A stretch of DNA of 44,704 bases, taken from IMG/VR virus record IMGVR_UViG_3300038738_000028, positions 1-44,704 of that record. One strand, given 5' to 3'. Shown in pieces: positions 1-44,704 of this stretch. The notes beneath the pieces are model-generated. The model was given only the letters and a program-made list of their open reading frames with translations. It was not told the DNA's origin and searched no databases. The stretch's first letter is position 1, and every line of letters starts with the position of its first letter. The stretch comes from a virus. The position numbers and the translations under genes were made by a program.

Positions 1-294
1 TTATTCCCCCTTCAAATCTTCGGCTGTAAGAATTGGTAAATCTTTGGTTAAATTTTCCGCTGTACCGCCGCCGTTTTGTTCATTATAGATTTTTCTTAAT
101 TTTGCCAATAAATCTTCGTCAACTTTCATTTTTAAAATCATTGCTATGCTTTGCAGGGCGTATATTGCCGCCCGTGCTTCATTTGCATTAATTTTATCCT
201 TATAGTCAAATTCAGTAACTAATTTATAATAAACGTGTGCGGCTTCCTGCCGGAGTTCGTCAAAATTCTTTAAGTCCAGTTTCTTCCTCAACAT
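1..294 (-). CDS. Hypothetical protein of the left element, 97 aa
   Basis: I do not recognise this protein. It is a soluble, charged, mostly helical 97-residue protein with no signal peptide or membrane segment and an acidic C-terminus. The ATG is preceded by AAGGAGG at good spacing (about 302-308). It is the last gene visible of the minus-strand series of Region A and its stop codon is the first base triplet of the window, so further genes of the series may lie outside. A packaging or regulatory role cannot be argued from sequence alone. Confidence 0.6.
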   Translation of the reverse strand: MLRKKLDLKNFDELRQEAAHVYYKLVTEFDYKDKINANEARAAIYALQSIAMILKMKVDEDLLAKLRKIYNEQNGGGTAENLTKDLPILTAEDLKGE

Positions 295-446
295 ACTAAA
301 ACCTCCTTTTTCCTATTGTAACAAACCTGTTTAAATGAAAAGCTAATCCCCCGGCTACGCTGGTGGTCATGACTTAGGAAGGGAATATCCCTTTATTTGG
401 CATATTCCCAACCCTTATATAAATCCATAAAATGGAGTAGGAGAGA
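295..446. other. Intergenic gap with a hairpin
   Basis: No gene is visible. The gap carries an inverted repeat (GGGAATAT at 381-388 and ATATTCCC at 402-409) that can fold into a hairpin but is not followed by a T-run on either strand. One imperfect copy of the CCCCGGCTA motif lies near 349-356. Confidence 0.4.
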
Positions 447-737
447 CTAAATTTCAACCCCCAATTTTGGGAGTGCAGTTTCAAGTCTGGCAATCCTTTC
501 CTCTGGTGTTTCGTTGGCTTTCTTTGCGGCTAACTCTGCAATTGCTTCCTGTTCCTTCCTTTTTACCGTTTCTGCCTGTTCCCTCTGTATTGCCTTAACT
601 TGGAAATTATATCTACTTTCCAATTCACCTTTTATTTTCCTTGCGGCGTTTCCGTCAAAAGTCATGATTGTGGGATATACTTTCATAAAGTTTTCTAAAT
701 CCTTTTCCGTTTGTTTTAGCAATTTATTCCTGTCCAT
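447..737 (-). CDS. Hypothetical coiled-coil protein, 96 aa
   Basis: The protein is rich in Glu, Lys, Ala and Gln, and the second half looks like a continuous charged helix suited to coiled-coil pairing. No enzyme motif is visible. I chose the ATG at 737 because GGGGGTG sits seven bases upstream; a longer frame starts with TTG at 752. The start lies inside the end of the preceding gene, which implies translational coupling. Function unknown. Confidence 0.55.
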   Translation of the reverse strand: MDRNKLLKQTEKDLENFMKVYPTIMTFDGNAARKIKGELESRYNFQVKAIQREQAETVKRKEQEAIAELAAKKANETPEERIARLETALPKLGVEI

Positions 738-966
738 TAGTTTCACCCCCAATTTTGCCCTTGTTCATATATACACCGCTTTTGTAACTGGCGTTTTCAA
801 TGCCGCTTAATGCTTCAATTTGTGCGGCTTTTTCTTCATTGGTCAATTCTTTATTTCTCAATATGGAAAGAATCTTTTCCGGGTCTTTCTCCATTGCCCT
901 ATGCAATTTATTACTTTCTGCCTTAGTGTGTAGCTTTGTTCCGTTTCTCGTTGTATTAATTGCCAT
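724..966 (-). CDS. Hypothetical protein, 80 aa
   Basis: A small basic-to-neutral protein with no recognised domain. It has a good ribosome binding site (AAAGGGGG before the ATG). It overlaps the XRE gene upstream by 11 bases and the coiled-coil gene downstream by 14 bases, so the three are almost certainly co-translated. The middle part (ending NKELTNEEKAAQ) resembles a helical segment. Function unknown. Confidence 0.55.
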   Translation of the reverse strand: MAINTTRNGTKLHTKAESNKLHRAMEKDPEKILSILRNKELTNEEKAAQIEALSGIENASYKSGVYMNKGKIGGETNGQE

Positions 967-1189
967 ACTGTAAACCCCCTTTTAAAATCTCCAAAATGTG
1001 ATTTCTATTACTCAATAGCATTTCAGCAGATAGCCCAAAATAGCTTTGTAGCTTGTCCCGTATCTTCTTTGACGGGTTGAAATATCCGCTTTCAATTCCT
1101 CTATAATAATATTCAGATATTCCCAATGCCGCCGCTGTATCTGCTTGCGTCATTTCCAATTCAATCCTAATTAGTTCCATATTCTTCAT
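956..1189 (-). CDS. XRE-family HTH regulator, 77 aa
   Basis: This is a single-domain helix-turn-helix protein of the Cro/C1 (XRE) type. The scanning helix pair lies at about residues 11-32 (MTQADTAAALGISEYYYRGI) and is followed by the usual short dimerisation helices, ending in FGLSAEMLL. The ATG has AGGAGG upstream. A consensus minus-strand promoter (TTGCTT-17-TATAAT, 1,240-1,268) lies just upstream. It leads the small operon 1-1,189, and a role in controlling replication or excision of the left element is inferred from position only. Confidence 0.8.
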   Translation of the reverse strand: MKNMELIRIELEMTQADTAAALGISEYYYRGIESGYFNPSKKIRDKLQSYFGLSAEMLLSNRNHILEILKGGLQYGN

Positions 1190-1239
1190 TGGGCAAACCT
1201 CCTATTTATAAACCATTTCTGCAACATTCTTACTATTAC

Positions 1240-1268
1240 ATTATACTACAAAATTTGCGAAAAAGCAA
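1240..1268 (-). promoter_or_regulatory. Sigma-A promoter of the XRE operon
   Basis: On the minus strand: TTGCTT (-35), a 17-base spacer, TATAAT (-10). It is about 50 bases upstream of the XRE start codon and points at it. Confidence 0.65.
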
Positions 1269-1278
1269 CAATTACCTC

Positions 1279-1308
1279 TTTACAAATCAATTCTATTCGT
1301 GTTATAAT
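1279..1308 (+). promoter_or_regulatory. Divergent sigma-A promoter pointing into the origin region
   Basis: On the plus strand: TTTACA (-35), an 18-base spacer, TATAAT (-10, 1,303-1,308). No plus-strand gene follows before the iterons at 1,550, so it may make an untranslated transcript running toward the ATPase gene in antisense. Confidence 0.5.
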
Positions 1309-1549
1309 ATATGGTTTGTTTTGTAACAAAGGATTGGTATTTTACTAATCGTGTGCCTTGCAGATATGATTTTTCATTGATACGCTTGCGGCTGTAGGTT
1401 TTCTGTACGCCCCTGATTGAAAGTCTTACGCCCCCGGCTATAAATGTATGCCGTTTTAAGCAACTGGAAAATTTTTATAAAAGAAGGGGGTGGGGGGTAT
1501 ATTCTGGAAAATCCCCCGGCTATAAAAAAGCAATAATCCTATACCCGTC

Positions 1550-1831
1550 AATGAGTGAGCAAGTACCTCAAACCCTTGTGGCTGTAGCTGGAATGAACTT
1601 GCTCATATATGAGTAAGTAGGATTAAATGAGTAAGTAAACAACGCCGTTTTCGATATTTCTTCCAGTGGATTGGAAAATCTATTTGCTCATTCTGTTTCA
1701 CTTGCTCATACATGAGCAAGTTAGTTAAACCATTACTACTACTATATTACAGGTACTTACTCACTCATTCCCATGTATAATGAGAAAATGAGCAAGTGCT
1801 TCCATGCAATTGGAAATTAACACTTACTCAT
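1550..1831. repeat. Iteron cluster, probable replication origin of the left element
   Basis: The decamer ATGAGCAAGT / ATGAGTAAGT occurs about nine times in both orientations, including near 1,553-1,564, 1,597-1,606 (reverse), 1,609-1,618, 1,627-1,636, 1,683-1,691 (reverse, partial), 1,700-1,709 (reverse), 1,712-1,721, 1,754-1,767 (reverse), 1,788-1,797 and 1,822-1,831 (reverse). Several form head-to-head pairs, such as 1,700-1,721. The cluster lies directly beside the gene for a RepA-like ATPase, which is the arrangement of iteron-controlled origins. Function is inferred. Confidence 0.6.
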
Positions 1832-1839
1832 TCCTAAAA

Positions 1840-3249
1840 TTATTCCACAATATACCAATACGTCTTTCCGTCTGCCTGTCCTTTTCTAATGAATTTTTTA
1901 TCCTGCAATGCTTTTCTCGCCCGTCTGTAGGTGATATTTGAAATGCCCATTGCCGTTACTGCCTGTTCCAGTAATTGCGACCACATACCAACGCCCTCGG
2001 CTTCCTGTAGACACTTCAAAATAAGGCTTTCGGCTTTGTCCTGCTTGTTTTCTTCCTTCCCGGCAAACTCGTTTTCCATTTCTTCCCGGCTTTTTGTCAT
2101 GGTACAAAATTTTATAGCCGGGGCTTTTACCATTTTTCCCCTTGCGTCCAATCCTAATTCTACGCCCTCAATTGAAAAGGCAAATCCAGTTTCTTCCTTG
2201 GCATGGTTGCTCTTATTATGGTAGACATTAACAACGCCTGTTTCCTTGTCCTTTTGCAGTTCTAAAACACTTCTACAAGCTGAATACCAATCGTTGCTAC
2301 CTTGTACCCTGCCGTTACCGCTTGCGGAATTGCTTTTGTTGTTATGGTGTAGGACTATGACGGCAACATTATATTTTTCCGCTAACCGCTTTAAATGGTT
2401 AATAGCCGCCCTTACGTCCTTACTATTGTTTATGTCCTGCCCGTCCTTCAATATATCTTTCAGTATGTCAAATACCACAACGTCATAACTTCCCACCTTA
2501 ACAAAGTTTTCCAAATCGGGGTGGTCATACTCAAAACGCTGGTTTATGCCGTCCAGTAGGTGAAAATTATCCGGGTTATACCCTGCCGCCCTTAAACGTG
2601 GGAAAAATGCGTCTGAAACGGTGTCCTCTGTATTAACATATAAAACCTTTCCCCCGGCTATAAAATTCAAATGCGGCAATTCTCCGCCGCCCTGTGAGAT
2701 TTTTGCACATAGGGTCAAGGTCAATAGACTTTTAGCGGAACTTGTTCCGGCATGGATTAAATTTACATTGTTCTTGTAAATATATGGCAGCAATATAAAC
2801 TCTATCGCCTTCATTTCAACCTTGGATAAATCTGTTAGTTTTAGTGTCCCGGCTTTGGCTTTTTCCTGCTTATTATAGCCGGGGTTTTCTTTTTCCTGTT
2901 TTGGCGGTGTTGAGACATAAACACCACTAATTAAATCTATTCCCAATTTCTTGAATATGTCGGTTGTGCTATGTCCATTGTCACAATCAACATATATCCT
3001 GTAATTATCTCCCATTTCTCTGTACCTAAAATTAGCATGACTACCGCATATTGGGCATTTACTGTTTGGCATATATTCAGCTTGCCATTCTTCAAAAGTG
3101 GGGTAGTCCTCGTTCTCAAAAATTGAAAGTGGGTCAAGGTTGAGTTTTGCCCGTTTTTGTGTTATACTTTTATTATGAATTACATAAAAATTTCTTGCTG
3201 TTGCCGCATTGTCGCCCAAACAATAAGCGGCATTTTTATTAGTCTGCAT
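1840..3249 (-). CDS. RepA-like AAA/RecA-fold replicative ATPase with zinc finger
   Basis: The protein (469 aa) has an N-terminal zinc-finger region (CPICG, then a C..GH pair, about residues 65-95), a RecA-type ATPase core and a C-terminal winged-helix-like segment. In the core a Walker A (HAGTSSAKS) is followed by a Walker B (VVVFDIL) and a VIVLHHNNK strand, the layout of AAA_25/RepA-like helicases that unwind plasmid and satellite origins. The Walker A has Ala where Gly is usual before Lys, as seen in this family. I chose ATG 3,249 (GGAGG seven bases upstream). It sits beside an iteron cluster, so origin opening or helicase activity for the left element is the likely job. Confidence 0.75.
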   Translation of the reverse strand: MQTNKNAAYCLGDNAATARNFYVIHNKSITQKRAKLNLDPLSIFENEDYPTFEEWQAEYMPNSKCPICGSHANFRYREMGDNYRIYVDCDNGHSTTDIFKKLGIDLISGVYVSTPPKQEKENPGYNKQEKAKAGTLKLTDLSKVEMKAIEFILLPYIYKNNVNLIHAGTSSAKSLLTLTLCAKISQGGGELPHLNFIAGGKVLYVNTEDTVSDAFFPRLRAAGYNPDNFHLLDGINQRFEYDHPDLENFVKVGSYDVVVFDILKDILKDGQDINNSKDVRAAINHLKRLAEKYNVAVIVLHHNNKSNSASGNGRVQGSNDWYSACRSVLELQKDKETGVVNVYHNKSNHAKEETGFAFSIEGVELGLDARGKMVKAPAIKFCTMTKSREEMENEFAGKEENKQDKAESLILKCLQEAEGVGMWSQLLEQAVTAMGISNITYRRARKALQDKKFIRKGQADGKTYWYIVE

Positions 3250-3532
3250 TTTCATTACCTCCTGTTAATTGCTTGTTTTTTGCTTCTTCAACACGTTTTT
3301 TCATTTCTTCCCGTCTTGCTACCAATGCCGCTTGTTCTTCCTTGAATTTCCTTGCTTCTTCGCCTATCTGCTTGGCAACTTCTTCCGTCACATAGAATAC
3401 ACCGTCAATCATGGTACATTCAGCGTCCCCCTTGATACATTTATTAAATACTGTGTTTGGGTGACACCCTGCGATTTCTGCCGCTTCCTGCTTTGTTAAT
3501 AATCCCTGTTCTCTATACTTATTTGTCCTCAT
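3239..3532 (-). CDS. HTH DNA-binding protein with coiled-coil tail, 97 aa
   Basis: Residues 10-50 (LLTKQEAAEIAGCHPNTVF onward) form an excisionase/MerR-like helix-turn-helix with a short wing (IDGVFYVTEEV). The rest is a Lys/Glu/Ala-rich helix likely to coil. The ATG has GGAGG upstream. It overlaps the replication ATPase downstream by 11 bases, so the two are co-expressed. It may be the excisionase of the left element or a partner of the ATPase in origin binding; sequence does not decide. Confidence 0.65.
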   Translation of the reverse strand: MRTNKYREQGLLTKQEAAEIAGCHPNTVFNKCIKGDAECTMIDGVFYVTEEVAKQIGEEARKFKEEQAALVARREEMKKRVEEAKNKQLTGGNENAD

Positions 3533-3607
3533 TTTTCTACCTCCAATTTAATTTATTCCCTGCCGTTATGCGGTGGGTATGTAAGGAAGGGTTAACCCTT
3601 CCCGTTG

Positions 3608-3742
3608 TTATTCTTCAAGAATCCAAAGTATTTCCATTGCGTCAAGTTCGGTTGCAATTGGATTGTTTTCATTGTTTAATGCCCTTTCCATACTGCGTTG
3701 AGAAATTTCCTTTAATCTTTCAATCTGTTCTTTCCTTGTCAT
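3608..3742 (-). CDS. Small hypothetical protein, 44 aa
   Basis: A short frame starting MTRKEQIERLKEISQR and ending ILWILEE. GGAGGT stands seven bases before its ATG, the reading frame is clean, and it fits between the promoter at 3,826-3,854 and the HTH gene. It is an amphipathic helical protein with an acidic end. Function unknown. Confidence 0.55.
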   Translation of the reverse strand: MTRKEQIERLKEISQRSMERALNNENNPIATELDAMEILWILEE

Positions 3743-3796
3743 TTCGTGACCTCCATTCGGTTTTATAATAGGGGTTAATTTTTAACCTCTTTAATT

Positions 3797-3854
3797 GCAT
3801 ACAAAGGTTTGTACGCTATATTTATATTATACAATACTTTGTACGCAAAATCAA
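3797..3854 (-). promoter_or_regulatory. Promoter with repeated operator for the replication operon
   Basis: The minus strand has TTGATT, a 17-base spacer and TATAAT (3,826-3,854). TTTGTACGC occurs as a direct repeat at 3,808-3,816 and 3,838-3,846, flanking the -10 box. The first copy is also half of an inverted repeat (GCATACAAA-GG-TTTGTACGC, 3,797-3,816). This is a repressor-controlled promoter; a candidate binder is one of the HTH proteins of the same element. Confidence 0.6.
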
Positions 3855-3975
3855 CAACAACCGATATACAAATCAATTTAATTTCTTACATAATATTACA
3901 GCTATATAAAGCGGCGGAATTGCTATTTTATAGCCGGGGGGCATAAGTAAAGCCGGGGATTGAGATTGCCCCGGC

Positions 3976-4005
3976 TATAAAAAAGGGGTCAAATATTAAC
4001 CCCTT
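3976..4005 (-). terminator. Intrinsic terminator after the HNH-AP2 gene
   Basis: On the minus strand the arms AAGGGGT and ACCCCTT (3,983-4,005) are followed by six T. It overlaps the stop codon of the HNH gene and separates the integrase transcript from the replication operon. Confidence 0.7.
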
Positions 4006-4525
4006 AATCTTGCTTTGTCCTTGCTTGATATGAAAATGGGTGGTACTCCGCTTTTGCCTTTAAATATTCAGCGTGTGCCGCTTCGGGTGTGTCAAAATAC
4101 CCTAAATACTTTGTTTTGCCGTCAACGGTTATCCTCGCCCGGTACTTGCCTTTATACTCACCAACTCCGGGCAAATTGCTTTTGTTTTGTTTCCGTGTAC
4201 CCTTCATATTTTGATTGTTTTCGCTGTGTGTGGCTATTCTCAAATTCCAACGGCAATTATTCAAGCCGTTCCAATTTTTATGGTCAACCTCAATTTTGGG
4301 GTCTGTAACGCCCATAATTAAGCGGTGTAGCCTTATTTGCTTTCCGTCAACATTAGTCATTACATACCATGTGTCGCCCCTCTCGGAATATCTGGCTGTC
4401 CATGTACCGGGTACGCTGTCCGCTTTAGGTAAATCCTCCGCACTGATTAAAGCATACATTTGTTGTCCTTTTCCCATAACCCATATATAACAAGTGTCGT
4501 CTATTATTTCATAGTAATTTTTCAC
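4004..4525 (-). CDS. HNH homing endonuclease with AP2 DNA-binding domain
   Basis: The middle third (about residues 62-108) is an HNH_3-type nuclease: RLHRLIM, then IEVDHKNWNGLNNCRWNL, then the RIATHSENNQN helix. The last 60 residues form an AP2/ERF-like sheet (GKYRARITVDGKTKYLGYFD, then AHAEYLKAK). This nuclease-AP2 pair is typical of free-standing phage homing endonucleases. It starts with GTG inside the integrase stop (GTGA overlap), so it is coupled to the integrase. Whether it cuts an integration site, spreads itself, or helps the recombinase is not shown. Confidence 0.8.
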   Translation of the reverse strand: MKNYYEIIDDTCYIWVMGKGQQMYALISAEDLPKADSVPGTWTARYSERGDTWYVMTNVDGKQIRLHRLIMGVTDPKIEVDHKNWNGLNNCRWNLRIATHSENNQNMKGTRKQNKSNLPGVGEYKGKYRARITVDGKTKYLGYFDTPEAAHAEYLKAKAEYHPFSYQARTKQD

Positions 4526-5514
4526 CGCTTCGCCCCTTTCTTTGGTATATTAATATAATTGCCTTTTTCTCTGCTAATAGTCTCTAACGGGTTAAAATCG
4601 TCAAAATTCCGCTTTAAATCGTCACTAAACATATTCACATATTCCCGGACGGTTTCAATACTTGAATGTCCCAATACCTTTTGAAGCCGGAATATATCGC
4701 CGCCGTTTAATATCCAGTTCTTGGCGAATGTGTGACGGAACAGGTGAAGGGAAGTTTTGGTAACTCCACGCAGTTTGTTATATCTGGAAATGGCATGTTT
4801 ACAGGAATTTTCGTCCAGTTTGCCGCCGTATGAATTGCAGAATAAAAAGTCGTCCGCTTCGCCGTTTCTGATACCCATATATTCAATTAAAACCTTTGTT
4901 ATGGTCTTGGATAGGGGTAAATGACGTTCCCGGCGTGACTTACCATGTTTGATTTTTACAACTGCTTCATTAATTAAAATGTCCTCAATTCTGATATTAA
5001 CAAACTCACCGACACGAACACCCGTTGCAAGTAGAAAATTGACCGTTACCCAATTCCTATATTCTGCAAAATCCTTCATATTAGGCTTTTCCAGTAATAG
5101 CCTTAATTCATGTTCTGAATAGGTTTCTTTCATTTTCTTATCTGCTTTTATCAGCATTATTTTGAAGTGGGGACAATAACCCAATGATTGCCAATAGTAC
5201 ACAAACGCCCTAACAGCCCGTAAAGAGGTATTAACGGTTATGTCGTTTACTTCGGTTTCCTCTTTTAAATGCAATATATAATTGTCTATTGTGGGTTTTG
5301 TGATTTCTCCAATGTGTTTAATGCTTATGCTTTCAAGAAATGTTTCAAACTTGGTAAAATAGGCTTGATAATAAACAAGCGTTTTTTCTGCCAAATTCTT
5401 AATTTTGCAATGTGTGGTGAACTCCTTAAATCCCTCTTTAAGTGTTTTTTCTTCCGTTGTTTTCTGTTGAATTGATAGTTTTTGTCTTGCCATATGGTAC
5501 ACACGACCCCTCAT
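4522..5514 (-). CDS. Tyrosine recombinase (integrase) of the left element
   Basis: A 330-residue phage/ICE-type integrase. An N-terminal SAM-like core-binding domain (about 30-120) precedes the catalytic domain, which has the Arg box (TGVRVGE), a Lys-bearing beta hairpin (KIKHGKSRRERHLPL), HLFRHTF (H-x-x-R), LGHSS and the nucleophile in TVREYVNMF. The start is uncertain: ATG 5,514 lacks a clear ribosome site, while ATG 5,493 or a GTG between them follows GAGGGG. It lies about 80-100 bases from the tRNA-Ser remnant, so the element very likely uses this tRNA as its attachment site. It is coupled to the HNH gene downstream. Confidence 0.9.
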   Translation of the reverse strand: MRGRVYHMARQKLSIQQKTTEEKTLKEGFKEFTTHCKIKNLAEKTLVYYQAYFTKFETFLESISIKHIGEITKPTIDNYILHLKEETEVNDITVNTSLRAVRAFVYYWQSLGYCPHFKIMLIKADKKMKETYSEHELRLLLEKPNMKDFAEYRNWVTVNFLLATGVRVGEFVNIRIEDILINEAVVKIKHGKSRRERHLPLSKTITKVLIEYMGIRNGEADDFLFCNSYGGKLDENSCKHAISRYNKLRGVTKTSLHLFRHTFAKNWILNGGDIFRLQKVLGHSSIETVREYVNMFSDDLKRNFDDFNPLETISREKGNYINIPKKGAKR

Positions 5515-5550
5515 TTTTTATTAAAAAATCGTGTGGATTACAGGGAATGT

Positions 5551-5580
5551 AAAAAGCGTCCCGAAAACCTCGGAACGCTT
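5551..5580 (-). terminator. Intrinsic terminator behind the tRNA-Ser remnant
   Basis: On the minus strand the hairpin AAGCGT-T-CCGA / TCGG-G-ACGCTT (5,554-5,580) is followed by a short T run. It stands directly downstream of the tRNA 3' end, where a tRNA gene's own terminator is expected. Confidence 0.6.
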
Positions 5581-5591
5581 GATATTACTTG

Positions 5592-5655
5592 TGGCGGAGA
5601 GAGAGGGATTCGAACCCTCGGTACGCTATTAACGTACACACGATTTCCAGTCGTG
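5592..5655 (-). tRNA. 3' fragment of tRNA-Ser(GGA); attachment-site remnant
   Basis: Read on the minus strand, this has an anticodon arm (CACGA-CTGGAAA-TCGTG, anticodon GGA, 5,639-5,655), a long variable arm typical of tRNA-Ser, a T arm with GTTCGAATC in its loop region (5,603-5,619), seven acceptor bases, discriminator G and encoded CCA (5,592-5,594). The D arm and 5' acceptor half are absent: the sequence upstream is AT-rich and unrelated. It is therefore not a working tRNA but the half left after an element inserted, with the crossover near the anticodon loop. Confidence 0.8.
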
Positions 5656-5704
5656 ATACCGATTATACTATATTATACTGTATCACCCTGTATTGTAGTC
5701 ATTA

Positions 5705-5746
5705 CAAGGACTTGAGCGGAATAGCAAACGTAAACTCAAGTCCTTG
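5705..5746. repeat. 12-bp inverted repeat near the prophage left end
   Basis: CAAGGACTTGAG (5,705-5,716) and CTCAAGTCCTTG (5,735-5,746) are perfect arms with an 18-base loop, 50 bases inside the attachment remnant. It could be an integrase/Xis arm site, a terminator (T-run about ten bases later on the plus strand) or another regulatory hairpin. Confidence 0.45.
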
Positions 5747-5771
5747 ACGGGCATATTTTTTCTTTAAAATG

Positions 5772-5942
5772 TCACAATTTTGTCACAATTTTTATTATAG
5801 TATCAAATATGTATACAATGTTTTCATTTTCGGTAAGTTGGGAAATTATCTCTAGAAAATCAGCTTTGAATTCTGGGTTGAAATATTCCATTTGTAAAAC
5901 TCCAAAAATATCTCTAATACCAGTTTCAATCTTTTCTTCCAT
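5772..5942 (-). CDS. Small hypothetical protein, 56 aa, at the prophage edge
   Basis: The frame reads from MEEKIETGIRDIF to IIKIVTKL. It has GAGGGGG nine bases before the ATG and its own upstream promoter (TTGAGG-17-TATAAT, 5,996-6,024). It is mostly helical with a hydrophobic C-terminal stretch (about residues 42-54), perhaps membrane-associated. Convergent toward the attachment site and apart from other minus-strand genes, it may be expressed in the lysogen. Function unknown. Confidence 0.5.
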   Translation of the reverse strand: MEEKIETGIRDIFGVLQMEYFNPEFKADFLEIISQLTENENIVYIFDTIIKIVTKL

Positions 5943-5995
5943 ACAAATTTACCCCCTCGTTAACCATAATAATTTATATTACACTCATCATTATA

Positions 5996-6024
5996 ATTAT
6001 AGAACACGCGTTCGCCGACCTCAA
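5996..6024 (-). promoter_or_regulatory. Sigma-A-like promoter for the 56-aa gene
   Basis: On the minus strand: TTGAGG, 17-base spacer, TATAAT. The spacer contains a near-palindrome (GAAC-GCGT-GTTC like) that could bind a repressor. The rest of the gap up to 6,140 has two copies of TTTTCGACGA (near 6,047 and 6,081) and no gene. Confidence 0.5.
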
Positions 6025-6140
6025 CCATCTGCACTGTTTCGATATTTTTCGACGAGTATCTGTATTGAGTGATGTTGATTTTCGACGAAATATGGCGAAA
6101 AAATTTGAAAAAATCTTTTGTTTGAATTTGAATTTAGGTG

Positions 6141-6180
6141 TTGACATTAAATCTTGAATGTAGTATACTTAAATCAAGAT
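6141..6180 (+). promoter_or_regulatory. Strong promoter with overlapping operator for the accessory island
   Basis: TTGACA (6,141-6,146), a 17-base spacer and TATACT (6,164-6,169). An inverted repeat ATCTTGA (6,151-6,157) / TCAAGAT (6,174-6,180) brackets the -10 box, so the promoter is likely repressible. Confidence 0.75.
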
Positions 6181-6206
6181 GACAAATTAAAGCCGAGGTG
6201 AAACAA

Positions 6207-6566
6207 ATGAGGGAATACGTAAATCCAAACAAGTTAATATTTACAGAAGAAATGCAAAATAAGCCATTAGGCGAAGTAAGCGAAATATATAATCCTGTAG
6301 TATGTGTTAAAACTGAGGATGGACTTAAAATAATAGATGGTCACAATAGAGTAAACGCTGCCATTGAATGCAACTTAGAAGTTCCTTATGTGGCAATAGA
6401 AGAAGAAAAATATATCGAACTGCTTGAACTAGGGTTCGATGACATTGAAATAGCTTATGCAATACTAATTGAAAACGGTGAACATGATGCGGCTACAGCC
6501 CTGGATCAACAATTTCCTGGAGCTATGGTGTCTCGAAGGGGGACAGACGCATGGATGAAAATATAA
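6207..6566 (+). CDS. ParB/sulfiredoxin-like domain protein, 119 aa
   Basis: Residues about 10-75 look like a ParB N-terminal-like domain: a first strand (YVNPNKLIFTEE), then VVCVKTEDGLKIIDGHNRVNAAIE, which contains the family's GHNR/G.NR box. No HTH of a full ParB follows; the C-terminal third is a short helical tail. Such stand-alone domains can bind or hydrolyse nucleotides, but none of that is shown here. I prefer ATG 6,207 with GAGGTG six bases upstream over GTG 6,198. It is the first gene of the plus-strand island, behind a strong repressible promoter. Confidence 0.65.
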   Translation: MREYVNPNKLIFTEEMQNKPLGEVSEIYNPVVCVKTEDGLKIIDGHNRVNAAIECNLEVPYVAIEEEKYIELLELGFDDIEIAYAILIENGEHDAATALDQQFPGAMVSRRGTDAWMKI

Positions 6567-6587
6567 AAATGAATTGGAGTGGTAAAA

Positions 6588-6797
6588 ATGAAGAGCTATT
6601 GCACACAAAACAACGGGGACTGCACAACGTGCTCACTTGTGAGCTACAACAAGGACTGCATGAATACCCCCATTTGGGGCGGCCGCAGGGAAGGAGCCGG
6701 AAGAAAGCCAACTGGACGAAAGAAAAAAATATACTATGTTACTGATGATGAGAACGCAAAGTTGAGAGAATACCTACAAGAGCTTAGAAGTCAATAA
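6588..6797 (+). CDS. Small Cys-rich protein with GGRREGAGRKP motif, 69 aa
   Basis: The N-terminus has four closely spaced Cys (CTQNNGDCTTCS, then KDC), a pattern seen in tiny clostridial proteins, followed by GGRREGAGRKPTGRKKK and a short helix (DDENAKLREYLQEL) reminiscent of small DNA-binding phage and plasmid proteins. The ATG has GGAGTGG upstream. Its stop codon ends at 6,797, exactly where the omega-RNA hairpin begins, so the IscB unit seems to have inserted just behind it. Function unknown. Confidence 0.65.
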   Translation: MKSYCTQNNGDCTTCSLVSYNKDCMNTPIWGGRREGAGRKPTGRKKKIYYVTDDENAKLREYLQELRSQ

Positions 6798-7011
6798 CCC
6801 ACCACTAAAGTGGCGGGCTTGCAAAAGCCTTTATTGACTAGACTAAGCGAAAGCTACGTTACCTATATCATAACACCTACGAATGTTTACCCTAGTTCGT
6901 AGCTCTGTTGCTTAACTTTAAACAGTTCTGATGGGTAGGAACAGTGAGTTAAGTGTAAAAAGTATAGGTAACATTGTCTAAGGGTACTAACTCCAGAAAG
7001 GAGGACATAAC
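6798..7011 (+). ncRNA. Omega-RNA (HEARO) scaffold of the IscB nuclease
   Basis: The 214 bases before iscB are non-coding and highly structured. Seen directly: a first hairpin CCC-a-CCACT / AGTGG-c-GGG (6,798-6,817); a GAAA-capped AGC/GCT stem (6,846-6,855); a long-range 10-bp perfect pair GTTACCTATA (6,858-6,867) with TATAGGTAAC (6,963-6,972) enclosing CTACGAA/TTCGTAG (6,877-6,902) and CTTAACT/AGTTAAG (6,911-6,953). This size, position and nested layout match the HEARO RNA class, now known as omega-RNA, that guides IscB. In that class the guide is about 16 bases at the RNA 5' end, here 6,782-6,797, that is, flanking phage DNA. Confidence 0.85.
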
Positions 7012-8262
7012 TTGAGAGTATATGTCATTAATCAAAGAAAAGAACCATTAATGCCAACAACGCCTTGTAAAGCAAGAAAACTTTTAAAACAAGGTAAAGT
7101 TAAAGTAGTAAAAAGAGAACCATTTACAATTCAATTATTATACGCAACTGGTGAAACCAAGCAGGATATAACATTAGGTGTAGATGCTGGAAGTAAAATA
7201 ATAGGATTGTCTGCAACCACAGACAAACAAGAATTATTTTCAGCAGAAGTAGAATTGAGAAACGATATTGTAGACTTACTATCTACACGTAGAGAATTCA
7301 GACGTACAAGAAGGAATAGATTAAGGTATAGAAAACCCAGATTTTTAAATCGTGTTTATAGTAAAAATAAAGGTTGGTTAGCACCTTCTGTTGAAAATAA
7401 AATACAAACACATTTAAAAATAATAAGTAAGATACACGAAATTTTGCCTATATCAAAAATAATAATAGAAGTTGCTTCTTTTGATATACAAAAGATTAAA
7501 AATCCCGATATAGAAGGTAAACAATACCAACAAGGAGAGCAATTGGGATTTTGGAATGTAAGAGAATATGTCCTTTGGAGAGATGGATATAAATGTCAAG
7601 GCAAAAAGGGTTGCAAAAATAAAATATTAAATGTACATCATATAGAATCAAGGAAAACTGGTGGAAATTCCCCAAGCAACCTTATTACTTTGTGTGAAAG
7701 TTGCCATAAAGATTATCATGCTGGTAAATTAAAATTAAATTTAAAACGCGGTCAATCGTTTAAAGATGCAGCTTTTATGGGGATTATGAGGTGGACATTT
7801 TATAATAAACTCAAAGAAATATATTCTAATGTAAAAATAACTTATGGATATATTACTAAAAACACTAGAATACAGAATAATCTACCAAAAGAACATAGGA
7901 TTGATGCATTATGTATAAGTGGTAATCCTAATGTTAAAAGATTAGATTATTGGTATTATATTAAGCAAGTAAGAAGACACAATAGACAAATTCATAAAGC
8001 CAATATATTAAAGGGCGGCAAAAAGAAATTAAATCAAGCGCCATATTTAGTAAAAGGATTCAGATTGTTTGACAAGGTAAAATACAAAGGAGAAGAATGT
8101 TTTATATTTGGTAGACGCAGTTCTGGTTATTTTGATTTAAGAAAACTTGATGGTACAGTTATTCATAGGAGTGCCAATTGTAAAGATTTAAAACTTATAA
8201 GCAAGTCAAAAACATTATTATGGGAAAGGAGGATAGATGTGGCTGTTTCCTCACATGACTAA
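7012..8262 (+). CDS. iscB: IscB RNA-guided endonuclease (HNH + split RuvC)
   Basis: This 416-aa protein has the full IscB order. PLMP domain (P12-P15 within residues 1-45); RuvC-I with catalytic D58 (LGVDAGSK); Arg-rich bridge helix (about 93-114, RREFRRTRRNRLRYRKPR); RuvC-II with E153 (IIIEVASFD); HNH insert (about 187-240) with H209/H210, N223 and CESCH, plus C195/C201 for zinc; RuvC-III with D298 (KEHRIDAL); and a C-terminal beta-rich domain. All catalytic residues are present, so it should be active. The start is TTG at 7,012 with AAGGAGG upstream. IscB uses the omega-RNA encoded just upstream to cut double-stranded DNA and is the ancestor group of Cas9. Its site inside a prophage is notable. 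Confidence 0.93.
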   Translation: MRVYVINQRKEPLMPTTPCKARKLLKQGKVKVVKREPFTIQLLYATGETKQDITLGVDAGSKIIGLSATTDKQELFSAEVELRNDIVDLLSTRREFRRTRRNRLRYRKPRFLNRVYSKNKGWLAPSVENKIQTHLKIISKIHEILPISKIIIEVASFDIQKIKNPDIEGKQYQQGEQLGFWNVREYVLWRDGYKCQGKKGCKNKILNVHHIESRKTGGNSPSNLITLCESCHKDYHAGKLKLNLKRGQSFKDAAFMGIMRWTFYNKLKEIYSNVKITYGYITKNTRIQNNLPKEHRIDALCISGNPNVKRLDYWYYIKQVRRHNRQIHKANILKGGKKKLNQAPYLVKGFRLFDKVKYKGEECFIFGRRSSGYFDLRKLDGTVIHRSANCKDLKLISKSKTLLWERRIDVAVSSHD

Positions 8263-8295
8263 AGCCACGTGTCTCCACAGCCACAATTTTATGAA

Positions 8296-8331
8296 AAGCC
8301 TCGGTGATAAACTGGGGCTTAAAAATTTTTT
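8296..8331 (+). terminator. Terminator downstream of iscB
   Basis: AAGCCTC (8,296-8,302) pairs with GGGGCTT (8,314-8,320, one G-T pair), followed by AAAAATTTTTT. It lies outside the inferred right end of the IscB unit and so probably belonged to the Cys-rich gene's operon before insertion. Confidence 0.65.
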
Positions 8332-8352
8332 GCAAAATATTTAATTTTTGTA

Positions 8353-8410
8353 TTGACATTTGTAACGTTTCCGTTATATAATAGACTCGTAAGGTAACGG
8401 AAACGTTACA
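8353..8410 (+). promoter_or_regulatory. Promoter with twin TAACG-N4-CGTTA operators (copy 1)
   Basis: TTGACA (8,353-8,358), 18-base spacer, TATAAT (8,377-8,382). TAACGTTTCCGTTA (8,363-8,376) fills the spacer and TAACGGAAACGTTA (8,395-8,408) lies just after the start of transcription. Each is a dyad, and together they form a perfect 16-bp inverted repeat (8,361-8,376 with 8,395-8,410). Copy 2 at 8,923 shares 39 identical bases. Confidence 0.8.
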
Positions 8411-8433
8411 GAAATTTGAGGAAGGTATTATAT

Positions 8434-8478
8434 ATGAAAAACGTAATGTCAAGAGCATGGGAAAGGATGATAGTATGA
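8434..8478 (+). other. Possible 14-codon upstream ORF or relic
   Basis: MKNVMSRAWERMIV then stop, overlapping the start of the next gene (GTATGAATG). It resembles the beginning of longer small phage proteins (MKN.M.RAWE type) that has been cut short. It may be a leader peptide coupled to the HTH gene or a relic. Confidence 0.3.
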
Positions 8479-8897
8479 ATGAAAATTTGAAAAAAATATT
8501 GGAGACCGCCGCATCGGGCAAAGGAGACCTCTGGCGCGAAACAGAGGTTGCAGCAAAAATCCTTTTGCGTGGTGGATACGAAGGTCACGAAGAAGACCTG
8601 TCGTATATAGAAGATGTACAGGACTGTCTAGAACTTGAGAAAGTTTTGTCGCAAGGTCAATGGTACTTCCAAGAGGCTGACACATGGAAGTACGAATTTT
8701 GCGAAGAATACGCCCTGAAAAATTTCGTCTTCACATTTGCCGAAGCTGCTGAGATATGGGGACTTTCTGAATCAACTCTCCGGAAAGCCCAGTTTGACGG
8801 CAGGTTCCGCGAAAACGAAACAAGGAAGTCCGGGAAAATTTGGCTGGTTACGCGTCGGGCCATGGAAAGGATATATGGCCCGACGCCGGATAAATAA
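8475..8897 (+). CDS. Protein with C-terminal helix-turn-helix domain, 140 aa
   Basis: The last 50 residues (FTFAEAAEIWGLSESTLRKA, then RKSGKIWLVTRRAMERIYGP) match the small HTH_59-like domain found in Firmicute phages and islands: a recognition-helix pair and a wing that ends in MERIYGP. The first 90 residues are acidic and helical with no known fold. Start ATG 8,475 has AAGGA seven bases upstream; ATG 8,457 is an alternative. It is the first gene behind operator copy 1, so it could be the protein that binds TAACG-N4-CGTTA and controls both copies; that is inference. Confidence 0.7.
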   Translation: MNENLKKILETAASGKGDLWRETEVAAKILLRGGYEGHEEDLSYIEDVQDCLELEKVLSQGQWYFQEADTWKYEFCEEYALKNFVFTFAEAAEIWGLSESTLRKAQFDGRFRENETRKSGKIWLVTRRAMERIYGPTPDK

Positions 8898-8922
8898 ATT
8901 CGAAAAAATTTATAAAAATGTA

Positions 8923-8979
8923 TTGACATCGTAACGCAAACGTTATATAATAGACTCGTAAGGTAACGGAAACGTTACA
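8923..8979 (+). promoter_or_regulatory. Promoter with twin TAACG-N4-CGTTA operators (copy 2)
   Basis: TTGACA (8,923-8,928), 17-base spacer, TATAAT (8,946-8,951). Operators TAACGCAAACGTTA (8,932-8,945) and TAACGGAAACGTTA (8,964-8,977). Bases 8,941-8,979 are identical to 8,372-8,410, indicating a recent duplication or recombination, or strong selection on the site. Confidence 0.8.
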
Positions 8980-9005
8980 AAAAACAAATCGAGGGAGGAA
9001 TTAAA

Positions 9006-9224
9006 ATGGTAAAAGGAAGCGCACAAGAAGGTTTGAGAAAGTGGTTTGAAGCTTGGGAAATCGAAATCACAGAAGCTTGGAAGGCAACAGAAGAAGACGG
9101 AAGCTGGAGCGCATACGAAAACTTTTACAGGGATTGGGAAGCAAACTACATAGATTGGTGTCAACAAGGGGATTGGAAAGAAGTAGAAGACTTCAAAGCC
9201 GAAATCAGAAAATTGGTTGACTAA
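9006..9224 (+). CDS. Hypothetical acidic Trp-rich protein, 72 aa
   Basis: A short acidic helical protein with eight Trp in 72 residues (for example KWFEAWEIEITEAWKATEE). GAGGGAGG precedes the ATG. It is the first gene behind operator copy 2 and probably co-transcribed with the next gene; a GGAGGGG/CCCCTCC hairpin (9,235-9,253) without a T-run separates them. Small acidic, aromatic-rich phage proteins include DNA mimics and anti-defence proteins, but nothing here proves that. Confidence 0.65.
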   Translation: MVKGSAQEGLRKWFEAWEIEITEAWKATEEDGSWSAYENFYRDWEANYIDWCQQGDWKEVEDFKAEIRKLVD

Positions 9225-9281
9225 TCAAAACAACGGAGGGGTTCATCCCCTCCACCTAAAAACAAACAAGGGGGAATTAAA

Positions 9282-9509
9282 ATGTTTAAAGTATTTGATG
9301 AAGCGGTTGTAAATGGAAGGAAATTTGCGATACTGGTTGACGATGAATCTCGTACGGCTTGTGAAGCAGTATGGGATGAACAAAACGGACGTTGGGAGAC
9401 AGATTTCGCATATCCGGCAGTAGGAGTTGACAGTATGGATGTAGCAGCAGAACTTGATTTTGACGGAGCCGAAAAAGCCGGATACAGCTTCAAGCCTAAC
9501 GCAGAGTGA
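9282..9509 (+). CDS. Hypothetical acidic protein, 75 aa
   Basis: An acidic, probably alpha/beta protein (starts MFKVFDEAVVNGRKFAILVD). No recognised domain. AAGGGGG precedes the ATG. It follows the Trp-rich gene in the operator-copy-2 transcript. Function unknown; the same caution about anti-defence roles applies. Confidence 0.65.
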   Translation: MFKVFDEAVVNGRKFAILVDDESRTACEAVWDEQNGRWETDFAYPAVGVDSMDVAAELDFDGAEKAGYSFKPNAE

Positions 9510-9600
9510 CGGGGCGAGCGCCCCGGTAATGCGGGAGCCCGGTCACAACCCCGGGCGATGCAAAAATTACGGTTGGCGGTGAGCCGTGAAAACTGCCATA
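9510..9600 (+). ncRNA. GC-rich structured leader RNA
   Basis: In an otherwise AT-rich region these 90 bases are GC-rich and fold well. GGGGC/GCCCC (9,512-9,525) makes a first hairpin. CCG-g-TAAT (about 9,523-9,530) pairs with ATTACGG (about 9,567-9,573), enclosing GCCCGG/CCGGGC. GGC-ggtga-GCC follows just before the ribosome binding site. No known riboswitch class is recognised. It could be a translational control element of the next gene. Confidence 0.4.
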
Positions 9601-9612
9601 AAGGAGGTTAAA

Positions 9613-10269
9613 ATGTATAAATTTGATGCCCATCCAGGATATAAAAGATATTATACTTATTCTGTGTGGCAATTAGAGCCGCACAAGATGGAAGAAGACC
9701 TTAAACAAAATTTGCCTTTTGATGGTACTATATACAAAGGCGAGTTAGGGAGCATAATACCCATACTCAAATGTTTACAATGTAGTTGCACTTTTGAATA
9801 TGACCCTCAATTCCCAACTTGCCCATTTTGCGAAGGTAATGCAAAATGGGATGAAACAGGGAAAACGTTGAAAATATACTCTTTCCCCGATACTTTGTTT
9901 ATTAAGTATCGGTACTTTAAAGACTCAGAAGGGAATATCTACGGAATTCCCCAAGGGCATATAGAGCATAGAATCCCTTTATTTAGCTTTCTCGGCGATA
10001 TGGGAAAATACACTGAAATTCCAAAGCCATATTTTTCTCTTATCGCTTCATACGAAGAACCTTGTGGTACCTGCGGGTATCATTACTATGGAATATACAA
10101 AGACCAGGATGGCGGTTTGTGGGAGTTGTTTGAAGACCATCTCTCTGGGGATGACTTTGTTAAAATTTTTAAAAGCTTTGGAAATAGATGGAAAACTATT
10201 GAAGAAGCTGTTCAGACTTGGAAACGGTGGGAAGAAGAAAATGAGATTGCTATATTTATTCAAGAATAG
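9613..10269 (+). CDS. Zinc-ribbon protein of unknown function, 218 aa
   Basis: Near residue 50 there is a C-x2-C ... C-x2-C ribbon (CLQCSCTFEY, then CPFCEG), and a second CGTCG pair near residue 155. The rest is rich in aromatic residues and beta strands. It ends in a helical tail. I chose ATG 9,613 because AAAGGAGG precedes it; the longer GTG frame from 9,586 runs through the leader hairpins. Its stop codon is inside a strong hairpin. No family recognised. Confidence 0.65.
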   Translation: MYKFDAHPGYKRYYTYSVWQLEPHKMEEDLKQNLPFDGTIYKGELGSIIPILKCLQCSCTFEYDPQFPTCPFCEGNAKWDETGKTLKIYSFPDTLFIKYRYFKDSEGNIYGIPQGHIEHRIPLFSFLGDMGKYTEIPKPYFSLIASYEEPCGTCGYHYYGIYKDQDGGLWELFEDHLSGDDFVKIFKSFGNRWKTIEEAVQTWKRWEEENEIAIFIQE

Positions 10270-10297
10270 TATAGCCCCTATAAAAGGGGCTATACTA
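10267..10297. terminator. 13-bp perfect hairpin at the end of the accessory island
   Basis: TAGTATAGCCCCT and AGGGGCTATACTA (loop ATAAA). It includes the stop codon of the zinc-ribbon gene. No strong T-run on either side, so it may protect an RNA 3' end as much as terminate. Confidence 0.55.
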
Positions 10298-10316
10298 GAA
10301 AAAATATTGATAAAAA

Positions 10317-10368
10317 CGTTTCAATCCTTATTTTCCTGGATGATTATAGTTTAGCAGGGATTGAAACG
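10317..10368. repeat. Inverted pair of CRISPR-repeat-like 3' ends
   Basis: CGTTTCAATCC (10,317-10,327) and GGATTGAAACG (10,358-10,368) are perfect inverted arms 30 bases apart. GGGATTGAAAC (10,357-10,367) equals the 3' end of common clostridial type I CRISPR repeats. There is no array of repeats. On the minus strand the stem is followed by five T, so a long-loop terminator is the plain alternative. Confidence 0.5.
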
Positions 10369-10374
10369 AATGTC

Positions 10375-10404
10375 AAGCCCCGAGACTAACCCGGGGCTTT
10401 TTTA
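10375..10404 (+). terminator. Strong intrinsic terminator of the accessory island
   Basis: AAGCCCCG (10,375-10,382) and CGGGGCTT (10,392-10,399) followed by T4. It closes plus-strand transcription before the convergent lysis genes. A perfect palindrome CCAAACGTTTGG follows at 10,410-10,421. Confidence 0.8.
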
Positions 10405-10425
10405 TATTTCCAAACGTTTGGAGAT

Positions 10426-11037
10426 TTACTTTTTCAATTCGTCAATCTGACTCTGCAACTGTGCTAACAGCGCAAATGTTTCAGCTCTTGAAATCTTGTC
10501 GTCAAACCTTTTTTCATGTATGACTATTCTTGCCGACAAATAGCTATACGGTTCTTCTCCCCAGTGAGGCTTCTGCTCCTGTGGAAATACCTTCAGCCTG
10601 CCAAACGCTGTGAAATTGTTGAACATCTCAGTTTCAACAACTCCATATGCGGTACCTCTTGCATGTATTACTCTGCCATTGCCTATGTACACCCCAACGT
10701 GATTCTTGTATCCGTTGGAATTTTGGTAAAATACCAAGTCGCCTACTTCAAGCTTCGATTTTTGAACCGGCTCGCACAACTGATACAATCCGTCTGCCGT
10801 CAAATCTGTCCGAATGAGCCCCAGTTGCTCCAATGCCCACACTATTAACCCACTGCAGTCGAAGCATTGCTTACCAAGCCACTTTTCAGCCGAATATCCG
10901 TCAAAATAATAATGCGACCGTCCGAATCTATTCACAAGGGTATTGAGCAGGCCCTTTGTCATTACTTCGCCCTGTGTTCCGTAAACGTAACCGCATCCCA
11001 GCTTTGATTTTATTAGTTCAATAAATTTATTCTTCAT
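10426..11037 (-). CDS. NlpC/P60 endolysin, 203 aa
   Basis: A cell-wall peptidase that releases phage by cutting peptidoglycan peptides. The NlpC/P60 core has the catalytic Cys in FDCSGLIVWALE (about residue 59), then GDLVFYQNS and the His motif NHVGVYIGNGRVIHA. After the catalytic domain a short C-terminal segment (about 165-203) ends in a helical heptad-like tail rather than a clear wall-binding domain. ATG 11,037 is chosen because GGAGGT lies seven bases upstream, inside the holin gene end. Holin and lysin are thus coupled. Confidence 0.9.
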   Translation of the reverse strand: MKNKFIELIKSKLGCGYVYGTQGEVMTKGLLNTLVNRFGRSHYYFDGYSAEKWLGKQCFDCSGLIVWALEQLGLIRTDLTADGLYQLCEPVQKSKLEVGDLVFYQNSNGYKNHVGVYIGNGRVIHARGTAYGVVETEMFNNFTAFGRLKVFPQEQKPHWGEEPYSYLSARIVIHEKRFDDKISRAETFALLAQLQSQIDELKK

Positions 11038-11491
11038 CCTTACCACCTCCTATACTGTCAGCCGTATCCTTCAATTTTGTTAGTGCCGGCTTCAGGAATG
11101 GAGGCATTGGCAAGCCGATGACCGCCAAGTTTTCAAGGATACTCAATCCTTCATTGCCAATTAGCCAACAAGTCGTAGCCAAACCAAAGAATCCATTCGT
11201 AGTGAATTGTAGTCCGACCTTCTCAATCAGATAACTGACAACAAAGTCAATAAGGAAGCCAAGGACCACAAGCAACATGAACGAAAACTTTTTCAGTATG
11301 CCTTGCAAACCCTTCCATGAGGACAGCTCTTTCTTGAAATATGCTCCAATTACTCCAGTGGCATAGTCAAATAGCATAAGAAGCGCCAAAACTACAACAA
11401 GCTCAGTGAAGCAATTGAGCAAGTAGCTTGTTACACCTGTTATTACTGCCAGGATCCCCTTTGTTTTTATCTCTAAGTTTGTGTTCATCAT
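11027..11491 (-). CDS. Phage holin (toxin secretion/lysis holin family)
   Basis: The protein (154 aa) has hydrophobic segments at about residues 13-40, 70-90 and 98-130 with the family's LMLFDYATGVIGAYFKKE motif between the first two. Holins of this family (Phage_holin_4) form membrane lesions that let endolysin out. An acidic tail ends KDEE. The gene directly precedes and overlaps the endolysin, as is usual. Confidence 0.9.
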   Translation of the reverse strand: MMNTNLEIKTKGILAVITGVTSYLLNCFTELVVVLALLMLFDYATGVIGAYFKKELSSWKGLQGILKKFSFMLLVVLGFLIDFVVSYLIEKVGLQFTTNGFFGLATTCWLIGNEGLSILENLAVIGLPMPPFLKPALTKLKDTADSIGGGKDEE

Positions 11492-11525
11492 ATCGTTTTG
11501 CCCCTTTCATTTGATTTTTTGAATA

Positions 11526-11550
11526 ATAAAAAAGAGCCTTGCCAGCTCTT
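11526..11550 (-). terminator. Intrinsic terminator between tail and lysis genes
   Basis: Minus strand AAGAGC/GCTCTT hairpin followed by T-run. Lysis genes must then be reached by read-through or their own promoter. Confidence 0.7.
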
Positions 11551-11553
11551 CGA

Positions 11554-12717
11554 TTACCTTGGTATGCCATACCTTTCAAAGCGCCCGGTCCGCTCAAACC
11601 AGGACATCAATTCATCTGGTTGAGCGTGACCAACGTATATCTCAGATATTGTACCTTTATAGTAGTATTCCCTCGCGCTGGTGCTTTTTCGACAACCTAT
11701 GTGAATATGATTTCTCGATGTAAGTGTTCCGGACACATTTGTTGTACTGACAAGTCTTCCGTTTTTGTACTCGTCCAAACTCACACCGTCGTAAGTCACA
11801 ACATAAAACAATATTTCGTTTGCAACAACTGGTACGCCTAATGAAGACATAGCCCCCAAGTCATTTGTTCGAAATCTCAATCTGCTTGGCGCTGATGGAG
11901 AATATAGTATTCCATATTGGTTTGTGTTTGCGTCGTTATTTTTTGCAAACAAATACGATTGCACATCGCCCGTCGGTCTTGCAACAACTGAAATAGTCAG
12001 CGGTCCCTCTCTTGTCGCAACTGTGATATCTGCGTCAGTATTATTTTCTACAATGCAATAATCGTCTACGCCGTCAAATTCGAGTCCGTCAGGTGCCCAC
12101 TTCGGGCCGTAAAGCCACGCTGATTTGTCGGGCTGCTTGAAGGTTGAGTGTCGAATTAGCGCAGGTGCTTTGAACCATCCTATGCCAGTATCTCCGGCAG
12201 ATGCAACGCTTAATCTTAGTATAAGCTGCGCCCTAACAGCATTGGCAGGAGCTACCGCATTTTCTATTATTAATTCAGTGTCTTCTGCTAATGATGTGCT
12301 TGCCGAGAGAGTTCCGCCCAAAAACGATGTTCCATCGTGCCAAGCAAGCCGCAACATCGCGACAACATCAAAAGAACCAACTTTTGCTATGCATTTGCAG
12401 GAATACGCCTGACCCGGGACAACATTATAAATCCATTGAGCAATCTGTATTCCACTGGTCCCCGGAGTTGACGGGCTTGCTGTTATTTCTATTTTTGCGT
12501 ATTCATTTTCGATAGACACATTCCCGGAAAAGCCTGATTGAGTCGTGGATATCCAATTGTCTGGTACTCCATCTCCATCGCTGTCCACAAATTGCGAATT
12601 TGTGAGCAAATTGTCAAAAGGTCTATTTATCATGCTTCTATCAAGTGCCTTTTGACAAAACGGATCCGTTGTAAAATCATAGTACAGCCTCGCCCCTGGT
12701 GGCGGTGTATCAATCAT
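11554..12717 (-). CDS. LamG/concanavalin-like virion protein, probable host-surface binding
   Basis: The protein (387 aa) starts with an extended segment containing a calcium-type DSDGDGVPDNW loop (about 45-55), then a carbohydrate-binding-module-like beta sandwich (about 60-190), then a LamG/concanavalin-A-like domain (about 215-375: LEFDGVDDYCIVEN, LTISVVARP, FYVVTYDGV, HIHIGCR). Such proteins are tail-tip or fibre components that bind surface glycans. GTG 12,729 is possible, but ATG 12,717 gives the tight overlap with the upstream gene stop. Confidence 0.8.
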   Translation of the reverse strand: MIDTPPPGARLYYDFTTDPFCQKALDRSMINRPFDNLLTNSQFVDSDGDGVPDNWISTTQSGFSGNVSIENEYAKIEITASPSTPGTSGIQIAQWIYNVVPGQAYSCKCIAKVGSFDVVAMLRLAWHDGTSFLGGTLSASTSLAEDTELIIENAVAPANAVRAQLILRLSVASAGDTGIGWFKAPALIRHSTFKQPDKSAWLYGPKWAPDGLEFDGVDDYCIVENNTDADITVATREGPLTISVVARPTGDVQSYLFAKNNDANTNQYGILYSPSAPSRLRFRTNDLGAMSSLGVPVVANEILFYVVTYDGVSLDEYKNGRLVSTTNVSGTLTSRNHIHIGCRKSTSAREYYYKGTISEIYVGHAQPDELMSWFERTGRFERYGIPR

Positions 12718-13048
12718 CAACCCAATCACCCCATTTCAAGACATCCGCATAATCTGTACAATTTTCTTCATTTTCATCGTTACATGTATGTTCTCTCAAT
12801 ACACCTTTTATTGCATTTTCATGTCTTTCAACTAGCCAGTCTCTTATTTCATTTCTTTCATTTTGAGAATCAAAACGTAAATCAAATGAAATTACTACAT
12901 TTTCAGCTCTTCGAGTTATATAAATATGGTCTCTTTCATCACCTAAAACAATATCAGTCTTATTTGCTATTTTAGTAAAAAGTGTTTTTATAACTGCTTT
13001 CTTACTTGCATTAATATACAATTCTCCTGATAAATTATAGTAAATCAT
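12710..13048 (-). CDS. Hypothetical tail-module protein, 112 aa
   Basis: No recognised family. It has alternating beta-type residues and charged loops, no membrane segment. AGAGGTATAAGG precedes the ATG. Placed between two virion-type genes and overlapping the LamG gene, it is probably a tail baseplate accessory or chaperone. Confidence 0.6.
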   Translation of the reverse strand: MIYYNLSGELYINASKKAVIKTLFTKIANKTDIVLGDERDHIYITRRAENVVISFDLRFDSQNERNEIRDWLVERHENAIKGVLREHTCNDENEENCTDYADVLKWGDWVDD

Positions 13049-13052
13049 ATCC

Positions 13053-13502
13053 TTATACCTCTCTTATTGTGATATTTGCTGTAAACCCTGTTGTGATTGC
13101 TTGGTCATTCGACAATACAACCTTGATTTTCCCCCTGCACCCAACCGCAGGTAACTGTCTTGTGTGCGCCTGTACTTCCTTCCCGTTTGCCCTAGTCGTT
13201 TTTCTCGGAATTGTGAACCAAGCTACAAAATAGTCTTTCGAACCCAACGTGTCGTAGACTTCAACCGTCAGGTCCGTCTCGCTTGAAGGGTTTTCAACTT
13301 CAAGCCTCAATGCACTTTTTATATTTCCTTCCGGCGTTATCACAACTTCTCTGAGTGAATTCGCGCTCCCTGCGCTGAATTCGGCAGTACCGCTACCTAT
13401 TGCTTTGCCTGACACAACCCCGGGAAAGAAATCGGCTATGTTGATGTAGCTGTCGTCTTCTCGAAGAACTCTTCCCGACCTTGGGGACATATTTTCTATC
13501 AT
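13053..13502 (-). CDS. Hypothetical beta-rich virion protein, 149 aa
   Basis: A beta-strand-rich protein (VVITPEGNIKSALRLEVENP, TANITIREV) with no transmembrane segment. AAAGGAG precedes its ATG. It starts the short run of tail-tip genes after the moron's terminator. A baseplate or fibre-accessory role is inferred from place and composition only. Confidence 0.6.
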   Translation of the reverse strand: MIENMSPRSGRVLREDDSYINIADFFPGVVSGKAIGSGTAEFSAGSANSLREVVITPEGNIKSALRLEVENPSSETDLTVEVYDTLGSKDYFVAWFTIPRKTTRANGKEVQAHTRQLPAVGCRGKIKVVLSNDQAITTGFTANITIREV

Positions 13503-13530
13503 ATCAACCTCTCCTTTCTGTTTTTGGGTA

Positions 13531-13556
13531 TAAAAAATAGAGCCGAAAGGCTCTAT
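13531..13556 (-). terminator. Terminator of the moron gene
   Basis: Minus strand ATAGAGCC-TTTC-GGCTCTAT followed by a T6 run. It closes the single-gene transcript 13,573-14,172. Confidence 0.85.
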
Positions 13557-13572
13557 GTTGGTTGGAGTTGAA

Positions 13573-14172
13573 TTATTTGTACTTCAATATTATTTTGTCG
13601 CCTTGGATTTCTGCTTCTAAACCCAAAACTGACAATTTAATAAGTATTCTACCTTCGACGCTTTTTATGCAATATTCAGGAATTTCAGTACCATTCCTGC
13701 ATAAAACAGGTTTTTTGTCCGGAATTGTAATATACCATTTATCGTCTTCTCTTGTGATGTTTTCTTGCCCTACAGCTCCAATAGATATATATTTTTCTCC
13801 GTTAACTTCTTCTAAGTATAAATCTCCGGGTATTATTTTGACCTCTTTAAACACTTTATTTTGAGGTTTAGTTAGTGGCATTTCGATGTTCACCTCGGCT
13901 CCTGTTTCTTCCTTGCCTTTTTGTATCTCAACTCTTTTTAGATCCTGATTCCATTCAACTTCAACCCCTAATGCTTCTCCGGTCGCTCTTAGTGGCAAAT
14001 ATGTTCTTCCTTCGACTACTAATGGAGGATTTTCTGATTCAAACCTTTTTCCATCAACAAAAACTTCGAAAGAAGCTTTCTGCGCCGTAAAAATATCCGA
14101 ATTTACAGCAAATGCAGTAAACGATAAAGAAGTTATAACTCCTAAAATAAAACCTACTACAATTTTTTTCAT
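13573..14172 (-). CDS. Exported stalk-domain (copper amine oxidase N-like) protein; moron
   Basis: The N-terminus is a clear signal peptide (MKKIVVGFILGVITSLSFTA, cleavage likely after AFA). Residues about 35-80 match the copper-amine-oxidase N-terminal / stalk domain (FVDGKRFESENPPLVVEGRTYLPLRATGEALGVEVEWN), common in surface proteins of Clostridia. The remaining 110 residues include a second, degenerate copy of the same fold (GEKYISIGAVGQ onward). The gene has its own promoter and terminator within the tail cluster, so it is probably expressed in the lysogen, changing the host surface. Its substrate is unknown. Confidence 0.8.
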   Translation of the reverse strand: MKKIVVGFILGVITSLSFTAFAVNSDIFTAQKASFEVFVDGKRFESENPPLVVEGRTYLPLRATGEALGVEVEWNQDLKRVEIQKGKEETGAEVNIEMPLTKPQNKVFKEVKIIPGDLYLEEVNGEKYISIGAVGQENITREDDKWYITIPDKKPVLCRNGTEIPEYCIKSVEGRILIKLSVLGLEAEIQGDKIILKYK

Positions 14173-14214
14173 ATCTATGCCCCCTTTTGTTTATATTATA
14201 TTATTTATATTATT

Positions 14215-14243
14215 ATTATATCACATATTCTTCTAATTGTCAT
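14215..14243 (-). promoter_or_regulatory. Promoter of the moron gene
   Basis: Minus strand ATGACA, 17-base spacer, TATAAT. The -35 box lies inside the last codons of the upstream tail gene. Confidence 0.7.
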
Positions 14244-16926
14244 TAATAGCATCTAAAAGTTGCCGCAGCATATCGTGAACTTCCTGTAACATTTCTTGCT
14301 CGTTTGCTCCGTATGAACTACTTGCTGATTTTTCGTCAAATGAAGGTATTGCATTCCCATTTATAGATATATATCCGCGTAACCCAAGCACATTCCCGTG
14401 GCTTCCTACAACAAGGCTTGCTCCATTCTCAGGCAAGAGTGTAACCCCTTGCCCACTGGTTGCATTATAAACTCTAAATACAAGATTACCATTATCGTAG
14501 AATTCCCAGTCTCCAAATTGTGAACTTGTGTTATTCGTTACGAAGCCATTGAGATTACCATCATCATTGTAACATCTAATTTGATTTTCAGAAATCTCAA
14601 TACGTCTTCCTGATTCTGCCGTCCTAATCAAACCACCTGTAATTGTTGAAGATATTATCTCACCAAAAAATTTACCCTTACCATCTTCCATCCAAATACT
14701 GTCAATCCATTCTCCCTCTTCTCCTGCATTCTCATCCCAGGCTTGGAATCTAAAGCCCTCTTCAGCGCACAAAATAACTCTTTCTGTTTTTGCTTCGTTT
14801 GTGATTATTATTTTACCACCTATAAATTCACTGGCTTCTATAAGTCCTTGAATATATGCAGATGTGGCTGACATGTGTCCAGTATTATCTACTGTGAAAA
14901 CACCATTTCCAATGTCAATGCTGCCACCTTTTATATCACTAGCTTCAATTAAACTTGCAAGCACTTGCCCTGTAAATTCAGCATTGCCTTTGAGATTCAA
15001 TTTTGCTTTATCCTGTTCAATCGTAACATAAAAAACAGGCTCATAATTTCCCTCTCCATCGCCCAAATCAATCTTTATGCCTTCTGTTGCGTTCATTGCG
15101 GCTCTAGCTTTTTTGTCAGAGCGAATCGCTTCGAATCCGTTTTCAGGTCCAATACGAATACCGTTATAAACTCTTTCTTTATGCACCGTTGACCGTTCTA
15201 TTTGATTAACGCTATCAATGAAGTCTGGAACAAAATTGCCTATCTCCACATCACCAGTTTCTTCCGAAATCGATTTAGATATGCTCAATATTCTAGTTTC
15301 TATGTCGATTCCTAACTTGTAATCATAGACTTTTACAACGTCTCCAACCTCAAAATCTTCTTCCTCACCTAGCAGCTCTTTTAACAAAGCTACAGAAAGG
15401 GAATAAGATACGGTTGGTTGATTATTAACTCTTTTTCTTCCGTCCACGATTCTAGAAATGTTTTTAATATTTTTTCTATAAGCAAAGTAAAATCCTTTGT
15501 TTGCACCACGTTTTTTCACAAGAGATACAGAAAATTTATTAAAAACAACTTCTGCGTTATAAGCTGCTGCTATTAAAAACAATGCATCTCTTTTTACAAG
15601 AGCCTCTTGTGCTGATATTGTTTTTACAACATTAAATTCATCGTCAACAAAATCTATATTAAATTCTGTTCCTGACAGCAATTCTAATAGCATATCAAAT
15701 GCTGTTCCGTCACTTGTAAAATAATCCATCTTGTAATCGTCTAGCATAAGGTCATAATTTACATGTTCTGTCTGAACCGCTATAGTCAATGTGTCGTCAC
15801 TGTTTCTATTTTCTTCCGTATAAACTATTCTAAAGTAATCCCCATTAATTTCCACGATATTTCCAACCGTTAAATATTGGCTCTTCTCTTCGTCAATAAC
15901 TGTTGTAAATTCAAATGTGTAAGTTCCGTTTAAATCTTCTGTTAATGTATCATTGAAAAAATCTACAATTACAGCCTTTAAATCTCCTACGTTCTGTTTA
16001 TAGTCTGATTGATATACTTTAATTGTTTTATTTTTTACTGTTACAGAGTGTAAATAATTTGCCTTTTTGGATATTGCACTATCTAGAAAAGATATATTGT
16101 TTCCCAACGCTTGAACAGTCACTTGATAATAATTACCTAATTGTAATATTGAATTAAAATCGTAACTTCTAACATTGCTATCCACTATATAAGTATTATA
16201 TACAAAGCCATTTATGTATAATATTAGTTTAAATTGTTTAACATTTCCTGATAAATCAGGGTAATTCCATTTTATTACGCCATTTTGCCATATTATGTTA
16301 TTAACAGTCTCCAAAACAGGCATGTTAAGTTCTTTGTGCAAAACAGGATTTCCATCACTCATTTCAGATACTGGACCATCTAAATAAGCAATGTTATTGC
16401 CTAAAGCCTGAACAGTTACTTGAAAACTACTTAATTCGCCTTCATCAATGTATTGTTTAAAATCGTAAGAAGTAATACTACCATCTACTATATGTGTCTC
16501 AAATAAAAATCCATTTAGATATAATTTAACTTTAAATGCTTCTACATTTTCTATATCACCTGGATAAGTCCAATTAATAATTCCATTATTCCAAGTTGGT
16601 TTATCAACTTTATCAAGCGTAGGAATTTCTTCAATTTGATTCATTAATGATGGATATCCATCATTAACATTTTTTAACACTGTCCAAATATTATTTGGAT
16701 ATGGTGCGGTAAATAAATCGTTTAAATCAAATTTATTTAATCGCGCATCTGATTGTTCAATTATCATAGGATATCCGTCGTTAAAATCTTCTAACATACC
16801 CCATATTCTATTTGGATACGGAGCAGTAAACAAGCTATGTATATCAAATTTATTTGGAACTTCAACGTTTGACAAATAAGGATATCCATCATTTTGATAT
16901 TGCAAGCCAATTTTCCAATCTGCCAA
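14233..16926 (-). CDS. Tail-associated protein with Prophage_tail endopeptidase-like domain (Tal)
   Basis: A long virion protein (897 aa). N-terminal 100 residues hold three copies of a motif with DGYP and LFTAPYPN.IW; residues about 105-280 are a duplicated fibronectin-like unit (VQALGNNI twice); residues about 290-590 resemble the tail-lysin/Tal baseplate domain (VTVKNKTIKVYQSD onward, then a gp27-like fold); the C-terminal part (about 620-870) is beta-helical with repeated IEAS..GG.I segments, as in receptor-binding fibres. TTG 16,926 has AAGGAGGG upstream. It follows Dit, as Tal does in siphophages. Confidence 0.85.
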   Translation of the reverse strand: MADWKIGLQYQNDGYPYLSNVEVPNKFDIHSLFTAPYPNRIWGMLEDFNDGYPMIIEQSDARLNKFDLNDLFTAPYPNNIWTVLKNVNDGYPSLMNQIEEIPTLDKVDKPTWNNGIINWTYPGDIENVEAFKVKLYLNGFLFETHIVDGSITSYDFKQYIDEGELSSFQVTVQALGNNIAYLDGPVSEMSDGNPVLHKELNMPVLETVNNIIWQNGVIKWNYPDLSGNVKQFKLILYINGFVYNTYIVDSNVRSYDFNSILQLGNYYQVTVQALGNNISFLDSAISKKANYLHSVTVKNKTIKVYQSDYKQNVGDLKAVIVDFFNDTLTEDLNGTYTFEFTTVIDEEKSQYLTVGNIVEINGDYFRIVYTEENRNSDDTLTIAVQTEHVNYDLMLDDYKMDYFTSDGTAFDMLLELLSGTEFNIDFVDDEFNVVKTISAQEALVKRDALFLIAAAYNAEVVFNKFSVSLVKKRGANKGFYFAYRKNIKNISRIVDGRKRVNNQPTVSYSLSVALLKELLGEEEDFEVGDVVKVYDYKLGIDIETRILSISKSISEETGDVEIGNFVPDFIDSVNQIERSTVHKERVYNGIRIGPENGFEAIRSDKKARAAMNATEGIKIDLGDGEGNYEPVFYVTIEQDKAKLNLKGNAEFTGQVLASLIEASDIKGGSIDIGNGVFTVDNTGHMSATSAYIQGLIEASEFIGGKIIITNEAKTERVILCAEEGFRFQAWDENAGEEGEWIDSIWMEDGKGKFFGEIISSTITGGLIRTAESGRRIEISENQIRCYNDDGNLNGFVTNNTSSQFGDWEFYDNGNLVFRVYNATSGQGVTLLPENGASLVVGSHGNVLGLRGYISINGNAIPSFDEKSASSSYGANEQEMLQEVHDMLRQLLDAINDN

Positions 16927-17024
16927 TTATTTACCCTCCTTCATTTTAATTATTAGTTAATTTATTTGGTATTATTATATAATATTTTGGTGTGGAGGGA
17001 AGTATTTAGCAAGCAAAGGGTTAA

Positions 17025-18071
17025 TTATGTTATACTCCAACCCAAATCTATGTATGTTTGCTTATTTTTCATTTCTGCTGTTGTTTTACCAATTCCACCT
17101 GAGGATGTTGTTTGTCCAGAAGTTTCTGTGTCCCATACAGAATTTATAATAGATCCGTTATTTGAACCACAAAAACCTCCAACGCCTGTATTACCTACAA
17201 CAAATCCTGTTGAATAACAATCAACTATCGAACCTTGATTTAAACCTATAAATCCACCTACTTGACTGGATCCACTTACGCTACCTCTTGCCCAACTTTT
17301 TAATACTCTAGAATTACTCCCTATTCCCCCTATTAAGCCCCCTACATAGCGCGCATCTGCATTTAAGCCTTCATTAATATTGACTAAAGAATAGCTATAA
17401 GAGCAAACATTGTTATTATATAATAAGCCACACAACCCTCCTAAGTAATTTACTGATGGGGCTACTATATTTCCTAAAGAATAGGAGTTTTTTATAGAAG
17501 TATTACAATGACCACAAATACCACCAATATAACCAAGTCCATATTGGCTAGATTTTATAATACCTTCAAAAGAACATTTATTGATAGAAACACCACTACC
17601 GCTACAATACCCAACAACTCCACCTATGTGTGTTTTACTTGAATTAGACTCATTTACAACTCCAGAAACGTGACAATTGTAAATGCTATCTTCTGTCATA
17701 TTTTCAGCATAGCCTACTAAACCACCCATATAGTTTTCGGTCGCCGAAACTATTATCACGTTTCTTAAATTTATGTTTTTAAATTTAGCACCATTAGCTC
17801 TACCAAACAACCCACCATGACCAGCTAAACTAGCAGACCATAAATTTCTTATCTCATAATTATCACCGTCATAAACGCCTGTGAATTCTACAGTTGCTTG
17901 ACCAATGGGAATCCACCCTTCACCTGTACTGTATACATTTAAATCTATATCTGCTGTTTGCTTATAATGTGCTGATAAGTTGTTTCTTACAGCCCATAAA
18001 TCTTGAGCATCTTCAACTAGATAGGGGTTTAGTTTTGTTCCATCTCCGCCGCCAAAATTACCATTTGCCAT
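17025..18071 (-). CDS. GLUG-repeat virion protein, 348 aa
   Basis: At least seven GLUG-type repeats (for example YMGGLVGYAEN, HIGGVVGYCSGSG, YLGGLCGLLYNNN, QVGGFIGLNQGS) form a right-handed beta-helix-like body after an N-terminal entry motif (GTKLNPYLVEDAQDLWAVRNN). GLUG repeats are seen in adhesins and peptidases of Gram-positive bacteria. It stops at TYIDLGWSIT, where GLUG proteins usually continue to a W..G....GYPYL end; that piece appears at the start of the next gene. ATG 18,071 has GAGGTG upstream. Likely a surface-binding fibre component. Confidence 0.75.
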   Translation of the reverse strand: MANGNFGGGDGTKLNPYLVEDAQDLWAVRNNLSAHYKQTADIDLNVYSTGEGWIPIGQATVEFTGVYDGDNYEIRNLWSASLAGHGGLFGRANGAKFKNINLRNVIIVSATENYMGGLVGYAENMTEDSIYNCHVSGVVNESNSSKTHIGGVVGYCSGSGVSINKCSFEGIIKSSQYGLGYIGGICGHCNTSIKNSYSLGNIVAPSVNYLGGLCGLLYNNNVCSYSYSLVNINEGLNADARYVGGLIGGIGSNSRVLKSWARGSVSGSSQVGGFIGLNQGSIVDCYSTGFVVGNTGVGGFCGSNNGSIINSVWDTETSGQTTSSGGIGKTTAEMKNKQTYIDLGWSIT

Positions 18072-18097
18072 AAAAATCACCTCTTTATTTTTGTATT

Positions 18098-18859
18098 TTA
18101 AATCCACAATGGATTAAATTGGATAGTTACTACACAGTTTAGATTAGTTCCGTCAATTTCTATAAGGTTTTCACCGGGAGTCAATGCAAAAAATTGTCCT
18201 ACATCTCCTGAGCAATTATGTATTACATTAACCCCATCTTTTTTAACCAAACCTTTACAATTGTCTATTATAATTTCAGAATCCGTTATTGATTCTGTGT
18301 AATTAATAGTTGTTTCATTTACAGTAATTGTAATATCATCAAAACTTCCTGTTATTTTTACAATAAAAAGAGCTCCCTCTTGAGAGCCTATATGTATTGG
18401 TTTTGTGCCTATATTTGTTATAAAGAATTCTGTATAACTGTTTACATTTTCTGTATATGTAATTGTCTCACTAAAAGCAAAAGGTTGACATTCAAATTCT
18501 ACTGTAAATTCTTGCATTGTTGCTATTTCTTCTGCATCTATTGAATTAAAAACTGTTGCTGTATATATCTTTCCTGCTTCATCATCAAATTCTAAATTTG
18601 CATTTTCTGCTGATAGCCAATCCGATATTTCCCTTGCTTTTTGCCTTAACTCTTGCAAAGTTGTGCAATCTATTAAAGAAAACTTACAACTAATTATTCT
18701 CTTATTATAAGAAGAAAGTGGAAATGTGTAACCCCCATCTTTCCCAGGTATTTCTATTTCTCTTTTGCGTATTGAAGGTTTAATATTTCTATAACTTTTT
18801 AACACTAAACCAAAATCTGCAAAAGAGTGTTTATTGTTAAAAGTTAGCCCATTAAGCAA
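18098..18859 (-). CDS. Distal tail protein (Dit, Sipho_tail family)
   Basis: The first 120 residues carry the Dit pattern: short start (MLNGLTFNNKHSFADFGLVL), then IPGKDGGYTFPLSSYNKRII, LRQKAREISDWLSAENANLEFDD and VEFECQPFAF. The rest is a beta-sandwich tail. Dit forms the hexameric hub that joins the tail tube to the tip and holds Tal. The start is TTG 18,859 with GGGGAGG before it, overlapping the tape-measure end. Confidence 0.9.
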   Translation of the reverse strand: MLNGLTFNNKHSFADFGLVLKSYRNIKPSIRKREIEIPGKDGGYTFPLSSYNKRIISCKFSLIDCTTLQELRQKAREISDWLSAENANLEFDDEAGKIYTATVFNSIDAEEIATMQEFTVEFECQPFAFSETITYTENVNSYTEFFITNIGTKPIHIGSQEGALFIVKITGSFDDITITVNETTINYTESITDSEIIIDNCKGLVKKDGVNVIHNCSGDVGQFFALTPGENLIEIDGTNLNCVVTIQFNPLWI

Positions 18860-20798
18860 ATGCTACACCTCCCCTTTTATTATCTTGTAGTTTTTTTAGT
18901 TCTCTTGCTATCTTTTTAATATCTGCTTCCTCTCTAACCACTAAATTAGCAATGTTAAAATTATTGTTTACTTCTGTTGCTACTTCTTTATTATTATTAT
19001 TTAAAGGTTTCACTTTCGCACCCTGTGGAAGTTCCAAGAGTTCAGGACCTGCTTCACCAACTATTGCATGGCCGCGCTGTATGATTTCTCCACCTTTTAC
19101 AAGCATCGGAATTTCCTTTATGTTTATACCTTTGCCACCAACTCCCGGTACCCAGTCGGGAACTTTTACATTGTTTACTCCCCGTATAAAAGCGTTTATC
19201 GCCCCAATGATATAGTTGATAGCCCCCTTAATATTGCCTACAATACCATCCCAAACGTTCTCGATATGCTTTCCTATTGCGTCAAAAATCGCACCAAATG
19301 TGTTTTTGAATCCTTCGACTAGTTCGATGATGTAGTCAAGGTATGCGCTGAAAAAGTCACGTATGCCGTTCCAAACGCCTTCCCAATCGCCTTTTATAAG
19401 AGACAAAGCTGTCTTTATTACTGCTGCAATCATATTCATGATAGGTTCAATGACTGGCAATAGAGCCTGAAACACTTCCATAACAAGTGGCAAAACCACT
19501 TCTGCTAATTCATTGAATATATCAAGTAATGGCGGCATTATTACAGCCACAATTTCATTGATAAGTTCCATCAAAGGTGGCAAAACAGTATCTGTAAACT
19601 GATTGAAAAGCTCAATCAATACAGGCAATACAGCGTCAATTACCTGCTTAAACAAGGTTATCAACGGTGGCAAAAGTGTATTTATAAGCGTCTTGAATAA
19701 ATCCATAAGTGGCGGCAAAACAGCTTCGACAACATTCATGAACAGGTCAATCAATGGCGGCAAAACGTCATTTACAAGCATCTTCAGCAAGTCTATCAAC
19801 GGAGGCAATATTGTTGTTGCTATACTTGAAAATAGGTCAATTAATATCGGTAAGACTGATTGTATTATGTCTGAAAGTAGTGAAATTACCGGCGGCAATA
19901 CATCATTTGCAACTTGTGTGAATAGGTCAATCAGAGGTGGCAACGCTTGTTCTATCAGATTCATCAGCAATGGCAATACTGCGGCAACAACATTTGACAA
20001 AGTTCCAAATACACTCGATAGAACTGACCGTACTTGTGGCATATGTTCAAGAATGAAATCAAGAAAACTTTGCAGCATCGGCAATGCTGCGTTTGTGAGC
20101 TCTCTTACAATGCCTCCAAAAGCATCCTTTACGTCAGCCATCGTGTCGCCGAACTTTACGTTTGCCTTCACCATATCTTCCGACATGACAATGCCGAGCT
20201 CATCAGCTCTATCCCTAAGCTCTTTCATGCCTTCCGAGCCAGCGTTGAGCAGCGGCAACATCTCAGTATAAGACTTACCAAGCAAATCATTTCCAAGCGC
20301 ATTTCTTACGGCTCCCTGTTCCATATCGGCAAGAGAATTCATAACCTCCGAGAATATTTCTTCTTGTGATTTATTTTTCAGATCATCGATGCTTATTCCC
20401 AGCGCTGCAAAAGACTCTGCTGCTTTTTCATTACCGTTCATCGCATCGGCCATAACATCGGATAGCTTTTTCATTCCGGTTTCAAGCTTACCTATGTCTG
20501 CGCCCGACTGGGATGCTGCGTATTTCCAGCGTTGCAGTTCTTCGCGGTTAATTCCTGTTCTCTCGCTCAGCTTGTCAATTTCATCTGCGTATTCTGCCGT
20601 CTGATTCGTGACTGCTATCAATCCACCTACCGCTGCGGTTGCGCCACCAACAATTGCAGCGCCCCATTTTGCCGCAGTCTTGACTCCGTTGCCAAGCTTA
20701 CTGCCTAAGCTTTCCGCTTTTTCTTCCGTTTTGGCGATGCTCTTGTTCGCTTCTTCATTGTCTATAAAGATGCTCCCAAACAGCTTAAATATTTCCAC
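18852..20798 (-). CDS. Tail tape measure protein with 15-aa repeats, 648 aa
   Basis: This protein sets tail length. It begins EIFKLFGSIFIDNEEANKSI, as many Firmicute tape measures do, then coiled-coil and glycine/alanine-rich segments and, from about residue 270 to 455, some twelve copies of a 15-residue unit of the type VLPPLIDLFMNVVEA. The end holds a small hydrophobic segment (NYIIGAINAFIRGVNN) and a GEAGPELL motif. The GTG at codon 4 of the longest frame is the likely start. It follows the tail assembly chaperones, the standard order. Confidence 0.93.
   Translation of the reverse strand: MEIFKLFGSIFIDNEEANKSIAKTEEKAESLGSKLGNGVKTAAKWGAAIVGGATAAVGGLIAVTNQTAEYADEIDKLSERTGINREELQRWKYAASQSGADIGKLETGMKKLSDVMADAMNGNEKAAESFAALGISIDDLKNKSQEEIFSEVMNSLADMEQGAVRNALGNDLLGKSYTEMLPLLNAGSEGMKELRDRADELGIVMSEDMVKANVKFGDTMADVKDAFGGIVRELTNAALPMLQSFLDFILEHMPQVRSVLSSVFGTLSNVVAAVLPLLMNLIEQALPPLIDLFTQVANDVLPPVISLLSDIIQSVLPILIDLFSSIATTILPPLIDLLKMLVNDVLPPLIDLFMNVVEAVLPPLMDLFKTLINTLLPPLITLFKQVIDAVLPVLIELFNQFTDTVLPPLMELINEIVAVIMPPLLDIFNELAEVVLPLVMEVFQALLPVIEPIMNMIAAVIKTALSLIKGDWEGVWNGIRDFFSAYLDYIIELVEGFKNTFGAIFDAIGKHIENVWDGIVGNIKGAINYIIGAINAFIRGVNNVKVPDWVPGVGGKGINIKEIPMLVKGGEIIQRGHAIVGEAGPELLELPQGAKVKPLNNNNKEVATEVNNNFNIANLVVREEADIKKIARELKKLQDNKRGGVAFA
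19446..19985 (-). repeat. Degenerate 45-bp tandem repeats in the tape measure gene
   Basis: About twelve in-frame copies encode a Leu-Pro-Pro-rich 15-mer. The plus strand shows the period as recurring GGCGGCAA and CAATCA blocks about every 45 bases. Confidence 0.8.
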
Positions 20799-20803
20799 AC
20801 GCC

Positions 20804-21049
20804 TCACCTGCCTTTATGCTTCGCCACTACCGCCAGCATTTCTTTTTCTATTTCCTCGAGTGATTTTTGAGTGTACCTGTATTGCTTCTGGAAAAGTTCT
20901 TCCTTGAATTTTTCAAATTTGATTGGTTTCAGCCATTCAATTGCCATGAATGGATACATATTAGTCCAAAGTTCCCATGCTGCCTGTTCTTTTTCCTGTT
21001 CAATTGCGTAAATCAAATAATCCACGACTGCGGACAAAGGTAAGTCCAT
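20804..21049 (-). CDS. Tail assembly chaperone, downstream (T) part
   Basis: The frame beginning MDLPLSAVVDYLIY encodes 81 residues with an acidic helical end. It stays open upstream in the same frame to 21,128, where it meets a T-TTT-TTC slippery heptamer inside the preceding gene. It is therefore likely made mainly as part of a -1 frameshift fusion, as the lambda G-GT pair is, rather than from its own ATG. The role is to hold the tape measure during tail tube assembly. Confidence 0.75.
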   Translation of the reverse strand: MDLPLSAVVDYLIYAIEQEKEQAAWELWTNMYPFMAIEWLKPIKFEKFKEELFQKQYRYTQKSLEEIEKEMLAVVAKHKGR

Positions 21050-21102
21050 AATCAGTTGTGGATTGTAGGTTTTTGATAATAACTCAGCTATGCGCGGCCC
21101 TT

Positions 21103-21381
21103 TTATTTGACCGCAGATTTGAAAAAATTAACTACACCGGTATCTGAAGCCATTTCTTTTATGAATTGAATCAGGTCAATACTTTCAGCTTCCTGAGGTG
21201 TTATTCCTTTTACTTCGGCCACAAAAGCATAGATTTCCTGTTCTGCTTTATGTACTTTTCTAACTATCTGCATCATCAGGTCTGCCCCGACTTGGTTCGC
21301 ATCGGCTTTTGGATCGGTTATTTTCAGGTCAAGCTTATCGATTATGGCCGATAGTTTCAACCCTTGCTTTAGTGTCAACAT
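21103..21381 (-). CDS. Tail assembly chaperone, upstream (G) part
   Basis: A helical protein of about 92 residues (MLTLKQGLKLSAIIDKLDLK start, acidic NPxxE-like middle), matching the G-type chaperone before tape measure genes. Codons AAT TTT TTC (21,129-21,121) near the end form the T-TTT-TTC slip site; zero-frame ribosomes stop at 21,103. ATG 21,387 is an alternative start; GGAGGAG serves both. Confidence 0.75.
   Translation of the reverse strand: MLTLKQGLKLSAIIDKLDLKITDPKADANQVGADLMMQIVRKVHKAEQEIYAFVAEVKGITPQEAESIDLIQFIKEMASDTGVVNFFKSAVK
21121..21127 (-). promoter_or_regulatory. Programmed -1 ribosomal frameshift site
   Basis: Slippery heptamer T-TTT-TTC on the minus strand, in phase with the G frame. 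After slipping, the -1 frame is open with no stop through to the T part (QICGQIKGPRIAELL joins to MDLPLSAVV), and the -1 frame is closed by TAA immediately upstream, so the open stretch begins just at the site. Confidence 0.75.
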
Positions 21382-21538
21382 ACTCATTCTCCTCCGTTTC
21401 TTTTTTGTGATTTAAGAACCTTATGGGTAGAAATAATCTGCCATTACACTTTGGACACAATTTACCATCGAATGTTCTGGCAGGATATATCTTTCTGGTT
21501 CCGCAATCTTTACATTCAAGCATCACATATCTTGGCAA
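21335..21538 (-). CDS. Small zinc-ribbon protein, 67 aa
   Basis: CKDCG and CPKCNGR make a rubredoxin-like zinc ribbon in the first 35 residues; the tail is charged. TTG 21,538 has AAGGGGG upstream. It overlaps the tail chaperone by about 50 bases in another frame. The ribbon pattern supports a real gene; role unknown. Confidence 0.55.
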   Translation of the reverse strand: MPRYVMLECKDCGTRKIYPARTFDGKLCPKCNGRLFLPIRFLNHKKETEENEYVDTKARVETIGHNR

Positions 21539-21560
21539 TGCACTATCCCCCTTAAAAATT

Positions 21561-21583
21561 CAAGGGCAGGTTTCCCCGCCCTA
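21561..21583 (-). terminator. Weak terminator-like hairpin after the major tail protein gene
   Basis: Minus strand AGGGC-g-GG-GAAA-CC-t-GCCCT followed by TGAATTTTT. A partial stop here would raise the ratio of tail tube protein to downstream tail genes. Confidence 0.45.
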
Positions 21584-22126
21584 TTCAATGCTTTCAACAT
21601 CTTCAATTTCAAACAAATTCTTTGTATCGTCAGTTGCATCCCAATGAGCAAATACATTCAATGCAATTGTACCCTCTGCTTTGGGAGCTGCCGCAAGCGT
21701 CAGGCCGTTTTCTGACAAGGCATTATATAGCGTTATTTTTTTGTATTCGCCCTTCACGGTCTTTGCGAACATGGTGATGTTCTTCAAGTATGCGCTGTCC
21801 GGGATGATTCCTATGCTATCTGCGCCTACAGATAGCTTTCCAGTGACCTCATCATACTTGGCAAAAGGCAGCGCCATCTTCAATGTGTCCATAGATGTGT
21901 TTAGTTGCGTGACATTAAGTTGTGCCGTGATGTCGTCTACCACCTGCATGCCTTTTGTTTTCCCCTTGCTGCCGTCATATTCGATATCCCGGATGGTTGC
22001 GGTCGCAACAAACTCTCCACCCCCACGGGTAGGACCGAGCTGTTTTTCGTCCGTCTCGCCATAGTTGACGTACACAATTCCGTAATCAATCTGTATATTC
22101 TCAATCTGCTGTTGAGTGAGTGCCAT
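21581..22126 (-). CDS. Major tail (tube) protein, 181 aa
   Basis: It starts MALTQQQIENIQIDYGIVYV and has the beta-rich layout of siphophage tube proteins (GGGEFVATATIRDIEYDG, DDITAQLNVTQLNTSMDTL, ALNVFAHWDA). Many copies stack to make the tail tube. AAGGAG lies nine bases before ATG 22,126; a longer GTG/ATG frame from 22,144 is less likely. Place after connector genes and before the chaperones fits. Confidence 0.85.
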   Translation of the reverse strand: MALTQQQIENIQIDYGIVYVNYGETDEKQLGPTRGGGEFVATATIRDIEYDGSKGKTKGMQVVDDITAQLNVTQLNTSMDTLKMALPFAKYDEVTGKLSVGADSIGIIPDSAYLKNITMFAKTVKGEYKKITLYNALSENGLTLAAAPKAEGTIALNVFAHWDATDDTKNLFEIEDVESIE

Positions 22127-22160
22127 ACTCTCAACTCCTTCCATTAATTAACGGCCATGC

Positions 22161-22820
22161 TTAATGGCCGTTTAATGTCCTTCCAATATGTTTTTCTGCT
22201 TGTTCCCTTGCTTTTATAGCTTCTTCTAAAGTGTCGAAATAACCAATGTGTATTTTCTTTTTATTTGCCCTAATTTGAACCCTGTATTTATTCCCTTGTC
22301 TGTACCACCCAATTCCTCTATACCCCGTTTGATTATTAATACTCACTCTGCGGTTTCTGGATTGTTGAGTTTTGTTTGCCCATATGCAATTATCAGGAGA
22401 ATAACCTTTATTAACATCCAGTCGTTCCAGAGAATAATCATTTGATGGTTTTTCCCCCATGTCTTTTAGAAAGTTGATAAAACTTTTCTTCCACCTGTCG
22501 CAAACCTCTATCCCTCTGCCACCATAATAATAATATTGTGGATAGTTTGGGTTTGAACATCGGCTAATCATCTGAACCCACGAGCGGTATTCTGGTGATA
22601 CATTGTTGGTTTTTGCATGTCCATGAGTTAGGTTTTTGTTTTTGTTATAGCATCCGCAAGACACCGTCCTTCCGCTTTTTAACGATTCGCCTCTAATTGC
22701 TTTAATATTTCCACACTCGCATTCACATAGCCAAGCGGTATGTGATTTGATATTTTCAGCCCTGCGGATTACTTTTAGGCTTCCAAATTCTTTTCCGGTC
22801 AAATCAATAAATCTACTCAT
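22161..22820 (-). CDS. HNH homing endonuclease with AP2 domain, 219 aa
   Basis: A free-standing phage endonuclease: an N-terminal zinc-binding segment (CECECGNIKAIRG, SCGCYNKN), an HNH-like core (YRSWVQMISRCSNP, then YYYGGRGIEVCDRW, then SLERLDVNKGYSPDNCIWA) and an AP2-type sheet (GWYRQGNKYRVQIRANKKKI). It is related in layout to the nuclease at 36,188. It interrupts the tail gene order between the tail completion and tail tube genes, so it looks like a self-spreading insertion with no structural role. Confidence 0.85.
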   Translation of the reverse strand: MSRFIDLTGKEFGSLKVIRRAENIKSHTAWLCECECGNIKAIRGESLKSGRTVSCGCYNKNKNLTHGHAKTNNVSPEYRSWVQMISRCSNPNYPQYYYYGGRGIEVCDRWKKSFINFLKDMGEKPSNDYSLERLDVNKGYSPDNCIWANKTQQSRNRRVSINNQTGYRGIGWYRQGNKYRVQIRANKKKIHIGYFDTLEEAIKAREQAEKHIGRTLNGH

Positions 22821-22915
22821 TTAAAACACCTCCGTAGTGTTCCGAAATTATAAAAACGAGGGAAGCGCAAGTCGGAATCTCGCGTTTTCGGTAGCGACCC
22901 TATCCCCCGTATTAT

Positions 22916-23287
22916 CTAGCTTCTGCCGAATAGTCTTGCTTCGTAAATGTATTTCCTTCGCCGTATATCTTTATTGTCGTCTCTAAGTGGCATTTTGCGG
23001 TCTAAGTAAAAAGTGACCGCCAACCCCTCAGCGGTCAAAGTCTTTTTGTTGAGTGCATCATTCACAGTTTGCATAAGTGTTTCCAAGGCTGTTGTATCGC
23101 CATTAGCTGGCATATCCCAACCATCAACATCAACTGCCACCGTTTCAAATTCCTCTCCGTCATTAACAATCTGCGTGAAGTCATAGACGAGGTACGGAAA
23201 CTGAGCATTGTCCGGAGCGTCCTGAAAATATAAGCGAGGATGGATTGACTTCAAATATGGATGTATAAGCTCACGTAGATTCTTCAT
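22916..23287 (-). CDS. Tail completion/terminator-like protein, 123 aa
   Basis: Starts MKNLRELIHPYLKSIHPRLY; residues include FPYLVYDF and VDVDGWDMPANGDTTALE, the pattern of DUF3168-type tail terminator proteins that cap the tube. GAGGAGG stands before ATG 23,287, inside the upstream gene's end. It follows the HK97-gp10-like gene, the usual order. Confidence 0.75.
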   Translation of the reverse strand: MKNLRELIHPYLKSIHPRLYFQDAPDNAQFPYLVYDFTQIVNDGEEFETVAVDVDGWDMPANGDTTALETLMQTVNDALNKKTLTAEGLAVTFYLDRKMPLRDDNKDIRRRKYIYEARLFGRS

Positions 23288-23720
23288 CGCCCACCTCCTC
23301 ATCTTCATTGATTAAACCAAGCGCTCTATTTTCGTCCTCAATCGCCGACAAATATTGGCCTTCTATCCGGCGAATGTCATCAATATGTTTGTATGTCGTT
23401 TCCCGTATAACTCCTTTTTTCGGCATTCCTTTTGTGCCTAATTCCTGATTCGCGCCATACCAGGAATCGTGTTTGACACCGATTTGCATGTCAGCTTCCT
23501 TTTTTCTTACCCAATATTGGGTACTGTTGTATATACGTCGGTGCCGTTTCATACCTGGAAGCTTTTTTAACTCCTGTATCATACGTTTACGGAGTAATTT
23601 TGCAACATCCTTCAGTGCTGCGCGGGATAGTTCCTGAATTGTATATTGAGCCCGGTCCACATTCGAAATAAATTCAATACCGTCCTTTTTTATTTTAGTA
23701 ACACTCTTAGGCATTGGCAC
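23271..23720 (-). CDS. HK97 gp10-like tail completion protein, 149 aa
   Basis: A basic first half (LSRAALKDVAKLLRKRMIQE), then YWVRKKEADMQIGVKHDSWY and ELGTKGMPKKGVI, the hallmarks of the gp10-like family, plus an acidic tail. The start is GTG 23,720 or ATG 23,714. It joins heads to tails during assembly. Confidence 0.8.
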   Translation of the reverse strand: MPMPKSVTKIKKDGIEFISNVDRAQYTIQELSRAALKDVAKLLRKRMIQELKKLPGMKRHRRIYNSTQYWVRKKEADMQIGVKHDSWYGANQELGTKGMPKKGVIRETTYKHIDDIRRIEGQYLSAIEDENRALGLINEDEEVGDEEST

Positions 23721-24018
23721 GGTTCACCACTCCCTGGCATATAAGCTCAATTTCTTCGCTGTTAGGTTCAAATGTCCTGATTATTGTGTATTCTTTGTCA
23801 TCATACTTCAATGATTTTTCGCCTTTATATTCCCGTGTCCAAAGTACAAAAGTTAATTCCGGCCTCAGCCCGGTTGCGGCTGCTTGATAATACTCACTTT
23901 GCCTTATGGATTTTTTGGCGGCAAATGTTTTTCGATATAACTTATCTATTGTCACATCTCCCATTGCATTCGCGGTTTCCGTTTCAGAGATGAGGTACAC
24001 TATCTTATCTTTCCTCAC
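23707..24018 (-). CDS. Head-tail joining (head closure) protein, 103 aa
   Basis: Starts with GTG (MRKDKIVYLISETETANAMG). The middle (LTFVLWTREYKGEKSLKYDD, YTIIRTFEPNSEEIELIC) fits the SPP1 gp16 / Phage_H_T_join family that closes the connector. GGGGTG precedes the start. Tight overlap with both neighbours. Confidence 0.8.
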   Translation of the reverse strand: MRKDKIVYLISETETANAMGDVTIDKLYRKTFAAKKSIRQSEYYQAAATGLRPELTFVLWTREYKGEKSLKYDDKEYTIIRTFEPNSEEIELICQGVVNRANA

Positions 24019-24273
24019 TCAATCACCCCGCAATTGGACAACGAGAGATTCAAAAACCGGGGAAAATTTAACTTCCCCGGCATTTGTGTTCCATAAGTCC
24101 GTTACACCCAAAACAATGACCGCCGAATCCATATTTTCTTCTTTTACACCAGCACGTCGCATGTAGTTTTTTACCGCTTTGATTTTTTGATTGAGTACAC
24201 TGTCAAAATCAGTACTTTCAACCGGAATATTCAGACCGATTTTGCACTCAATCAAAAGTTCTTCGTTAGTCAT
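24019..24273 (-). CDS. Head-tail connector adaptor, 84 aa
   Basis: Begins MTNEELLIECKIGLNIPVES, with the helical layout (VLNQKIKAVKNYMRRAGV, SPVFESLVVQLRGD) of gp6/gp15-like adaptors that sit below the portal ring. ATG 24,273 preferred over GTG 24,282 on ribosome site spacing. Confidence 0.75.
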   Translation of the reverse strand: MTNEELLIECKIGLNIPVESTDFDSVLNQKIKAVKNYMRRAGVKEENMDSAVIVLGVTDLWNTNAGEVKFSPVFESLVVQLRGD

Positions 24274-24285
24274 TTCTACCACCGC

Positions 24286-24912
24286 CTATACGATGATATA
24301 CAGGTCTATATCTTTTTGTCCATCCGGGTTACCGTTTAATGAGATTACATTCTTTTCGATGTCCTCAGCATCAGGTGTAACGGTGCCACTGTCAGCGGAT
24401 TTATTAAACAGCTTTAAGATTACTTGCTCGTCCGCTTCCAATTTGTACGGCATGCCGAATACCTTACCCCAGCCAACATCAACAGTTACGGAATCTCCAT
24501 CCTGTACCGGTACAGTAACACTTGTTACTTCCTTGAAAGCTATTGAGCCTGTAAAAGTGCCCGCTGTATCTGCTGTAACTGTATGTGTTTCGGTTATTTC
24601 CTCGTCTGCAAAGTTTTTACCTTTTACAACAATATCTCCTGCAGCAATATCTCCAGCAGTGCTGGCGGCCAAAACCACAACAATATTGCGGGGCCAGTCG
24701 GGCTGTGCTTCAAATTCTGTGATTACTAACGGTTCTGCCTCTTCGCCTGTGGTACATTGCGCACCGTCTATCATGCCGTCAGAGTCAGCAGCCACGGGGC
24801 CAGGAATATGAACATGGGCGATGAAGGCGCGGTCAACTGCCACGCCTTCAACATCGGTTGTAATTGTCTGCCCGAAATCATGTTTATAAGGAGCCATTGG
24901 ATATACAGACAT
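24286..24912 (-). CDS. Probable head decoration protein, 208 aa
   Basis: Beta-rich, acidic, no Cys-based motif: long runs such as IVVVLAASTAGDIAAGDIVV and TVPVQDGDSVTVDVGW. It directly follows the major capsid gene, where decoration or stabilising proteins are encoded. AAGGAGGGG precedes the ATG. The family is not recognised with certainty. Confidence 0.6.
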   Translation of the reverse strand: MSVYPMAPYKHDFGQTITTDVEGVAVDRAFIAHVHIPGPVAADSDGMIDGAQCTTGEEAEPLVITEFEAQPDWPRNIVVVLAASTAGDIAAGDIVVKGKNFADEEITETHTVTADTAGTFTGSIAFKEVTSVTVPVQDGDSVTVDVGWGKVFGMPYKLEADEQVILKLFNKSADSGTVTPDAEDIEKNVISLNGNPDGQKDIDLYIIV

Positions 24913-24924
24913 TATAACCCCTCC

Positions 24925-26151
24925 TTACGCCTTTGCGATGGTTACGAGAGAGTTCTTATCAATCACCTTGCCATCGCAAGCCATAACGGCTTTGGTCAGC
25001 CAGTCCTCAGTATCCCAATCCTGCTTGCGCTGTACACCCAAGTCATAATTGGTGTTGAATACATAATCATCAAAATTGAACAGGAATGCAAATACTTTGC
25101 CCTGTTCAAGCGTTGAACTGAAACTGTCCATATAATCGCCGCAAAGTATAACCTCACGGCCCAGTAAAGTACGTTCAGGCCTGCTACCAACGCCATAATT
25201 AATGCGGGCAATAGGCTGTCCATTGGCATCAGTCATGCCAATAAATGCCATGAATGTCTTTTTTGTCATGCACCATCTTGCATTTGCTTCGTATGCCTGC
25301 GGCAATGCAGCCTCGGCATTCACCAGGAGCTCATAATCTATTTTTTTTGCAGTAAGCGCCTGCCCTGTAGGTGGAGTTTCATCAAGGATACCTTTCGGGC
25401 CAACTAAAGCATTACCTTCGAGATTCCAAGCGCCTTTAATTATTGCGCTTTCAATCGCTTTTGTCATGGCCTCGGATACCTGTCTGACAAATACCGTCTC
25501 AAATGCTGGTAATGCCATTACAGCAGCCTCTTGTGTCATGGCAATTTCACAGCGCAGCTTGAAGTGAGTAAAGTCGATGCTTGTTGTGACAGCTTTCTTC
25601 TGCTTATCAGAGCCAGAGCCTTCGCTTACCCAAGTTGCAACCGGCTTAACTGATGAAACAGGAATTTTTACGCCTGCCGGGAATGATGATTTTGTGACGA
25701 GAGGCAAAATCATTCCGGTTGATTCGATTGTTTCTATGATACGGTTTGCCAACGGTACCGGGATTGCTGCCGTAAGGTCAGTGGTCTTGGTTACTTCGTC
25801 TTCCCTGAGTTCAGCCGGAATAGGTGTTCCACGCGTTACAAACTGCTGGAATGCTTTTCTGTATTCCATTTGTTCTTCGTCTTTTTCCTTGCGGGTTTCA
25901 GACGCAGCTTTAACCACGCCAGGAACCTGGCTGTTGACAATCTTTGTCCTCTCTTCCTGTCCTTCTCCTTCGCCTTCATCGTCCATGCTATTAATCATTT
26001 CCTGAAGGCTGCGGATTTCCTCATTTAGTGAGTCAAGCTCAGTATTAAGGCTTCTCAATTCCTCAACACTTTCTGTTTTTTCTGCTTTTGCGACTATTTC
26101 AGCTTTCCTGGTATTCTTCTTTGCCAGGATGTCTAAAAGTTTCTTTTTCAT
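24925..26151 (-). CDS. HK97-type major capsid protein with scaffold domain
   Basis: Residues 1-115 are a charged coiled coil (delta domain) that serves as scaffold and is removed by the protease. Residues about 120-408 carry the HK97 fold pattern: TAAIPVPLANRIIETIE, GVKIPVSSVKPVATWVSEG, IAMTQEAAVMALPAFE, then the P-domain and GKVFAFLFNFDDYVF. GGAAAGG before the ATG. It follows the protease gene as expected. Confidence 0.95.
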   Translation of the reverse strand: MKKKLLDILAKKNTRKAEIVAKAEKTESVEELRSLNTELDSLNEEIRSLQEMINSMDDEGEGEGQEERTKIVNSQVPGVVKAASETRKEKDEEQMEYRKAFQQFVTRGTPIPAELREDEVTKTTDLTAAIPVPLANRIIETIESTGMILPLVTKSSFPAGVKIPVSSVKPVATWVSEGSGSDKQKKAVTTSIDFTHFKLRCEIAMTQEAAVMALPAFETVFVRQVSEAMTKAIESAIIKGAWNLEGNALVGPKGILDETPPTGQALTAKKIDYELLVNAEAALPQAYEANARWCMTKKTFMAFIGMTDANGQPIARINYGVGSRPERTLLGREVILCGDYMDSFSSTLEQGKVFAFLFNFDDYVFNTNYDLGVQRKQDWDTEDWLTKAVMACDGKVIDKNSLVTIAKA

Positions 26152-26155
26152 AGAT

Positions 26156-26746
26156 TTACACCTTTCCCTTCATAATAATTTTTTGTTTTAATATTTCTTT
26201 TTCACGCAAGCTATCCAGCCGTCTTTCCTCGCTCTCCAGCAATTCAAGGCTCCGCGCATATACCGAAGTGGTATCGTAAAACGGTGTATCCACAACCGAT
26301 ACGTCCCACAATTTAGCAATATTTGTTACATCTCTCTTGGTTTCATCTTTTTCGAATGTCCAAGTGTCACCACCATCAGCTACAGTGAAGGCAAACGACA
26401 TTTTATCAATTAAGCCTTCTTGGATTGCCTTGTACAAATCTCTATTGCTTTGAGTGTCTATAAGTTCAGCTATGATTTTCAACCCATTTTCATCTTTTAT
26501 GAGCTGTAAAGACTTGTTTCTGGTCCTTGCCATTATCATTACATTGTCATTGTGATTGTACCTGAGAGGAACGTCTTTCATATCTGTCCTGTCCAACGCC
26601 CCCCGTTTAATTGTTTCAGTGAATTTCCTGCCTCCGATTTCGTGTGTTGCCGGCTTGTCATATGTAATTGCATAACCCTCAATAATCATCTTGTCGCCTT
26701 CAATGGCTCTTATGTCAATCAATCTGCGTTCAGCTTTACCCTTCAT
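26156..26746 (-). CDS. Prohead protease (U35/HK97 family), 196 aa
   Basis: The protein reads IEGYAITYDKPATHEIGG, LRYNHNDNVMIMARTRN (catalytic His region) and GLIDKMSFAFTV (Ser region), the three blocks of herpesvirus-like phage proteases. It matures the capsid by cutting scaffold domains. ATG 26,746 (MKGKAERRLID) preferred; it overlaps the portal end by eleven bases. Confidence 0.93.
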   Translation of the reverse strand: MKGKAERRLIDIRAIEGDKMIIEGYAITYDKPATHEIGGRKFTETIKRGALDRTDMKDVPLRYNHNDNVMIMARTRNKSLQLIKDENGLKIIAELIDTQSNRDLYKAIQEGLIDKMSFAFTVADGGDTWTFEKDETKRDVTNIAKLWDVSVVDTPFYDTTSVYARSLELLESEERRLDSLREKEILKQKIIMKGKV

Positions 26747-27965
26747 TATTGACCCCTGCCCTTCCTTTTTGGTATTCGTCAACGTCTTTCATGTTTACAT
26801 AGTTAAGGCTTTGCAATCTTCTGTTTCCGTCCTCAAACGGCTCTATGCCAAACATTGCATTAATCTGATTGAGAGTCATTATTCCGGTTTCTTTTGCAAT
26901 GCTTGCAATTTGTATCTTGTCTTTTGTAGACATATAATTAACTTTGCTATAATAACATTTGATTTTATGCCCTACGTCAAGCTCACGCTCTGTAAATAAG
27001 CATCCAGTCATGGCCTGCTCGAATTGTATTATAAAGTCTTCAATAGCTGTCTGATAAAACGCGCTGTGCTGTTCGCCGCTATAATCACCAGATAAAATAG
27101 CGGCGGATATTCCGTATCGTTCTTGTATAACAGCTTTTAAAAATTTAAGTGCTGAATCGGGTATATCTGGCGCGTTTATATTTACCGGCGTGAACTCTCC
27201 GCCCAAGTCAGTTGCTATCATGCCGGATTTGCTCGCGTAGATATGGCTTTCAAATTCGTCTCTTATTTTTTGCAATTTATCGGCTTCAGCCAGCGTCTTA
27301 GCATGATATACACCCTTAATTTGCAGGCTGGCTTCGATTGATTTTGGCAGGCCTTGAATTGTTTTATCTAATGCATCTATCGTTCTGTAAATTGATATAT
27401 CGTTTACTTGCCCGTAATCGTCTCCACCACCAACAACGGTATTTGCGCCCCTACGCCATTTTAAATGTATCAGTTCCGAATATGGCAAAATAAAGCTGGA
27501 CCCATCCTCAAAGTCCATTTTTACTTCCCATGCATTGCCGTTATTTATGCCTATATAAATATTGCTTGGCTTTAACGGATAAAAGGCAAGGTATCTTTTA
27601 AAGGCTCTGCCGTTTACCTCAATAATCTCATATTGTGGATATATAAAGGCGTTGCAAAACTTTCTCCTAAGCCATTCCACGTTGGCTAAAAAATCTGACG
27701 TTGTTTGCAATGGATTAGGCTTGCACCTAAATAGCCTGGTTATGTCATCATTTTGTATGGCAATTTTTTCTCCACGTTCAACAACGCTTTTTATTTCAAT
27801 TTTTGATATTTCGCTTGCCACTCGGTCTATTGCGTTATTAACAAAATCTGATAAATATATATCGCGCCCAAAACTTGTGAATATCGGCTCTGCGTTTGCC
27901 AGCCAGGCATAATATTTGCTCTCTTTGCCCTTGAAAATATTTTTTAAATATTGCAATACGGCCAA
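26736..27965 (-). CDS. HK97-family portal protein, 409 aa
   Basis: Phage_portal family: short basic start, FVNNAIDRVASEISKIEI, TRLFRCKPNPLQTTSDFLAN, LIHLKWRR, the long helix region and ERYGISAAILSGDYSGEQHSAFYQTAIEDFI near the end. It forms the ring through which DNA enters. TTG 27,965 with AGGTGA upstream. Confidence 0.95.
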   Translation of the reverse strand: MAVLQYLKNIFKGKESKYYAWLANAEPIFTSFGRDIYLSDFVNNAIDRVASEISKIEIKSVVERGEKIAIQNDDITRLFRCKPNPLQTTSDFLANVEWLRRKFCNAFIYPQYEIIEVNGRAFKRYLAFYPLKPSNIYIGINNGNAWEVKMDFEDGSSFILPYSELIHLKWRRGANTVVGGGDDYGQVNDISIYRTIDALDKTIQGLPKSIEASLQIKGVYHAKTLAEADKLQKIRDEFESHIYASKSGMIATDLGGEFTPVNINAPDIPDSALKFLKAVIQERYGISAAILSGDYSGEQHSAFYQTAIEDFIIQFEQAMTGCLFTERELDVGHKIKCYYSKVNYMSTKDKIQIASIAKETGIMTLNQINAMFGIEPFEDGNRRLQSLNYVNMKDVDEYQKGRAGVNNEG

Positions 27966-27980
27966 TTTGTCACCTACTTT

Positions 27981-29720
27981 CTATTTGATCAGGCTCATAA
28001 ACTCCGACCTATGCCATTCAAGTGTTGCATAAGCTATAATTTTTGCAACAGTGCCGTCTATTCTTTTGCTTGTTTCCATTTTTGCTGGCATGATCCGACC
28101 AAGTTTGTCCAAAGTTATTCCTGTATTACAAAAACACCAATAGCAAACGGGGTTATTTTGATAAACAACTAATTTATCCCTCATATCTGCTTCCAGTGTT
28201 CTCATGGGATTATTTATAACCTTAAAATCCTGCGGAATGTTGACTGTGATTTTATCCCCGAAAATTTCTAAATATTTATTCTGAAAATCTTTTGCAAATC
28301 TATTATCATAACCGCTTTTAAATGGCTTCAAATCATATTCTTTTAGTAATTCATAATGCCATTCTGCAACTAGAGAACTGTCAACTGAATTTCCATCAAC
28401 TATAGTAAGCCATCCTTCCCTTTCCCACTGACGATAATCAACATCATCAGGACTCATCTCTAGCTTGCTTTCAGGTATCCAGTAGTGAGTGTGGAAATAT
28501 GTCTTTTTATCACCCGGCTTTTTTAATAATATTGTTGATGCACAAAGGTCCGTTGTTTCTGCAAAATCATTACCAGATATATAAAAGGCTCCTGTGAAAT
28601 CCTTAAGGTCAAAAGTCTCAAGATTAACAATATAGCTCTGTGGTAGCCAAGCTGTTGATTCGGACTGTGGTAAGTTAAAATCTTTTGATAAAACAAAAGC
28701 CCTGGTTGCAGATGATTCTTTTGCTTCTTCAACCATTTGCCGGAGGAAGCTCCATTTTTTTATAACTCCTAAATCGGGATTACTTTTTACCCATGTCCTT
28801 TCATCCTGCCAAATTTCTTCCTCGCTATCCTGAGTATGTAACCAGATCAACCAACGGGGTCTTTCTAATTCCCCCCTTAATACTTTCCTCGCTTCTTTCA
28901 ATCTTTCGTCCAAATATCCATCTCTTACAAAGCCTTCGGTTGTTATTTCGCCATAAATAGGTTCATCTTGCGTTGACAGTGCCTGTCTGATGGGCATTAC
29001 CAAGCTGTTGTCTTTCATCTCATGGACCTCGTCAACGGATCCAACTTTAATGTTTCGGCCCTCCTTAGCGCCCGCCTTTGCTGATATTTTAAGTATGCAA
29101 CCCTTATTCTGATAGCTGAATTTCCCTTTTTTCTTTTTCTGTTTTGGATTGCCAAAAAATATACCCTTGATGTTTTTTCTTGTAACCTTTGCAAGCGATG
29201 GACTTTCTTCGCGCATTGCATTTATCGCCTGAAACATAATATCTGCCTGAGCATAATCATTTGATGCGCAAAGAATCTTTGTTCCCATTTCACCACAAAA
29301 CCATTCAGCTAAATCCATCGCTGCGACCAATGGCGATTTCCCACATTTTCTGGCTATTAACATTAGATATTCCTGGTATAATCTAACCCATTTATTAATC
29401 TCTTTATCGAATATCTTGAAACTGTAAAATGCTTCAATGAAAGCCTTTTGTCTTAACGTCAAAATAAAAGGCTTCCCAGCAAAGGGAGCCTCATAATGTT
29501 TGCATTCTTTTTCTATGAATTTAATCCGTTTGTGAGAATCAGCAGTATCAAATATTATCTCACTTTGAAAAGTATCATACAGCGCATCCGGCCTTTCCAA
29601 ATATCCAGCCATAATGCTGAGCATTTGCATTAACTCTTGACCAATGAGTATTTCTCCGCTCTCACATTTAGCCATATACTCAGTAAGATAACCTGGGTAT
29701 TTATCATATAGTTTATTCAT
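27981..29720 (-). CDS. Terminase large subunit, 579 aa
   Basis: Terminase_1-type motor. An N-terminal ATPase with Walker A (LIARKCGKSPLVAAM) and Walker B-like GSVDEVHEM, then GEITTEGFVRDGYLDE, and a C-terminal RNase H-like nuclease with ISGNDFAETTDLCAS, GYDNRFAKDF and a final DGTVAKIIA. It cuts and pumps phage DNA. ATG 29,720 (MNKLYDKYPGY) is preferred to upstream ATGs in the end of the preceding gene. Confidence 0.95.
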   Translation of the reverse strand: MNKLYDKYPGYLTEYMAKCESGEILIGQELMQMLSIMAGYLERPDALYDTFQSEIIFDTADSHKRIKFIEKECKHYEAPFAGKPFILTLRQKAFIEAFYSFKIFDKEINKWVRLYQEYLMLIARKCGKSPLVAAMDLAEWFCGEMGTKILCASNDYAQADIMFQAINAMREESPSLAKVTRKNIKGIFFGNPKQKKKKGKFSYQNKGCILKISAKAGAKEGRNIKVGSVDEVHEMKDNSLVMPIRQALSTQDEPIYGEITTEGFVRDGYLDERLKEARKVLRGELERPRWLIWLHTQDSEEEIWQDERTWVKSNPDLGVIKKWSFLRQMVEEAKESSATRAFVLSKDFNLPQSESTAWLPQSYIVNLETFDLKDFTGAFYISGNDFAETTDLCASTILLKKPGDKKTYFHTHYWIPESKLEMSPDDVDYRQWEREGWLTIVDGNSVDSSLVAEWHYELLKEYDLKPFKSGYDNRFAKDFQNKYLEIFGDKITVNIPQDFKVINNPMRTLEADMRDKLVVYQNNPVCYWCFCNTGITLDKLGRIMPAKMETSKRIDGTVAKIIAYATLEWHRSEFMSLIK

Positions 29721-30036
29721 ACTCGTCAAGGCCATCGTCATAATCATCCTGTTCAACTGCAAGATGCTTCATAAGTTTATCCATGATATTTGTTAAGGTA
29801 GCAGAGTGCTTCGCAATGGCATTTGATATAGGCAAAGTCCTTTGCAATTTAGTATTTTCCGGGTGAAATTCTATCATTCCGGAAACAATTGCCTGCTCAT
29901 TTAAGTGCTTTAAATATAGTCTTTCATAAGCTGCCTGCTCTATTAAACCTTCAAGCGCTCTTAATTTTCCCTCGTCTGCATTTGCAAATTCAGCTTTTAA
30001 TCTATTAATCTCAGCCAACAACTCAGGATTTTGCAT
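29713..30036 (-). CDS. Terminase-associated small protein (P27-like), 107 aa
   Basis: Helical, acidic at the end. The stretch LRALEGLIEQAAYERLYLKH and PISNAIAKHSATLTNIMDKL resembles short P27-type small terminase partners. It overlaps the large subunit gene. Since a separate Terminase_2-type protein lies at 30,896, the phage may have two candidate small subunits; which recognises the packaging site is open. Confidence 0.6.
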   Translation of the reverse strand: MQNPELLAEINRLKAEFANADEGKLRALEGLIEQAAYERLYLKHLNEQAIVSGMIEFHPENTKLQRTLPISNAIAKHSATLTNIMDKLMKHLAVEQDDYDDGLDEYE

Positions 30037-30054
30037 AACCTCACCTGCTCTCAA

Positions 30055-30201
30055 TTTTCTTCAGAATTTTAAAACCGAAAAGTCAAAATTTCGGTGTGTA
30101 TCACAAACACCTGCCTCGCCTTCGGTCTCCCGCCCCTCCACTTTGAGCATATATGGGGGGATATTTTGCTGTTTACTCTCCACTTTCAAATTGTATTTGC
30201 A
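30055..30201. other. Gap between terminase and HNH-kinase genes; cos/pac candidate
   Basis: 147 bases without a gene. It holds C-rich blocks (CCGCCCCTCC near 30,130) and ATATGGGGGGATAT (near 30,151-30,164). In HK97-like phages the cohesive end site lies by the HNH/terminase genes, so a cos site here is possible but unproven. Confidence 0.3.
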
Positions 30202-30891
30202 TTATTTTTGGGATTGCTCACCACCGCTAAAACGTTCCCACCACTTTAAAATATACTCGTCATACTCTTCAGGCATGCCACTTGCTATTCTCCGTCTCAA
30301 ACATTCTTCCTTTGTACTGTCACAATAAATTAATTCGGCCCCGAGTTCTTTAGCAACTCTCTCACGCTCATATTTATCAGGATATCCCCCAATAATATAG
30401 GCATTGTTCCATTTGCCATGTCTTGTTTTTATCTGGTCATATAAATCATCTCTGAGTTTAAATACATTGTACTTGCAATTATCAGGCTTAATATGACTCG
30501 GCTGAAATGTTATTGCCTGCCATAAAGCATCTATGTCAAGGACAATATCCCCTTCCTGCATAAGTTCTTTTACCAGTGTTGTTTTTCCACTTAACGGACT
30601 ACCATACACAATATAGACATGACGTTCTTTTCTTTTCTGTTTATAATAGGGTTTATGATCTCTGTTATGACAAGTTAAACATATGACCTCTATCAATTCC
30701 GGATTAAGAGATATATTCGCATCATCAACGTTAGTCTCATCCAATTCTATCGTATGGTGACCTATAAGATACTCCATACCTGGATATGCTCCACATCGTT
30801 GGCATCTGCCTTTTTCCTCTACTTTTCTTTTATAAGCCAAATCCCTCCAAACCTTGGAACAATAAAATGCATGTAACTTTCCCTCACTCAT
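30202..30891 (-). CDS. HNH nuclease fused to a P-loop kinase, 229 aa
   Basis: Residues about 8-80 are a zinc HNH domain: C30/C33 (CQRCG), H45-H46, N62-type core and C71/C74 (CLTCHNRDH). Residues about 91-210 form a P-loop kinase-like domain with Walker A GSPLSGKT (97-104), DIDALW after strand two and a lid with ECLRRRI. HNH proteins by terminase genes assist DNA cutting in packaging; the kinase half resembles T4 Pnk/AAA_33 enzymes that phosphorylate DNA or RNA ends. A nuclease joined to an end-kinase is unusual. Confidence 0.8.
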   Translation of the reverse strand: MSEGKLHAFYCSKVWRDLAYKRKVEEKGRCQRCGAYPGMEYLIGHHTIELDETNVDDANISLNPELIEVICLTCHNRDHKPYYKQKRKERHVYIVYGSPLSGKTTLVKELMQEGDIVLDIDALWQAITFQPSHIKPDNCKYNVFKLRDDLYDQIKTRHGKWNNAYIIGGYPDKYERERVAKELGAELIYCDSTKEECLRRRIASGMPEEYDEYILKWWERFSGGEQSQK

Positions 30892-30895
30892 AACA

Positions 30896-31465
30896 TCACC
30901 AATATTTCTTACTATCTATTTCTTTTTCATGCTTAAATCTTTCCTCAGCCAACTTCTGTTTATCCTGCTGTATCTTATTAAGCCCAAATATTTCAGCGAG
31001 TTTGTATAAAGCAGTATCTCTGCAATATGTCTTAAACTTAAATGTGCCGTCTTTACTCATAGATATTTCTTTTATGTTTTTTGTATTTACATCATCGCTA
31101 TTTTTAAGTTCAATTACTGTTCTATAGCCAAAAACAGGCTCTCCATCTTCGCGATAATCAACTATTTGTTTTTCTGTTCTGTATGATAAATAGTTTTTTA
31201 TATCGTCCTTGGCTATATCTGCAATTTCTTTTATGATTTCTTCAGCAGTAATAATAGCCTTTTCTTCGCTTCGCTTTATAACTTTACTTTTTAGTTCTTC
31301 ATATCTTTGGGCTACCTTAGGGTTTTTAAGGAGTAAACATGCCTCCCGATCTATCGAATTATTAGACATATTTTTAGCATTATATGCCGCTTTGTAAGCT
31401 TCTCTCTGGCTTTTACCTTTAATTAATTCCTGTACAAATTTTTCTTGCTTTGCTGTTAATCCCTT
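30896..31465 (-). CDS. Terminase small subunit (Terminase_2 type), 189 aa
   Basis: Begins with GTG (KGLTAKQEKFVQELIKGKS), the classic XtmA-type HTH start, followed by REAYKAAYNAKNMSNNSI and LLKNPKVAQRYEEL. The C-terminal half has the beta segment KNIKEISMSKDGTFKFK and an oligomerisation helix. The longer frame to 31,516 has a poorly placed ribosome site. It recognises the packaging start. Confidence 0.88.
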   Translation of the reverse strand, partial: KGLTAKQEKFVQELIKGKSQREAYKAAYNAKNMSNNSIDREACLLLKNPKVAQRYEELKSKVIKRSEEKAIITAEEIIKEIADIAKDDIKNYLSYRTEKQIVDYREDGEPVFGYRTVIELKNSDDVNTKNIKEISMSKDGTFKFKTYCRDTALYKLAEIFGLNKIQQDKQKLAEERFKHEKEIDSKKYW

Positions 31466-31512
31466 CACACCACCACCTACTTTGAAAATAGCCTTATTAT
31501 TTGCATGCTTTA

Positions 31513-31653
31513 TCATCCTCTATCTCTTTCAACAATAAAAACGTAATACAGCATGCCGCATCTCTCACATAACCCGTGCCTGAAAATAAAAAAAGCCTCT
31601 CGGCAATCCTGCCATGCTTTGGATTTGTAAAATGGTTTCGCCCACTCCTTCAC
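31513..31653 (-). pseudogene. Internally deleted HNH endonuclease remnant
   Basis: From GTG 31,653 the frame reads VKEWAKPFYKSKAWQDCREA..GLCERCG, the standard start of terminase-linked phage HNH proteins, then goes straight to a VERDRG end. The middle with the HNH His, Asn and second zinc knuckle is missing, so nuclease activity is lost. A terminator sits just upstream at 31,684-31,710, inside the longer open frame, which supports the later start. Confidence 0.6.
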
Positions 31654-31683
31654 ATCCACCGCCTCCCACCCCTGGCAAATAAT

Positions 31684-31710
31684 AAAAAAATACCTCCGAC
31701 TATTCGGAGG
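31684..31710 (-). terminator. Terminator between late regulator and packaging genes
   Basis: Minus strand CCTCCG-aatagt-CGGAGG followed by TATTTTTTT. It separates early from late genes. Confidence 0.8.
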
Positions 31711-31790
31711 CTGTTTCATTAATCATTTCTTTTTAAGGGAGTCTTAGTTTGTCAAACTTCTACACTATTATTATAGCACTGCTTAACGGC

Positions 31791-32219
31791 TCATAGTGTA
31801 GCAACATTTTTTTCCATATTCTCTATGTGCCTATAATACATTCGTTTTATGTGCTGGGTGCTATATCCGAGCTCACGTCCTATTTGTTCCCACTTCAACC
31901 CGTTTACGTGCCTCAATCTCAATATCATCCTTATTGTCGCATTGTCAATGCTTTCAATGTATTCTTCAATCCTTGCCCGTTCATCCATCAGCTCGTCAAG
32001 CTTGCGCTTCAGCTTTAGCTCCAACCGCTTAGCCTTGACGCTGTAGCCTTCACTGTCATAGCCGGAAATTTTGAAATGTGTGAGGATGTACGGATGCTCA
32101 ACCATGCTGCCAGTGACCTTGTCAGTTACATATTCCTCTGTAATCGTGTTCAGCTCTTTTCTGATAAGTTCAATTTCTTTTTGTATGCTTCCAAGCTTGC
32201 TTAGTTCTTCCTTGGTCAT
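31791..32219 (-). CDS. ArpU/RinA-like late transcription regulator, 142 aa
   Basis: A helical N-terminus is followed by a sigma-70 region-4-like HTH (RMILRLRHVNGLKWEQIGRE, then GYSTQHIKRMYYRHIENM). Proteins of this type lie just before terminase genes in Firmicute phages and switch on the late operon. It overlaps the resolvase gene (ATGA). Confidence 0.85.
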   Translation of the reverse strand: MTKEELSKLGSIQKEIELIRKELNTITEEYVTDKVTGSMVEHPYILTHFKISGYDSEGYSVKAKRLELKLKRKLDELMDERARIEEYIESIDNATIRMILRLRHVNGLKWEQIGRELGYSTQHIKRMYYRHIENMEKNVATL

Positions 32220-32710
32220 TTGGTAGCCCTCCCTTTCTTCAACCTCCTACCAAATCGAATATGCTCAACTTTCTTGAGTTCTTCGCTAGAGTGCCATTCT
32301 TGATACACTGCAAACCATGCCTCAGCTGTCATTGTGATCGTGTGTATTTCTTTTGTAACCCCGTCAATAATCTCATTGCAATCTGCTGCTAGTGCATACA
32401 TCCGAACAAAGTCCTGCATCCTCATTGTTACAAACCATTGCCGGTAGTTCTCCTTGTGTGCCACGATAGGCAAGTTGCCGCTTCCTGCCGAATCTCTTAT
32501 GGCCTGCCTCATGAAAGCTAATTTGTTACCTTCCGTGATGACGTCTCGCAACTTCACTTCAACGTGTATCCCCGGAAGCCCAACAACATCGGCACTGTCT
32601 ACGCCGCCAGCGTATTGTTGACTACGTCTTGCGTCATATCCGTATTTGCGGCAAAGCTTGGCAAATTCTCTTTCGCCTCGCTTGCCCTTTTCTCTGCTAT
32701 TTACCGACAT
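32216..32710 (-). CDS. Holliday junction resolvase (PDDEXK, Hjc-like), 164 aa
   Basis: The catalytic pattern is clear in the first 55 residues: GKRGEREFAKLCRKYGYDAR (Glu), VDSADVVGLPG (Asp) and IHVEVKLRD (E-x-K). It resolves branched DNA before packaging, replacing RusA in some phages. The C-terminal 80 residues are of unknown fold. Confidence 0.85.
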   Translation of the reverse strand: MSVNSREKGKRGEREFAKLCRKYGYDARRSQQYAGGVDSADVVGLPGIHVEVKLRDVITEGNKLAFMRQAIRDSAGSGNLPIVAHKENYRQWFVTMRMQDFVRMYALAADCNEIIDGVTKEIHTITMTAEAWFAVYQEWHSSEELKKVEHIRFGRRLKKGRATK

Positions 32711-32891
32711 CTATCTCCCTCCTTTCAAACCGCCAGCTTACCCATGCCATTGAATCGCTACTGCGATAATTCTTGCACTTGCTATCACCGCGAAAATTTT
32801 CATTCTCCAGACGATTGCACCCAATGCAATTTCCGCACTTTGTCAACATCAATCGCGCATTTGCCATGTAATTCATGCCTATCCTCCACAA
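32697..32891 (-). CDS. Small Cys-rich protein, 64 aa
   Basis: CGNCIGC and a later C-x-N pattern (DSKCKNY) suggest a zinc knuckle. It overlaps the end of the helicase loader gene in another frame and the resolvase start. A shorter form from ATG 32,849 is possible. Real gene status is moderate. Confidence 0.4.
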   Translation of the reverse strand: MWRIGMNYMANARLMLTKCGNCIGCNRLENENFRGDSKCKNYRSSDSMAWVSWRFERREIDVGK

Positions 32892-33408
32892 GACTCATTT
32901 TTTGTGTCAAACCTGCAATAAGCTGCTTTGTGCTACTCGGTAACATCGCATATTCCTTTTGCTGTGCTACTTTCGCCTTGTAACTCCTCATGAAATTTGA
33001 CTGTATAACACTGTTGACAACTTTGCCATCCATTAATGCCCACTCTCTTAAAGTATTTGGACTACCAACTATCTTTTGAAGGGTTGGTGGTAACTTATCA
33101 AAGTTTTCCGCTGCATTATAGTAACTAATTGCTGCTTTGACTTGTTGCCATGCCTCCATCTCAGTCATTTGTTCAGGGCGTGTTATGGTTGCGATTTTTT
33201 CTTTGATGTCTGCTATAGTTGGCGGATATTTATGTGTACATATCAGAGCTTTTACTGCTTCAACAACTATTTCGGGATGTTCTTCAGCGAACATTGTCGC
33301 CCATAAATCTATTGCTGCATTTAATTCTTCTTTGCTGTAATCTTTATAGAAATTTGGATAAGCTGTTTTTAATATGGTCAAAATCTTTAATGCCTCTTGT
33401 CTTGTCAC
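32800..33408 (-). CDS. Replicative helicase loader (G39P-like), 202 aa
   Basis: The first 110 residues (EALKILTILKTAYPNFYKDY, then LWATMFAEEHPEIVVEAVKA, then YPPTIADIKEKI) match the G39P-type loader/inhibitor of SPP1-like phages, which bring the DnaB-type helicase to the phage origin. GTG start overlaps the initiator stop (GTGA), pairing the two functions. Confidence 0.85.
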   Translation of the reverse strand: MTRQEALKILTILKTAYPNFYKDYSKEELNAAIDLWATMFAEEHPEIVVEAVKALICTHKYPPTIADIKEKIATITRPEQMTEMEAWQQVKAAISYYNAAENFDKLPPTLQKIVGSPNTLREWALMDGKVVNSVIQSNFMRSYKAKVAQQKEYAMLPSSTKQLIAGLTQKMSLVEDRHELHGKCAIDVDKVRKLHWVQSSGE

Positions 33409-34271
33409 AATAAACCCTCCTCCTTTGCAAGCTCAAGAAATGGGTTGTTTGATTGAGGGCCGCCTTGTTTGATTATAGTTTTCTGGTTCAGATAGCCCTC
33501 AAATTTGTTGCTGAATAATGTTTCAGGCCTGAGAAACTTCTCCCATTCTGTGTTTTTCCATTCGGCGCATTTTTTGTCTATGACAGTAAAAAAGTCGTCT
33601 TCTACAAACCCTTCTCTTAATCTTGCTTGTATCAGTTCGCTGGTTTTACGTGTAGTGTATTTATATTGAGTTCCGGCTTTTTCGTTAAGATAATCAATGA
33701 TGCGTTTGCGCGTGACAGACAACGGTTCTTCTTCTTCTTCTTCTTCTTCTTCTTCTTCTTTTTCTTTTTCTTTTTCTTTTTCTTTTTCTTGTTTGCCAAA
33801 CCGTTCCTCTAACGGTTCCCCTAACGGTTCAGGTAACAGTTCCCCTAACCGTTCCTCTAACCGTTCTAATAGTGATGAATAGTGGCTTTTATCGTATGAA
33901 TATTTTTTAACTGCCTCATAGAAATTTTTAAGCAACGGTGTTTTGGGAATCTCATCTAGTTTCTGTACAGCGCTTTTAACTTGATTGTGATTTTCAAGAG
34001 GATTGTGCTTTAAGAAGTTTGCGATTAACACTACGTGAACCGTTTCGTCATAGTTTACTAAACCGTTCCGCAACAGTTCCCCTAACCGTTCCCTAAACCG
34101 TTCCGTTGTCCATCCTAAATCAAAACAAGCGTATGGTTCTGGTAGGAAATAAAAACCTAAAACATTGCGATGTGGCGATGTGAGAAGGTATAGCATAAGA
34201 TATCTTGCATCATCTGATACTGTTCTCATTTTTTCGTCTTGCCAAAATCTACTTTCAACCCTCGTATACAT
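33405..34271 (-). CDS. Phage replication initiator (DnaD-like, Phg_2220_C end), 288 aa
   Basis: Residues 1-125 form a winged-helix domain (TRVESRFWQDEKMRTVSDDA, LLTSPHRNVLGFYFLPEP, LIANFLKHNPLENHNQV). A repetitive linker (about 133-178) has EERLGELLPEPLGE-like units and a Lys/Glu microsatellite tract. Residues about 185-270 are the conserved phage C-terminal domain (IIDYLNEKAGTQYKYTT, WKNTEWEKFLRPETLF) that recruits helicase partners. The linker DNA also holds iteron-like repeats, so gene and origin may coincide, as for lambda O. Confidence 0.9.
   Translation of the reverse strand: MYTRVESRFWQDEKMRTVSDDARYLMLYLLTSPHRNVLGFYFLPEPYACFDLGWTTERFRERLGELLRNGLVNYDETVHVVLIANFLKHNPLENHNQVKSAVQKLDEIPKTPLLKNFYEAVKKYSYDKSHYSSLLERLEERLGELLPEPLGEPLEERFGKQEKEKEKEKEKEEEEEEEEEEEPLSVTRKRIIDYLNEKAGTQYKYTTRKTSELIQARLREGFVEDDFFTVIDKKCAEWKNTEWEKFLRPETLFSNKFEGYLNQKTIIKQGGPQSNNPFLELAKEEGLL
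33727..33792. repeat. (TTC)n / (TTTTTC)n microsatellite
   Basis: About eleven TTC/CTT triplets followed by five copies of TTTTTC. It encodes the Glu and Lys-Glu tract of the initiator. All units are multiples of three, so slippage changes linker length without frameshift. Confidence 0.85.
33799..33870. repeat. Six tandem 12-bp iterons inside the initiator gene
   Basis: AACCGTTCCTCT, AACGGTTCCCCT, AACGGTTCAGGT, AACAGTTCCCCT, AACCGTTCCTCT, AACCGTTCTAAT follow each other without gap. They encode a four-residue repeat in the linker. Four more units lie at 34,061-34,106. Likely initiator binding sites (phage origin). Confidence 0.7.
34061..34106. repeat. Second cluster of four initiator-gene iterons
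   Basis: AACCGTTCCGC, AACAGTTCCCCT, AACCGTTCCCT-A and AACCGTTCCGTT, the same consensus as at 33,799-33,870, in the coding sequence of the winged-helix domain. Confidence 0.6.
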
Positions 34272-34482
34272 CTGACCCCTCCACCTTCACAAAAAATAAC
34301 TCTTGCTTCACAACTTCCTCCGGCCAAAAAGCCTCCCTAAACTTCCCACTCACTCCTTCAAACTCCAGTACCACAAAATACCCTCGTGGATGTCGGTATA
34401 CTTCTTTCCCTTCGCGTACTTTCGCTCTGCCTATGTGCGCGCGGCTCTTGTCGCTGTGCGTGAATTTCACTTTGTGCGTCAT
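34255..34482 (-). CDS. Hypothetical protein, 75 aa
   Basis: Starts MTHKVKFTHSDKSRAHIGRA with GGAGGT nine bases upstream. Basic first half, hydrophobic/acidic second half (FFVKVEGSDVYEG). Not recognised; small early phage protein overlapping the initiator gene start. Confidence 0.6.
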   Translation of the reverse strand: MTHKVKFTHSDKSRAHIGRAKVREGKEVYRHPRGYFVVLEFEGVSGKFREAFWPEEVVKQELFFVKVEGSDVYEG

Positions 34483-34661
34483 GGTTCTTTGACCTCCTGA
34501 CATTCCGGGCAATAATGCTTCCATTCCCCGTCAATCAATTTCTTTTTCCAGCCTTCCTCATTCATAAAATCTATTACTTCCGCCCAGCTGTCGCACTCCT
34601 GCCCTTCTCCGCAATTGTCGCAGATGGCCATATATTTGTTTCTGTAGATTTTTTCAATCAT
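34479..34661 (-). CDS. Small zinc-ribbon phage protein, 60 aa
   Basis: CDNCGEG at residues 14-20 and CPECQE near the end bracket a helix (WAEVIDFMNEEGWKKKL), the layout of tiny zinc-ribbon proteins widespread in Firmicute phages. ATGA overlap with the gene upstream. Molecular role unknown. Confidence 0.7.
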   Translation of the reverse strand: MIEKIYRNKYMAICDNCGEGQECDSWAEVIDFMNEEGWKKKLIDGEWKHYCPECQEVKEP

Positions 34662-34831
34662 TTCAATCCCCCTTGCGCATTTTGCCTTTTCATAGCTTCT
34701 AATGCGACTTCAAAATGTCCCTTCTGTTTCGTCAATTCCTTTTGTAGTGCTTCGCTGCACTCAGCAATAATTTCATCCGATTCGCGTATTGCATCTTCAA
34801 AATATGCTATTGCTTGTTCAAACTTTGTCAT
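34658..34831 (-). CDS. Small helical protein, 57 aa
   Basis: MTKFEQAIAYFEDAIRESDE start, helical throughout, Gln/Lys/Glu-rich. GAGGGG six bases before the ATG, overlaps neighbours on both sides by ATGA. Function unknown. Confidence 0.6.
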   Translation of the reverse strand: MTKFEQAIAYFEDAIRESDEIIAECSEALQKELTKQKGHFEVALEAMKRQNAQGGLK

Positions 34832-34941
34832 TTTATCCCCTCACTTTCCTTCTCTAGCGTCTCCATCTTCTTCAATTCCTTGTGCCCGCAGTAGATGCAC
34901 CCTCCGCTGTGTCCGCTGACGCGTATTGATTCCCGCCACAT
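34828..34941 (-). CDS. Tiny zinc-knuckle protein, 37 aa
   Basis: MWRESIRVSGHSGGCIYCGH then a Lys/Glu helix. The H-x3-C-x2-C-x-H group can bind zinc. Its stop overlaps the next start (ATGA). No good ribosome site is visible, so coupling to an upstream frame is likely. Confidence 0.45.
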   Translation of the reverse strand: MWRESIRVSGHSGGCIYCGHKELKKMETLEKESEGIK

Positions 34942-34960
34942 ACGGGGTATTTAAAACGGT

Positions 34961-35308
34961 TCATGGTTCATCACCCCAGAATAGTCGTTGTCCACAATGT
35001 TTGCAGTACCATTCAGGATAAAATTGTTTGTGCAATTTAAAATTAATGATAGTTGAGTGCCAACAAACAGGACAGGTTATTAACGCAGCATCTTCTCCTT
35101 CTTTGTGTTTCAGCTTAACTGGCTTTGGTTGTTGTCGATGGAGCGCTTCCAATGCGGTCAACAGGTCATATGTATTTTCTGTCAAGTCTTTACTGTTGAT
35201 ATATCTTATTGTGCTTATTGCTTGTGCAACGTCCTCATGCGAGAACGGATTTTCCCATGCGTCGCCCGAATCTGTCCGTATTGCTATTTCTCTTAAATCA
35301 TTATTCAT
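34961..35308 (-). CDS. Zinc-ribbon protein, 115 aa
   Basis: MNNDLREIAIRTDSGDAWEN start with AGGAGG upstream. C-terminal CPVCWHS and CKHCGQRLFWGD make a zinc ribbon of the Lar/restriction-alleviation look, but no firm family match. The longer frame to 35,401 lacks a ribosome site. Confidence 0.6.
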   Translation of the reverse strand: MNNDLREIAIRTDSGDAWENPFSHEDVAQAISTIRYINSKDLTENTYDLLTALEALHRQQPKPVKLKHKEGEDAALITCPVCWHSTIINFKLHKQFYPEWYCKHCGQRLFWGDEP

Positions 35309-35510
35309 GTTGCTTAATCCTCCTATTCCAGCCTCCCCAGCGGCCCCGGCTGGCGCAAGCCGCTGGATCAAGCTGTTGCAAAATTTGCAATAACTCATCA
35401 TCTATAAAATCTCCACGGACCTCATGCCAATCGGTCCCTAATCATCGGCCCCGGAGCTCAGTGGGTTCTGTGCGCTAAACATTAACGTAAGTCATTGGGA
35501 AAGAACCGCT
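35309..35510. other. Gap with decayed open frames
   Basis: About 200 bases, GC-richer than the neighbours. One frame (ending ..RRIKQHE, stop at about 35,303) is open for some 45 codons back to 35,430 but has no start codon, and looks like the tail of a lost gene. Confidence 0.3.
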
Positions 35511-36209
35511 TCACGCTACAAACACCATCTTTCCAGTTAACTCCTGTATTTCCCGCTTAAATCTCTCGCTGTCGCTGTTGCCATCACTCAAATGCAGCAG
35601 CCATATTTCACGAACTCGTGAAAGGTCGTTGGCTTTCAAAAATTCTTTCACGTTCTCCAGACTAAAATGACTCTTGAGTATCCTGCTTTTCAGTTCCTTC
35701 GGCACGGCTCCGGCATCCATGTTGCGGTTCAGGATGTCAAGGCTATAATTGCATTCGACAGCAATCAAGTTTAAATTCTTAAATCTAAATGGAGAGTAAA
35801 AGCAATCAGTTAAGTACAACATCTTATTCCCTCTGTCATCTGCAATTAAGAACCCGACATTTTCAACATCATGAGGTACAGAAAATGGCAAAATGGTAAG
35901 GTTTTTAATCTGAAACTGCTTCATTGGAGTGATAGTGTGGATCCTATGGCTGCTTATATTATTTGAATTCCAAACATCCTGAATCGCATAAACATCAATG
36001 CCAGCCCTTATTGCTTCTTTGATGTAACCTGAGTGATCCAAATGTCGATGTGTGACAAGCACAAAGTCCAGACTTGAGGTGGTGAACTCCGTGGCTTCTT
36101 GTACCCGTTTCCATGGGATACCGATGTCTATTAATCCAGAAATATTATCAGTTTTTATAAGATGGCAATTCCCTGAACTGCCAGAAGCTATCGGTTTAAA
36201 TTCGAACAA
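35511..36209 (-). CDS. MBL-fold hydrolase (YycJ-like), 232 aa
   Basis: Metallo-beta-lactamase fold with the metal motif LVTHRHLDHSG (about 53-63), further His in LPFSVPHDVENVG, Asp in LYLTDC, and HFSLENV. In Firmicute phages it sits with RecT and an SbcC-like ATPase and probably acts as a nuclease in recombination. TTG 36,209 with AAAGGGG upstream. Confidence 0.85.
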   Translation of the reverse strand: MFEFKPIASGSSGNCHLIKTDNISGLIDIGIPWKRVQEATEFTTSSLDFVLVTHRHLDHSGYIKEAIRAGIDVYAIQDVWNSNNISSHRIHTITPMKQFQIKNLTILPFSVPHDVENVGFLIADDRGNKMLYLTDCFYSPFRFKNLNLIAVECNYSLDILNRNMDAGAVPKELKSRILKSHFSLENVKEFLKANDLSRVREIWLLHLSDGNSDSERFKREIQELTGKMVFVA

Positions 36210-36871
36210 TTATGTCCACCCCTTTTGTCTAACGGTTTTTCAATAGCGTCTTTTATACTCCATCCCCTTAAGAGACGGCTAAGTATAGTTGAGTGCTTTA
36301 GTCCACATAACTGCGATATTTCTGCAAGTGTGTAATCTTTCCCCTCATAATGAAGTATGTGGTTTGTTCTCCTGTTTCTTGCTTGAGTCGTTCTGTCTGC
36401 CCATGTGCAATTCTCTGGCGAGTAATTACCGGAATTGTTTATTCTTTCGATAGTTAATCCAGGTTTATAACCGTTTTTCATAGCCCAATCGTAGAAAGAC
36501 AAAAATTCGTTTCGCCACTGGGCACAGACATGTATCCCTCTGCCGCCATACCTGGGGTATGATTTATCATTTTTGTTGTAGCACCTACGCTTCATGGCGA
36601 GCCATACGCCATATAGAGGACGCATTTTGCCGTTTTCATCCCAAGTAAGTCCGTGTTTTTTAAACCTTTTTGATGTTGCTTCATGCGCCGCACACCCGCA
36701 ACTCCTGATTTTACCCCTGACTAAATTTGAAATATATACTATTTTTTCTTTCCCGCAAGAGCACCTGCACAATACACGTCTTGCCCCGTTTTGGGGTGCC
36801 GCCTCACCGACAACAGTAAGGCGGCCAAAAACATCCCCTGTTTTTGCAAAGTACTTTCTCTTTTGCGGCAT
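36188..36871 (-). CDS. HNH homing endonuclease between recT and the MBL gene
   Basis: The protein (227 aa) has the same layout as the nuclease at 22,161: N-terminal zinc segment (CRCSCGKEKIVY, RSCGCAAHE), HNH core (YGVWLAMKRRCYNKN, RYGGRGIHVCAQWR, TIERINNSGNYSPENCTWA), but ends in an HTH-like NUMOD segment (YTLAEISQLCGLKHSTILSR) in place of AP2. It interrupts the recombination operon as a probable self-spreading gene. TTG 36,877 or ATG 36,871 start. Confidence 0.85.
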   Translation of the reverse strand: MPQKRKYFAKTGDVFGRLTVVGEAAPQNGARRVLCRCSCGKEKIVYISNLVRGKIRSCGCAAHEATSKRFKKHGLTWDENGKMRPLYGVWLAMKRRCYNKNDKSYPRYGGRGIHVCAQWRNEFLSFYDWAMKNGYKPGLTIERINNSGNYSPENCTWADRTTQARNRRTNHILHYEGKDYTLAEISQLCGLKHSTILSRLLRGWSIKDAIEKPLDKRGGHNCSNLNR

Positions 36872-36873
36872 AA

Positions 36874-37791
36874 TCAAAATCCAGACCCTTCCTCGAACAT
36901 GGTTTTTTGTTTGCCTTCCTGTTTCCTCTCCTGTTTTGGCTCCTCAGGTTTTCTCTCTTTGGGTTCCTCTGTCGCCTTTTCCTCAACCTCTGGCTCTTCA
37001 TCCATAACCTCATAGTCAACATCAATCAATTCCTGGTTTGCATTTTCCTCTATTTCAGCCTCAACCTCTGCTTCAGCCGCAACCTCGTCTGCACGGTGCA
37101 CATGGTACATGAGCAGGCTGCCATCATCGGAGCTGTTCAGATACCGCTTGCAGGCACGGTTGATTACGGTCTTTCGGGCCATTTCCTGAGCAAAATCCTT
37201 GTGCGTAGAGCCCTCTTTCTCCGGGTTCATCTTTGACTTTGACCAGGCTTTTTGAATTTCAGCCCAGGTCATAATGTCTGTAAATTGCCTGTCATCGTCG
37301 AATACGATGGTACAGTATGCGGCTACGATATTGTTGGGGTCCACGTTCTCGATTCTCTGAATGTGCTTTGTGATGTATTTGTTGCCGTTTTTGATTGTGT
37401 ACTCAAATTCGTCTCCCTTATATACGACCTCAGCGAATATGTCCTTAGCCCCGGCCGCCCGCTTGGTTACTGCCATAGTCCCGAAATATGACCTCTGGAA
37501 TACAAGTTGCCTGCCGTATGCTATGAAGTATCCCTGTTTTTTCGCTGGATTCAATCCCTGAACTGCCATATCCAGCAGGGCATTTGCGATGCTGTCCTTT
37601 GTGCAGTTCTGCAGCACCGGTTTTTTGTCCTTGTCTACAGTGTTCTGGAGTATGAGCCATGCTGACTTCATGGCGTTTTCAACTGAGTAGTTCGGGGGTA
37701 GGTGCAACTCCCCGCGGGATACAAACTCCTGAACTTTCTTTCCAACAACGTCCACGACGTCTTTTTTTATTAAAGCTAACTCATTAGCCAT
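36874..37791 (-). CDS. recT: RecT single-strand annealing protein, 305 aa
   Basis: RecT family: VENAMKSAWLILQNTVDKDK, ALLDMAVQGLNPAKKQGYFI, QLVFQRSYFGTMAVTKRA, then FAQEMARKTVINRACKRYLN. It anneals complementary single strands for phage recombination. The last 80 residues are a low-complexity Glu/Lys/Pro tail. GGAGG before ATG. It follows an SbcC-like ATPase gene. Confidence 0.95.
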   Translation of the reverse strand: MANELALIKKDVVDVVGKKVQEFVSRGELHLPPNYSVENAMKSAWLILQNTVDKDKKPVLQNCTKDSIANALLDMAVQGLNPAKKQGYFIAYGRQLVFQRSYFGTMAVTKRAAGAKDIFAEVVYKGDEFEYTIKNGNKYITKHIQRIENVDPNNIVAAYCTIVFDDDRQFTDIMTWAEIQKAWSKSKMNPEKEGSTHKDFAQEMARKTVINRACKRYLNSSDDGSLLMYHVHRADEVAAEAEVEAEIEENANQELIDVDYEVMDEEPEVEEKATEEPKERKPEEPKQERKQEGKQKTMFEEGSGF

Positions 37792-39789
37792 TTATACAAC
37801 CTCCTTCAATTCTTCTCTTTCCGCAAGCTCAATGCGGAGCTTTTTATCGGCAGCCGACACGATCAGCCTGATCTGCTGTCCCTTGGTAGGCAGGATATTG
37901 ACCACGCTCTCTGCATTGTCTATGAACACCACGGGAGCAAAACCATAATGCTCTGACAGGGTGTTGATAATGTCAAGACCGATATTCAAACGGGCGCCAT
38001 TATTGAGATTGCTGTACGGGACGCCCTGGAATGTAGTCTCGCAGCACTCTTCTATCCCGCCGTTTACCAGCGTGTTAAAGAGTTTGAAGCGTGCAAACTT
38101 GAATTTGCTGTTGATTTTGTCCTCCAGCATCTGGACCTTCGCCCGGATGAATTCCTCTGTGAGATATATCTGCTGCTCCAGTTCCTCAAACTCTGCAGCC
38201 AGTTTACGTTCTTCGGCTTTGAGTTCTTCAATGCGTTTCAGACCATTAATCCTGGTATCGATGCGGGCTTGTGCTTGCTCAAGGGCTCTAATGTCCTCTG
38301 ATAGGGCGTCTATCTCTTTCTGGATTTTTGCGACAGCAATACTACTGTCTGCTTCGAGTTTTCTGATTTCATCTTGCAGGTCACGGTATCTTGCATTAAG
38401 CTGATAATATTCTGGAGTTGATTCAATAGGCTCTGCGCCCTTCATGATTTCATCGATTTCAACTTTCAGGATGGCTTCCTGCTTTTCAATTTCCTGGAGT
38501 TCTACCGTCATCTTATCCACTGTCTCTCGTGAAACCTTGATTTCATCCTCAAGTGAGGATTTTCTTGCTGCAAGTTGCTTCCCCTCGGCATTTATTGATT
38601 CCAGTTTCTCTGCTTTTGCCTTATTGAATTGTTCTAAAGCCTTTTCTCTGGCTGCTAATAACTGCTCCTTTGGTAAAGGCTGCCCACATGTTGGACATGT
38701 ATCCAATGATAAAAAAGTGGACTGTTCTTGCTCGAAAACCTTGCTGTTTTCTGCATGCCAATTATTGCGGAGAATTTTTATTCTTTCTTCAAGAACACTT
38801 ATTTCAGATGTTCTATATTTGATATTGCGATTATGGGAATCAATCTTGGCCTTGAGTTCTGCCATATCATGTTGCACACTTGAGAGTTCCCTGCGCTTCT
38901 CTCCTACCTTTTCGTCCAGTTCCTGCCGGTGCTTGTTTCTCAAATCCATCATCTGTGCTTCAATAAGCCGGAGCTCTTTTGTTTTCTCTGCAACCTGCCC
39001 ACCGGCTTTTGCCTGTGCAAGCTCTTCCTGCTTTTGCCTGAGCTCTTCTCTTAATTTTGCTATGTCGTTAGGCAATTCTTCTGCGTTGGAAATGTCGTCC
39101 ATATTCGGCAGACCCAGTTTAACTTCATCAATGCGGACCGGGATTTTCTCCAGTTCCTTGTTGATTTCGGAGCGTCTGGCCGCAATGACTTTCCTGTGCT
39201 GTTCTATGGTCCTATTCCCGAGGATTTCAGACAGCCTGGAAAGCTCGGGATTGGATGCGATGACATCGGTATCCGACACATCCCCGCAGACTTCTAGGAG
39301 CATTTCGCGACGTTTCTGCCAATGCAGGACCTCATTGAAATAACGCGGGTCCGTGAGCAACCGGAATATGTTTTCGTCGGCTATCTCGGCTATGCGGGCG
39401 TCATATTCCTTTTTCTGAACCGGAACGCCGTCCACGAAATAGTCAGTTGTGTGCCCGGTGAATTCGGCCGTAGCAGAACCGCGCTTCTTGGTCCACTTTT
39501 CTTGATATACTTTTTTCAGCGCCAGCCGCTGACCATCCTCAAGTTCAAGAATTGCTTCAACCGAATGTTCAAGTCCGTGCTCGGGCTCTCCGTCTGGTTT
39601 GAGGGTTTTGATTTCAAAATCTGCCCTGTTCAGCGAATCCTTCCCGAACAGCAGCCACATAAAGGCATCTGCGAGCGTTGTCTTGCCTGTTGCGTTGTCG
39701 CCGAATGCATTTACGTCTTGTCCATTTGTATTTAGCTCAAAATTGCGAATTCCTTTAAAATTTTTAAGTGTAAGATTCAGAATTTTCAT
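37792..39789 (-). CDS. SbcC/Rad50-like AAA ATPase, 665 aa
   Basis: N-terminal Walker A (GDNATGKTTLADAFMWLLFG, about 30-49), long coiled-coil arms, a Rad50 zinc hook (CPTCG, about 362-366) in the middle, and a C-terminal half with LNNGARLNIGLDII (signature-like) and APVVFIDNAE (Walker B). Such phage proteins drive DNA-end processing with a nuclease and RecT. ATG 39,789 (MKILNLTLKN) has AAAGGATG upstream and fits the family start. Confidence 0.9.
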   Translation of the reverse strand: MKILNLTLKNFKGIRNFELNTNGQDVNAFGDNATGKTTLADAFMWLLFGKDSLNRADFEIKTLKPDGEPEHGLEHSVEAILELEDGQRLALKKVYQEKWTKKRGSATAEFTGHTTDYFVDGVPVQKKEYDARIAEIADENIFRLLTDPRYFNEVLHWQKRREMLLEVCGDVSDTDVIASNPELSRLSEILGNRTIEQHRKVIAARRSEINKELEKIPVRIDEVKLGLPNMDDISNAEELPNDIAKLREELRQKQEELAQAKAGGQVAEKTKELRLIEAQMMDLRNKHRQELDEKVGEKRRELSSVQHDMAELKAKIDSHNRNIKYRTSEISVLEERIKILRNNWHAENSKVFEQEQSTFLSLDTCPTCGQPLPKEQLLAAREKALEQFNKAKAEKLESINAEGKQLAARKSSLEDEIKVSRETVDKMTVELQEIEKQEAILKVEIDEIMKGAEPIESTPEYYQLNARYRDLQDEIRKLEADSSIAVAKIQKEIDALSEDIRALEQAQARIDTRINGLKRIEELKAEERKLAAEFEELEQQIYLTEEFIRAKVQMLEDKINSKFKFARFKLFNTLVNGGIEECCETTFQGVPYSNLNNGARLNIGLDIINTLSEHYGFAPVVFIDNAESVVNILPTKGQQIRLIVSAADKKLRIELAEREELKEVV

Positions 39790-39853
39790 ACTATCATCCT
39801 TTCTTGACACTCCACTGCATCAGTGATACAATGAAGTTGAGTTTTTGTTCGGC

Positions 39854-40009
39854 TTATGCCGTTCTTTTTTTGTTTTCTTTTACAACTGCAACTACTTTGC
39901 CGTCATGGACTACCACCCTGTAGCCCATTTGATGTAAAAGCAAACAGTCATTCAATGCAACTGGTAATGGCATTGGAGTTTTTTTTGTAAACAAATTTTT
40001 AATTCTCAA
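39854..40009 (-). CDS. Small hypothetical protein, 51 aa
   Basis: TTG start at 40,009 behind GGAGGTG; reads LRIKNLFTKKTPMPLPVALN, then VVVHDGKVVAVVKENKKRTA. Basic. Start overlaps the upstream stop. Function unknown; typical tiny early-phage gene. Confidence 0.5.
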   Translation of the reverse strand: MRIKNLFTKKTPMPLPVALNDCLLLHQMGYRVVVHDGKVVAVVKENKKRTA

Positions 40010-40203
40010 CCTGCACACCTCCCCATAGCCTGCAAGCATTTCACAACTACATCCTCAAACTGTTCTGCTGTAACTCCTTTGCCAAAAATCAAGTCGTTCA
40101 TCACAACGTCCGACTTAGCAAGTTCTATTGCTACCGCCAGTTCTGCATTGTTGATTGTGCGTTCCAACCGACTTTCTATTGATTCACGAAAATTTCTTAA
40201 CAT
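40006..40203 (-). CDS. Small hypothetical protein, 65 aa
   Basis: MLRNFRESIESRLERTINNA start, helical, with GGGGGG upstream. Unknown. Confidence 0.55.
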   Translation of the reverse strand: MLRNFRESIESRLERTINNAELAVAIELAKSDVVMNDLIFGKGVTAEQFEDVVVKCLQAMGRCAG

Positions 40204-40206
40204 AAA

Positions 40207-40473
40207 TCAATCCCCCCCTAAAATTTCTTCTAGTTCATCACTCACCAGCTCAGGCATCGCATAATGTTGCTTACCCTTTTTCATCAATCGCCGGATCTCT
40301 GAAACAATCTGCTTTGCTTCTTCCTCTGTGTCTCGTGTGCCAAGCAGATGTCGCCTGAATAGTCCTTTGCCGTAGATATTCCAGCCGAATAAAATATCTT
40401 TGTAAAAAACAGGTTTATAGTAAACTTTGTGTATGCGATATGTAGCGTCTCTGTCTTGATTTGTGATATACAT
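40207..40473 (-). CDS. Hypothetical protein, 88 aa
   Basis: MYITNQDRDATYRIHKVYYK start with GGAGGTG before it. Aromatic-rich first half and a helical end (KQIVSEIRRLMKKGK). No family recognised. Confidence 0.55.
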   Translation of the reverse strand: MYITNQDRDATYRIHKVYYKPVFYKDILFGWNIYGKGLFRRHLLGTRDTEEEAKQIVSEIRRLMKKGKQHYAMPELVSDELEEILGGD

Positions 40474-40475
40474 AA

Positions 40476-40631
40476 TCACACCTCCAATCTAATAACTCTT
40501 GGCTTCGTCGAATATCGATGTATAATCACCAATTCTTCCGGCGTGTGCCTAATATAGTGGTAATTCTCCGGATTCAGTCCCTTGCTACTAAGCAACTCCT
40601 TCATCCAGCGCTTTAGCCTGCGCTCACGCAT
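40476..40631 (-). CDS. Small basic protein, 51 aa
   Basis: MRERRLKRWMKELLSSKGLN start, then HYIRHTPEELVIIHRYSTK. AAGGAGG precedes the ATG. Overlaps the frame upstream by eight bases and ends in the ribosome site of the next gene. Unknown. Confidence 0.5.
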   Translation of the reverse strand: MRERRLKRWMKELLSSKGLNPENYHYIRHTPEELVIIHRYSTKPRVIRLEV

Positions 40632-40818
40632 ACATCACACCTCCTTCCATGCTGAAACAAATAGGGTATTCAACTTTCGTAGTGGTTTGTTCATCAACTT
40701 CAATCATCTCCTTTTTTGCTATGTAATGTGGTTGACATACACTTCTGAATCGCACAGATGATAGAAAATGATTTTTTAAAATTTCAAGTAATTTTGAAAG
40801 ATTTTCGCATTGTAACAC
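40624..40818 (-). CDS. Possible small protein, 64 aa
   Basis: GTG start with a weak ribosome site. Its end supplies the ribosome binding site and overlap for the 51-aa gene, which favours a real frame; composition is otherwise unremarkable. Confidence 0.35.
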   Translation of the reverse strand: MLQCENLSKLLEILKNHFLSSVRFRSVCQPHYIAKKEMIEVDEQTTTKVEYPICFSMEGGVMYA

Positions 40819-40831
40819 CTTATGAAACCTT

Positions 40832-41770
40832 TTAAATTAAATCGAGTCTATCAAGAAACGTATTCCAATCAACCTTAGTCACATCCCCTAATTGCATAGT
40901 GTGGGGATAATTCTTTTGAGTAACTGCAATAGCGTATTTATCAATTTCTGATGCGTAATATTGGTTGTAAACCTTTCCTGCCCTTTCAAGTGCAACTTGC
41001 CCGCATGAAATACCATCAAATAGACTTACAACAATATTTAAATTAATTTCTGGAATAAACGATAATATATGGGCTATTACATCTACTGTCCAGCTATTGC
41101 CTAAACATTTTTTTGCTTGGCTTTCTGGAATGCAATCACAATAATTATCTGGTAGTGTTTGAAGCCTACAATATTCGGTAACTGTATAATATCTAAAAGG
41201 TAATTTGTTTTTAAAAGCGTCGGGATATCGTCCTACTGGTAAAGGTGTTAATACATTATCTTTATCAACAGTCGTAAGACAATTTGATTTATTCGTATTT
41301 GTTGCTCTAACTTCAAGGCATTGTGTAATTGGTATATCTTTGTTATAGTCTTCTCGTTTTCCTTGGTCGTTTAACCGTCTACCTATAATTGTCGCTTTGT
41401 TTAGTTTTTGACCTCTAATCGCACCGGGATTTATCTCAACATCACTTTCTAATATATCTACAAGATTTATTCCTTTGTCTTTTGGCTGCGTAACATTCGG
41501 AATGTTTGTCCAATATAGCCTAACCCTATTCTGTGCCGACACCAAAGCAGAATTGATTTCTATTGGCTTTACACCTAAATGCTGTGTAATTACATCTTCG
41601 TATTCCTTCTTCATCTTTACATTTTCAAGTAAGAAATACTTTGGCTTTAATATCTCTAATGCTTTTACATAGTCGAAAAACAATTTGCTTCGTGGGTCAA
41701 AGAAATTTAATTGTTTGCCTGCAAAACTGAATCCCTGGCATGGACTTCCACCAAGTAATAAATCTATCAT
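40832..41770 (-). CDS. Circularly permuted cytosine-C5 DNA methyltransferase, 312 aa
   Basis: All C5-methyltransferase motifs are present in shifted order. Motif IV comes first (GGSPCQGFSFAG, catalytic C11), then VI (LLENV, E49-N50-V51), VIII (QNRVRLYW, 80-87), the target-recognition region (about 90-195), IX (RLQTLPDNY), X (KCLGNSWTVDVIAHIL), and only then I (SLFDGISCGQVALERAG, 249-265), II (YASEID) and III (LGDV). The C-terminus ends LDLI and the N-terminus begins MIDLLLGG, the exact junction seen in normal-order enzymes. No restriction enzyme is nearby, so it is likely a protective phage methylase. Strong ribosome site (AAGGAGG). Confidence 0.93.
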   Translation of the reverse strand: MIDLLLGGSPCQGFSFAGKQLNFFDPRSKLFFDYVKALEILKPKYFLLENVKMKKEYEDVITQHLGVKPIEINSALVSAQNRVRLYWTNIPNVTQPKDKGINLVDILESDVEINPGAIRGQKLNKATIIGRRLNDQGKREDYNKDIPITQCLEVRATNTNKSNCLTTVDKDNVLTPLPVGRYPDAFKNKLPFRYYTVTEYCRLQTLPDNYCDCIPESQAKKCLGNSWTVDVIAHILSFIPEINLNIVVSLFDGISCGQVALERAGKVYNQYYASEIDKYAIAVTQKNYPHTMQLGDVTKVDWNTFLDRLDLI

Positions 41771-41791
41771 CTTGAACCTCCTTATTTCTTA

Positions 41792-41842
41792 ACCACCATG
41801 AAAGTTGTTTAAAATGTTGTTTGTAAACCACCATCAAAGTTG
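41792..41842. repeat. 17-bp direct repeat upstream of the methyltransferase gene
   Basis: AACCACCATGAAAGTTG (41,792-41,808) and AACCACCATCAAAGTTG (41,826-41,842), one mismatch, 34-base period. Located in the leader of the methyltransferase gene; an operator is possible. Confidence 0.5.
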
Positions 41843-41877
41843 ATTACCCGAGACTAGGCATAGCAATATGTACAACA

Positions 41878-41970
41878 TCAATCTTCCTCCTCCCTATCTG
41901 CGCCTTTCATAAACAGTACAACGCCTGTCGCAATAAGCAGAAATGTCAAGAACAACAACAATTCAATCAC
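41878..41970 (-). CDS. Possible 30-aa membrane peptide
   Basis: GTG start overlapping the antirepressor stop; the sequence is one hydrophobic helix (LLLFLTFLLIATGVVLF) with an acidic end. AAAGGAG lies just upstream. Small one-pass phage membrane proteins are common; support is moderate. Confidence 0.4.
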   Translation of the reverse strand: MIELLLFLTFLLIATGVVLFMKGADREEED

Positions 41971-42650
41971 GCTCCTTTCTTCTCCACTTCAACAATCCGT
42001 GCGATATAGTCAACACCCTTCGGCGTGACGAATGTCTGGGCGTAGTTGATGACCGACTCCCCCATCTTGATTGGCTTCTCCTTGACCTCAAAATATCTGC
42101 GGTCTATGTACTCCTGATAAGGCGTATTGTTGGAACGGATGATTTTCTTTTCCCTGAGAAGTGCAAATAGCTTGTTGCGTCCGATGCCGAGACACTTTGC
42201 GACATCGTTCATGGGCTGTAAATTGCTTGCGTCCATGAATGTGTCGTAGGCTTCGGCTTTGGGTAGCAGTTTCTGGCGTTCTTCTTCAAGTGACAATATT
42301 TTCTTTTCAGCCAGTTTCAATGCACGCGACATAACCATTTCTGGACTGTTCCAAGCTTTTTCAATTTGGATGAAATATTGTCTGATTGCATGAGCGTTTT
42401 CACCGCCGGACATCATGCAGATATGTTTTGCTATGTCGATAGATAAAAGATAGTCGTTGAAAGTTTGATTGTTTGAGTTAGTGTAGGTATGCCTACAGTA
42501 GTCAATTTCTTCTTTTATGTTGAGTGATTTTTGGATTCTTTCGAACCAAAGAGAAAATCTTTCTTTGATTCCAAGTTTCTCGTGCAATTCCCTTGCACTA
42601 ATAACTTGCTCCATGTTGTCGTTTGTTTGAATTGCAATTAGTTCAGACAT
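41967..42650 (-). CDS. Phage antirepressor (AntA/AntB + KilA-C type), 227 aa
   Basis: N-terminal AntA-like domain (VISARELHEKLGIKERFSLW, HAIRQYFIQIEKAW), a coiled linker, and a C-terminal KilA-C/ANT domain (NDVAKCLGIGRNKLFALLRE, YQEYIDRRYFEVKE, TFVTPKGVDYIARI). Antirepressors block the lysogeny repressor. AGGAGG before the ATG. Confidence 0.9.
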   Translation of the reverse strand: MSELIAIQTNDNMEQVISARELHEKLGIKERFSLWFERIQKSLNIKEEIDYCRHTYTNSNNQTFNDYLLSIDIAKHICMMSGGENAHAIRQYFIQIEKAWNSPEMVMSRALKLAEKKILSLEEERQKLLPKAEAYDTFMDASNLQPMNDVAKCLGIGRNKLFALLREKKIIRSNNTPYQEYIDRRYFEVKEKPIKMGESVINYAQTFVTPKGVDYIARIVEVEKKGA

Positions 42651-42664
42651 GATACATTTCCTCC

Positions 42665-42844
42665 TTATGCGACATGTTTTTCAATCCATGCTTCCAATTC
42701 CGAAACTTTAATTAAAAAATCTCTCCCGTTAGGCTTATAAGCCCGCAACTCCCTATTGTGTATAGCACTGTAAATGCGGTCGCGCCCTACACCATATAGT
42801 TCAACTGCTTCTCTTACTTTAAGAAACGTTTTTATGATTTGCAT
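42665..42844 (-). CDS. Excisionase-like HTH protein, 59 aa
   Basis: HTH_17-type: FLKVREAVELYGVGRDRIYS, AIHNRELRAYKPNGRDFLIK, then SELEAWIEKH. AAAGGA precedes the ATG. It overlaps the end of the cro-like gene. Proteins of this size and fold act as excisionases or early regulators. Confidence 0.75.
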   Translation of the reverse strand: MQIIKTFLKVREAVELYGVGRDRIYSAIHNRELRAYKPNGRDFLIKVSELEAWIEKHVA

Positions 42845-43058
42845 TACTTTTCCTTTCTGGTAACCTAGGAGCCAAAAACTTATCTACGTTTACTCCTAGA
42901 ACACCGCAGATAATTTCATACTCTTCAAGTTTGAGAATTCTTTTGCCTGACAAGGAAAGATTAAGCTTCGGAAGCGGGATTCTTGTGTCGATACTTAATT
43001 CTGTCTGTGTGATGTTGTTCTCTTTGAGATACTGCTTAATTTTTTCCCCAACACACAT
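42819..43058 (-). CDS. Cro-like XRE regulator, 79 aa
   Basis: HTH at about residues 18-40 (TQTELSIDTRIPLPKLNLSL), short dimer region, basic end. ATG with AAGGAGG. First gene of the minus-strand early transcript, divergent from the repressor, as cro is. Confidence 0.85.
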   Translation of the reverse strand: MCVGEKIKQYLKENNITQTELSIDTRIPLPKLNLSLSGKRILKLEEYEIICGVLGVNVDKFLAPRLPERKSNANHKNVS

Positions 43059-43082
43059 TTGAAATGCCTCCTTTCGAAATGC

Positions 43083-43199
43083 GATTTCGATTTAATCGAA
43101 ATCTAATTTTATTTTATTCCGCCTATACCGAAATGTCAATATAAATTTTCGAAAAAACCGAAATTAAATATTTACAATATCGAAATATTTTGATATTAT
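43083..43199. promoter_or_regulatory. Genetic switch: divergent promoters and operators
   Basis: Early promoter (minus): TTGACA (43,134-43,139), 17-base spacer, TAAAAT (43,111-43,116). Repressor promoter (plus): TTTACA (43,171-43,176), 17-base spacer, TATTAT (43,194-43,199). A perfect palindrome with 10-base arms (GATTTCGATT, 43,083-43,103) and partial copies of its TCGAAAT core at about 43,130, 43,149, 43,157 and 43,180 are likely operators. Confidence 0.75.
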
Positions 43200-43211
43200 T
43201 TGTTTGGAAAG

Positions 43212-43577
43212 GTGGTGTCTAAAATTAGAACACTAGGAGAACAGATTAGAAGAGCTAGAATAGAAAAGGGTCTGACCCAAAAACAACTTGCGGATCTGCT
43301 TGGAGTAAAAAATAACTCTATAAGTGATTGGGAAAAAGGAAAAAGCAAACCGCATGTCGATATAATTGAATTGTTGATGGGCGTATTAGACATTGACGCC
43401 AATACACTTTTAGGATGGTCGGAGCCAGAGCAAAGGAAAGCAGAAGCTGAAGCATTAGCAAAACAAATCCTTGCAAGACCAAAAGTCAAGGAAATTTTGC
43501 CTGACATAGCAAGGATGAACGATAAAGACCTAGAGTTTCTGGCTGACTTTATAAAAAGACTAAATAAGGAGGGGTAG
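43212..43577 (+). CDS. Phage repressor (XRE family), about 121 aa
   Basis: HTH at about 19-40 (LTQKQLADLLGVKNNSISDW), then EKGKSKPHVDIIELL; the C-terminal 60 residues are a short helical region with no LexA-type protease. It likely holds the lysogenic state by binding the TCGAAAT operators. The start is GTG 43,212 or 43,215, only 6-9 bases after the predicted transcription start, so the message may be nearly leaderless. An open frame from 43,200 begins upstream of transcription. Confidence 0.8.
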   Translation: MVSKIRTLGEQIRRARIEKGLTQKQLADLLGVKNNSISDWEKGKSKPHVDIIELLMGVLDIDANTLLGWSEPEQRKAEAEALAKQILARPKVKEILPDIARMNDKDLEFLADFIKRLNKEG

Positions 43578-43579
43578 AA

Positions 43580-44704
43580 ATGAAAGTTCAATCCTATAAA
43601 AGTGGTTCGAAGACCTTCTATTCTTGCCGCTTTTGGTATTATAAAAACGGCCGGAAAAAAAGTAAGTATAAATCAGGTTTTGAGAGAAAAAAAGACGCCG
43701 AGACTTGGGGTATTGATACAAAGAGAAAATTAGAAGGATTGTCTGCAGGTGCTGATGAAATACTCTTAGAAGATTTCTTAGAAATGTGGATAAAATCTAA
43801 GAAAAAGAAATTATCCCCTTCGTCATACAGGGGATACAAAAACAATATAAAACACATAAATGAATATCTAGGGAACACGCCTTTGATAAAAATTAGAACA
43901 ATAGACATACAACATATGATTGACAGCTTGAGAGATGGTGGATTGAAATACAATGCAGTAAAATATATATATAGAAACCTGCATACTGCAATGAATTATG
44001 CAGTAAAAACAGAAATGCTGGACAAAAATCCATGTAAAGGTGTCGAGATTGCGAAAGATGATGAAAAATTTCAAGCTTCCATTTACGATGCTGAAAATCT
44101 TCGTAAGCTTATATTTGCTTTGAGGGAACAGGAACACTATTTATATATTCCTGTTCTCCTTGCTTCTTTTAGAGGACTTAGGCGTGGTGAATGTTTAGGA
44201 CTTCGTTGGTCTGATATTGACTTCAAAAAAGGAGTCGCATATATAAGAAAACAATATATTGTAGAAGAGGGAGAAAAACATTTCCGGAAGGTAAAGACGG
44301 ATGACTCTGAAAGAGTTATTGATATGACAGGATTTGTAGCCGAAGAATTGAAATTATACAAAGAAAAAATGAAAAAAGCTGGCAACATACAAGAATTCGT
44401 TTGCGAAAAAGATGGGAAATTACCGGACCCTTCTCATATTTCGCGGGCATTGAAGAATTTCCAAAAAGCCAACAATTTACCATTGTGCCGATTCCATGAC
44501 CTTAGGCATACTTTTGCAGTGCTTCAACTTGAACATGGAACAGACCTAGACACACTGAAACGGCTTCTTGGGCACAGTAAAATAAGTATTACATCGGATA
44601 TATACTTGCACCAAAACACAACTCTTATAAGAACATCATCTTCAAAAATGGATAATATAATAGATTGGCCAACAAAAAAAGAAAATTCAAAAATGTCACA
44701 ATAA
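43580..44704 (+). CDS. Prophage integrase (tyrosine recombinase), 374 aa
   Basis: Arm-type DNA-binding domain (FYSCRFWYYKNGRKKSKYKS, about 10-50), core-binding domain (LEDFLEMWIKSKKKKLSPSS onward) and catalytic domain with FRGLRRGE (Arg), a Lys hairpin (KVKTDDSERVIDM), CRFHDLRHTF (H-x-x-R), LGHSK and the nucleophile in TSDIYLHQN. AAGGAGGGG before the ATG. It ends at the last base of the window, so the matching attachment site and the intact tRNA-Ser expected beyond it are not visible. Confidence 0.95.
   Translation: MKVQSYKSGSKTFYSCRFWYYKNGRKKSKYKSGFERKKDAETWGIDTKRKLEGLSAGADEILLEDFLEMWIKSKKKKLSPSSYRGYKNNIKHINEYLGNTPLIKIRTIDIQHMIDSLRDGGLKYNAVKYIYRNLHTAMNYAVKTEMLDKNPCKGVEIAKDDEKFQASIYDAENLRKLIFALREQEHYLYIPVLLASFRGLRRGECLGLRWSDIDFKKGVAYIRKQYIVEEGEKHFRKVKTDDSERVIDMTGFVAEELKLYKEKMKKAGNIQEFVCEKDGKLPDPSHISRALKNFQKANNLPLCRFHDLRHTFAVLQLEHGTDLDTLKRLLGHSKISITSDIYLHQNTTLIRTSSSKMDNIIDWPTKKENSKMSQ

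What the first reader, a model, noticed from the sequence alone, without database searches (positions are those of the whole stretch)
6782..8290. Intact IscB with omega-RNA carried in a prophage accessory island
The gene keeps every catalytic residue (D58, E153, HNH histidines, D298) and is led by a well-folded HEARO/omega-RNA scaffold. IscB is usually discussed as an IS200/IS605 accessory in chromosomes; here it lies between the lysis genes and the attachment site of a siphovirus prophage, without TnpA. It may be used by the phage against competing phages or for self-spread.
Basis: partly seen in the sequence, partly recalled or inferred. Interest (0 to 1): 0.8.

Follow-up and report, generated by a model that had tools for sequence, protein, structure and literature searches.

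The report
IscB hitchhiking transposon in a prophage
The prophage carries a complete, ordinary RNA-guided IscB transposon that landed in a small accessory gene and probably moves with a transposase borrowed from its host; its relatives share an unreported-looking feature, an outward-pointing split ribosome-binding site that could keep the genes they land on switched on.

Summary
HEARO/omega-RNA (6790-6991; 159.6 bits, cut-off 83) and a full-length IscB (7012-8262; NCBIfam E=4e-114; RuvC and HNH residues invariant in 38 relatives) form one mobile element with exact borders, 6790-8290, followed by ATGA. A 97%-identical copy lies at an unrelated site in another viral contig.

IscB in phages and without an adjacent TnpA is already reported, and the same clade occurs in at least 126 IMG/VR stretches. 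The element split the last codons of a small accessory gene; its 16-nt guide is that gene's own sequence, so the predicted target is the unoccupied site. No other phage target was found. Best reading: a non-autonomous IS200/IS605-type passenger, moved in trans by a host TnpA and kept by IscB cutting empty sites. In Duodenibacillus the solo-IscB right end is identical over 55 nt to the end of TnpA+TnpB elements.

Unexpected: across the clade a Shine-Dalgarno sequence sits just before the right-end hairpin and ATGA just after it (about 54 nt apart, about 10 when folded), and many copies abut a real start codon. This split ribosome-binding site may rescue the gene hit. It replicated in a second set; expression is untested, and the window's copy has no real gene there.

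The parts
6141..6169 (+). sigma-70-like promoter of the accessory operon into which the element inserted (TTGACA-17-TATACT)
   Evidence: consensus scan, 11 of 12; function inferred
6198..6566 (+). upstream accessory ORF (no Pfam family)
6588..6797 (+). small accessory ORF interrupted by the element; the element supplies a new stop (..LRSQ*). Joining the flanks gives ..YLQELRNEKPR* (native tail 8291-8307)
   Evidence: homologue L012 ends ..KEYLKRLREPSK* with an overlapping terminator, the same layout as the predicted empty site
6774..6789 (+). 16-nt guide of the omega-RNA (CTACAAGAGCTTAGAA) = left flank of the insertion
   Evidence: immediately 5' of the HEARO start; flank differs in every copy
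6790..8290 (+). the mobile element (HEARO + iscB + right-end hairpin)
   Evidence: single blastn match to L003, 6790-8296, 97.5%, flanks unrelated on both sides
6790..6991 (+). HEARO / omega-RNA scaffold
   Evidence: Rfam RF02033, 159.6 bits
7012..8262 (+). iscB, 416 aa: RuvC-I D58, arginine-rich helix, RuvC-II E153, HNH H209/H210, RuvC-III D298, C-terminal TAM-interacting region
8225..8232 (+). Shine-Dalgarno sequence AAAGGAGG inside the 3' end of iscB, facing outwards
   Evidence: clade-wide enrichment
8238..8285 (+). right-end hairpin (subterminal palindrome)
   Evidence: folds at -18.4 kcal/mol, z -4.0 when the SD is left out; inner stem covaries in 21 relatives
8291..8294 (+). ATGA: target / predicted target-adjacent motif, outside the element
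   Evidence: identity of copies with different flanks ends right after ATGA; in many relatives it is the start codon of the interrupted gene
8296..8320 (+). intrinsic terminator of the accessory operon, now downstream of iscB
   Evidence: consensus scan

Best explanation
A complete, non-autonomous ISC (IscB-type IS200/IS605) element, 6790-8290, inserted immediately 5' of an ATGA in the last codons of a small prophage accessory gene, in the direction of that operon. SHOWN by sequence: exact borders; HEARO; IscB with intact catalytic residues; recent mobility; ATGA on the right of every copy with directly observed borders; no TnpA in the record. INFERRED: (1) transposition is by a Y1 TnpA of the bacterial host acting in trans on the end hairpins with target 5'-TCAT (= ATGA on the other strand); (2) the omega-RNA, transcribed from the operon promoter, takes its 16-nt guide from the left flank, so IscB is aimed at the unoccupied allele (guide followed by ATGA) and not at the filled site, where the guide is followed by the element; (3) cutting empty alleles, on replicating phage copies, on a sister prophage or after excision, keeps or copies the element by repair. 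As a clade feature the element also carries an outward split ribosome-binding site (SD, hairpin, ATG) that probably restores translation of the gene whose start codon it separates from its own SD.
For: HEARO and IscB identification. Exact mobility against L003. Nine Duodenibacillus massiliensis solo IscB elements and six TnpA+TnpB elements of the same genome share an identical or near-identical 55-nt right end and abut ATGA (ORFs). Y1 TnpA absent from all 9 first-set viral records and from 26 of 30 in the second set, but present in all 11 host genomes searched. A filled site (ntrB|ntrC) is continuous in four sister genomes, with the insertion point exactly at the start codon. The homologue L012 shows the expected native 3' end of the small ORF. 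Split RBS: SD of 6 nt or more in 47/68 elements against a control mean of 3.6, replicated in 24/41 viral elements against 2.3; linear SD-ATG distance 54, folded 10 in both sets.
Against: No empty site for the window's own insertion was found (searches gave nothing usable). The host and its TnpA are unknown; trans-mobilisation is shown only by shared ends in another lineage. Cleavage, TAM and transcription are untested. In the window the ATG opens only a 17-codon frame, and a competing fold pairs the SD.
Confidence: 0.75

Rival explanations
1. Phage weapon: the prophage has domesticated IscB to cut competing phages or other DNA during superinfection.
For: Intact nuclease and guide RNA in the accessory region of a prophage, inside an operon with its own promoter.
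Against: The guide is the element's own flank; every copy has a different flank and site; no conserved position in phages; the seed plus ATGAAA finds only two chance matches in IMG/VR; many identical copies sit in bacterial chromosomes.
Confidence: 0.06
2. Free-standing homing: IscB spreads without any transposase, by cutting the empty allele and being copied in by repair, like a phage homing endonuclease.
For: No TnpA in the record; guide aimed at the empty allele; would work between co-infecting phages.
Against: 97%-identical copies lie at unrelated sites, which homing into one allele cannot produce; right ends identical to TnpA elements in one genome.
Confidence: 0.15
3. Inert relic: a recent insertion that neither moves nor cuts.
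For: No transposase nearby; no expression data; the window's copy differs from L003 in one inner-stem base of the right-end hairpin.
Against: Full-length frame, all catalytic residues, full-length HEARO; 97.5% identity to a copy elsewhere means recent movement.
Confidence: 0.12
4. About the clade feature: the Shine-Dalgarno sequence at the right end is not for translation of the flanking gene; it reflects IscB codons, transposase recognition or something else.
For: It mostly lies within the iscB frame; it can pair with CCTCC/CTCC stretches in the hairpin.
Against: It falls in different reading frames of iscB in different lineages, and after the stop codon in some; TnpA-bearing elements with the same hairpin and ATGA in Duodenibacillus and in a phage contig lack it; the folded distance to ATG stays near 10 nt in two data sets.
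Confidence: 0.3

Closest known systems
OgeuIscB and other characterised IscB proteins (PDB 7xht, 8csz; NCBIfam NF040563)
   Same: Domain order, catalytic residues, HEARO/omega-RNA immediately upstream with the guide at its 5' end
   Different: 416 aa against about 496 aa; TAM not measured here (right flank ATGA); located in a prophage
HEARO systems from viral fragments (PMC9755519)
   Same: HEARO plus IscB, no adjacent TnpA, viral or prophage context
   Different: Nothing categorical; this is one more example
IS605 elements (TnpA+TnpB) of Duodenibacillus massiliensis (L108-L113)
   Same: 55-nt right end identical or nearly so to that of solo IscB elements; abut ATGA
   Different: Carry TnpA and TnpB; no Shine-Dalgarno sequence before the hairpin
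Split ribosome-binding sites of phage T4 genes 25 and 38 (review PMC3014915)
   Same: A hairpin between SD and AUG brings them to working distance (27 to 11 and 22 to 5 nt)
   Different: Here the SD and hairpin belong to a mobile element and the AUG to the gene it landed on (54 to about 10 nt)

Membership tests
IscB (RNA-guided nuclease) | RuvC split by HNH, catalytic residues present | tested here: met
   D58, E153, H209, H210, D298 invariant in 38 sequences; NF040563 380.8 bits; Foldseek to 8csz E=1e-28
IscB (RNA-guided nuclease) | HEARO/omega-RNA upstream of the gene | tested here: met
   RF02033 6790-6991, whole model, 159.6 bits
IscB (RNA-guided nuclease) | RNA-guided DNA cleavage with a TAM | not testable with these tools
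   needs a cleavage assay; right flank ATGA is the predicted TAM
IS200/IS605-type (ISC) mobile element | precise mobile unit with subterminal hairpins, fixed short target next to one end, no target duplication | tested here: met
   borders 6790/8290; right-end hairpin; ATGA next to all copies with observed borders; empty site
IS200/IS605-type (ISC) mobile element | Y1 TnpA in the element (autonomous form) | tested here: not met
   no PF01797 in the record: non-autonomous
IS200/IS605-type (ISC) mobile element | mobilisation in trans by a host TnpA | tested here: inconclusive
   shared ends with TnpA elements in Duodenibacillus; the window's host is unknown
Anti-phage defence or phage-competition system | guide directed at foreign phages | tested here: not met
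   guide = own flank; no credible target in IMG/VR
Split ribosome-binding site (T4 gene 25 type) | SD, then hairpin, then AUG at effective spacing of about 5-11 nt | tested here: met
   clade level: 32/39 clusters with an SD, folded median 10 nt, replicated; in the window 10 nt but only a 17-codon ORF follows
Split ribosome-binding site (T4 gene 25 type) | drives translation | not testable with these tools
   needs a reporter assay; a competing fold exists in the window

The most novel reading that the evidence does not exclude
IscB elements of this clade are start-codon parasites that pay for their seat: they land between a gene's Shine-Dalgarno sequence and its ATGA start codon and replace the displaced signal with their own SD, held about 10 nt from the ATG by the transposon's end hairpin, which keeps the interrupted gene translated and makes insertions nearly harmless.
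Probability: 0.5. Interest if true: 0.72.

Novelty: new member of a known kind. Interest (0 to 1): 0.48.

Why it matters
The locus itself is one more virus-borne IscB and needs no new category. What it led to is testable. The right end of these elements appears to combine three jobs in about 70 bases: the end of iscB, the transposase hairpin, and a folding ribosome-binding site for whichever gene is hit. If expression tests agree, it would explain how compact RNA-guided elements persist at start codons in gene-dense bacterial and phage genomes without a transposase of their own. It would also be a general design principle for low-cost insertion, known so far (within what I could read) only as isolated split ribosome-binding sites in phage T4.

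Tried and rejected
Empty site of the window's insertion: exact 18-mer across the junction gave two unrelated chance matches (contexts); a degenerate pattern for the protein tail gave none; L003's predicted empty site gave none. Phage relatives through the neighbouring accessory genes 6198-6566 and 8457-8897: none. The whole genome of the record is only the 44.7-kb virus record, so host and host TnpA could not be examined. Autonomous IscB+TnpA element in a Syntrophomonas genome: ends could not be matched to the solo element. L004 and L006 share element and right flank but not left flank; a metagenome assembly artefact is as likely as biology, so it was not used. Right borders outside directly compared copies come from a pattern that itself asks for ATGA/ATGG/GTGA, so those counts are not evidence for ATGA; only copies with different flanks (window/L003, Duodenibacillus, Youngiibacter and others) and the empty site are. 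A right border could not be assigned in 30 of 71 loci of the second set (a few of these are duplicates). Weinberg 2009 and Kapitonov 2016 were not in the library; from memory, HEARO insertions before ATGA/GTGA were noted in the first, so the target itself is probably not new.

Full report
WHAT IS THERE. Rfam's HEARO model matches 6790-6991 on the + strand end to end at 159.6 bits (gathering score 83). ORF 7012-8262 encodes 416 aa that pass the NCBIfam cut-off for IscB by a wide margin, carry Pfam RRXRR and HNH and match solved IscBs by sequence. An AlphaFold2 model built on an alignment of 38 relatives (pLDDT 77, pTM 0.70) finds IscB, IsrB and then Cas9 as its best PDB matches. D58, E153, H209, H210 and D298 are invariant in those 38 sequences.

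BORDERS. A copy 97% identical in protein lies in another viral contig (L003). DNA identity runs from 6790 to 8296 and stops on both sides; the left break is the first HEARO base, the right break lies at ATGA plus chance matches. The element is therefore 6790-8290, and the 16 bases before it (6774-6789) are the guide. The copies L004-L007 give the same left border, and L004-L008 and L010 also have ATGA on the right, mostly at different sites.

INSERTION SITE. The element lies in a small accessory ORF (6588-6797). Joining the flanks gives ..YLQELRNEKPR* running into an intrinsic terminator (8296-8320). A homologue in L012 ends ..KEYLKRLREPSK* with an overlapping terminator, the same layout. The element brings its own stop codon, so the small protein loses only its last five residues (NEKPR) and gains two. 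A strong promoter-like site at 6141-6169 lies upstream of the operon, so omega-RNA and iscB can be transcribed from it (inferred). I did not find the empty site of this very insertion.

HOW IT MOVES. No Y1 transposase is in the record or in eight related viral records, while all eleven bacterial genomes searched that carry relatives have one (counting one weak match in a fragmented genome); of a second set of viral records, 26 of 30 including the window lack it. In Duodenibacillus massiliensis, solo IscB elements with near-identical sequence lie at many sites. Their right end is identical or nearly so over 55 nt to one end of six TnpA+TnpB elements in the same genome, and all abut ATGA (ORFs). 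This is what a passenger mobilised in trans by an IS605-type TnpA would look like. One filled site (ntrB|ntrC) is continuous in four sister genomes, which shows the empty site and places the insertion exactly at the start codon.

WHAT THE GUIDE AIMS AT. The guide is the left flank, so its perfect target is the unoccupied allele followed by ATGA; at the filled site the guide is followed by the element, not by ATGA. No second target exists in the window (best other match has 4 mismatches). In IMG/VR the seed plus ATGAAA occurs twice, in unrelated coding sequence. I therefore reject the anti-competitor reading and keep self-maintenance and spread, as established for this class of nucleases (general knowledge of OMEGA systems; not tested here).

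AN UNEXPECTED CLADE FEATURE. Almost all elements carry AAAGGAGG or a shortened form just 5' of the right-end hairpin. In a fixed window 80 to 38 bases before the ATG, 47 of 68 elements have at least 6 nt of it, against a mean of 3.6 (maximum 10) in windows inside iscB and 2.1 in shuffles. After dereplication, 32 of 39 clusters have at least 5 nt; the linear distance to ATG is 54 nt and the distance with the hairpin closed is 10 nt (median). It is not explained by the protein: it lies in different frames of iscB and sometimes after the stop. It is not explained by the transposase: TnpA elements with the same hairpin lack it. Of 68 elements, 46 abut an ATG that opens at least 60 codons, against 28.8% of ATGR sites in the flanks (p=4e-11). 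Where they do, 15 of 32 left flanks still show the gene's own Shine-Dalgarno sequence, against 0 of 16 elsewhere (one of the 16 is a run of N). I then tested this on viral loci not used to form the idea: 24 of 41 have the Shine-Dalgarno sequence (control mean 2.3, maximum 8), with the same medians 54 and 10, and 16 of 41 abut long frames (21% background, p=0.007). The arrangement is that of the split ribosome-binding sites of T4 genes 25 and 38 (PMC3014915). I propose that it restores translation of the gene hit.

LIMITS. None of this is an expression experiment. In the window the ATG opens only 17 codons, so the feature is present but has no evident client, and when the Shine-Dalgarno sequence is included in the fold a competing structure that pairs it is slightly more stable (-19.4 against -18.4 kcal/mol for the hairpin alone). 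The border pattern used for most loci asks for ATGA, ATGG or GTGA. I found no description of the split site in the library, but most subscription papers are not held.

COMPARED WITH WHAT IS KNOWN. IscB without TnpA in viral or prophage DNA is published (PMC9755519), so the locus is a new member of a known kind. The feature that deserves follow-up belongs to the clade.

Noticed in passing
window 9500-9554 (+): Type-P5 twister ribozyme (RF02684, 62.8 bits) in the accessory region next to the IscB element.
   Followed up: no
window 8353-8410 and 8923-8980 (+): Two perfect sigma-70 promoters each followed by the palindrome GTAACGGAAACGTTAC, probably one regulator controlling two accessory genes.
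   Followed up: no
window 1-5660: A second integrated element seems to adjoin the prophage: tyrosine integrase 4522-5514, HNH endonuclease 4004-4525, helicase-like protein 1840-3255, beside a tRNA-Ser 3'-half-like stretch; another integrase (43580-44704) ends exactly at the record's end.
   Followed up: partly
L004 and L006 (contigs of one metagenome): Same IscB element and about 1.6 kb of the same right flank, but unrelated left flanks, i.e. different guides; assembly chimera or a real one-sided exchange.
   Followed up: no
L149/L150 and L189/L221: Large viral contigs (149 and 254 kb) with two IscB copies of this clade each.
   Followed up: no
L225 (phage contig, 252 kb): A Y1 TnpA gene followed by the same type of right-end hairpin abutting ATGA, without a Shine-Dalgarno sequence.
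   Followed up: partly
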